DNA of 33,217 nucleotides from an uncultured Mollicutes bacterium (GTDB taxonomy: Bacteria > Bacillota_I > Bacilli_A > Acholeplasmatales > Anaeroplasmataceae), in contig CAMWSQ010000005.1 in the NCBI GenBank assembly GCA_947177025.1, positions 1 through 33,217 on the forward strand, in the 5' to 3' direction. The translations under genes were made by a program, and so were the position numbers. This document shows positions 1-33,217 of this stretch, one piece after another (within the stretch, counting starts at the first letter, position 1; the number at the start of each line of letters is the position of its first letter). The notes under the pieces were generated by a model. It was not told where the DNA came from and did not search any database. It worked only from the letters and a program-made list of their open reading frames with translations.

Positions 1-3000
1 GATATATATGTTCAAAGAACTTTAATTCGAGCCGATGAAAATAAAAATTCATTTGAGGAAATATCCTCTAACGAAGAAATTTTAAAAGAAAATGTTGTTA
101 CCTATATTTATGGAGAAGGTGGATGTGGAAAAACTGAATTTTTAAAGTATCTTATAAAAAATATAGATGATCGTATAGTTATAAAGTTAAAATGTTCAGA
201 AGTTGCCACTGCTCTTTTTGACTGCAACACTAAAAAGAAATCTGAGATATTTTTTGAACAATTATATAAGGAATTCAAAAGTATATGTGGAGAACCCGTA
301 TATTGTTCAGAAAAGGATTTTAAAACAATCTTAGTAAATCATCAATTTATTTTAGTGTTTGATGGAATAGATGAAATAGTAACAGAAAAAGCAACTAATG
401 TTTTTGTTGCGGGAATTAAAGAGTATTTTGAGCATTCTTATAGTCGCGGAGAAAAAACTCCTAAACTCATTTTCACAGGTCGACAGAAAACAGAAGCAAA
501 TAAACTAGATTTTTTTCTCAATGGAGAGCAATTAAAAATAGATTATTTGGAACTTCAGAAATTGACTGATGAAAAAATTAAACAGTTGATTGATAATATT
601 TTTTTGAAATTATCTGACTTGAATAAAGGAGAACAGTTTTATCTTGCTATTTCAGAGATAGATAAAGAATTGAAATCAAATCCCTTTTTACTTACTCAAC
701 TTGTTTTGGTATATAGTAATGAAGATATCATCCCTCAAAATGAATTGGATCTTTTTGATAAAGTTATAGAACTATTGTTGAAAAATGATTACAAAAATAA
801 GGATAAAGGATTATATGACGATTCTAGGTTCTCCGATATGACATCAGAACCTGAAACAATCAAGGTTTGGCTAGAAAAATTTGCTGTGCAACGATATATT
901 TCTCTTTCTGAAGGTAAAAACTTGAAAGAAAAAGATATCTTTGAAATAGTATTAAAGAAATCTAAAGAGTTTCCTGAATCTAGTTTGAAAGCGCGCGCTA
1001 GTTATTTGGTTGATTATTTAGAAAAACGTTCAATTTTAATTGAAAACAACTTTTATCATGGATTGCTTTTACAATATTTTACTGCAGTAGGGTATTATAA
1101 TATTATTTATAATGACGAATCAATCGAAAGAGAAAAATTACAAGAACTTTTTAAGCATTATAATGATTCTTCTTGGAAAGAAGTATTAGAAATGTTTTTT
1201 ATTAAGGCTGATAGTAAACTTGATGAACATACACTAAAAGATTTAATGAATATTATATTAGAGAATAAATCTATTATCGATTATACTCTTTTGTTTGACT
1301 CTTGTCAAAAACTAATTAACCAAAGAAAATCTGTTGAACTTGTTTTAACAAAAGATATTTTAATCAAATCTACAACAGGTGTATTTCCACCATATGGACC
1401 ATTATTTTATTATGTTCCACAATATGAATTATATAAAAGTTGTATATATGCGTTAAATGAAGAAGAATTAGAAGGTAATGCAAAAGCATTAGCTTTAGTA
1501 AGAGATGCTTGCTTTATTTATGGCTTATATAATAATATCAATGAAATAACAAATGAAATAAAAGGACAAGACTTGTTTAATGCTGCTAAAATAGACAAAA
1601 ACTTCAAAGGTGTAAGAGAAGCATTATGTAAAATATTCTATTTAGGAGATACAGATTATACTGGAGGAGATGACATATATCCAAGATGCTTTAATGTCCT
1701 TGAAACTAAACTTTTAAGAGATAGAGGTTATGGAATCCTTGGAACAATGGAAAATCCTTTTGAAGATGAATTAGGATTATTTGAGCATGAACAATATAAT
1801 GAAATAAATGGAGAATATGTAGGCTTTATTTCGTGTCCTAACGAGCCAAAAACAGAAACTAGATTGCGTAGAATTGGAGACGGTGCTAAAAAAATAACTT
1901 GCATTGCTTTTACATCAACTGAAATAAGGGAATTTGATATTTATAGATTTTATCGGAATTCTATTCGTCAAATTTATTTAAATGAATTATGTTATATTGG
2001 TAGTAGACATGAATTTAAAAAAAATTATCCATTAATTCGCGAGATTGTAGAATTTAAAAAGAGAAAATATTGCAATCCAAAGATAAAAATACTTGCAGGA
2101 GTAGAAAAAATAGAACTCTGTGAATTTTCCGATTGTGAAAATCTAGTTGAAGTAGATTTGACTCAGGCAACAGACTTAAAAAAAATAGAAGCTTTGGCAT
2201 TTTCAGACTGCAGGAATTTACCAAAAATAAAAATCTCAAAGGGCGTAACAGAAATATCAGATAGTGCATTTAGTGGATGTGATAATCTAATTGAGTTGGA
2301 TTTGACCAAGGCAGAAGATCTAACAGGAGTAGGAACTTTTTTGTTTTTTGGTTCAACAACAAATAGGCAAATATCTTTAACAAAAAATATGTATAATAAG
2401 TTTTTGCTATCTAGATTGGAGCATATCCATAATCAATTTTTGAAGATACACATTAAAGAGATTGATGACACAATAGTGAATATTACTCTAGAACAAAAGT
2501 CTAGAAATATACATGTCGAAAACTTCATTCGAGAAATGACAGGAGAGGAAATCAAACCTTTTGACGCTAAAATTGATAAAAAAAGAATGGCAAAAGAAGC
2601 TCAAGATATAGCAGGAGAGAAAGCCAAAGTAGATGCAGTCCAAATACTAGAAAGGGTAAAGAAAATAAAAGATAATGCATATTTTGGATATATAAACTTA
2701 GAAGAAGTAGATATGAGTGCGGCAACAGACTTAAAAGAAATAGGAACTTATGCTTTTGGATATTGCGAAAAGATACCAAAAATAAAAATCCCAAAAGAAG
2801 TAGAAAGAATAGGAGCAAACGCCTTTTCTTTCTGTAAAAACTTAGAAGAAGTAGATATGAGTGAAGCAAAAAAACTTATAATGATAGATAATGGTGCTTT
2901 TGGGTATTGCAAAAAACTGCCAAAAATAAAAATTTCACCAAACTTATTATGGATAGGAGATCATGCCTTTTCTTACTGTGAAAACTTAGAAAAAGTAGAT

Positions 3001-3444
3001 ATGAGTGAAGCAAAAAATCTTATGATTATAGACAATTGGTCTTTTTCTGGTTGCGAAAAGTTACCAAAAATAAAAATCCCAAAAGAAGTAGAAAGAATAG
3101 GAGCGAATGCCTTTTCTTCCTGTAAAAACTTAGAAGAAGTAGATATGAGTGAAGCAGAAAGTCTTATGATTATAGACAGTTGGGCGTTTGCGCATTGCCA
3201 AAAATTGGCAAAAATAAAAATTTCACCAAATTTAGAATGGATAGGAGAGTGTGCCTTTCTTTGGTGCAAAAGTTTAGTAGAAGTAGATTTGTCAGCTCCT
3301 AAAGATGTTTTTTTCATAAATGATAAAGCATTTTTTGGTTGTACTAATTTAAAGAAGATAAAGATTAGTAGAAACTTTGAAAATGATATAGAAAGAATAT
3401 TTGGAAATATTGATACATCTATTATAGAATGGTGGATAGATTAA
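1..3444 (+). CDS. NACHT NTPase with C-terminal BspA-type leucine-rich repeats (5' end outside window)
   Basis: The frame is open from base 1, so the true start and any N-terminal effector domain lie upstream; 1147 residues are visible. A Walker A motif GEGGCGKT lies at 112-135, a Walker B of the NACHT form (FILVFDGIDE) at 346-375, and a sensor-like KLIFTGRQ near 463-486. A NACHT-typical helical stretch (NPFLLTQLVLVYSNEDIIP) follows, about residues 109-127 counted from base 355. A helical linker region runs to about 2080. BspA-like leucine-rich repeats (pattern IG..AF..C.NL..VDMS) then fill 2080-3400, interrupted by a charged helical insert near 2400-2640. NACHT plus LRR is the architecture of animal NLR sensors, and bacterial NACHT proteins include anti-phage systems; that role here is inference. 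The GTG at 355 lies inside Walker B and is not a start. Confidence 0.9.
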   Translation, partial: DIYVQRTLIRADENKNSFEEISSNEEILKENVVTYIYGEGGCGKTEFLKYLIKNIDDRIVIKLKCSEVATALFDCNTKKKSEIFFEQLYKEFKSICGEPVYCSEKDFKTILVNHQFILVFDGIDEIVTEKATNVFVAGIKEYFEHSYSRGEKTPKLIFTGRQKTEANKLDFFLNGEQLKIDYLELQKLTDEKIKQLIDNIFLKLSDLNKGEQFYLAISEIDKELKSNPFLLTQLVLVYSNEDIIPQNELDLFDKVIELLLKNDYKNKDKGLYDDSRFSDMTSEPETIKVWLEKFAVQRYISLSEGKNLKEKDIFEIVLKKSKEFPESSLKARASYLVDYLEKRSILIENNFYHGLLLQYFTAVGYYNIIYNDESIEREKLQELFKHYNDSSWKEVLEMFFIKADSKLDEHTLKDLMNIILENKSIIDYTLLFDSCQKLINQRKSVELVLTKDILIKSTTGVFPPYGPLFYYVPQYELYKSCIYALNEEELEGNAKALALVRDACFIYGLYNNINEITNEIKGQDLFNAAKIDKNFKGVREALCKIFYLGDTDYTGGDDIYPRCFNVLETKLLRDRGYGILGTMENPFEDELGLFEHEQYNEINGEYVGFISCPNEPKTETRLRRIGDGAKKITCIAFTSTEIREFDIYRFYRNSIRQIYLNELCYIGSRHEFKKNYPLIREIVEFKKRKYCNPKIKILAGVEKIELCEFSDCENLVEVDLTQATDLKKIEALAFSDCRNLPKIKISKGVTEISDSAFSGCDNLIELDLTKAEDLTGVGTFLFFGSTTNRQISLTKNMYNKFLLSRLEHIHNQFLKIHIKEIDDTIVNITLEQKSRNIHVENFIREMTGEEIKPFDAKIDKKRMAKEAQDIAGEKAKVDAVQILERVKKIKDNAYFGYINLEEVDMSAATDLKEIGTYAFGYCEKIPKIKIPKEVERIGANAFSFCKNLEEVDMSEAKKLIMIDNGAFGYCKKLPKIKISPNLLWIGDHAFSYCENLEKVDMSEAKNLMIIDNWSFSGCEKLPKIKIPKEVERIGANAFSSCKNLEEVDMSEAESLMIIDSWAFAHCQKLAKIKISPNLEWIGECAFLWCKSLVEVDLSAPKDVFFINDKAFFGCTNLKKIKISRNFENDIERIFGNIDTSIIEWWID
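2776..3351 (+). repeat. Tandem 288-bp duplication inside the LRR region
   Basis: Two consecutive 288-bp (96-residue) units, 2776-3063 and 3064-3351, each hold two 48-residue double-LRR blocks. The first part of each unit is almost identical in DNA: the stretch encoding KIPKEVERIGANAFS followed by CKNLEEVDMSEA differs at only a few bases. The later part has diverged. The protein alternates a block with IPKEVERIGANAF and a block with ISPNL.WIG..AF. The near identity indicates a recent in-frame duplication. Confidence 0.85.
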
Positions 3445-3449
3445 AAACA

Positions 3450-3473
3450 AATGGCTATTTTTCAATAGCCATT
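3450..3473. terminator. Bidirectional hairpin between NACHT-LRR and WYL genes
   Basis: A perfect 10-bp stem (3450-3459 with 3464-3473) encloses a TTTC loop. The minus strand reads into a T-rich tract at 3441-3449; the plus side is less T-rich. The stop codon of the WYL gene (3455-3457) lies inside the stem. It probably ends both convergent transcripts. Confidence 0.75.
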
Positions 3474-4471
3474 GTTTCTAATTGTATATCTAATTCTTCT
3501 AGATAATTGATATTGGAATTGTAATAAAATTTTTGAAGCTTTTGTGTTAGCTTTTTAGGTGATAAAACGATAGCTTCTTTACCAAAGCGCTTAAAGTAGT
3601 AAATGATTTGATAATGAGAGCATTTAAAATAATAGATATTTCCTTTGATTCGATCTGGAATAGGTCGATATAGATATATCTTTTGAAACATCTTTAGACC
3701 TTCAGGTGTGAATTTGACAATCACATCTTGTAGGTCTGTAGTAAATAAAGGATATTGCACCCCATACTTGATTTGATAATCAAATATGGTAATAGCTTTA
3801 TCAGATAAGCTTTGTGGCATTTTATGAAGCTGAATGGATTTGATTTTAGATAATCGAATTGTTTTTAAGCTTCCATTTGTTTCTTCAGCTAGAATATAAT
3901 TAAATAATTCTTCAGTAGAGGCTTTTATAGTATAAATGGAAGCCTCTTTTATTATTTCTTCATTCTTTAATACTATATAAACCTTTTGTTTAGATTCTAT
4001 TGCTTCCAGGATTTTATCATAAACATCCTTTAATGCAATGATTTCTCTTTTGTATTGAGGAAAGCTTGCGTAGGAATCAAACAATCTTCTATAGTAAGAA
4101 GAAAGAGTTGTATCTATAAGTAGATTATCATTTATATAATCTATTGCATCCTCTGATAGCTTTGTTGGTTTAAAATGGAGGATTGTTTTATCTAAAGAAG
4201 AAGCTTTTGCTTCAGTTGAAGTCATATATTTTAAAATTTCATCAATCATCTTTGTAGGAGCATTTGTATATTTAGAAGAAATGGCAAGTAGATCATTTCT
4301 TTTTTTCTGTTCTAAACCACTAAATTCTTCATAGTAATTTTTAATGATTGTATTTAAAAATAGATTTCGATTTACTTCCCCATTGGGTTTAGTAAATAAA
4401 AAGGTTTCAGAGTCTTTAACTAGCTTTTTATATGTATTATTTGATATTGAAATCTTAATTTTTTCTTCCAT
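3455..4471 (-). CDS. Ribbon-helix-helix / WYL-domain transcriptional regulator
   Basis: This 338-residue protein starts at the ATG at 4471, chosen because AGAGGTG lies about 7 bases upstream; the frame extends further but without a ribosome binding site. Residues 3-50 (KIKISISNNTYKKL... NRNLFLNTIIKNYYEEF) fit a ribbon-helix-helix DNA-binding fold. Residues about 160-215 fit a WYL ligand-sensing domain (NYILAEE, then KTIRLSKIKSIQL with a conserved-type Arg). The end (FGKEAIVLSPKKL... INYLEE) fits the WCX extension. WYL regulators sense nucleic acid or nucleotide ligands and often control defence loci (BrxR, CapW). It is divergent from the six-gene ClpP/VirD4 operon and is its likely regulator (inference). 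It is convergent with the NACHT gene. Confidence 0.85.
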   Translation of the reverse strand: MEEKIKISISNNTYKKLVKDSETFLFTKPNGEVNRNLFLNTIIKNYYEEFSGLEQKKRNDLLAISSKYTNAPTKMIDEILKYMTSTEAKASSLDKTILHFKPTKLSEDAIDYINDNLLIDTTLSSYYRRLFDSYASFPQYKREIIALKDVYDKILEAIESKQKVYIVLKNEEIIKEASIYTIKASTEELFNYILAEETNGSLKTIRLSKIKSIQLHKMPQSLSDKAITIFDYQIKYGVQYPLFTTDLQDVIVKFTPEGLKMFQKIYLYRPIPDRIKGNIYYFKCSHYQIIYYFKRFGKEAIVLSPKKLTQKLQKFYYNSNINYLEELDIQLETMAIEK

Positions 4472-4491
4472 TTTAAACACCTCTAATATGT

Positions 4492-4520
4492 ATTGTACAT
4501 AAAAAGGGGGCATTTTTCAA
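4492..4520 (-). promoter_or_regulatory. Promoter of the WYL regulator
   Basis: On the minus strand, -35 TTGAAA (4515-4520) and -10 TACAAT (4492-4497) are separated by 17 bp. Transcription would begin around 4485, giving a very short leader before the ATG at 4471. Confidence 0.65.
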
Positions 4521-4522
4521 CA

Positions 4523-4594
4523 AATTTTTGCAAAAATTGGTTAATATTTCCATAAATTTAGGGGGAAATATTTCAAAAATAAATACCATTTTTG
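4523..4594. promoter_or_regulatory. Cluster of inverted repeats (candidate operators) between WYL gene and operon
   Basis: Three symmetric elements sit between the divergent promoters. The first is a perfect 16-bp palindrome AATTTTTGCAAAAATT at 4523-4538. The second is a 9-bp inverted repeat AATATTTCC / GGAAATATT at 4543-4551 and 4564-4572, centres about two helical turns apart. The third is CAAAAAT / ATTTTTG at 4574-4580 and 4588-4594, which falls on the likely -35 region of the operon promoter. Binding by the WYL/RHH protein is inference from position. Confidence 0.55.
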
Positions 4595-4617
4595 CCCCAC
4601 AAAAACAGGAGTATAAT
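4589..4617 (+). promoter_or_regulatory. Probable promoter of the metalloprotease-ClpP-VirD4 operon
   Basis: A consensus -10 TATAAT lies at 4612-4617, with a poor -35 (TTTTTG, 4589-4594) at 17 bp. The weak -35 overlapping an inverted repeat suggests a regulated promoter. Confidence 0.55.
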
Positions 4618-4646
4618 ACTATTGCGGGGAAAAAGGGGTGAGGGAA

Positions 4647-5357
4647 TTGATCATTAATCATAAAGAAATAAAAGTAATTGAAACAACAAATTATGATTTA
4701 CAGAAATATGATACAATTCGTGTAAATTCATATGGAGAAATTGTAATAGAATATACTTGTTATTCTAGATGGTCTAATCCTGAACCTTTTATTAAAAAAA
4801 ATATTCCTTTCATTCAAAAACAATTAGACACATTAAAGAAAACAATTCTTCCCACCTTCAAGAATGAATCGGTTGTATATCTTTTAGGAAGAAAGTATAC
4901 GGTGTATAGAAGTAAGAGAATTCAAACAGTTCGAAAAACTAAAAATGGAATTGCATTTCCAAGAAGCTATACGATATCAAATATTAGACAGTATTTGAAG
5001 GATTGGTTAGAAGATGTGTTAGACATTATTTATTATCATTATATTAAAAAATATAATTTAGAGACTGTTTCTTTTCATATAATAGAAGCTCATTCCTATT
5101 GGGGAATATGTCATCGTTCTAGAAAATCACATTTTAAGGATTATATAAAGTTTAATACAGCGTTGATTTTTGTACCAATTCGATTGGTTGAATATGTTGT
5201 TGTTCATGAGCTTTGTCATTTGAAGCATATGAATCATGGTCAAAGCTTTTGGGATGAAGTAGAAGGGATTTTACCGGATGCTAAAAAGAAAAGAAAACTG
5301 CTACACTCGTATCATTTAGAATGGTTATTAGAACGATTGGGAGTAAAAAGGAGATGA
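4647..5357 (+). CDS. YgjP-like (DUF45) zinc metallopeptidase
   Basis: The protein belongs to the YgjP/SprT-like family of soluble zinc metallopeptidases. The active site is HELCHLKHMNHGQSFW: HExxH provides two His ligands and NH is followed by FW as in the family. It is preceded by the family's YWGIC and FNTALIFVP.RLVEYVVVHE strand-helix elements. Length is about 236 residues, usual for the family. I prefer TTG at 4647 because AAGGGGTGAGGG lies just upstream; GTG at 4638 is the alternative but sits against its Shine-Dalgarno. It is the first gene of a six-gene operon. From memory, this family is often found beside type I restriction genes, so a defence context is plausible. Substrate unknown. 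Confidence 0.85.
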   Translation: MIINHKEIKVIETTNYDLQKYDTIRVNSYGEIVIEYTCYSRWSNPEPFIKKNIPFIQKQLDTLKKTILPTFKNESVVYLLGRKYTVYRSKRIQTVRKTKNGIAFPRSYTISNIRQYLKDWLEDVLDIIYYHYIKKYNLETVSFHIIEAHSYWGICHRSRKSHFKDYIKFNTALIFVPIRLVEYVVVHELCHLKHMNHGQSFWDEVEGILPDAKKKRKLLHSYHLEWLLERLGVKRR

Positions 5358-5362
5358 GTAGT

Positions 5363-5662
5363 TTGAATGTATTAGAAATTTTATTAGATGAGAAAAATAA
5401 TGATCCTATTGTCTTAGAGGATAAGGATGGGAAGAGCGTAGCTTTTGAACAAATTGCTGTAATACCTTATCAAGAAAAAATATATTGTATTTTAAAGCCT
5501 ATTGATAGACTAGATGGTGTTGCAATGGATGAAGCACTTGTCTTTTCTGTAGAAGAAATTGAGGATTCCTATGAATTAATTTATGAACAGGATGAGATGA
5601 TATCTCTTTCTGTGTTTGATGAATATTATCAGTTATTAGAAGAAAGGTTAGGTATGAAGTAA
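5363..5662 (+). CDS. DUF1292 family protein
   Basis: A small acidic protein of about 100 residues matching the DUF1292 pattern: VLEDKDGKSVAFEQIAVIPY, then IYCILKPIDRLDG, an acidic VFSVEEIEDSYELI stretch and a helical tail. Function of the family is unknown; no catalytic motif is visible. Start choice: ATG at 5354 overlaps the upstream stop (ATGA) but directly abuts AAGGAG, whereas TTG at 5363 has that site 9 bases upstream, so I chose TTG. It is translationally linked to the metallopeptidase and followed after one base by clpP, so it is probably a structural or adaptor subunit of the same system (inference). Confidence 0.8.
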   Translation: MNVLEILLDEKNNDPIVLEDKDGKSVAFEQIAVIPYQEKIYCILKPIDRLDGVAMDEALVFSVEEIEDSYELIYEQDEMISLSVFDEYYQLLEERLGMK

Positions 5663-5663
5663 A

Positions 5664-6224
5664 ATGAAAACAAAAGAAGAATTTTCTGCTCAGTATCCAT
5701 TAAAGAGAAATACAGTGAATTTATTTGGGGTAATAGATGATGCGATGGCAGAGCTAGTAATTGCTCAGCTTCAGTATTTGGATGATAATGGAGCAGAGGA
5801 AATTACATTACAGATCAATTCGCCAGGAGGAAGTGTATCTGCAGGACTTGCCATCTATGATACACTAAACTATATTCGTGCACGTGTTATTACAGTTGGT
5901 ATTGGTATGGCTGCAAGTATGGGAGCATTTCTCCTCTCTGCTGGTTCTAAGGGATATCGCAGAGCCACAAAGAATTGTGAAATATTAATACATCAGCCCC
6001 TAGGTGGTGCAAGTGGACAAGCCAGTGATATTATCATTGCTGCAAACCACATTGAAAAAACAAGAAGAAAGTTAAATGAAATATTATCTGAAAATACAGG
6101 AAGGTCTATAAAACAAATTCAAAGGGATACAGATCGAGATAATATTATGACTGCTGAGGAAGCATTACACTATGGAATTATTGATACTGTAATTCCAAGT
6201 AAAAATAAAGCGAAAGGAGAATAG
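5664..6224 (+). CDS. ClpP-family serine protease (accessory paralogue)
   Basis: This 186-residue ClpP-fold protease has all catalytic residues: Ser85 in GMAASMGAF, His110 in EILIHQPLGG and Asp159 in DTDRDNIM. The spacing Ser-25-His-49-Asp matches E. coli ClpP. The oxyanion strand INSPGGSVSAG is present. ClpP forms tetradecameric barrels that need a Clp ATPase to feed substrates. It sits between DUF1292 and the Sel1/pseudo-AAA+ gene rather than beside clpX or trigger factor, so it is an accessory copy; a housekeeping clpP elsewhere is expected but not visible. The start follows AGAAAGGTTAGG at a long distance, and coupling to the previous stop is likely. Confidence 0.93.
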   Translation: MKTKEEFSAQYPLKRNTVNLFGVIDDAMAELVIAQLQYLDDNGAEEITLQINSPGGSVSAGLAIYDTLNYIRARVITVGIGMAASMGAFLLSAGSKGYRRATKNCEILIHQPLGGASGQASDIIIAANHIEKTRRKLNEILSENTGRSIKQIQRDTDRDNIMTAEEALHYGIIDTVIPSKNKAKGE

Positions 6225-6227
6225 CGT

Positions 6228-7847
6228 ATGCTAGATATTTTAAAGGAATCCATTCTCTATGAATATTTTGTTTATAAATCTGTTTTAAACAAATTTGTAG
6301 AGGATGAACAAATCCTAGATTGTCTAATTAAAGTTTTCCAATTAGAGGAAAAGGATAAATCAGATTTACTAAAACTAATTCATAAAGACATAATTGAAGA
6401 AATCACATCAGAAGCAGACTATAAGCAATATAGAAGAATCAGTCAATATCAGAAAATGATGGAATCCTCTATGTTCTGCTCTGAGGAAGAGGAAACCATC
6501 ATTTCTATTAAAGGAGAAGCACTTTCTACCACAACAAAGAAAAATCTATTTGCTAAGCCAGAAATGACAAGCTCCCTCATTCAAAGAAACCTAATGCATT
6601 ATGCCAAGGTTGGTTGCCTAGTTGCGATGCGTATTCTTGGTGTTCTTCTCTGTGAAGGTATATTTGTAGAACAGAATAGAACAAAAGGAATTTCCTATTT
6701 AGAAAAGGCATCCTCTTGGGCAGATATAACTGCTACACTAGCTTTACTTAAGTACAAGAAGGATGCAAAAGAAACTCTTGCCTTTCTCAATTCCATTGCA
6801 AAGGATACACCATTTGAAGACTTTGCTATTGAGTTAAACTCTACTTATGGAATCAAAGAGATTTTCTATAAGGAAGAAATCTTTTTATTGAAGAAGGCAA
6901 TGGCGGCCGAAAAGATGAAGCTCGATGAATTTAATCCGATGCATGCTAGATTAGTCTATGCACCTGCAATCTCTTTAAAGGATAAAGAAAAAATCATTTT
7001 CTCAGAAAATAAGGAGCATATCTCTGATGCTTGTGACTTACCAATCAAATTTCATTATGAAGATTTAAAAATGAAATCAGAAGATGAGATTCAGCTTCTT
7101 TTATCTAGAGAAAAAGAATTTCATACAATTTCTATGGGATTAAAAAATAGTGATCTTAGACAACTGAATAGCTATCATCCGATTTGTTTGGTATCTGATT
7201 CAAATTATGTATTGGAAATGGCTATGAGAGGAATTCAGCAAATCTTTGAAGAGAATATAGAATGCATTGAAATGAATGATTTACGAGAAGCAGATTTTGA
7301 ACCAACAAAAAATCATGTATTTGTTCGAAATGTGAATGAAAGTAAAAATACAATTTATTTTCTGATCTTTAGAGGAGAACTTTCTGAAAGTGTGTTAGAA
7401 ATGGGAAAGAACTTTTTGAAAACCGAAAAGCGCAAGAAGTTCCACATCAACCATCCTACAATCACTTTAGATTTAAGAGGTGTTTTACCTATCTGTATTT
7501 GTGATAAGGAAAATGCTAAGAAGCTAAAGCCATTTGTTGAAACGATTAAGCTTGCGAATATAACAGATGAAGAAAAGCCTAGTATTATTGAGGATATGTT
7601 CCTTATGAAGAGTGACTTATATAAGGTCAGTGAAAAGAGGATAGATTCCTCTGTAGTGGAAAAGCTTTGTACTTACAGCTTAGAAACTGCTGAAAAGATA
7701 TTAGACCAAGCAATTCGTGATTTTAGAGTGGAATATGGTTCTGCTGAATTAACATTAGAGCGTATGCAGCCTTACTTCTTTGAAAAGAATCAAAACGGAA
7801 ATAAGAATGCATACGGTTTTGGAGGGATTATTCATGAAAATAACTAA
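6228..7847 (+). CDS. Sel1-repeat protein with degenerate (P-loop-less) AAA+-like domain; candidate ClpP partner
   Basis: This 539-residue protein has no confident named family. Residues about 120-178 resemble Sel1/TPR helical repeats (AMRILGVLLCEGIFVEQNRTKGISYLEKAS). Residues about 315-515 follow the order of a Lon/Clp-like AAA+ module: strand HPICLVSDSNYVLEMAMRGI where a P-loop should be, FVRNV at the Walker B position, LDLRGVLPICICDK at a sensor-1 position, then a lid-like helical region (ITDEEKPSIIEDMFL, then IDSSVVEKLC). GxxGxGKT is absent and no Walker B acidic pair is clear, so ATP hydrolysis is unlikely. The C-terminus contains AYGFGGIIH, close to the IGFG docking loop of ClpX. It lies three bases after clpP. 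AAA+ relationship and ClpP docking are inferences. Confidence 0.6.
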   Translation: MLDILKESILYEYFVYKSVLNKFVEDEQILDCLIKVFQLEEKDKSDLLKLIHKDIIEEITSEADYKQYRRISQYQKMMESSMFCSEEEETIISIKGEALSTTTKKNLFAKPEMTSSLIQRNLMHYAKVGCLVAMRILGVLLCEGIFVEQNRTKGISYLEKASSWADITATLALLKYKKDAKETLAFLNSIAKDTPFEDFAIELNSTYGIKEIFYKEEIFLLKKAMAAEKMKLDEFNPMHARLVYAPAISLKDKEKIIFSENKEHISDACDLPIKFHYEDLKMKSEDEIQLLLSREKEFHTISMGLKNSDLRQLNSYHPICLVSDSNYVLEMAMRGIQQIFEENIECIEMNDLREADFEPTKNHVFVRNVNESKNTIYFLIFRGELSESVLEMGKNFLKTEKRKKFHINHPTITLDLRGVLPICICDKENAKKLKPFVETIKLANITDEEKPSIIEDMFLMKSDLYKVSEKRIDSSVVEKLCTYSLETAEKILDQAIRDFRVEYGSAELTLERMQPYFFEKNQNGNKNAYGFGGIIHENN

Positions 7848-9537
7848 TCAAATTTTACAAGGCTATGAAAATACTACTCTTATCCATCACAATACGATGG
7901 ATAAGAGCTTCCCAAATTCATATTATTATGATGAATTAGGTGAACATGAAATCTCAGGCGTTTTAAAAGCAAGTCGTTATGTAAATGGAAGGTTATTACA
8001 AACCTATTCCAAACAAGAAAATCATGTAGGTGTTATTGCTGCTACACGTCTAGGAAAAACCTCTCAGTATGTAATTCCTACCATTCTTTCCTTTGCCAAA
8101 CAAAAGGTCAAAAAAAGAATGGTGATTTCTGACCCTAAAGGAGAATTATACAAGCTAACCTCTGAAGCCTTAAGACAAGAAGGATATACAGTAAAGCTGA
8201 TTAATTTTAGAGATTATCAGCATTCCGAATATTGGAATCCTCTAACACCAATTTTTAAAAAATATAAAAAAATCGATGAGATTGATAATGAAGTTGAAGT
8301 AGTTAATACAAAGGATGGACCACGAAATCGATTCAGAGGAAGAATATATGAAAGTCAGGAAGAGTTAGACTATGTCATAGAAATGTCTAAGGACTATGCC
8401 TTAAAGGATGTGGAAAATGATATTGATACTGTTGTTCTTGAGGCAATCTCTACAGAACGTACGGATGATCCCTATTGGGAGGATTCTGCAAGAGTACTAT
8501 TAAAGGGATTGCTTTGGGCAATGCTTGAGGATAGTTCTCCAGATACAAAGAGTGAAAGAATTACAGAAGAAACCTTTTCCTATAATACTGCCTTAACTAT
8601 TATGGATAATATGAGAGATGATAATGGTGCTAAATATAATGATGGTGGGTATTTCACTTCCAGACCAAAAGATTCTAAATCATTGACTACAGTAAAAAAC
8701 TGTATTATCGAAAATGGACATGTAACTAGAAAATGTATTGTCAGTACGTTTAATACAAAAATGAGTATTTATAAGGATAGTACAATTCGTTTGATTACAA
8801 GCTGTAATAGCTTTGATATACAGGAAGTAGTAGATGAAGAACATCCTGTAGCTTATTTTATAGCCTATCGTGATGAGATTAAAGGACACTATCAAATCAT
8901 TAGTTCTCTTGTCCAAAATATTTATATGAATTTGATAGAATATGCAAACAAGAAGGATAATGGCAAACTAGACGTCCCATTCTATTTCATATTAGATGAG
9001 TTTGGAAACTTCCCTAAAATTCCTAATTTTGAAACTGTTGTTTCAGCCTGTGCAGGAAGAAATATTTGGTTCATTTTAATTCTACAATCCTATGCACAGT
9101 TGGACCATGTTTATAAAAGAGATGTATCCGAAATCATTCGAGACAATTTAAACTTGCATGTTTTTATTGGTAGTAATAATCCAGAGACTTTAAAGAAGTT
9201 TAGTGAGGAATGCGGAGAGTTTACAAGAATATCTCCAATGAGCGCCTTAAATGGTTCTAAGGAGGATATTGAAGCCTATGAATTAGAAACAATACCTCTA
9301 ATGCCAAAAAGCAGACTTGCCAGCCTAAATGTAGGAGAATGTATTGTAACAGAAGCGAATAGTGGATATGTTTTATTGTCAAAATTGGAAAGATATTATT
9401 TATGTAAGGAATTCCAGAATCTAAAACTTTCTGATGACCATGCATATGCAGCAAAGATTAATCCCTTAGAAAGGAAATATGTGTATAAGTTCAAAACGGA
9501 TGATGAGGATGATGATACGGATCCATTTGATTTTTAG
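7834..9537 (+). CDS. VirD4/TraG-like coupling-protein ATPase without membrane anchor
   Basis: A 567-residue FtsK/HerA-superfamily motor of the TraG/VirD4 type. Walker A is AATRLGKT (residues 69-76, Lys75), preceded by the typical GVI strand. Walker B is FYFILDEFGNFPKIPNF, followed by the family glutamine motif (ILILQSYAQL) and NPETLKKFSEECGE. True VirD4 proteins carry N-terminal membrane helices; none is visible here, so it is probably soluble. The tail is very acidic (DDEDDDTDPFDF). The ATG at 7834 overlaps the previous gene by 14 bp and has GGAGGG 7 bases upstream. No relaxase, VirB4, VirB6 or peptidoglycan hydrolase lies nearby, so conjugation is not supported. A DNA- or protein-translocating motor in the ClpP operon is more likely (inference). 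Confidence 0.88.
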   Translation: MKITNQILQGYENTTLIHHNTMDKSFPNSYYYDELGEHEISGVLKASRYVNGRLLQTYSKQENHVGVIAATRLGKTSQYVIPTILSFAKQKVKKRMVISDPKGELYKLTSEALRQEGYTVKLINFRDYQHSEYWNPLTPIFKKYKKIDEIDNEVEVVNTKDGPRNRFRGRIYESQEELDYVIEMSKDYALKDVENDIDTVVLEAISTERTDDPYWEDSARVLLKGLLWAMLEDSSPDTKSERITEETFSYNTALTIMDNMRDDNGAKYNDGGYFTSRPKDSKSLTTVKNCIIENGHVTRKCIVSTFNTKMSIYKDSTIRLITSCNSFDIQEVVDEEHPVAYFIAYRDEIKGHYQIISSLVQNIYMNLIEYANKKDNGKLDVPFYFILDEFGNFPKIPNFETVVSACAGRNIWFILILQSYAQLDHVYKRDVSEIIRDNLNLHVFIGSNNPETLKKFSEECGEFTRISPMSALNGSKEDIEAYELETIPLMPKSRLASLNVGECIVTEANSGYVLLSKLERYYLCKEFQNLKLSDDHAYAAKINPLERKYVYKFKTDDEDDDTDPFDF

Positions 9538-9548
9538 GAGGTAGAAAT

Positions 9549-10274
9549 ATGGAAGAAAAAGATATATTGATTTATATGAAGGCTCATCATCGGGCAAGTA
9601 TTCCAGACATCCAGCTCCAATTCAATCTTTCTTATCATGAGACAAGAGAAGCATTTAAAAAATTAGAAAGTGAATCTAAAATTCAAAAGGAAGATGCTTT
9701 ATATTATATCTTAAAGCTGATAAAAGATATTCCTCATAATAGAATATGGGTGTTGAAGGATTGTATTGAGCAGGGAAGTATTTCACCTCAAGAGATTCAT
9801 GAAAAATATAATATAGCCTTTTATGAGGCGCAGCATATCCTTGTTTGGCTAGAAAAGCATTGTTATATTTCTAAGAAAAATCCAAGAACTCCATTAATTG
9901 ATATGGAATATTTCAATATCTTTTTTGGAGAATATCCTAAATATGAGGATTCTACTGAAGCCTTAGAAGCAAAGAGAAACACTGTTTCTGATCGCCGAAA
10001 TCGATTGAGAGAATTTATGATTAAGCTGAACGATGAAAGTGAATCTAAGAAAGAAGACTATTTCCAACAGGTTCAGCAAGAAAGCGATGATATTTTTAAA
10101 GTAAATCCAACAATTCAATTTCATGAATTTTGTAATATAATGCTTCAGTTATTTACAAAGTATAAGGAAAGGAATTCTCTATTAGCTCAGGCTTATATAG
10201 ACTTTATCAAAAATGTACACATCCAAAATGAAATAGAATTTGAGAACTATAAAAAGACTAGGATATCAAAATAG
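9549..10274 (+). CDS. Tandem winged-helix protein, FtsK-gamma-like
   Basis: This 241-residue protein has two N-terminal winged-helix-like units. The first (about residues 13-45) reads ASIPDIQLQFNLSYHETREAF; the second (about 75-110) reads GSISPQEIHEKYNIAFYEAQ followed by LEKHCYISKK. Both resemble the FtsK-gamma pattern (S...LQ..F.IGY.RA..L...LE..G.I), which reads DNA orientation sequences for the FtsK motor. The remaining half is helical and charged with no recognised domain. A strong AGGAGG overlaps the stop of the VirD4-like gene, so the two are coupled. A motor followed by separate gamma-like domains suggests a split FtsK-like arrangement (inference). A DnaD-like or other winged-helix role is the alternative. 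Confidence 0.6.
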   Translation: MEEKDILIYMKAHHRASIPDIQLQFNLSYHETREAFKKLESESKIQKEDALYYILKLIKDIPHNRIWVLKDCIEQGSISPQEIHEKYNIAFYEAQHILVWLEKHCYISKKNPRTPLIDMEYFNIFFGEYPKYEDSTEALEAKRNTVSDRRNRLREFMIKLNDESESKKEDYFQQVQQESDDIFKVNPTIQFHEFCNIMLQLFTKYKERNSLLAQAYIDFIKNVHIQNEIEFENYKKTRISK

Positions 10275-10295
10275 TATAGATTACAATTTCACTAA

Positions 10296-10334
10296 AAAAA
10301 TCAGTTGTCCTCAATTTGTGGACAACTGATTTTT
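10296..10334. terminator. Bidirectional terminator after the operon
   Basis: A perfect 15-bp stem (10296-10310 with 10320-10334) has a 9-base loop. AAAAA and TTTTT form the stem base, giving a T-rich exit on both strands. It separates the six-gene operon from the convergent toxin-antitoxin pair. Confidence 0.9.
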
Positions 10335-10367
10335 GTTTTAGAACCAGCTAGGCTTAGTGAATGTTTT

Positions 10368-10679
10368 TTAAAGTATTTCATTTTGCTTAGAATATTTGAA
10401 TCTTAATATTTCTATAGATAATGTTTCATCATTAATTCTATAAACTAGAATATAGTTTTTAATAGTTGTATGTCTGATTGTTGTATCCATTATAAAGTAA
10501 TAGGTGCAATCAGGATAGGAGAAAGGAAATACACAAATGTTTTGTATTGTTTTTTCAATACAAGAAAGTAGTTCCATTGCAGCCTTTTTATTCATTAGCT
10601 GGAATGATATATAATTTAATGCATTCTCAATATCAGCTAATGCTAAATCAGTAAATTGATAGGAGTATTTATTCGCCAT
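10368..10679 (-). CDS. ParE/RelE-superfamily toxin
   Basis: A 103-residue toxin of the ParE/RelE fold. It opens with YSYQFTDLALADIENALNYIS, the usual strand plus long helix, continues through FPFSYPDC, and ends with the conserved-type Arg strand (RHTTIKNYILVYRIN) and ILRFKYSKQN. Relatives inhibit DNA gyrase (ParE) or cleave ribosome-bound mRNA (RelE); which applies cannot be told from sequence alone. It overlaps the antitoxin gene by 11 bp, the normal antitoxin-first arrangement. Confidence 0.88.
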   Translation of the reverse strand: MANKYSYQFTDLALADIENALNYISFQLMNKKAAMELLSCIEKTIQNICVFPFSYPDCTYYFIMDTTIRHTTIKNYILVYRINDETLSIEILRFKYSKQNEIL

Positions 10680-10929
10680 ACTTTACTTTTAATTCTGCAA
10701 GAGTAAGTTTACCATCGTGCAGTCTCCCTTTTTTTGCACTATCTAATCCTGCTAGAATACTTTCATACATATCCAATCTGGCAAGCTTTTCTTCATAGAC
10801 CTTCATACTCATAACTACCATATCCCCATAGCCATTCTTAGTTACAAAAATAGGCTCATTAGAAGTTGAACATAATTCAGATATTTTATTGGTGTCTCTT
10901 AAATCTTTAATAGGAATAATTTGTGGCAT
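10669..10929 (-). CDS. Phd/YefM-family antitoxin
   Basis: An 86-residue antitoxin. MPQIIPIKDLRDTNKISELC is the Phd/YefM N-terminal DNA-binding motif, followed by PIFVTKNGYGDMVVMSMKVYEE, the family core. The C-terminal helix and extended tail would wrap the toxin. The ATG at 10929 is chosen because AAAGGCGGG lies about 6 bases upstream; an ATG 21 bases further out has no such site. It should repress its own promoter with the toxin as co-repressor (family knowledge). Confidence 0.9.
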   Translation of the reverse strand: MPQIIPIKDLRDTNKISELCSTSNEPIFVTKNGYGDMVVMSMKVYEEKLARLDMYESILAGLDSAKKGRLHDGKLTLAELKVKYGE

Positions 10930-10951
10930 AATATCCCGCCTTTCTGACATT

Positions 10952-10981
10952 ATTATAGCATAATTATGTAATGTTATGCAA
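10952..10981 (-). promoter_or_regulatory. Toxin-antitoxin promoter with embedded operator
   Basis: On the minus strand, -35 TTGCAT (10976-10981) and -10 TATAAT (10952-10957) are 18 bp apart. An inverted repeat GCATAA / TTATGC (10958-10963 and 10974-10979) fills the spacer and touches both boxes, as expected for an autorepressed TA operon. Confidence 0.7.
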
Positions 10982-11017
10982 TGACTTAATTTAATTGTTT
11001 TAATCTATTTTTCATGT

Positions 11018-11040
11018 GCTTACCAATCTTTTTGGTAAGC
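11018..11040. terminator. Hairpin at the 3' end of the Crp-like gene
   Basis: A 9-bp stem (11018-11026 with 11032-11040) contains the stop codon of the Crp-like gene. The T-run follows it on the plus strand (ATATTTTTTT), not on the minus strand, where the exit is A-rich. It could block plus-strand readthrough or end the minus transcript weakly. Confidence 0.5.
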
Positions 11041-11556
11041 ATATTTTTTTAATAAGTTTGAATTAATGATATTAAATAATTTATTATGTTTATCTAAAAT
11101 TTGTTTTGATTTTAGAAATTGAAGAGCTTCAGACAAAGCATTACTTGATATATTTAAATATAAGGCAAGGTCTTTTATGGATAATGTTATATAAAAGCTA
11201 TCTGTTTTATTATTTAAATATTCAAAATAAAAATATCTAGAAACCTTAGTAATGGGATCATTCAATAGAAGAAGCTCTGTTTGATTTTTCTTTTCTTGAT
11301 GCATTTTGGATAGAATAGGAAAATATGCCATTGTAATAGCTTGTTTGTCTATCCATTCTCCTGCAACCATATCTAAAGCATAGTATTCATCTAGTGTGTA
11401 GGGATTATAGAAGATTTGGTCAAGAAAAAGATAATCTCCTTTTTGATAGATTTCTGTTTTTCTTTTGTTGGTAATGTGACCTTTTGTTATTTTAAATATT
11501 TGATTAATATATGCATTTTCAATTATGATGATTTCGTTTCTTAAATATGTTTTCAT
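11020..11556 (-). CDS. Small Crp/Fnr-family transcriptional regulator
   Basis: A 178-residue protein, shorter than the usual 210-230. The N-terminal half fits a degenerate cyclic-nucleotide-binding-like beta barrel (INQIFKITKGHITNKR... YQKGDYLFLDQIF). The C-terminal half fits the Crp helix-turn-helix (TLSIKDLALYLNISSNALSEALQFL followed by KQIL). No FNR-type cysteine cluster is present. It starts only about 10 bases after the terminator of the activase operon, with no Shine-Dalgarno sequence between the T-tract and the ATG. Expression may depend on readthrough or leaderless initiation. Position suggests it senses a metabolic state linked to the activase operon (inference). Confidence 0.75.
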   Translation of the reverse strand: MKTYLRNEIIIIENAYINQIFKITKGHITNKRKTEIYQKGDYLFLDQIFYNPYTLDEYYALDMVAGEWIDKQAITMAYFPILSKMHQEKKNQTELLLLNDPITKVSRYFYFEYLNNKTDSFYITLSIKDLALYLNISSNALSEALQFLKSKQILDKHNKLFNIINSNLLKKYAYQKDW

Positions 11557-11557
11557 A

Positions 11558-11591
11558 TAAAAAAAACTAAGCTGTGTAGATTACAGCTTAG
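11558..11591 (-). terminator. Intrinsic terminator of the activase operon
   Basis: On the minus strand, a 9-bp stem (11583-11591 with 11567-11575) has a 7-base loop and is followed by eight Ts. The stop codon of the HgdB-like gene (11581-11583) touches the stem. The next gene begins at 11556, right behind the T-tract. Confidence 0.85.
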
Positions 11592-12855
11592 CATCCTCGT
11601 TTTCTTCAATTTTTTCTCTAGCAATTGCTAGCATAAGTTTAATACGGTTTTCTTGATTTACTTTAGTAGCAGAAGGGTCATAATCAATGGCTACTATATT
11701 TGCGTCTGGATGAAGAGATTTGATTTTCTTCATAACTCCTTTACCACAAATATGATTTGGTAGACAACCAAAAGGCTGTGTACAAATGATGTTATCATAG
11801 CCAATTTCAACAAGCTCCATCATTTCAGCAGTTAAAAGCCAGCCTTCACCCATTTTCGTTCCGTGGGAGAGAATTCCTTCGGATAGATCCTTGGTATGAG
11901 AGAAGTATTTCATTGGTGTGAATTTGGTATGCTTCATACTATGAATCATTAGTTTTTCTCTACGTCTTAAATACCAAATGATGAATTTAGAGCCTAGCTT
12001 TTTGATTTTTCCATGCCCGTAGAATTCACTATCATAAATGGAATTATATAAGCAGTATAGAATAAAGCCATAAAGACCTGGAACCATAACCTCGGCATGC
12101 TCACTGACTAAGAAATCCTCTAGATGATTATTTCCTAGGGCAGCATATTTTACATAGATTTCACCAACTACACCAACCTTTGGTATAGCATGAGATAAAT
12201 CTAAGGATAATGCGTTAAAGCTTTTAGCAATGTCATTTAAATTCTTTCTTAAGGCTCTATAGGATACACCCTTTTTCTTGCCAAATTGTTCTCCAATTTT
12301 TTCTACCCAATCTAATGCAAGTTTTTTAGCAGAACCAGCTTCAGTTTCATAAGAACGTGTTTTATTGAATAGATACATAATTTCATCGCCATAGGTCATA
12401 GCGGCAGCAATCTTTTTGATCAAGGAATAGGTCAACTTTAATCCACTATCCTTTTCTAAGTTAGAAGCATTTAAGGATACAACAGGGATAAATCCATAGC
12501 CTGCCTTATCTAATGCCTTTCTAAGTAAGTGAATATAGTTAGAAGCTCTACAGCCGCCTCCTGTTTGAGTAATTAGAAGAACAAGCTTATCATGATCTGT
12601 ACGATGATTTAAATTATCGATGAACTGTCCGATAACAAGTAATGCAGGATAGCATGTATCATTATGTACATATTTTAAACCCTCTGTTACAACATCTGGT
12701 CCTTCATTCCGCATGATTTCTACATTGTAACCTGAAACAAGCAATGCCTTTTCAAATAATGCCATATGAAAGGGCAACATCGAAGGGATAAGGATAGTAT
12801 GGGTTTTGCGCATAGAGGCAACAAATTTTGGATATTCTTTTACTTCGGATTCCAT
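11581..12855 (-). CDS. HgdB-like 2-hydroxyacyl-CoA dehydratase-related protein (second half of split activase protein)
   Basis: This 424-residue protein resembles the C-terminal part of the roughly 1400-residue activase-related proteins of many Firmicutes. Cysteines typical of the iron-sulfur-binding HgdB-like fold are present: HNDTCYPALLVIGQ, TQTGGGCRASNY and CTQPFGCLPNHICGKG. The start ATG shares one base with the stop of the upstream gene (TAATG) and has GGAGG 9 bases upstream, so the two are translated as coupled chains. True dehydratases use two subunits plus an activator. This standalone type has no settled substrate, so assigning hydroxyglutaryl-CoA would be over-reach. Confidence 0.85.
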   Translation of the reverse strand: MESEVKEYPKFVASMRKTHTILIPSMLPFHMALFEKALLVSGYNVEIMRNEGPDVVTEGLKYVHNDTCYPALLVIGQFIDNLNHRTDHDKLVLLITQTGGGCRASNYIHLLRKALDKAGYGFIPVVSLNASNLEKDSGLKLTYSLIKKIAAAMTYGDEIMYLFNKTRSYETEAGSAKKLALDWVEKIGEQFGKKKGVSYRALRKNLNDIAKSFNALSLDLSHAIPKVGVVGEIYVKYAALGNNHLEDFLVSEHAEVMVPGLYGFILYCLYNSIYDSEFYGHGKIKKLGSKFIIWYLRRREKLMIHSMKHTKFTPMKYFSHTKDLSEGILSHGTKMGEGWLLTAEMMELVEIGYDNIICTQPFGCLPNHICGKGVMKKIKSLHPDANIVAIDYDPSATKVNQENRIKLMLAIAREKIEENEDAKL

Positions 12856-15761
12856 TACTTTCCCTCCTTTTGTTTTAATGCTGCAAATAAGCTTCTTAAA
12901 CGAATTTTTACTGCGCCTAAATTTGTGATTTCATCGATTTTGATTTGCGTATAAATTTTACCATGATTTTCTAATATGGTTTTACATTCATCAGTAGTTA
13001 CTGCATCTAGTCCACAACCAAAGCTAACTAACTGAACTAGATTCATATCAGGTTGGGTTGTACAGTATTTGGCTGCTGCATATAATCTAGCATGATAGGT
13101 CCATTGATTTAATACTCCAACCTTGAATTTTGGAACCAAATGAGAAATGGATTCCTCTGTAACAACAGCAACCTCAAAGCCATTAATGAGCTTATCGATT
13201 CCATGGTTAACTTGTGGATCAACATGGTATGGTCTTCCTGCAAGAACAATAATTTGCTGATTGTTAGCTCTCGCATTTTGAATAATTCGATCTGCTTGAT
13301 TTCTTAAATCAGCTAGATAGTCCTCATATGCTTGATATGCAAGAGTAGAAGCCTTTTTAATTTCTTTTTTAGAAATTTTGAATTCCTTTAAATGCTCTTT
13401 CATTTTTTCTTCAAAGACATCCTTGTCGTGGATACCAATAAACGGATGAATGAAACGTATATTTTGTACATCCTTTACATTATTTTCAATTGTTTGTGGA
13501 TAGTAGGCAACTATTGGACAATTAAAATGATTGTCTCCCTTTTTCTCATCAATATTATAGCTCATGCATGGATAGAAGATAGTATCAAACTCATCTATCT
13601 GTAATCGGGCAATATGCCCATGAACTAGCTTTGCAGGATAACATACAGTATCGGATGGAATTGTGTGTTGTCCTAAAGTATATAGCTTTTCATTGGAAAA
13701 ACCGCTATTGTGTACTTCAAATCCTAGGTTTGTAAAGAAGGTATACCAGAATGGCCATAGTTCATACATATTTAAAATTAGAGGTATCCCAAGCTTGCCT
13801 CGTTTTCCTTTGATAGGAGGATAGCTCATTAATTTTTGGCGAATATATTCATAAAGATTTGAATCTCCATTTGTTATCTTTTTAGCCAAAGGCTTTTCAC
13901 AACGATTTCCACTGATAAATTTATTTGTATTACTTCCAAACGTATTTACGGAAAGAAGACAGCGATTATTACAGCCTTGGCAATTGAAGTTTTGAACCTT
14001 ATGCTCAAAGCCCTTTAATTCCTCTTTCGTGATTGTAGAAGAATGTTCTAGGTGTAAGGATTTTGCATAAAGGGCAGCCCCATAAGCGCCCATTAAACCT
14101 GAAATATTTGGACAAACTACATTTAAATTTAATTCTTTCTCAAAAGCTCTTAATACGGCTTCGTTGTGGAAGGTTCCACCTTGAACAACAATATGCTTTC
14201 CTAATTGAGCACTTGTTGTTGCACGAATTACTTTATATAATGCATTTTTAACAACAGAAATGGATAGTCCTGCAGAAATGTTTTCTATAGTAGCTCCATC
14301 CTTTTGTGCTTGTTTTACAGAAGAGTTCATAAACACTGTACATCTTGAACCTAAATCCACAGGCTTATCTGCCATAAGGCCTAGCTTTGCAAAGTCTTCA
14401 ATTTTATAGCCTAACGCATTGGCGAATGTTTGCAGGAAGGAACCACAGCCAGAAGAACAAGCTTCATTTAAGAAGATATTTGCGATAGCATTGTTTTCGA
14501 TTTTAAAGCACTTAATATCTTGTCCACCAATATCGATAATGAAATCTACATCTGGTTTAAATTTAGCTGCAGCACGATAGTGTGCCATTGTTTCTACTAA
14601 TCCAGCATCCAAATTAAATGCATTCTTGGCAAGGTCTTCTCCATAGCCAGTAGAAGCACTTCCAGCAATATTTAAATTTGGATATTTGGCATAAAGATCA
14701 GTGAAGATATTTTGGATGACTTCAACAGGATTTCCTTTGTTAGGCTGGTATTTTTCAAAACGAATTTGTTCATCCTCATCAATCAAAACAAATTTCAAAG
14801 TGGTAGAACCACTATCTATACCTAAATATAGTTTCCCAGTATATCCTTCTAATGGTAAACTATCAATATGTGCTTTTGCATGACGATCTCTAAATTCCTT
14901 TAATTCAGCTTCATTTGCAAATAGAGGCTGATTATAAGCATAAGTTGCTAAATTAACATAAGATTGTAAATTGGTAAGCTTTTCCGAAATTGAAATTTTT
15001 TCTTTGGCACATAAAGCAGCACCTATAGCTACATAGTACAAAGAGTTTTCAGGGCAAATGCCTTGAACGTTTAATGCATTATCAAAGCTTGCCTTTAATT
15101 CAGATAAGAAGGTTAAAGGTCCGCCTAAATACGCAACATTTCCTTTGATTTCTCTTCCTTGAGCCAAACCACCGATGGTTTGATTAACTACTGCATTAAA
15201 GATAGAAGCAGCAATATCAGATTTGGAAGCACCTTGATTTAATAAAGGCTGAATATCAGATTTTGCGAAAACTCCACAACGGGAAGCAATGGCATATAGC
15301 TTTTGGTGATTTAAAGCAAGTCCATTGATTTCTGTAATATCTACATTGAGAAGAGTAGCCATTTGATCAATAAATGCACCAGTACCTCCAGCACAGGAGC
15401 CATTCATACGAACTTCCATACCATCTGTAAGGAAAAGAATTTTTGCATCCTCTCCACCAAGCTCAATAATACAGTCTGTTCCAGGGATTAAAGTGTTTGC
15501 TGCAATACGTGTAGCATATACCTCTTGAACAAAAGGTATTTTCACACCTTCAGCTAATCCCATACCTGCAGAACCAGATATGGCTAAGTAGCATTCATCT
15601 TCAATCCATTTAGAATCAATGAGTTCTTGAAGCTTTGCAATTATATTGTCTTTTATATGTGAATAATGACGTTTATAGTCAGAATATACGATTTGATTGG
15701 TTTCATCTAATACGACGCATTTTATTGTTGTTGATCCAACATCTAGTCCAATTCTTTTCAT
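12855..15761 (-). CDS. Tandem BadF/BcrA-type CoA-dehydratase activase with DUF2229
   Basis: A 968-residue protein. Two ASKHA ATPase modules are clear. The first has IGLDVGSTTIK at the N-terminus, IELGGEDAKI and NGSCAGGTGAFIDQMA. The second has LGIDSGSTTLKFVLID, IDIGGQDIKCFKI and NEACSSGCGSFLQTFA. The Cys in each GSCAGGTG / SSGCGSF loop matches the residue that binds the [4Fe-4S] cluster at the dimer interface in HgdC-type activators. A Cys cluster (NCQGCNNRC) and a DUF2229 region (ILNMYELWPFWYTFFTNLGF... YPCMSYN) follow. Known activators use ATP to drive low-potential electron transfer. The ATG at 15761 has GGAGGT upstream; upstream in-frame ATGs do not. Confidence 0.9.
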   Translation of the reverse strand: MKRIGLDVGSTTIKCVVLDETNQIVYSDYKRHYSHIKDNIIAKLQELIDSKWIEDECYLAISGSAGMGLAEGVKIPFVQEVYATRIAANTLIPGTDCIIELGGEDAKILFLTDGMEVRMNGSCAGGTGAFIDQMATLLNVDITEINGLALNHQKLYAIASRCGVFAKSDIQPLLNQGASKSDIAASIFNAVVNQTIGGLAQGREIKGNVAYLGGPLTFLSELKASFDNALNVQGICPENSLYYVAIGAALCAKEKISISEKLTNLQSYVNLATYAYNQPLFANEAELKEFRDRHAKAHIDSLPLEGYTGKLYLGIDSGSTTLKFVLIDEDEQIRFEKYQPNKGNPVEVIQNIFTDLYAKYPNLNIAGSASTGYGEDLAKNAFNLDAGLVETMAHYRAAAKFKPDVDFIIDIGGQDIKCFKIENNAIANIFLNEACSSGCGSFLQTFANALGYKIEDFAKLGLMADKPVDLGSRCTVFMNSSVKQAQKDGATIENISAGLSISVVKNALYKVIRATTSAQLGKHIVVQGGTFHNEAVLRAFEKELNLNVVCPNISGLMGAYGAALYAKSLHLEHSSTITKEELKGFEHKVQNFNCQGCNNRCLLSVNTFGSNTNKFISGNRCEKPLAKKITNGDSNLYEYIRQKLMSYPPIKGKRGKLGIPLILNMYELWPFWYTFFTNLGFEVHNSGFSNEKLYTLGQHTIPSDTVCYPAKLVHGHIARLQIDEFDTIFYPCMSYNIDEKKGDNHFNCPIVAYYPQTIENNVKDVQNIRFIHPFIGIHDKDVFEEKMKEHLKEFKISKKEIKKASTLAYQAYEDYLADLRNQADRIIQNARANNQQIIVLAGRPYHVDPQVNHGIDKLINGFEVAVVTEESISHLVPKFKVGVLNQWTYHARLYAAAKYCTTQPDMNLVQLVSFGCGLDAVTTDECKTILENHGKIYTQIKIDEITNLGAVKIRLRSLFAALKQKEGK

Positions 15762-15795
15762 ACGTACCTCCGCTTTTTTTAATGCTCTAAGGTTA

Positions 15796-15824
15796 ATTAT
15801 ATTATAAATAATATACCAAGTCAA
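15796..15824 (-). promoter_or_regulatory. Promoter of the activase operon
   Basis: On the minus strand, -35 TTGACT (15819-15824) and -10 TATAAT (15796-15801) are 17 bp apart. A second overlapping TATAAT lies at 15801-15806. Confidence 0.8.
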
Positions 15825-15979
15825 TTCGACAAATCAATATTTGAAAAAATAACGAAAGGAAAAAACAAAGAGAATAAGGAACATTAGAAAAGAAAACTAT
15901 ATCTTTAACTGCTAAATGCCATAGTTTTGTAAAAAAATGAGTTTTTTCTTAAAATACGCTTTCATAATGCTGATTTTTC

Positions 15980-16008
15980 TTGATACGAGAGGGAATTTAA
16001 GATATAAT
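15980..16008 (+). promoter_or_regulatory. Promoter of the GLUG lipoprotein gene
   Basis: -35 TTGATA (15980-15985) and -10 TATAAT (16003-16008) are 17 bp apart. The leader to the ATG at 16056 is about 40 bases and contains AAAGGA. Confidence 0.8.
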
Positions 16009-16055
16009 ATTTAAGAAGTGTAAATAATTTTTACTATGTAAAGGATTTGAGTATT

Positions 16056-17657
16056 ATGAAACGTTTAATTGCACTATGTTCATCTTTATGTTTAGGACTT
16101 GTGATATTATTAACCAGCTGTGGGAGTAAAAATAGCTTGCCTAATATATCTGGATCTCTTAAGGTTGAAACTTTTAAAACGGTAATTGCTGTTACTGCAG
16201 ATTTTGTTGATAGTGAGAATCATGATTTGTACAACACAAATGTGAAATCTTATGTTTCAATCCACAGTACAGGAGAAGAGGTAAAGGAATTATCTAGAAA
16301 AGATGTTGCTATCACTACCCCTTCAACTCCTGAAACAAATTTAACTAGTTCAAAATTAGAATTTAATAATTTAACTGCTGATACAAAGTATTCTTTAAAG
16401 TTAGTCATTTCAGCAAATGGTTCTCAAAGAACTCTTGCAACAAAGGAAGTTACTACTTTAAATAATGGAGAATCAGAGGATGATCCAATTTTGATTGATA
16501 ATTTAGATAAGCTATTAGGAATGAATAAGACAAAGGATGCTTACTATAAGCTTACAGCAGATATTGATTGTGGTGGCACTCTTTCCTCTATTTTCAATTC
16601 AAGTAATATTTTCACAGGACATCTTGATGGAGATAATCATAAGATTTATAACTTTAAAATTGATAGCAATCAGTATGCTGGTTTATTTGGATATATGACT
16701 GGTGCTACTGTGAAAAATTTGATTTTAGATGAAGTTAGTTATGATGCAACTCGTTCTAATACATATTTAGGTGCGTTGGTTGGATATGCAAAGAATTGTG
16801 TTATTGAGAATGTTAAAATTCACAATTTAAAGCTTTCCCATTCAGGACAAACTACAACCTTTGGTTATGTTGGTGGATTTGTTGGAGTTGCTGAAAATTC
16901 AGAGATTTCAAATTGTACGATAGAGAATTTAGAAATTATCAATCCATACGCAAGATTAAAAATGTATGTTGGTGGATTTGTTGGAGAAAACAAGAATTCC
17001 AAGATAACAAATTGTAATGTTACAGGGTCTATCACATCTACAATTTCATATACTTCCAATAGCGATGGTTGTCTATATGTTGGTGGTTTCGTTGGTGTGA
17101 ATGATTCCAATGCGGGTATTCATTCCTGCTATGCTAAAGTAGACATTACAGTAAAAGAACCAGAATCTACAGTTACAGCAGAGGGTAAAAAAACATTCCA
17201 TCTTTATGTTGGTGGATTTAATGGTGGAAATAGAAAGGATGCGTCTAGATTAGAAAATTGTGCTAGCGTAGGAGACATCAATGTTTCAGCTGTTTATGCA
17301 GCTTATGCTTACGTTGGTGGTTTTGCTGGAATTATAGATAATCTAAATGTAGCAATTTATAAATATTGTGTTTATATTCCAAAGGACAAAGGCGTGAGTG
17401 CAAAATTTGCACCTACTCCAACTAGTGAAGAGGGCTCAACTTCTGAAGAAGAAAAGAAAGTAACGCAAGAAGCTTATATTTCTCTTGCTATTGGTAAAAT
17501 TGGTACTAAGTCTTCAAATCAAATTCATACAATTGTGTATAGAGATGCTTTGACAATTGAAAATGAGCATGATAAATTGGTTAAGACTCCATACACTGTG
17601 AGTCAAGATTTAACAGGATTTGCTGACGTAATTCGTGGTTTAATTTCTGAAGCATAA
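16056..17657 (+). CDS. Surface lipoprotein with GLUG-type beta-helix repeats
   Basis: A 533-residue secreted lipoprotein. The signal peptide MKRLIALCSSLCLGLVILLT ends in an LTSC lipobox with Cys22 as the lipid-modified residue. A fibronectin-like beta region of about 120 residues follows. Then come GLUG-type repeats built on YVGGFVG followed by a short turn and I.NC.V..L.I, seen in at least six copies between about 16680 and 17350. These fold as a right-handed beta-helix in adhesin-like surface proteins. The C-terminal stretch holds a Thr/Ser/Glu-rich linker and no anchor. ATG at 16056 is preferred over TTG at 16047 because AAGGA lies at a workable distance. It is probably a monocistronic adhesin or glycan-binding protein (inference). 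Confidence 0.85.
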   Translation: MKRLIALCSSLCLGLVILLTSCGSKNSLPNISGSLKVETFKTVIAVTADFVDSENHDLYNTNVKSYVSIHSTGEEVKELSRKDVAITTPSTPETNLTSSKLEFNNLTADTKYSLKLVISANGSQRTLATKEVTTLNNGESEDDPILIDNLDKLLGMNKTKDAYYKLTADIDCGGTLSSIFNSSNIFTGHLDGDNHKIYNFKIDSNQYAGLFGYMTGATVKNLILDEVSYDATRSNTYLGALVGYAKNCVIENVKIHNLKLSHSGQTTTFGYVGGFVGVAENSEISNCTIENLEIINPYARLKMYVGGFVGENKNSKITNCNVTGSITSTISYTSNSDGCLYVGGFVGVNDSNAGIHSCYAKVDITVKEPESTVTAEGKKTFHLYVGGFNGGNRKDASRLENCASVGDINVSAVYAAYAYVGGFAGIIDNLNVAIYKYCVYIPKDKGVSAKFAPTPTSEEGSTSEEEKKVTQEAYISLAIGKIGTKSSNQIHTIVYRDALTIENEHDKLVKTPYTVSQDLTGFADVIRGLISEA

Positions 17658-17659
17658 TT

Positions 17660-17678
17660 GGAGCATGTGCTCCTTTTT
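17660..17678 (+). terminator. Terminator after the GLUG lipoprotein
   Basis: The palindrome GGAGCATGTGCTCC (17660-17673) is followed by TTTTT. The stem is short, so some readthrough into cysS is possible; no separate cysS promoter or T-box leader is visible in the 45 bases that follow. Confidence 0.7.
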
Positions 17679-17702
17679 ATGCTAGTTATAGGAGATGAAA
17701 AA

Positions 17703-19034
17703 ATGGGACTAAAGATATATAATTCTCTTTCTAATCAAATGGAAGAATTTATACCTGTTCAACCTGGAAAAGTAAATATGTATGTCTGTGGTCCTACAGT
17801 ATATAATCACAGTCATATTGGAAATTTCCGTCCTGTCGTATTTTTTGATATGATGTATAAATATCTAAAGTATTTAGGATATGAAGTGAAATATGCTTCC
17901 AATATTACAGATGTGGATGATAAGATTATCAATCAAGCTCTTTCTGAAAATAAAACGGAAAAAGAAATTGCCACATATTATGAAAAATGCTATTTTGAAG
18001 CCGCAGAAAAGCTTGGAAGTAGTAAACCAGATTTTATTCCTCATGCTACAGATTATATTGATGAAATGATTTCCTTCATTCATCAGTTAATTGAAGAAGG
18101 TTATGCATATGAAGTAGATGGAGATGTTTTCTTCCGTGTGAAGAAGATTCAAAATTATGGATGCTTATCCAATCAAGTCAGTGATGATTTAGAAATGGGG
18201 GCTAGAATCTCTGTGAATGAAAAGAAGGAAAATCCACTTGATTTCTCTTTATGGAAAAAAACAGAGGTTGGTATTAAATGGGACTCTCCTTTTGGAGCAG
18301 GTCGTCCAGGATGGCATACAGAATGTGTTGTAATGAACCATAAACTATTTGGTGGACAAATTGATATTCATGGTGGAGGAATGGATTTAAAGTTTCCACA
18401 TCACGAAAATGAAATTGCTCAGAATGAAGCAATGTATCATAATTCTCTTTCAAAATATTGGATGCATGTAGGGAGAGTTGATTTTGAAGGGCAAAAAATG
18501 TCAAAATCCTTACATAATGTAATTTATATTAAAGATTTAGAGAATAATAAAGCTGTAATGGTGGTAAGAATGATGCTTGTCTTTACACCTTACCGCAATA
18601 ATTTCTCATATTCTCAGGAGGTCTTTGAACAATATGAAAAGATCTTTGAAAAATGGCAACGCGCTTACAAGCAAGGATTGTATGAACTACAGGTTGCAAA
18701 AAAACTAGAAAATGAAGTATTGGATTCAGATATTTTGAAACAATTTGAAGAGTATATGAATCAAGATTTTAATGTTCAAAATGTTATGACATTGATTGAA
18801 CAAATGATTAAAGATTTGAATGTTTCTATAAGGATGAAAAATATAGAAGCTACTACTAAAATATGGCATACTCTAAATAAAATATTATCTATCTTAGGGA
18901 TTAACCTATTTGTTCAGCCTATGAAGGATAATGAACTAGAGGTGTATATCAATTGGAGCATCGCAAGACAAAATAAGGATTTTGAAGCAGCAGATACCTA
19001 TCGGCAACAGCTTGCAGATTGGGGAATCCTATAA
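17703..19034 (+). CDS. cysS: Cysteinyl-tRNA synthetase
   Basis: This class I synthetase charges tRNA-Cys in the cytoplasm. It has the HIGH-type motif HIGN (38-41), KMSKS (265-269) and zinc ligands Cys29, Cys208, His233 and Glu237 at the positions known in E. coli CysS. The length of 443 residues is slightly short: the chain ends at LADWGIL and lacks the usual final segment (DT..GT.W). The ATG at 17703 has AGGAG 8 bases upstream; the longer frame has none. Its stop overlaps the mrnC start, as in many Firmicutes where the pair is conserved. Confidence 0.97.
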   Translation: MGLKIYNSLSNQMEEFIPVQPGKVNMYVCGPTVYNHSHIGNFRPVVFFDMMYKYLKYLGYEVKYASNITDVDDKIINQALSENKTEKEIATYYEKCYFEAAEKLGSSKPDFIPHATDYIDEMISFIHQLIEEGYAYEVDGDVFFRVKKIQNYGCLSNQVSDDLEMGARISVNEKKENPLDFSLWKKTEVGIKWDSPFGAGRPGWHTECVVMNHKLFGGQIDIHGGGMDLKFPHHENEIAQNEAMYHNSLSKYWMHVGRVDFEGQKMSKSLHNVIYIKDLENNKAVMVVRMMLVFTPYRNNFSYSQEVFEQYEKIFEKWQRAYKQGLYELQVAKKLENEVLDSDILKQFEEYMNQDFNVQNVMTLIEQMIKDLNVSIRMKNIEATTKIWHTLNKILSILGINLFVQPMKDNELEVYINWSIARQNKDFEAADTYRQQLADWGIL

Positions 19035-19411
19035 TGGATGCAAATCTATACAATGGATTATGTCTTGCTTACATTGGGGATGCAATTTATGAGTTATATG
19101 TAAGAAAGCATATATTAGCATCAGGCATTACCAAGGTAAATGAGTTGCACAAGAAAGTGATTTGTTATACGAATGCTTTAGCACAAGCAAATGCAATTCA
19201 TTATTATTTAGAAAATGAACTCTTAAGTGAAGAGGAACTTTCCATCTTTAAGCGAGGAAGAAATTCTCATGTTCACACCAAAAGAAAGAATGTGGATTTA
19301 TCTAACTACTTAGATGCAACAGGTTTTGAATCACTGATGGGGTATTTATATTTGAATGGAGAAATAAAACGATTAGAGGAACTGATTGATATTTCTTTAA
19401 AATTGATTTAG
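19034..19411 (+). CDS. mrnC: Mini-ribonuclease III (23S rRNA maturation)
   Basis: A 125-residue RNase III catalytic domain without a dsRNA-binding domain. LAYIGDAIYELYVR carries the signature catalytic acidic residues, and the helical region FKRGRNSHVHTKRKN followed by YLDATGFESLMGYLYL is typical. In Bacillus subtilis Mini-III trims 23S rRNA precursor ends. The ATG shares its A with the cysS stop (TAATG), so it is translated by coupling. Confidence 0.95.
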   Translation: MDANLYNGLCLAYIGDAIYELYVRKHILASGITKVNELHKKVICYTNALAQANAIHYYLENELLSEEELSIFKRGRNSHVHTKRKNVDLSNYLDATGFESLMGYLYLNGEIKRLEELIDISLKLI

Positions 19412-19424
19412 GAGGTAATAACCT

Positions 19425-22400
19425 ATGGCAACTTTTGATGATAAAAGCATATTCAGCAGAAGAAAAAATGAAGAAGAGCCAAAAGAAAAAACTGAGGTTA
19501 TAGAAGAAACTGTAGAAGAGCAAGATACAGAAATGTCTGAGGAAATGGTTTCTGAAGAAGAAAATCTTGCATTATCTATAGAAGAAGATGCTTCAGGTGA
19601 AGATAAGGTTATCGGTGAAGAGCTTATTGAAAGTGAAACTGTTCGTAAGCAAAGAGAAAAGAAAGAGAAAAAAGAAAAGAAGCTTGCAGATAAACAATAT
19701 GCTTTGATGGTAAAGAATCATCGTAAAGCAATGAAAAAGAATCCAGAAAATATTAAGAGATATGAAACGGATGTTGAAAAAGGTCTATCTGCTGAAATTG
19801 TTGAAAAGCGTGTCTTAGATAATTTAGTAAATGTAACTAAAAAAGGTTCAACAAAATCTAGAAAAAGAATTGTATTCTCTAATATCTTTACGTTCTTTAA
19901 CATTTTAACACTTTCTATTGCTATTTGGTTAATGACGGTTCAAGCTTGGACAGATTTAGTCTTCTTAGCTATTGTAACAGCAAATACAGTTATTGGAATT
20001 TATCAAGAGATTAAAGCTAAAAATACGATTGATAAATTATCCTTACTTTCTGCTCCTAGTGCAGTAGTTATTCGAGGTGGAATCAAGCAAGAAATTGGAG
20101 TAGGAAACGTCGTTTTAGATGATTTGTTGGTTTTAGAATCTGGAAATCAGATTTGTGCTGATAGTGTTGTTGTAAGTGGAAGTATAGAAGTTAATGAGGC
20201 ACTATTAACAGGTGAAAGTGATACGATTATCAAAAAGCCAGGAGATTTATTATTCTCTGGATCATTTGTGGTATCAGGAAACTGTCGTGCAAGAGTAGAT
20301 AAAGTCGGAAAAGATAATTATATTGAAAAATTATCCGCTCAAGCTAAATTATATCGTAAACCAAATTCAGATTTGTTAAAATCATTGAAGTGGATTATTT
20401 GGGGTATGACTCCAATGATTATTGTATCTGGAATTACATTATTCCTATTACAATGGTTTAACCCTAATATACCTTATATTACAGCTGTAAGAAAAACAGC
20501 AGGTGCTATGATTGGTATGATTCCATCAGGGTTGTGGTTGTTGACATCTATTGCATTATTTGTTGGTGTCATTAAGCTATCTCAAAAGAATGTATTGGTT
20601 CAAGAACTATATTGTATTGAGATGCTTGCCCGTATCAATGTGCTTTGTTTGGATAAAACAGGAACAATTACAGATGGTACAATGAATGTAAAGAATGTTA
20701 TTGATTACAATAGCTTCTTTGGATTGACAACAAGTAATATTGTTTCTGCTATGTTAAATGCTTTGAATGAAAGCAATTTAACAGCTGTAGCCTTACAAAA
20801 GGAATTCGGATTAAATAAAAGATTAAAATTTACAGATACTATTCCTTTTAGTTCTCAAAGAAAATTTAATGCAGTTACCTTTGATAAAATGGGAACCTTT
20901 GCTTTAGGTGCTCCTGATATTGTATTAAAGGATCGATTTGACCAAGTGAAAAAAGAAGTTCAAAGAAATGCAGGAATGGGATATCGTGTCTTGAGCTTAG
21001 TTCACTTTAATGGCTCAATTGAAAATCAAAAATTACCAAATACAGGTGCTGAAATTGTTTCTTTAATTGTCATTGAGGATAATATTCGTCCAGATGCAAT
21101 TAAAACAATTAACTATTTTAAAGAAAGTGGAGTATCTGTACGTGTTATTTCCGGTGATGATCCTCTTACAGTTTCAAAAATTTCAGAACGTGCTGGAATT
21201 GAAAATGCTAGTGAATATATTTCTTTAGATGGATTATCTGATGCAGAGGTTGAACGTGCTGCATTAAAGTATACAGTATTTGGACGTGTTTCACCTTCTC
21301 AAAAGAAGTTATTAGTTACTACACTTAAAAATGATGGTAAAAAGGTAGCGATGACAGGTGATGGTGTTAACGATATTTTAGCTTTAAGAGAAGCAGATTG
21401 TTCCATCGCAATTGCTTCTGGTAGTGAAGCTGCTCGTAATGTAAGTCACTTAGTATTATTGGATTCTAACTTTGACTCTATGCCAAAGGTTGTTTCTGAG
21501 GGTAGAAGAGTAATTAACAATGTTACGAATGTTGCTTCATTATTCTTAACAAAAACAATCTTCTCCTTATTGCTAGCTATTCAGGCGATGATTAATGGTG
21601 GTGCTTACCCTATTTCTACAAACCAATTAATTATGATTGATTTATTTGCAATTGGTATTCCATCCTTCTTCTTAGCATTAGAGTCAAATAATAAAGAGGT
21701 TGATGGAAACTTCCTGGGAAATATCCTCAAAGGAGCCCTGCCGGGAGCATTGACGATTATGATTATTTCTCTGCTAATCTTTGGATTGTCTGGCAGCTTA
21801 GAATTAGATACTATCTCTATTCAAACAATTATTTGTATTGCAGCAACGCATACCTGCTTAATGGTTTTATTTAAGGTATGTAAGCCATTCAATACTTTGC
21901 GTCGAACACTATGTGGATGCTGTTATGGTGCTTTCTTGATTATTACCTTCTTGCTTCCACAATTCCTAGAATTTAGACCAGTGGTAAATTTCTCTCAATA
22001 TTATAGTTCTTCTATAAAAGATGAGGTTATGACTTTTGTTCCAGAAATACGTATCAGTTCGGATTATGATTATGTATTTAATGGCAAAGTTTTATGGGAT
22101 ATTAAGAAAAATCCGGGTGAAACGAACATCAGTATTGCTTGTGTATATTCTGAGACGGATGAAAAATACTATTATACATTTAATGGTACAGAGGTAAAGG
22201 AAGAGGTGGTTATTCCAGAGCTTTCTTTCTCTTCTTCAGGAAAGGCCGTTTTAGGTGGATGTCAGGTATTCTATTATAAAAAGACTGGTCAAGCAGGAGA
22301 TTCTTTAGACAAGGTATATATTCAATATGAAGAGGGCTTTGAGAAAAAGTTTAGATTAGATGATCATGCCCGTCTTGTTTACATAGAAGATAGTCTAGAA

Positions 22401-23276
22401 TATCCTGTTTATAGAACGCTTACTGAAACAGACGTTTACTATGGCTTTTATAACAAATATGGTGGAAATCGTACACAAGAGGTTCAGGTTTGTATTATGC
22501 CTACGATTAGGATTCGAAATGACCAATTGACTGTTATTCCAAGAAAATCTAATATTAATACAGCTGAAGAGGGAACAAAAACCTATAGAACAAATCTTTC
22601 TTCACGTGATAATATTGATTTATTAATTGATACAACTACTTTAGAATTATTAGTAAATGGCAAAAAATTAGCGCCTACCTTAGAGGATGGAACAGTTTCT
22701 ACAAATACATATAAGGTTGAAATGCCTACTCTATCCTTTGATAGTAATGGTTATGTTATTGTAAATGGTATAGAAACCAATGTTTCTATGTCTGATTTTG
22801 GATATCCAAGTGCAGATTCACTTCTTGATGAATCTGATTTGAATGTTCGGATTATTCCATATGAGGCTTCTTATTACTTGTCTACAAGCCCATCTTCTTT
22901 AAACTTAAATGGTAAAAATACGAATGTTCGTTTATCTAATTCTAGTATTTGTCCAGATGTTACAACTACGGAGAGTGGATATTACGTATTAGATGGCTAT
23001 TATACAGATTTTAAACAAGTATCCAATACGCCAACGCCAAAAGTAGATAGTGATTATAATTTAGTTTTAGGCGGAGTTGTTACAGATTATCGTATTTCTC
23101 CAAATACAATCTCAACAACAACGGGTGGTTTAGTAAAGGAATTGACAGTTTATGCGAAGATATTCTTGTTGATGTTGTGTTTACTTTCTATTCCATTGAT
23201 GAGATTGTTACAAGCAATTGTTCCATGGATTAAACACCAAGTTGCATTTATTCAAAAGCTATTATCTAAATTCTAA
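19425..23276 (+). CDS. P-type cation ATPase with a large extracytoplasmic insertion
   Basis: A 1283-residue membrane pump, far longer than usual (about 780-900). Residues 1-145 are a charged cytoplasmic extension. Core motifs are TGES (262-265), the phosphorylated Asp410 in DKTGT, and MTGDGVND (643-650). Membrane segments lie near 152-193 (two), 323-342, 360-382, 704-751 (two), 768-789, 798-817, 832-848 and 1243-1262. The M4 site reads IPSGLWLL where calcium-type pumps have PEGL, so ion choice is uncertain; overall it is closest to the CtpE-like group. Residues about 850-1240, between the last two helices, form a beta-rich extracytoplasmic domain with repeated units such as PTLSFDSNGYVIVNGIETNV. 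A strong AGGAGG precedes the ATG. Confidence 0.9.
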   Translation: MATFDDKSIFSRRKNEEEPKEKTEVIEETVEEQDTEMSEEMVSEEENLALSIEEDASGEDKVIGEELIESETVRKQREKKEKKEKKLADKQYALMVKNHRKAMKKNPENIKRYETDVEKGLSAEIVEKRVLDNLVNVTKKGSTKSRKRIVFSNIFTFFNILTLSIAIWLMTVQAWTDLVFLAIVTANTVIGIYQEIKAKNTIDKLSLLSAPSAVVIRGGIKQEIGVGNVVLDDLLVLESGNQICADSVVVSGSIEVNEALLTGESDTIIKKPGDLLFSGSFVVSGNCRARVDKVGKDNYIEKLSAQAKLYRKPNSDLLKSLKWIIWGMTPMIIVSGITLFLLQWFNPNIPYITAVRKTAGAMIGMIPSGLWLLTSIALFVGVIKLSQKNVLVQELYCIEMLARINVLCLDKTGTITDGTMNVKNVIDYNSFFGLTTSNIVSAMLNALNESNLTAVALQKEFGLNKRLKFTDTIPFSSQRKFNAVTFDKMGTFALGAPDIVLKDRFDQVKKEVQRNAGMGYRVLSLVHFNGSIENQKLPNTGAEIVSLIVIEDNIRPDAIKTINYFKESGVSVRVISGDDPLTVSKISERAGIENASEYISLDGLSDAEVERAALKYTVFGRVSPSQKKLLVTTLKNDGKKVAMTGDGVNDILALREADCSIAIASGSEAARNVSHLVLLDSNFDSMPKVVSEGRRVINNVTNVASLFLTKTIFSLLLAIQAMINGGAYPISTNQLIMIDLFAIGIPSFFLALESNNKEVDGNFLGNILKGALPGALTIMIISLLIFGLSGSLELDTISIQTIICIAATHTCLMVLFKVCKPFNTLRRTLCGCCYGAFLIITFLLPQFLEFRPVVNFSQYYSSSIKDEVMTFVPEIRISSDYDYVFNGKVLWDIKKNPGETNISIACVYSETDEKYYYTFNGTEVKEEVVIPELSFSSSGKAVLGGCQVFYYKKTGQAGDSLDKVYIQYEEGFEKKFRLDDHARLVYIEDSLEYPVYRTLTETDVYYGFYNKYGGNRTQEVQVCIMPTIRIRNDQLTVIPRKSNINTAEEGTKTYRTNLSSRDNIDLLIDTTTLELLVNGKKLAPTLEDGTVSTNTYKVEMPTLSFDSNGYVIVNGIETNVSMSDFGYPSADSLLDESDLNVRIIPYEASYYLSTSPSSLNLNGKNTNVRLSNSSICPDVTTTESGYYVLDGYYTDFKQVSNTPTPKVDSDYNLVLGGVVTDYRISPNTISTTTGGLVKELTVYAKIFLLMLCLLSIPLMRLLQAIVPWIKHQVAFIQKLLSKF

Positions 23277-23285
23277 TGAATAATC

Positions 23286-23477
23286 TTGTCGAAACTTGTA
23301 CATATTATTATTGGTGATATGATGCAAGACGACTTTGACAATTTTAAAAAAGAAGTTAAGCCAAGTTATTTTCTTCAACGTTGTGTTAAGGTAGAAGAAT
23401 TCTATGATTATGAATTTGGTACAGAGTTCTATGTTCTAGCACCTGTTGATGTAAATGACTTATATAATCAAAATTAA
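23286..23477 (+). CDS. Small hypothetical protein
   Basis: A 63-residue reading frame beginning at TTG 23286, or at ATG 23319 if the shorter form is used. It contains FDNFKKEVKPSYFLQRCVKVEEF and FGTEFYVLAPVDVNDLY, which looks protein-like rather than random. No clear Shine-Dalgarno site supports either start. It lies 9 bases after the P-type ATPase and is followed by a terminator, so it would be the last gene of that operon. No family recognised. Confidence 0.4.
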   Translation: MSKLVHIIIGDMMQDDFDNFKKEVKPSYFLQRCVKVEEFYDYEFGTEFYVLAPVDVNDLYNQN

Positions 23478-23485
23478 AGGAATAT

Positions 23486-23520
23486 CCTCTATGCATTATT
23501 TTGCATAGAGGTATTTTATT
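23486..23520 (+). terminator. Terminator of the cysS-mrnC-ATPase operon
   Basis: A perfect 10-bp stem CCTCTATGCA / TGCATAGAGG (23486-23495 with 23502-23511) is followed by a T-rich tail. Confidence 0.85.
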
Positions 23521-23533
23521 TTGTCTGTTTTTT

Positions 23534-23542
23534 TGGTATAAT
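23534..23542 (+). promoter_or_regulatory. Extended -10 promoter of rlmB
   Basis: TGGTATAAT (TGnTATAAT) ends at 23542 right after the terminator. No good -35 is present, as expected for an extended -10 promoter. Confidence 0.5.
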
Positions 23543-23569
23543 ACATCCATAAAGTGTAATGGTGATTGT

Positions 23570-24274
23570 ATGATAAAAATATTTGGAAAGAATTGCATAC
23601 GAGAGGCAATTCGGGCAAATCATGGTTTGAAAAAGGTCTTTTTAACAGAAGAGGCTGCTAAAAAGGATTCCCCCTTTTTAGAATTGCTAAAAGATAAAAA
23701 AATACCTTATTCAATAGAATCTAAAAAAGGAATGGATTCTTTATTTGGCAATGGGCATCAAGGCTATGGTGCATATCATGAGGATTATAAAATTTATGAT
23801 GAATCTATTTTAGAGAGCATTACAGCGTCTCCAAAAAGAATTTTAATTTTAGATGGTATAATGGATCCACATAATTTAGGAGCAATTCTAAGGAGTGTGG
23901 ATGCTTTTGGATATGATGCAGTAATCTTACCGAAAAATAGAAGCTGTTCTATTACAGAAACCGTGGCTCATATATCTACGGGTGCGATTGAACATGTAAA
24001 AATTGCATATGTGAATAGTTTATCTGTTTTTATTGAACGATTAAAAAAGGCAGGGTATTGGATTTGTGGAACAGATGCAAAAGGAACGACAGCTGTTTCA
24101 GATGTAGATGCAAGTTTAGATTTGGCTGTAATTATTGGCTCTGAAGGATTTGGAATGAGTAGAACTCTTTTAAAACAGGTAGATTATCTACTATCTATTC
24201 CTATGGTTGGGCATGTAAATAGCTTAAATGCTTCAGTGAGCGCAGGAATTGTTTTATTTGCTTTAAGAAAATAA
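23570..24274 (+). CDS. rlmB: 23S rRNA 2'-O-methyltransferase of the SpoU/TrmH family (RlmB-like)
   Basis: A 234-residue SPOUT methyltransferase that would methylate a ribose 2'-OH in 23S rRNA using S-adenosylmethionine. The three knotted-fold motifs are clear: DPHNLGAILRS (about 99-109), IIGSEGFGM (188-196) and IPMVGHVNSLNASVSAGIVL (210-229). A short N-terminal substrate-binding domain (MIKIFGKNCIREAI) is present. The start at 23570 gives the family's standard N-terminus, with a weak GGTGAT upstream. The position after mrnC and before a sigma factor matches the Bacillus rlmB locus. Confidence 0.93.
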   Translation: MIKIFGKNCIREAIRANHGLKKVFLTEEAAKKDSPFLELLKDKKIPYSIESKKGMDSLFGNGHQGYGAYHEDYKIYDESILESITASPKRILILDGIMDPHNLGAILRSVDAFGYDAVILPKNRSCSITETVAHISTGAIEHVKIAYVNSLSVFIERLKKAGYWICGTDAKGTTAVSDVDASLDLAVIIGSEGFGMSRTLLKQVDYLLSIPMVGHVNSLNASVSAGIVLFALRK

Positions 24275-24283
24275 AAATGGAGA

Positions 24284-24829
24284 ATGTATATACCAGCAAA
24301 TGATAACGAATTACTTTATCTTATAAGAGATGGAAATGGTGTGGCATATCGTATATTATTTAATAAATATGAGTATTTAATTGCGAAGCTTTATAAAGAG
24401 AATAATAAAATTAAGCATTTTGTTTATTTAGATTATAAGCAAGAATGTTTAATGTGCTTAGAGAATGCAATTCAAAGCTTTCAAGAAAATCATAATTCAA
24501 CCTTTTATTCTTACTTTTTGTTATTGGTAAGAAGAAGGACTTCAAATCTTTTAAGAACTACACATTTACAGTTTAAGGAGCATGAGCTTGCTTACAACGA
24601 AAGCTATGAGCAGAGTAGAAGGTATACACCTTATTTGATTTCAACTATTTTGAAACAATTAAATTTAGTAGAAGAATATGAATATGATTTGTTTTATGAA
24701 TGTTTATTGAATCAAAAAACAATTATGTATGTTGCTCAAAAACATCATATGGATTATCAACATATTTATATAAAATATAAAAAAATGAAAGAGAGAGTTC
24801 AAAAGCTCTTGACTAATGCTTCGGTTTGA
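24284..24829 (+). CDS. Divergent sigma-70-family factor in the SigH position
   Basis: A 181-residue protein. The N-terminus (ELLYLIRDGNGVAYRILFNKYEYLIAKLY) has the region-2 pattern of sigma-70 factors, with a core-binding helix following. The C-terminal helices (QKTIMYVAQKHHMDYQHIYIKYKKMKERVQ) fit a region-4 helix-turn-helix. It sits between rlmB and rpmG, exactly where Bacillus sigH lies, while yacP (rae1) is missing. Similarity to SigH by eye is limited, so I give no gene symbol. The ATG at 24284 is only one base from GGAG, so the exact start is doubtful; an alternative non-ATG start a few codons in is possible. Confidence 0.75.
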   Translation: MYIPANDNELLYLIRDGNGVAYRILFNKYEYLIAKLYKENNKIKHFVYLDYKQECLMCLENAIQSFQENHNSTFYSYFLLLVRRRTSNLLRTTHLQFKEHELAYNESYEQSRRYTPYLISTILKQLNLVEEYEYDLFYECLLNQKTIMYVAQKHHMDYQHIYIKYKKMKERVQKLLTNASV

Positions 24830-24837
24830 TGTACAAT
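24809..24837 (+). promoter_or_regulatory. Promoter of rpmG-secE-nusG
   Basis: -35 TTGACT (24809-24814) and -10 TACAAT (24832-24837) are 17 bp apart and overlap the end of the sigma gene. A small CCTT/AAGG hairpin with seven Ts (24847-24863) lies in the leader and may attenuate. Confidence 0.7.
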
Positions 24838-24888
24838 ACTATCAAGCCTTAAAAGGTTTTTTTATTTTGATGTTTGGAGGAATAAGCG

Positions 24889-25038
24889 TTGCGTACAAAG
24901 GTCATACTCGTTTGTGAGGAATGTTTAGGTAGAAACTATACGACAACCAAAAATCCTCAAAAAACAACAGAAAGAATAGAAGTCAAAAAGTATTGTAAAA
25001 CATGTAACAAATATACAATTCATAAAGAGACAAAATAA
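24889..25038 (+). CDS. rpmG: 50S ribosomal protein L33
   Basis: A 49-residue protein starting with TTG at 24889, with GGAGG 8 bases upstream. The sequence begins [20 protein letters not shown] and ends [16 protein letters not shown]. The two CxxC pairs (CEEC, CKTC) form the zinc ribbon of the zinc-binding L33 form. It is followed 12 bases later by secE, the conserved rpmG-secE-nusG order. Confidence 0.95.
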
Positions 25039-25050
25039 GGAGAAAGAAAC

Positions 25051-25458
25051 ATGGCAGTTAAAGAAAAATCTCAAGAGAAGACATCTCGTATTTGGCAGTA
25101 TCTTAAAGAAACACATAAATGGGAAAATTACGTATTTTTAATTTTTTCCGTATTGGTATTAGTTTTAGGATGCTTAATTTTAACAGGAGCATTATCAGTT
25201 CGTCAGGATTTCTGGTTCATTGGACAACATCCAAGTGCATTTGGTGGAATTTTAGTCGGCGTTGCTGGTTTGTTTACAATTTATGGTTTATATCCATTTT
25301 TCAAGCCTGCCTTCCCAGAGTTCAAGAAGGTTACTTGGTTAACTCTTGGTAAATGGGTAGCAAACTCTATACGTGTTTTATTGTTCTTAGTTATTTTTGC
25401 ATTATTGTTCTTATTATATGATGCATTTATCTCTCAGATTTTAGGCAGAATTTGGTAA
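25051..25458 (+). CDS. secE: Preprotein translocase subunit SecE with two extra membrane segments
   Basis: The C-terminal 55 residues are the SecE core: PEFKKVTWLTLGKWVANSIR on the cytoplasmic face, then a membrane helix to YDAFI. SecE clamps SecY in the translocon. Unlike the roughly 60-residue single-helix SecE usual in Firmicutes, this 135-residue form has two further hydrophobic segments (about 28-46 and 64-82), as in three-helix SecE of enterobacteria. The start has GGAG 8-9 bases upstream. It is followed 13 bases later by nusG. Confidence 0.92.
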   Translation: MAVKEKSQEKTSRIWQYLKETHKWENYVFLIFSVLVLVLGCLILTGALSVRQDFWFIGQHPSAFGGILVGVAGLFTIYGLYPFFKPAFPEFKKVTWLTLGKWVANSIRVLLFLVIFALLFLLYDAFISQILGRIW

Positions 25459-25471
25459 TTGAGGGTTTAGT

Positions 25472-26017
25472 ATGAGAAGATGGTATATTGTAGGAACCTA
25501 TTCTGGTTATGAAAATGCAGTAAAACAGGATTTGGAAAAACGTAAAGAAACAATGAACATGACGGATAAGATTTATCAGGTTATGGTTCCAGAGGAAACT
25601 GTTGAAGTAACAGATAAAAAAGGAAAAAAGAAATTAAAGGTCAATAAATTATTTCCAGGATATGTATTCGTTGAGATGGAAGTTGAAGGCGAAATGGACG
25701 AAAAGGCTTGGTTTATGATTCGTAACACACCAAAGGTTACAGGATTCTTAGGCTCAAGCGGTGGTGGTACAAAACCAGTACCTGTTCCAGTTGATGAAAT
25801 GAATCGTATCTTAATTTCTTTAGGTATGGTTGAAAAATCAGTTATGGACTTCAAGGTTGGAGATCATATTGAAATTGTATCAGGACCATTTGAAGGCAGA
25901 ACATTTGATATTGCATCTGTAAATTTAGATGCAGAAGAAGTTATTGTATTGGTTGAAATGTTTGGTGGTAGATCTACTCAGATGACTTTCAGCTTCAAAC
26001 AAATTCGCAAAATCTAA
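25472..26017 (+). CDS. nusG: Transcription termination/antitermination protein NusG
   Basis: 181 residues. The NGN domain begins RRWYIVGTYSGYENAVKQDL and includes NKLFPGYVFVEMEV and MIRNTPKVTGFLG. The KOW domain lies near the end (FKVGDHIEIVSGPFEGRTF). NusG binds RNA polymerase and modulates elongation and pausing. GAGGG precedes the start. In the Bacillus order the rplK-rplA genes follow; here rpmE with its own promoter follows instead. Confidence 0.97.
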   Translation: MRRWYIVGTYSGYENAVKQDLEKRKETMNMTDKIYQVMVPEETVEVTDKKGKKKLKVNKLFPGYVFVEMEVEGEMDEKAWFMIRNTPKVTGFLGSSGGGTKPVPVPVDEMNRILISLGMVEKSVMDFKVGDHIEIVSGPFEGRTFDIASVNLDAEEVIVLVEMFGGRSTQMTFSFKQIRKI

Positions 26018-26027
26018 CAAATAAAAC

Positions 26028-26056
26028 TTGCATTATATTATTTTATATGTTAGAAT
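26028..26056 (+). promoter_or_regulatory. Promoter upstream of rpmE
   Basis: -35 TTGCAT (26028-26033) and -10 TAGAAT (26051-26056) are 17 bp apart. A second perfect TATAAT at 26080-26085 has no good -35 and is an alternative. Confidence 0.65.
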
Positions 26057-26108
26057 AATTTGGAAACTTTCTATGATAGTATAATCATGGCGGAAGGAGT
26101 GTATTAGC

Positions 26109-26318
26109 ATGAAACAAGGAATCCATCCAGAATATAAAACAGTAAAGGTAACTTGTACAACTTGCGGTAGCGTATTTGAAACAGGTTCAGTATTAGGTGA
26201 GATTCGTGTTGATACTTGTTCAAATTGTCATCCATTCTACACAGGGAAACAAGCATTTACCCAAGCAGATGGTCGTGTTGAAAAGTTCAACAAACGCTAT
26301 GGCGTTAAGAATAATTAA
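26109..26318 (+). CDS. rpmE: 50S ribosomal protein L31
   Basis: 69 residues with the L31 core [20 protein letters not shown]. Cysteines in TCTTCGS and [12 protein letters not shown] mark the zinc-binding (type A, C+) form; zinc-free L31 replaces it under zinc starvation in some bacteria. AAGGAG lies upstream of the ATG. It is a short transcription unit ended by its own terminator. Confidence 0.96.
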
Positions 26319-26328
26319 TGAAAATATT

Positions 26329-26347
26329 GCCCATATGGGCTTTTTTT
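26329..26347 (+). terminator. Terminator after rpmE
   Basis: The palindrome GCCCATATGGGC (26329-26340) is followed by seven Ts. tdk starts 22 bases later, so it may be expressed by partial readthrough. Confidence 0.8.
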
Positions 26348-26368
26348 CTTGAAAATGAGAGGTAGAGT

Positions 26369-26947
26369 ATGCAGTATTATTTAGATAAACCAGGCTGGAT
26401 TGAAGTCGTTTGTGGCCCAATGTTTGCTGGAAAAACAGAAGAATTAATTCGTCGTGTTAAGCGTATGGATTTTGCAAAAAAGAAATATTTGATTTTTAAA
26501 CCAACAATTGATGACCGGTATTCCATTTCAGAGGTAGTATCTCATAGTCAGCGTAAGGTAAAAGCCATCAATATATCTTCCTCAGCTGAAATAAAGGATT
26601 ATTTAACAGAGGATGTGGAAGCAGTCTTAATTGATGAGGTTCAATTTTTTGATCCTGAGGTTGTCGAGGTTTGCAGAAATTTAGCAAATCAGGGCTTGAG
26701 AGTTATATGTACAGGTTTAGATTGTGATTTTAGAGGAAATCCTTTTCCTATAGTTGCGAGCCTACTTGCAATGGCAGAAAGCATTACGAAGCTTACAGCA
26801 ATTTGTGTATGCTGTGGAAATGAAGCAACAATGACACAGCGGATTATCAATGGGAATCCAGCAAAGTATAGTGATCCTACTATTTTGGTTGGAGAAAAGG
26901 AATCCTATGAGCCTAGATGTCGAAAATGTCATGTGATAAGAAAATGA
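26369..26947 (+). CDS. tdk: Thymidine kinase
   Basis: A 192-residue type II thymidine kinase that phosphorylates thymidine in nucleotide salvage. P-loop GPMFAGKT lies at 16-23, IDEVQFF (88-94) holds the Walker B and catalytic Glu region, and the lasso domain has two Cys pairs (CVCC, CRKC) for zinc. GAGAGGT precedes the ATG. The stop overlaps the tadA start (ATGA). Confidence 0.96.
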   Translation: MQYYLDKPGWIEVVCGPMFAGKTEELIRRVKRMDFAKKKYLIFKPTIDDRYSISEVVSHSQRKVKAINISSSAEIKDYLTEDVEAVLIDEVQFFDPEVVEVCRNLANQGLRVICTGLDCDFRGNPFPIVASLLAMAESITKLTAICVCCGNEATMTQRIINGNPAKYSDPTILVGEKESYEPRCRKCHVIRK

Positions 26948-27396
26948 ATCACGAGTATTTTATGAAGGAAGCTTTAAAGGAAGCGAAAAAAGCATATCTT
27001 AAAAATGAAACTCCTATTGGTGCAGTTGCAGTATTCGAAGATAAAATTATTGCAAGAGCGCATAATTTAAGAGAATCTAAACAGGATTCTACAATGCATG
27101 CAGAACTTCAGCTCATCAAGAAGGCTTGTGCAAAGCTTGGGACTTGGCGGTTAGAGGATGTAACCATTTATGTTACCTTGGAACCTTGTGTTATGTGTGC
27201 AGGAGCAATGATTCAGGCTCGAGTTAAAAAAGTGATTTATGGAGCTAAAAATGATCGTTTTGGTGTTCATCAAGGTGCGATTCGATTGTTTGATGTGGAT
27301 TTTAATCACAAGGTGGAAGTAGAAGGTGGACTTTTAGAAGAAGAATGCTCTCATTTGCTTTCTAGCTTTTTTAAACAGTTGCGAAATAATTCTTGA
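26944..27396 (+). CDS. tadA: tRNA-specific adenosine deaminase
   Basis: A 150-residue zinc deaminase that makes inosine-34 in tRNA-Arg(ACG). Zinc and catalytic residues: His52-Ala-Glu54 in TMHAELQ, and Cys82/Cys85 in LEPCVMCAGAM. The ATG at 26944 overlaps the tdk stop and has no clear Shine-Dalgarno site, so it is probably coupled to tdk; in-frame upstream starts at 26917 would overlap tdk by 31 bases. It is followed by the SRP RNA, as in Bacillus (tadA-scr-dnaX). Confidence 0.95.
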   Translation: MNHEYFMKEALKEAKKAYLKNETPIGAVAVFEDKIIARAHNLRESKQDSTMHAELQLIKKACAKLGTWRLEDVTIYVTLEPCVMCAGAMIQARVKKVIYGAKNDRFGVHQGAIRLFDVDFNHKVEVEGGLLEEECSHLLSSFFKQLRNNS

Positions 27397-27424
27397 AATA
27401 TGCAGTATGTTATGATATTATAAT
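27393..27424 (+). promoter_or_regulatory. Promoter of the SRP RNA
   Basis: -35 TTGAAA (27393-27398) is followed after 17 bp by TATTAT (27416-27421); an overlapping TATAAT lies at 27419-27424. Transcription would begin near 27428-27431, at the 5' arm of the RNA. Confidence 0.65.
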
Positions 27425-27427
27425 GTA

Positions 27428-27512
27428 GTCCTTAATCAATTATTTACGGTGAACCAGGTCAGGATCGGAAGGTAGCAGCCTTAAGCTAGTAGGTAATGTG
27501 GTTAAGGCGCTT
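27428..27512 (+). ncRNA. ffs: Signal recognition particle RNA, short (4.5S-type)
   Basis: The core CCAGGTCAGGATCGGAAGG followed by TAGCAGCC is the conserved Ffh-binding domain with a GGAA tetraloop. The ends pair as CCTTAATCA (27430-27438) with TGGTTAAGG (27499-27507), and a run of eight Ts follows. About 85 bases: the Alu domain of Bacillus-type SRP RNA is missing. Confidence 0.93.
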
Positions 27513-27531
27513 TTTTTTGCAAAAAAAATAA

Positions 27532-27547
27532 GAGATATTGCTATCTC
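27532..27547 (-). terminator. Terminator of the aminopeptidase P gene
   Basis: On the minus strand a GAGATA / TATCTC stem (27542-27547 with 27532-27537, 4-base loop) is followed by TTATTTTTTTT. It lies back to back with the SRP RNA terminator (Ts at 27511-27518). Confidence 0.8.
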
Positions 27548-29324
27548 ATATTTCTCTTGTATATTGTTTTAACCATTCTTGTTCCTCTTCATCTAGATAA
27601 GGACTAAGAAGCAAATATACCTTATTATGATATTGGTTTAACCAATTTTTTTCTTCCTGATTCAACAGATTCACATCTATCGCATCTAAATCAATAGGGG
27701 CATAGGTTATTGTTTCAAAACCCAAAAATTCTCCAAATTCACTTTTTCCTTTTGGAACACAAATCATTTCATTTTCTATACGAATTCCATATTTGTTTTC
27801 TAAATAGATTCCTGGTTCATTGGTTGTAATCATTCCTGGAATAAATTCATGTGAATCATTCCTTTCTGGAACAATTTGCCAGCGGAATCCATTTGGGGCT
27901 TCATGAACAGATAGAAGATGTCCAACACCATGACCAGTACCACATTTATAGTCGATGAATTGCTTCCATATTGGCCCACGAGCAAGTATATCTAGATTGA
28001 TACCTTTTACTCCTCTTAGGAAGATTGCTTCGGATAAAGCAATTACAGATTTTAATACGGTTGTAAAATGTAGCTTTTGAATATCTGTAATTTCCCCTAA
28101 GGCTAGTGTTCTTGTTATGTCAGTGGTGCCTTCTAAATAATGTCCACCAGAATCAATCAATAAAAAATCATTAGGCTCTAATCTATAATTAGAGTCTTCA
28201 GTAGCAGAATAATGCATCATTGCTCCATGGTCCTTATAAGCACATATTGTATCAAAGGAAATGTCAACAAAGCCGTCTTGCTTCTGGCGATATTCTTGTA
28301 GAAGCTTAGTAACTGAAAGTTCACTTAAAGTGGACTTTTTAGAGATATTCTTTTTTACGTAATACATTAGCTTTGTAAAGGCTACACCATCCTTGACATG
28401 TGCTAAAACAGTATTTTCTATTTCTCTATCATTCTTAATTGACTTCATCAAAAGAGAAGGATCCTCTTGTTGAATTAAAGTATTAGAAGAAGCAATTAAA
28501 GAATAGATTGCATAATTGGCTTTATTCAAGTTAATTAAAATCTGATTGTTTTTGATTGTTGATAAGTAGGTATAGAATTCTTCATAATTGTGAAGAATGA
28601 TTTCATTTTCCTTTAAATACTTTTCAACTATAGTATCAATTTTTTTAGGGTCAATAAATAAATGGCATTCTTCTTGAGTAATGATAGTAAATGCTAAAAA
28701 TACAGGAGTATGAGGAATATCATTTGCTCTTAAGTTATATAACCATGCTTGATCCTCTAGACTAGAAAGAATATGGGTATTTGCATGATATTCCTTCATC
28801 TTTTGTCGTATAGCTAAAAGTTTATCCTGATAGCTTTTTCCAGAAAAGAATTCTTCAAGACGATATAAAAATGAAAACGGTAGAGAAGGTCTATCCTTCC
28901 ATAAATCAGATATTAAATCTTTATCTGATTGAATGACAAAACCTGGATTCTTTTTTTTCAAGCTGTTGACGAAGGAAGTCGCCATTACTTTTCCATCAAA
29001 AGCAATAACACTATTTGCTTTTAATGTAGAAGAAAGATATTGCTCTAAGGAAAGTACGGTAGGAAGACCTTGCTTCATTAAAGTAATATTTTTTCCATCA
29101 ATTTGTTTAGCTGCCTGAATATGATATCTACCATCTACCCAAAGATAAGCTTTTTTAGGAGTGATAAGAAGAGTTCCAGCAGAACCTGTAAACCCTGTTA
29201 GAAAGGCTCTGGTTTTATAATAATCACTGATATACTCACTATTGTGATCATCGGATGTCGGAACAATGTATGCATCTATTTGCAACTGTGTTAATTTTTT
29301 TTGTATCATTTTGATTTTATCCAT
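27546..29324 (-). CDS. Xaa-Pro aminopeptidase (M24B, XPNPEP1-like long form)
   Basis: A 592-residue cytosolic aminopeptidase P that removes an N-terminal residue preceding proline. Two N-terminal creatinase-like domains (starting IDAYIVPTSDDHNSEYISDY) precede the pita-bread catalytic domain. Metal ligands are visible in LIDSGGHYLEGTTDITRT (two Asp), GTGHGVGHLLSVHEAP (His) and the two Glu of TNEPGIYLENKYGIRIENEM. The length fits the three-domain form rather than the roughly 350-440-residue PepP. ATG at 29324 is chosen over GTG at 29336; the ribosome binding site (TTGGTG) is weak. It is monocistronic. Confidence 0.93.
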   Translation of the reverse strand: MDKIKMIQKKLTQLQIDAYIVPTSDDHNSEYISDYYKTRAFLTGFTGSAGTLLITPKKAYLWVDGRYHIQAAKQIDGKNITLMKQGLPTVLSLEQYLSSTLKANSVIAFDGKVMATSFVNSLKKKNPGFVIQSDKDLISDLWKDRPSLPFSFLYRLEEFFSGKSYQDKLLAIRQKMKEYHANTHILSSLEDQAWLYNLRANDIPHTPVFLAFTIITQEECHLFIDPKKIDTIVEKYLKENEIILHNYEEFYTYLSTIKNNQILINLNKANYAIYSLIASSNTLIQQEDPSLLMKSIKNDREIENTVLAHVKDGVAFTKLMYYVKKNISKKSTLSELSVTKLLQEYRQKQDGFVDISFDTICAYKDHGAMMHYSATEDSNYRLEPNDFLLIDSGGHYLEGTTDITRTLALGEITDIQKLHFTTVLKSVIALSEAIFLRGVKGINLDILARGPIWKQFIDYKCGTGHGVGHLLSVHEAPNGFRWQIVPERNDSHEFIPGMITTNEPGIYLENKYGIRIENEMICVPKGKSEFGEFLGFETITYAPIDLDAIDVNLLNQEEKNWLNQYHNKVYLLLSPYLDEEEQEWLKQYTREI

Positions 29325-29341
29325 ATTTTTCACCAATTTCT

Positions 29342-29347
29342 ATTATA
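29342..29347 (-). promoter_or_regulatory. -10 box of the aminopeptidase P gene
   Basis: Minus-strand TATAAT lies about 20 bases before the start codon, with only a poor -35 (TTTCTT) at 17 bp. Confidence 0.4.
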
Positions 29348-29383
29348 ACTTTTTTTATTCAAAAAAGAAATAGATTTCTATTA

Positions 29384-29412
29384 TTGAAAAAAATAAATGA
29401 TTGTGGCATAAT
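29384..29412 (+). promoter_or_regulatory. Promoter of the CvpA-like gene
   Basis: -35 TTGAAA (29384-29389) and -10 CATAAT (29407-29412) are 17 bp apart. Confidence 0.6.
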
Positions 29413-29448
29413 AAGGGCATATTAAAAAAAGTAAGGATGTGAATTAAG

Positions 29449-30165
29449 GTGGATTTAAAGATTTGTGGCATTATTGATATTATTTTAATCATTTTAATGA
29501 TTCTTGCTTTAGTTTTGGGATATAAAAAAGGATTTTTAAAAAAAGCAATTGGATTAGTCGGATTATTTGTGGCACTTGCAGTTGCATTTGTGTTTTGTTC
29601 TCAGCTCGCAGGATGGTTTGAAGCTACAGGTTTTATTTATAATTCCATCTTTGAGAATATAAAGGAAAATGTATTGAATGCGGATGTATTCAAAAATAAT
29701 TTAAATGCTGAAATACCAGAGGTTTTGATGTCTATAGGAATTCCTAAATTTTTAGCTTATGGATTTTCTGCGAATATAGATAAGGCTATTACACCTTATA
29801 CAATTGCTATTAATGTTTCCACATTTTTCTCCCATATCTTAATGGTTATTATCAGCTTCTTTATATTATTTGTAGGAGTGTTTGTGATTGCATTTGTTTT
29901 AAAGATTATCACAACCATTCTTAGAGGGAATGCAATTATTCGATCCATTGATGGAATTTTAGGAATGGTATTTTATTTTTGTTTATTAATGATTGCTGTT
30001 TATGCTATTTTTGCAATATTAAGGCTTTTGGGGCATTACTCCTTTTTCGCAGGGTTACAAAGGTTTTTAGATGTAGATATGAAATTGAATGAGAACACAT
30101 TCCGATTCTCTAAGTTTTTCTATCAACATAATATTATCTATTCTTTCTTCGATTTATTCTTTTAA
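29449..30165 (+). CDS. CvpA-family membrane protein
   Basis: A 238-residue integral membrane protein. The N-terminus (IDIILIILMILALVLGYKKGFLKKAIGLVGLFVALAV, residues about 10-46) is the CvpA/colicin V production pattern: helix, GYKKGF turn, second helix. A third and fourth helix (about 125-155 and 165-190) flank IRSIDGILGMVF, also conserved-type. The 50-residue loop between helices 2 and 3 would be extracytoplasmic. The start is GTG with AAGGATGTG 7 bases upstream. The biochemical function of the family is not settled. A clear terminator follows, so it is a single-gene unit. Confidence 0.85.
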   Translation: MDLKICGIIDIILIILMILALVLGYKKGFLKKAIGLVGLFVALAVAFVFCSQLAGWFEATGFIYNSIFENIKENVLNADVFKNNLNAEIPEVLMSIGIPKFLAYGFSANIDKAITPYTIAINVSTFFSHILMVIISFFILFVGVFVIAFVLKIITTILRGNAIIRSIDGILGMVFYFCLLMIAVYAIFAILRLLGHYSFFAGLQRFLDVDMKLNENTFRFSKFFYQHNIIYSFFDLFF

Positions 30166-30170
30166 AAACT

Positions 30171-30199
30171 AGAGCTGTTTATTCAGCTCTTTCTTTTTT
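30171..30199 (+). terminator. Terminator after the CvpA-like gene
   Basis: A 7-bp stem AGAGCTG / CAGCTCT (30171-30177 with 30184-30190) is followed by TTCTTTTTT. Confidence 0.85.
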
Positions 30200-30276
30200 A
30201 AAAAGGAAAAAGAAGAAGATTTTAATTGTTTTAAAGTGTGTTTTCACATTATTTTCTTTTAAAGTTTAATTATCTA

Positions 30277-30285
30277 TGATATAAT
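30277..30285 (+). promoter_or_regulatory. Extended -10 promoter of the membrane protein-tkt operon
   Basis: TGATATAAT (TGnTATAAT) ends at 30285, 32 bases before the ATG. The -35 region (TTTTAA) is poor. Confidence 0.5.
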
Positions 30286-30317
30286 AAATTAGAAATTCTA
30301 GAAAGGAATAATAGAGT

Positions 30318-31028
30318 ATGAGAATTAATCCAAAATTATTTATATTAGGGAATGAGGCTGAACCAATTGACGTTCAGGAATTTGATGGAAGAAAAATAGA
30401 AGTGTTTATGATGAATCCTTTTCCACAGGTTAAGGAAGAATTTATTAATAAAGGGAAATTTGCAGTATGGTCCTCTGTAGATGGAACCAATTACCGTATT
30501 TTTATTGAAGATGGTTATTATGAGGAGTTAAAGGATCTTTACTCTGCATCAATTAATAAAATTTGGGTAGACTTCTGGGACACCTGTGAAAAAATATCAC
30601 ATAAAATGTCTAGATGTGTCATTTTACCTTTAACAATTGCTGCTGTTGGAGGCTGTATTGGATTTTCATTTTTACCAAAGAGTGTCTCCTTGTATGCGAT
30701 GATTGCAGTTGTAGTTGTAGCTTTTGTTGCTATGATGTTCTGCAACAGATTGACACGTAAAAAGATTTATGATGCAAATGCTGCAAGTGTAGAATTAATC
30801 AAGAAATCCTTAGGTGGAACAAAGGAATTTGATGCTTTAATTGAGCGCCAAAAGAATTATATGGATGCTTATTATGATAGCCTTTATCCAGATGAGGAGG
30901 AAGAGGATTTAGAATCTGCTCCAGAAGAAATTGCTGCACCTGCAGATGAAGTACAAGCAGAGGGTGAAGTAGTTGAAGAAAACCCTGTTGAAGAAGTTGT
31001 AGAGGAAGAAGGAAATAAGGATGAATAA
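30318..31028 (+). CDS. Two-helix membrane protein with acidic C-terminal tail, unrecognised
   Basis: A 236-residue protein I cannot place in a family. Residues 1-98 are soluble with mixed strand/helix character (VWSSVDGTNYRIFIEDGYYEELKDLY). Two membrane segments lie at about 101-119 and 123-142, separated by a short turn. A basic stretch (NRLTRKKIYD) follows, then a helical region to about 190. Residues 192-236 are mostly Glu, Asp, Ala and Val, a disordered acidic tail. Both soluble parts would face the cytoplasm. It overlaps the transketolase start by 8 bases, so the two are co-translated. AAAGGA lies upstream of the ATG. Confidence 0.8.
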   Translation: MRINPKLFILGNEAEPIDVQEFDGRKIEVFMMNPFPQVKEEFINKGKFAVWSSVDGTNYRIFIEDGYYEELKDLYSASINKIWVDFWDTCEKISHKMSRCVILPLTIAAVGGCIGFSFLPKSVSLYAMIAVVVVAFVAMMFCNRLTRKKIYDANAASVELIKKSLGGTKEFDALIERQKNYMDAYYDSLYPDEEEEDLESAPEEIAAPADEVQAEGEVVEENPVEEVVEEEGNKDE

Positions 31029-32997
31029 ACACATTGATAACGAGTGTATTACTGCGTTACGTGTAATTGGTGCAGAGATGATCACCAAAGCCAAAAGTGG
31101 ACATCCTGGAATTGTTTTGGGAGCTGCGCCGATTGTGCATACGCTTTTTACAAGACATTTAAATATTGATGCAAATGATGAAAAATGGTTTAACAGAGAT
31201 AGATTTATTTTATCTGCTGGGCATGGGTCTGCATTATTGTATGCAATGCTTCATTTTTCTGGATTCAATATTCCAATGAGAGAATTAGCCAATTTTAGAC
31301 AAAAGGATAGTATGACTCCAGGACACCCTGAATATGGTCATACTTCAGGTGTAGAAATGACAACAGGTCCTCTTGGACAAGGAATTTCTACTGCAGTTGG
31401 TTTGGCTATTGCAGAAGCTCATCTTGCCGCCAGATTTAATAAACAGGCTTGTGATATTGTAGACCATTATACCTATGTTTTATGTGGAGATGGAGATTTA
31501 CAAGAGGGCGTGACTATGGAAGCTATGTCCTTAGCTGGGCATTTACGCTTAAATAAATTAATTGTGCTTTATGATTCTAATGATATTCAATTGGATGGTT
31601 CTGTTTCCCTTGCGTGCACGGATTCTATAGAGAAAAAAGTAAAATCAATGAAGTGGGGCTATCTTCGTGTTGAAGATGGAAATGATGTAGAAGAAATTGA
31701 TGAAGCCATTCGCGAAGCAAGAATGTCAACAGATCGTCCTACTTTGATTGAAATTAAAACAATCATTGGTTATGGAGCGCCTACTAGTGGAGAATCTTCT
31801 ATTCATGGAAAGCCTCTTTCTGAAGATGATTTAAGAACATTAAAGGATAATTTGGATTCAAATCAAATGGCATTTACAGTTTCAAAGGAAGTCAGTGATT
31901 TTTATCATTCAGCCATTTCTGTTCGTGGAGCTCAGGCAAATTCTGGATGGAATTATTTAATGAGTGAATATGCAAAGAAATATCCTAAGGAATATGATTT
32001 GTTAAATCAATATATGTTTAATGATATCCGTTTGAAAGATTTCGATGGACTTCCTGAGTTTTCAGTAGGTAGTAGTATTTCTACAAGAGCAGTAATGGGT
32101 AAAGTCTTAGATTGGTTATCTAGCAAGTTGCCAAACCTAGTAGGAGGTTCTGCTGATTTGACATCCTCTACGATGGTAAAAGGTGCTGATGGAATTTTCA
32201 GTTCTGTAAATCTTTCAGGAAGAAATATTAAATTTGGTGTGCGTGAGCATGCTATGGCAGCTATAACAAATGGAATTACCTTACATGGTGGATTAAGAGG
32301 ATTTTGTGCAGGTTTCTTTGTATTTAGTGATTATATGAAGCCAGCAATTCGATTGGCAGCTATTATGCATTTGCCATCCTTGTTTTTCTTTTCACATGAT
32401 ACCGTATGTGTAGGAGAAGATGGACCAACTCATCAGCCTGTAGAACAGTTAGCTATGTTTAGAAGTATGCCGAATACAAGAGTATTTAGACCTGCTGATG
32501 CCAAGGAAATGACTGCAGCTATGCTTCTTGCTATGGATGCAAAGGAAAATCCAACCATTATTGTTTCCTCTCGCCAAAATCTAGAGGTTCTTGAAAACAC
32601 AGATGCTGAAGGAGTATCTAGAGGAGCTTATATAGCATTTGAACCAAAAGAAGAACCAAAGGCTATGTTCGTTACCTGTGGCTCTGAATTAGCCTTGTGT
32701 ATTGCTGTAGCTAAGAGATTAGAAAAAGAAAATATTTATGTTAGAGTTGTATCAATGCCTTCTATGGATTTATTTGAACGACAAAGTGAAGAATATAAAA
32801 ATAGTATTCTACCAAAGCGTATTACAAAGCGTATGGCTGTAGAAATGGGTTCTAGCATATGTTGGTATAAATATGCAAATCATGTTCACGGAATTGATGA
32901 ATTCGGAAAATCTATGCCACTGAAGTATATTGCAGAGGAATATGGATTTACAGAGGAAGTTATCTATAACGAATTTTTAGAAATCGTTAAAAATTAA
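31021..32997 (+). CDS. tkt: Transketolase
   Basis: A 658-residue thiamine diphosphate enzyme that transfers two-carbon ketol units in the pentose phosphate pathway. KSGHPGIVLGAAPI, the GPLGQGIS stretch and CGDGDLQEGVTMEA (ThDP/metal motif GDG...) define the N-terminal domain. GSADLTSST and FGVREHAMAAITNGI define the Pyr domain, and HDTVCVGEDGPTHQPVEQL carries the substrate-binding His. Length is standard. AAGGA is 7 bases before the ATG, inside the preceding gene. A terminator follows. Confidence 0.97.
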   Translation: MNKHIDNECITALRVIGAEMITKAKSGHPGIVLGAAPIVHTLFTRHLNIDANDEKWFNRDRFILSAGHGSALLYAMLHFSGFNIPMRELANFRQKDSMTPGHPEYGHTSGVEMTTGPLGQGISTAVGLAIAEAHLAARFNKQACDIVDHYTYVLCGDGDLQEGVTMEAMSLAGHLRLNKLIVLYDSNDIQLDGSVSLACTDSIEKKVKSMKWGYLRVEDGNDVEEIDEAIREARMSTDRPTLIEIKTIIGYGAPTSGESSIHGKPLSEDDLRTLKDNLDSNQMAFTVSKEVSDFYHSAISVRGAQANSGWNYLMSEYAKKYPKEYDLLNQYMFNDIRLKDFDGLPEFSVGSSISTRAVMGKVLDWLSSKLPNLVGGSADLTSSTMVKGADGIFSSVNLSGRNIKFGVREHAMAAITNGITLHGGLRGFCAGFFVFSDYMKPAIRLAAIMHLPSLFFFSHDTVCVGEDGPTHQPVEQLAMFRSMPNTRVFRPADAKEMTAAMLLAMDAKENPTIIVSSRQNLEVLENTDAEGVSRGAYIAFEPKEEPKAMFVTCGSELALCIAVAKRLEKENIYVRVVSMPSMDLFERQSEEYKNSILPKRITKRMAVEMGSSICWYKYANHVHGIDEFGKSMPLKYIAEEYGFTEEVIYNEFLEIVKN

Positions 32998-33004
32998 TTT
33001 TTGA

Positions 33005-33034
33005 AAATAGCTAGTTTTTACTAGTTATTTTTTT
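33005..33034 (+). terminator. Terminator after tkt
   Basis: A stem of about 11 pairs with one G-T pair (33005-33015 with 33020-33030) and a TTTT loop runs into a T-tract. Confidence 0.8.
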
Positions 33035-33052
33035 AAAACTTAGGAGTAATAT

Positions 33053-33217
33053 ATGAAAAATTTATTCGTTGTGAAGAAACAATTTTTAAAGGATTATGGG
33101 CTAAAGGAATTTCCAAGTGATCAAATCTATATTCAAAAATCAATTCCCTTCACAGAAGAATCTATGAAGTATTTGAATGGAACACCATTTTTAAATTTTG
33201 TTTATTTTGGTAAAGAG
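33053..33217 (+). CDS. Start of an unrecognised gene (cut by window end)
   Basis: ATG at 33053 has AGGAG 8 bases upstream and an open frame of 55 codons to the last base. The visible part begins MKNLFVVKKQFLKDYGLKEF and includes SIPFTEESMKYLNGTPFLNF. No signal peptide or family is recognised. No separate promoter is evident between the tkt terminator and this gene. Confidence 0.7.
   Translation, partial: MKNLFVVKKQFLKDYGLKEFPSDQIYIQKSIPFTEESMKYLNGTPFLNFVYFGKE

Follow-up and report, generated by a model that had tools for sequence, protein, structure and literature searches.

The clpP-X-virD4 genes of this Mollicutes contig form a rare trio that seems to encode a protein-shredding machine of a new kind: a divergent ClpP, a protein without ATP motifs (protein X) and a soluble VirD4-type ATPase lie side by side. 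Our best explanation, to which we give a probability of roughly 0.6, is that X is a non-hydrolysing adaptor, with a C-terminal tail for docking onto ClpP and an N-terminal domain that couples the protease to VirD4. The predicted fold of X, the loss of its ATP motifs, the conservation of its tail, the linkage of the genes, the divergence of ClpP and the lack of PF03432 relaxases in the trio genomes are computed results. No published description of the module was found in the literature searched.

In the window (the whole stretch of 33,217 nucleotides that was analysed) the trio belongs to a same-strand run of six genes, the neighbours of which overlap or sit a few bases apart. The features of this run are:

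4638..5357, plus strand: YgjP-like metallopeptidase, first gene of the run (Pfam YgjP-like, E 7e-34)
5321..5662, plus strand: DUF1292-like protein (Pfam match just below cut-off), present in several relatives
5664..6224, plus strand: second, divergent ClpP of 186 aa (Pfam CLP_protease, E 4e-65), Ser-His-Asp triad kept
6228..7847, plus strand: protein X of 539 aa, made up of a helical N-terminal region, a pseudo-AAA+ module resembling Lon and a disordered C-terminal putative docking tail
6228..6917, plus strand: X residues 1-230, predicted all-helical N-terminal domain with a weak Sel1 repeat (AlphaFold model, sub-threshold Pfam match, HHalign to the shorter protein X2)
6933..7802, plus strand: X residues 236-525, predicted Lon-type three-helix bundle, AAA+ alpha/beta domain and lid, ATP motifs absent (VIA-align, Foldseek)
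7191..7214, plus strand: VSDSNYVL, degenerate P-loop position, X residues 322-329
7812..7820, plus strand: [Y/F/L]GF tripeptide, X residues 529-531, proposed ClpP-docking motif, kept across 14 loci with varying synonymous codons
7821..7826, plus strand: GGAGGG, Shine-Dalgarno sequence of virD4, 7 nt before its ATG at 7834, and at the same time the codons of Gly532-Gly533 of X
7834..9537, plus strand: soluble VirD4/TraG-like ATPase of 567 aa (Pfam T4SS-DNA_transf, E 9e-51), Walker A and B intact, no transmembrane segment
9549..10274, plus strand: winged-helix-like protein, weakly FtsK-gamma-like, relatives of which follow virD4 in several loci

The start of X at 6228 directly follows the end of clpP at 6224, and X overlaps virD4 by 14 bases. 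Searches of genome samples (100, 395 and 392 genomes) and a scan of one collection yielded 13 orthologues, which are 21-47% identical to X; together with the window they make 14 loci that are related to each other and not independent. All 14 keep the order clpP-X-virD4, and in one sample of the class the nine genomes out of 395 that have X are also the nine that have a trio-type VirD4, with trio-type VirD4s scoring above 850 bits and the next VirD4 relatives below 390 bits. The association of X with the VirD4-like motor, which the initial annotation of this DNA had only raised as a possibility, is thus stronger than foreseen.

Judged from its sequence and its predicted structure, X is best called a pseudo-AAA+ protein of the Lon type. 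The AlphaFold2 model (run on nine sequences; mean pLDDT 84, pTM 0.72) is helical to about residue 270 and continues with an alpha/beta core from residue 319, a helical lid to residue 523 and a disordered tail (523-539). In a Foldseek search of the PDB with this model, Lon proteases take ranks 1-49 (E 4.6e-8) and the first Clp entry appears at rank 50; in a viral structure library the top matches are again Lon proteases. VIA-align gives a Z of 16.1 with human Lon (7ksm_F; rmsd 3.8, 284 residues), of 15.0 with a fragment comprising the three-helix bundle and alpha/beta domain of Lon (4ypn) and of about 13 with HslU, ClpX and ClpA. The structural alignment with Lon ends at the start of Lon's protease, leaving 14 residues of X beyond the aligned lid. 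The AAA+ fold that had been proposed for residues 310-515 is therefore recovered, of Lon rather than ClpX type, but the module is larger and extends over about residues 236-525, including the three-helix bundle. As a sequence query against the PDB, X gave no match; HHalign against Lon of related genomes yields a collinear alignment of 316 columns (E 4e-4) with a probability of only 35% on a shallow template, in which FLKTEKRKKFHINHPTITLDLRGVLPICICDK of X stands opposite the Lon segment LDPEQN..F.DHY.E...DLS.V.FIATAN. Of the Sel1-like repeats that had been suggested, only a single sub-threshold one was detected (residues 133-162, 19.4 bits against a Pfam cut-off of 30.7), although the model is helical over residues 1-270.

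The P-loop position is occupied by VSDSNYVL, where the first strand of the alpha/beta core ends in the model, and its loss, already read from the window alone, holds throughout: Walker A (GxxxxGK[ST]) is absent from X in 14 of 14 loci. A Walker B-type DE pair is also absent from the 14, which mostly have xG[ED] after the third strand, and no Pfam match to Lon_C or a Ser-Lys protease domain was obtained. X is not a Lon protease, since the ATPase features and the protease features both fail. It resembles LonA in the three-helix bundle, the AAA+ alpha/beta domain, the lid and the collinear segment before the sensor-1 strand, but differs in lacking Walker A and B and a protease domain and in carrying a disordered tail after the lid.

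How, then, would such a protein serve a protease? ClpX docks onto ClpP through IGF loops, and to our knowledge the known partners of ClpP are ATP-hydrolysing Clp ATPases that dock via an internal loop. X shares with ClpX, ClpA and ClpC the hydrophobic-Gly-Phe tripeptide and the pairing with a ClpP; unlike these, it has no ATP motifs, and its tripeptide lies on the disordered C-terminus instead of an AAA+ loop and usually begins with Tyr. Residues 529-536 of X read YGFGGIIH, and across the 14 loci the protein ends in YGFGG, FGFGG, YGFGE, YGFEVK or YGFEVQS (both followed by the stop), RGFGYGG (one orthologue, L035) or EGRLGF with the stop directly behind it, the last being the end of the most distant orthologue (21% identity); the LGF-type tail is found at locus L045. 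Mean identity is 0.90 over residues 529-531 as compared to 0.39 over residues 511-528. The conserved core is [Y/F/L]-G-F, and the next Gly-Gly is not kept but gives way to GE, EV or the end of the protein. Thus, of the GFG tail that the initial annotation had likened to the ClpX loop, the GF persists in orthologues down to 21% identity, whereas conservation of GFG as such had to be rejected, because the Gly codons that follow the core are the Shine-Dalgarno sequence. Among ORFs of at least 150 aa of the collected loci, the only background considered, a hydrophobic-Gly-Phe tripeptide occurs within the last 25 residues of 15 out of 176, and 12 of these 15 are X itself; the motif density would lead one to expect 0.026 per protein. 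The docking tripeptide of Clp ATPases has the consensus (L/I/V)-G-(F/L) (PMC8745299), which LGF fits and from which YGF and FGF depart at the first residue.

A prediction without AAA+ fold, or orthologues without the GFG tail, had been set beforehand as outcomes that would refute the idea of a non-hydrolysing adaptor for the neighbouring ClpP, and neither refuted it; with the Lon-type fold and the retained GF the idea is supported, the docking itself remaining inferred from motif and linkage, without physical evidence. In a model of ClpP fused to X, obtained by reading through the TAG stop of clpP as a computing device only, the tail is unplaced (pLDDT < 50).

Each of the nine trio genomes encodes exactly two ClpPs. 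When the trio copies are compared with the nine housekeeping ClpPs of these genomes (numbering after the B. subtilis and S. aureus ClpP sequences), all 14 lack the N-terminal axial segment of about 10 residues, 12 of 14 have Gln in place of a pocket Tyr that is present in 9 of 9 housekeeping copies, and 13 of 14 have Thr for a Leu that the housekeeping copies (n=9) keep. The pocket Gln goes together with a tail Tyr in 10 of 12 trio loci, and where the pocket residue is Tyr (L014, L093 and L095) the tail tripeptide begins with F, L or I. Covariation of the pocket residue with the first residue of the tripeptide is suggested by these sequences but unproven, because the loci are related.

As the tail of X adjoins the Shine-Dalgarno sequence of virD4, translation may account for some of its conservation. 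One could go further and suppose that the tail serves the start of virD4 or another partner rather than ClpP, for instance that the tripeptide binds VirD4. That the Gly-Gly codons are the Shine-Dalgarno sequence and that the distance from the motif to the virD4 start is similar in all loci would be in line with this. Glu-Val stands in place of Gly-Gly where the ribosome site lies in another frame. The codons of the tripeptide tell otherwise: ggt, ggg, gga and ggc are all used for Gly and tat or tac for Tyr, so that the constraint on the tail acts at the protein level. Moreover, the spacing is changed in L035, L036 and L042, and canonical IGF or LGF ends recur in X2, X3 and a CbbX-like ATPase, the last of which has no virD4 behind it. 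We therefore regard a purely translational or ClpP-unrelated role of the tail as improbable.

These related modules deserve closer description. Among the VirD4 relatives that score next best, those lacking a membrane segment directly follow shorter or divergent proteins with GF tails. X2 (306 aa) ends in ...KKLGFNVKGGK, ...TRIGFSI or ...SRIGFIL and X3 in ...KRGIGF, and each directly precedes a soluble VirD4. The alignment of X3 with X spans 412 columns and reaches the last residue (E 2.3e-7); X2 matches only the N-terminal domain of X (HHalign E 1.5e-6), and hence what all have in common is the N-terminal domain and the tail, not the Lon-like part. An X3 and soluble VirD4 module also contains a CbbX/SpoVK-like AAA+ ATPase (L096:10877-13252) with an intact P-loop and VKKKIGF as its last residues. 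Its sequence makes it a possible further partner of ClpP through a C-terminal IGF tail; the contig stretch with X3 is without any ClpP gene. Two variant modules contain pairs of ClpP genes (L095:11131-12234 and L093:7157-8219), one member of each pair lacking the catalytic Ser and His. No GF tail was seen upstream of membrane-type VirD4 relatives. That the canonical tripeptide keeps turning up at C-termini encoded beside soluble VirD4s is the strongest support for docking, albeit support of the kind that comparison of sequences can give.

The ATPase of the trio belongs to the Pfam family of the VirD4/TraG coupling proteins, with intact Walker motifs, and comes close to the conjugative CD1115-type proteins (242.7 bits against a cut-off of 250). 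This resemblance is what speaks for VirD4 being part of a degraded or novel conjugation apparatus, the turnover of which ClpP and X would merely control. However, the trio VirD4 differs from coupling proteins in being soluble and linked to clpP and X: its maximal 19-residue hydropathy is 1.42 as compared to 2.95 in membrane-type relatives and it lacks an N-terminal membrane anchor. In addition, it is the sole PF02534 protein in 7 of 9 trio genomes, and none of the nine contains a PF03432 relaxase, although this was the only relaxase family searched and VirB4 was not included. Within this scope, a conjugation apparatus of either kind seems very improbable to us. The C-termini of the VirD4s (window 9500-9537 and relatives) are short and aromatic/acidic (PFDF, NDWDF, KFEF, MFDF, FDELW, FPRW), and 10 of 12 VirD4s, as compared to 39 of 238 other ORFs, have two or more aromatics among their last 8 residues; it is possible, from this composition, that they constitute a second docking tail.

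We propose that X would correspond to the motor half of Lon after loss of its ATP motifs, with a flexible tail in place of Lon's own protease. Its [Y/F/L]-G-F would dock into hydrophobic pockets of the trio ClpP in the manner of the ClpX IGF loops, its N-terminal helical domain, which it has in common with the shorter adaptors, would most likely contact the soluble VirD4-type ATPase, and the VirD4 motor would pass substrate on to ClpP, either protein as such or protein on DNA. Binding to ClpP, assembly of the rings, the contact with VirD4, the direction of substrate flow and the biological role are all inferred. The main rival is that X is an ATP-independent activator, like Bpa or PA28 of the proteasome, which opens ClpP unaided for unfolded proteins, VirD4 having its own DNA-related task elsewhere in that pathway. 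X lacks ATP motifs and the trio ClpP lacks the axial segment, as would suit an activator. Furthermore, Bpa and the ATPase Mpa are mutually unrelated and have one common C-terminal docking motif (PMC11953334), much as X, X2 and the CbbX-like ATPase share [YLI]GF ends. The likeness to Bpa, an ATP-free activator with a C-terminal docking tail, is an analogy of working only, and Bpa acts on the 20S proteasome, not on ClpP. Against a separate job for VirD4, X and the trio-type VirD4 are never found apart in our sample and their genes overlap, which indicates a joint complex. We consider the activator unlikely on balance, if not to be dismissed, and retain the coupling adaptor.

If this is true, a dead AAA+ protein that docks onto ClpP by its C-terminus beside a motor of the DNA-transfer type would constitute a new class of ClpP partner, the tripeptide would offer a modular docking signal to look for in further proteins, and the case would show a way of splitting the motor and protease that are fused in Lon and pairing the motor anew with ClpP.

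A bolder version sees a self-compartmentalised protease in which the soluble VirD4, a member of the FtsK/HerA superfamily, is the unfoldase, the specialised ClpP the protease and the dead Lon-like protein with its [Y/L/I]GF tail the adaptor, possibly guided by DNA and related to defence. The last two attributes are prompted by the FtsK-gamma-like winged-helix partners and the immune-type neighbours, and the whole is offered tentatively, as a possibility that may well fail. The setting of the module resembles a defence island, and a defence role is plausible but unproven; PADLOC gave no match for ClpP, X or VirD4, and X was found neither in viral contigs, phages and plasmids nor in PHROGs. Four genomes of the genus have the module at a shared chromosomal site next to a Crp-like gene; there, four relatives have no insert and one has other cargo. 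At the same site, another genome (L107:5067-11398) encodes two proteins, one of 1331 aa and unknown family, the other of 790 aa with a metallophosphoesterase domain. In L014 (9140-11560) VirD4 is fused to a winged-helix-like stretch, and in L011 and L012 the genes that follow encode small FtsK motors with gamma domains. A proteasome-family (HslV-like) subunit gene is located a short distance upstream of the trio clpP in L014 (5879-6517), and genes for vWA, PP2C-like and protein-kinase proteins stand immediately 5' of it in L043 (273-3340). Finally, the window itself carries at 355-4513 a WYL-like regulator in divergent orientation and a NACHT-LRR-like gene truncated by the start of the contig, and the module's neighbours in relatives include TIR and TIR-NACHT proteins, with a full TIR-NACHT-LRR protein in L010.

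Follow-up and report, generated by a model that had tools for sequence, protein, structure and literature searches.

We found that a P-type ATPase gene of an uncultured Mollicutes bacterium carries, in frame, a long insert between its ninth and tenth transmembrane helices (M9 and M10); the insert is folded in silico, is extracytoplasmic by topology and is inherited almost family-wide under purifying selection. We read the product as a working CtpE-like cation pump whose M9–M10 tandem beta-hairpin repeat domain is predicted to be a surface-exposed interaction domain, a reading in which we place about even confidence. P-type ATPases are regarded as pumps with little outside beyond separate subunits. 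If the reading is true, pumps of this ATPase class can take on surface roles in cis, on a single chain with a 285–464-residue ectodomain.

Pump core and insert

The window, i.e. the whole stretch of DNA analysed, comprises 33,217 nucleotides and contains the following pump features:

19425..23276, + strand: P-type ATPase gene with extracytoplasmic insert, 1283 aa (ORF, Pfam, motifs, AlphaFold2)
20652..20666, + strand: phosphorylation motif DKTGT, aa 410–414
21357..21374, + strand: hinge motif GDGVND, aa 645–650
21987..23123, + strand: extracytoplasmic insert, aa 855–1233, about ten three-strand beta units (alignment, hydropathy, AlphaFold2)
22950..23096, + strand: last two insert units, aa 1176–1224, adjoining M10 and among the best conserved family-wide (unit conservation)
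23148..23270, + strand: M10 and C-terminal helix, aa 1242–1282 (hydropathy, AlphaFold2, SERCA2b alignment)

The preliminary description had stated that the insert-bearing pump keeps normal catalytic motifs, and DKTGT, TGE (at aa 262) and GDGVND are indeed present. Together with the E1-E2 and HAD domains (Pfam E1-E2_ATPase at 133.6 bits, Hydrolase at 74.9 bits, each passing the cut-off) they place the protein in the P-type ATPase superfamily. An AlphaFold2 model of aa 95–1283 (mean pLDDT 80.0, pTM 0.59) displays ten helices and aligns to SERCA2b with Z 33.4 (758 aligned residues, rmsd 6.0, model residues 18–1179), as expected of the ten-helix P-type fold. Because the alignment runs through residue 1179, we regard the last helix as genuine M10 and the insert as extracytoplasmic. 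Hydropathy yields M1–M9, then a 393-residue polar stretch without a strong hydrophobic segment, then M10; by alignment the M9–M10 loop measures 379 aa in the window pump versus 0–14 in insertless relatives. The earlier placement of the insert between M9 and M10 was thus correct, its size is revised from about 390 to about 379 residues, and the insert proves to occur family-wide. Topology and the SERCA2b alignment put the domain outside; a cytoplasmic placement was not borne out.

Modelled alone, the insert is predicted with confidence to be all-beta with about ten three-strand units (pLDDT 87.7, pTM 0.81), and long strands lie straight after M9 and right before M10; its placement relative to the pump is unsure in the full model (pTM 0.59). 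A repeat HMM built from 31 units of a different bacterial family scored the window insert at 24.6 bits, compared to 14.4 for the top of 1,400 shuffled sequences (50 for each of 28 inserts): the insert repeats exceed chance, and the domain is beta-rich and repetitive as first described. Foldseek gave no match at E<=0.001 against PDB and BFVD, the top rows (beta-propellers, fascin, OspA, kelch) having TM-scores near 0.1 that we do not read as similarity. VIA-align returned DDB1 as a weak best hit (Z 3.5, rmsd 3.4, 59 aligned), and a profile search against PDB sequences reached a best E of 0.011; these fold searches exclude no family. No match of the window insert to PF16378 (DUF4988; gathering cut-off 30 bits) was seen at E<=1, and neither it nor seven more Anaeroplasmataceae inserts had a Pfam match above cut-off.

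Distribution and origin of the insert

The insert occurs in 49 of 55 Anaeroplasmataceae genomes and in six of the seven genera, every time within the pump frame, and in 0 of the remaining 105 genomes of the order. Its length ranges from 285 to 464 residues across the family, and the window genome holds one copy only. The insert-bearing hosts are gut and rumen bacteria, relatives of mycoplasmas. That the fusion was produced by wrong assembly has a practically negligible probability: the window assembly is fragmented (111 contigs, 75% complete), but the same insert is found throughout those 49 genomes, and the assembly of a type strain, Anaeroplasma bactoclasticum ATCC 27112 (L090), is one of them. 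The preliminary description would have been contradicted if a pump family already described had commonly carried this insert; the insert is indeed widespread in Anaeroplasmataceae, but the literature searched contained no account of it.

In the pump tree, made without three loci near-identical to other rows (L006, L009, L011), all insert-bearing family pumps fall into one starred clade and the insertless G016 lies outside, a branching order that supports a single insert gain within Anaeroplasmataceae. Inserts in the same loop were also found in two further families, f19 (263–274 residues) and f9 (77 residues); these pumps sit on separate branches of the tree, and the repeat units are related across the lineages. 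Since one of four tree changes is false (L032, cut by a contig end), three gains make up the shortest account. On that account the M9–M10 loop would have gained inserts at least three times, the alternative being an ancestral insert with many losses. A class-wide search outside the family gave 10 weak matches, nine of which were examined (G385 was left out). Among the best rows listed in other match tables, no further long pumps were present.

The neighbouring genes are as follows:

16047-17657: GLUG-repeat lipoprotein, neighbour upstream of cysS
17658..19034, + strand: cysS, conserved neighbour
19019..19411, + strand: probable mini-ribonuclease III gene, which we take to be mrnC, conserved neighbour
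23501..24274, + strand: rlmB, conserved downstream neighbour

Of the 37 named loci, 29 carry the GLUG-repeat lipoprotein upstream of cysS; six of the eight misses are insert-bearing loci starting near a contig end and two are insertless. We rejected it as a dedicated partner of the insert, as it is also present in the insertless G016 and G042 (L161, L170).

Divergence and selection

In 45 same-genus pairs the ratio of insert to core dN was 3.2–10.4 in 44 and 0.4 in one. Insert dN/dS was 0.13–0.53 where dS could be estimated, rough values as dS is close to saturation. The insert thus appears constrained yet fast, with a dN 3–10 times that of the pump. High insert divergence is also a possible sign of weak constraint. 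Compared with eight named loci of the genus, the window shows identities of 50–62% for the insert, 45–67% for the neighbouring lipoprotein, 82–92% for the core and 71–81% for cysS: by these ranges the insert diverges like the lipoprotein, unlike the pump core or cysS. Across the family the last units are conserved at 0.39–0.44 versus 0.20 for u8, with u1 at 0.37 and u3 at 0.39. The gradient is modest, u1 and u3 almost equalling u10, and it is weaker within the genus alone. In one species pair a 1.48-kb tract across M8, insert and M10 is near-identical, the remainder of 9 kb being 81–97% identical. The tract looks as if swapped between species, in one pair of 84 and between two metagenome bins of one study, where an assembly chimera is possible.

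The length range, the rapid divergence and the at least three insertions on the shortest account would fit neutral or nearly neutral accretion, i.e. a loop tolerating hairpin repeats that persist without use. We consider this quite improbable: the insert stays in frame family-wide, whether or not a genome has wall genes, its dN/dS lies well below 1, unit pattern and fold are shared, and reduced genomes are expected to shed a useless 1.1 kb.

Possible roles of the domain

Units related to those of the insert occur in secreted proteins of the class, namely the lipoproteins L103, L107, L108 and L109 and the amidase-like proteins L104 and L110. The resemblance to secreted surface proteins noted earlier is therefore real, and the idea of a fusion with a surface-protein module stands. 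Below the 30-bit cut-off, PF16378 scored 28.9 and 21.0 bits in the f19 inserts L141 and L142 and 29.1 bits in lipoprotein L108. In PHROG searches L108 matches tail proteins (best 2e-27), a hint of phage origin; the f19 inserts match families of unknown function more weakly than L108, and the window insert matches none.

In the mechanism we propose, the M9–M10 loop would have received tandem beta-hairpin repeats of the kind found in secreted surface proteins, leaving the catalytic cycle of the pump presumably intact. The insert would then present an environment-facing interaction surface on a conserved membrane protein, which might serve for adhesion, for shielding or for binding a ligand or partner; membrane-proximal units would fix the domain to the pump, and distal units would diverge and swap between species. 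Similar repeats, apparently grafted into this loop in two other lineages, hint that a pump may double as a surface protein. A wider version is possible, although we doubt it: pumps of these Bacilli would have been made dual-use surface proteins independently at least three times, with a hairpin-repeat ectodomain that is swapped between species of a genus as a cassette, breakpoints in the flanking helices, in the manner of surface antigens and phage receptors, and a fold absent from solved structures.

The domain could instead be a built-in accessory subunit, acting in the manner of CDC50 or of the Na,K-ATPase beta-subunit ectodomain: it would cap the outer face of the pump in cis and assist with folding or stability, with gating or with ion affinity. 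Beta subunits are required for folding in two P-type classes, according to the cited part of PMC10654040. The insert enters exactly beside M10, with end strands predicted to abut M9 and M10 in the model; the M10-near units are among the most conserved, and the single-copy insert is kept in nearly all family pumps. We nevertheless rate such a subunit as rather unlikely, as insertless relatives (G016 at 61% identity, and all others of the order) do without a cap, amino-acid divergence is 3–10 times that of the pump, unlike a locked partner, and the domain has no significant structural match and an unsure placement on the pump (pTM 0.59).

Binding to the cell wall, suggested in the preliminary description, did not hold up. 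In surveys of wall genes covering 36 and 23 of the 55 family genomes, the window's own included, the 23 yielded five insert-bearing genomes without a transpeptidase (PF00905) match and 14 with one. The insert persists regardless of penicillin-binding proteins, which makes wall binding unlikely. Anchoring of the pump to peptidoglycan or another envelope polymer, to which the transpeptidase genes and MurA-like gene of the window's genus would lend themselves, is very improbable: three of the five PF00905-free genomes keeping the insert are 94–99% complete (G013, G017, G019), and the sole insertless genus (G016) possesses transpeptidases. Peptidoglycan genes are present in only part of the Anaeroplasmataceae according to the cited part of a published survey (PMC10868615).

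The interaction-surface reading can be tested with a natural insertless relative (G016) and the cultured type strain A. bactoclasticum ATCC 27112.

Ion site and pump class

Three positions bear on the transported ion:

20523..20534, + strand: M4 motif PSGL, aa 367–370, with Ser368 in place of the PEGL Glu (alignment; invariant in 30 family pumps)
21639..21641, + strand: M6 Asp739; Asn there in the genome's own Ca-type pump L002 (alignment)
21651..21653, + strand: M6 Ile743; Ca2+-efflux pumps have Asp there (alignment; PMC10654040, cited part)

PSGL had been said to leave the ion unclear. The M4 Ser is real, and M6 Asp739 may supply the carboxylate: among 64 aligned pumps, Asp or Glu occupies this position in 58 of 59 without the M4 Glu and in 0 of 5 with it. 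As an M6 acid accompanies the missing M4 Glu, the ion-site carboxylate may have been relocated from M4 to M6, not lost. Such a relocation offers a route into the open question of cargo and direction in P6-like pumps.

PEGL in M4 is a trait of CtpE and other P6 pumps (PMC10654040, cited part); it is absent from the window pump (PSGL) and, in the wider clade, from 59 of the 64 pumps aligned. The M6 Ile of P6 pumps is present as Ile743 and in 51 of the 64, with Asp in L002. We use the label ‘CtpE-like’ and not P6 ATPase because PEGL is missing. In the pump tree (one Ca-type outgroup, CtpE absent, long branches meeting) the window pump groups with actinobacterial PEGL pumps. Against the P3A proton pump model TIGR01647 it scored 244.4 bits, below the curated cut-off of 615.5.

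Comparison with known systems

Among the closest counterparts are insertless pumps of the order (e.g. L034, L100, L131), which share the cysS-mrnC-pump-rlmB order, PSGL, the M6 Asp and 56–61% core identity; they differ in an M9–M10 loop of 11–12 residues without the beta domain. With CtpE and the P6 pumps (family 23; Ca2+ uptake in Mycobacterium smegmatis) the window pump has in common ten helices, the catalytic motifs and M6 Ile743, and it is 37.4% and 43.5% identical to PEGL-type HAD-IC pumps of Pseudonocardia and Monoglobus. It differs from CtpE, which itself lies outside the alignment, in PSGL instead of PEGL, M6 Asp739 and the added 379-residue domain; the M. smegmatis CtpE is 791 aa long (PMC5615198, cited part). 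PF16378 (DUF4988) and collagen-flanked surface lipoproteins are a further counterpart: the f19 inserts L141 and L142 and lipoprotein L108 match PF16378 below threshold, and the Anaeroplasmataceae inserts scanned had no Pfam match above cut-off. The f19 (g141, g107) and f9 (g71) pumps are like the window pump in wider clade, loop and related units, but they sit on separate branches, carry about eight regular units (263–274 residues) or 77 residues, and have M4 PAGL and M6 Glu. The Na,K-ATPase beta subunit and CDC50 likewise equip a P-type pump with an extracytoplasmic domain, a likeness by analogy only (PMC10654040, cited part); these are separate chains, whereas the window pump is one chain with a repeat-type domain and no detected fold similarity to them.

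The pump and its extracytoplasmic insert

The preliminary description had proposed a P-type ATPase with normal catalytic motifs and a large extracytoplasmic insertion before its last helix. The relevant features of the window are:
19425-23276, + strand, P-type ATPase ORF, 1283 residues encoded
20526-20528, Ser368 of M4
21639-21641, Asp739 of M6
The ORF product contains E1-E2_ATPase and Hydrolase domains and the full set of P-type catalytic motifs. The best curated model is that of a proton-pump family, with a score far below its cut-off (244.4 vs 615.5 bits), and the nearest solved relative by sequence is a Listeria Ca2+-ATPase (E 1.9e-49). The hydropathy profile shows the usual helices through M9, then 393 mostly polar residues and M10. 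An AlphaFold2 model of residues 95-1283 (30 family rows in the alignment; mean pLDDT 80.0, pTM 0.59) could be superposed on SERCA2b (758 aligned residues, Z 33.4, rmsd 6.0) as far as model residue 1179. Because the alignment extends this far, the model indicates that M10 is genuine and therefore that the insert (residues 855-1233) must emerge from the membrane and return to it at the outer face; hydropathy and the SERCA2b alignment thus agree with the proposed insertion and place it outside, not in the cytoplasm.

The insert alone (residues 850-1240, 41 rows) was predicted with a pLDDT of 87.7 and a pTM of 0.81 as about ten units, each made of a short strand and then a hairpin, with an 11-residue strand directly after M9 and a 9-residue strand directly before M10. 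A structural search with this prediction gave no significant match, and the insert had no match at E ≤ 1 in Pfam, NCBIfam or PHROGs. A repeat HMM was built from 31 units of pump inserts from another family (f19, see below), using an alignment without any window sequence. It scored the window insert at 24.6 bits, compared to 14.4 bits for the best of 1,400 shuffles, in line with the repeated units first suggested. Among 28 Anaeroplasmataceae inserts 19 exceeded the best shuffle and nine did not, the two lowest scoring below 2 bits. Pfam DUF4988 (cut-off 30 bits) is nearly reached by f19 units (28.9 and 21.0 bits) and by a lipoprotein, L108 (29.1 bits).

Distribution of the insert

The window corresponds to contig 5 of a genome of 1.34 Mb (75% complete), in which the insert occurs once. 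Scanning named genomes with residues 795-1283 identified 37 loci: 35 match nearly the entire query including the insert, and two (L100, L101) match only around M8-M9. The 35 are mostly labelled Anaeroplasma, Anaeroplasmataceae or Acholeplasmatales, some Mollicutes, Erysipelotrichaceae, Bacillales, Clostridium or bacterium; L090 comes from Anaeroplasma bactoclasticum ATCC 27112. A profile built from 28 inserts (A1) matches 49 of 55 family genomes in six of seven genera. The six misses comprise G016, whose full pump of 896 residues has an 11-residue M9-M10 loop; G024, whose pump (L032) is broken off by the contig end; G002, with only the first 314 pump residues; G015, where the pump starts 6 bases from the contig end; and G014 and G030, where only more distant pumps were found. 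Across the order all matches (49/160 genomes) lie in Anaeroplasmataceae, with 0/105 in the other genomes. The insert is thus common among Anaeroplasmataceae pumps, and the literature searched gave no earlier description of it. Class-wide, A1 matches 27 of 395 genomes, 19 in the family and eight, weakly, outside.

The gene order cysS-mrnC-pump-rlmB (mrnC, probable mini-ribonuclease III) is identical with and without the insert. Other genes of the window are:
355-3444, large BspA-type leucine-rich-repeat protein (1029 aa)
7780-9537, VirD4-like conjugation coupling protein, near the CD1115 family cut-off (242.5 vs 250 bits)
16047-17657, GLUG-repeat lipoprotein, lying upstream of cysS at most family loci; the insertless genomes G016 and G042 have it too

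Nine of ten places with weak class-wide matches were read. Two are pumps of family f19, genus g141 (G350, G391); the remainder comprise secreted lipoproteins, amidase-like proteins and a long protein, L106, where no such unit was seen. The likeness to repeats of secreted surface proteins is borne out by lipoproteins L103, L107, L108 and L109, each of which has a single YW-INGxxT unit; collagen-like stretches and a List_Bact repeat are further features of L107 and L108. The secreted amidase-like proteins L104 and L110 have one similar unit each, L110 with an Amidase_2 match.

When 395 class genomes were searched with the pump core, 229 had a match at 1e-130; among the matches listed, four pumps outside the family exceed 1,100 residues (G350, G391, G320, G262), with M9-M10 loops of 263-274 residues built of about eight regular units. 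In a third family, f9, the pump L147 (G214) has a loop of intermediate size (77 residues, about two units), and all remaining aligned pumps outside the family have 0-14 residues. Repeat-bearing loops are thus found in f19 and f9 pumps. In a phylum-wide sample of 392 genomes, of which 166 gave a match at 1e-100, no further pump above 1,000 residues was found outside the family among the matches listed.

Evolution of the insert

In a tree of 62 pump cores, with insert columns omitted, one starred clade (100/99) contains all insert-bearing family pumps plus the contig-cut L032; insertless G016 lies outside. The inserts of f19 and of f9 fall on branches of their own. Since four changes are required, one of them the contig-cut L032, the shortest account is one gain each in Anaeroplasmataceae, f19 and f9.

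The ratio of insert dN to core dN is 3.2-10.4 in 44 of 45 pairs of the window's genus and 0.4 in one. Where dS is finite, dN/dS is 0.13-0.53 for the insert and 0.014-0.105 for the core, values of which only the insert-core contrast is safe as dS is often near saturation in these pairs. In the exceptional pair, L009-L010, third-position identity is 75.6% in the core vs 98.7% in the insert, an insert excess seen in this pair alone among 84 within-genus pairs. The contigs concerned (L067, L071), from two species, were compared over 9 kb and show 81-97% identity in 150-base steps outside a near-identical 1.48-kb tract (L067 5941-7424) that spans M8, the insert and M10 and contains identical runs of 497, 347, 253 and 322 bases with one diverged patch between. 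Homologous recombination of an insert cassette between the two species would be the natural reading of this pattern; an assembly (bin) chimera is possible, and both bins come from one study.

The ion site

PSGL in place of PEGL in M4, as described initially, is invariant in 30/30 family pumps, including the insertless L034. Among 64 aligned CtpE-like pumps an acid (Asp/Glu) occupies the M6 position of Asp739 in 58 of 59 without the M4 Glu (the exception being L157) vs 0 of 5 with it (Fisher p 7.9e-7, kinship ignored). Ile743 stands where Ca2+ pumps have their M6 Asp, a replacement described for P6 pumps in PMC10654040. From these alignments we infer that an early event in this Bacilli clade moved one carboxylate from M4 to M6 and that this preceded the insert; PSGL would accordingly not be tied to the insert.

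Cell wall and possible function

Anaeroplasmataceae are known for members without a wall. The transpeptidase family PF00905 matches 16 of 23 family genomes examined, with none in G011, G013, G014, G015, G017, G019 and G020, and MurA-like genes are present in some family genomes and missing from others. Since the insert occurs in 14 genomes with PF00905 and also in five without, the domain appears to be independent of a wall, which speaks against the suggested wall binding. The window's genus (G000-G010) has transpeptidase genes; all its genomes but G002 also have a MurA-like gene, one that scores under the family cut-off (332 vs 392.7 bits in the window's genome). According to PMC10868615, 40-60% of Anaeroplasmataceae genomes have peptidoglycan genes.

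By computation, the pump is intact and bears on its outer side a beta domain that persists as a feature, evolves fast and may be exchangeable. Functionally, the nearest analogue is the beta subunit that other P-type pumps have as a separate chain, but the difference in rate between insert and core, together with the existence of insertless relatives, speaks against a need for the domain in pumping. The pump would still pump, and the outer domain may serve as a surface interaction module.
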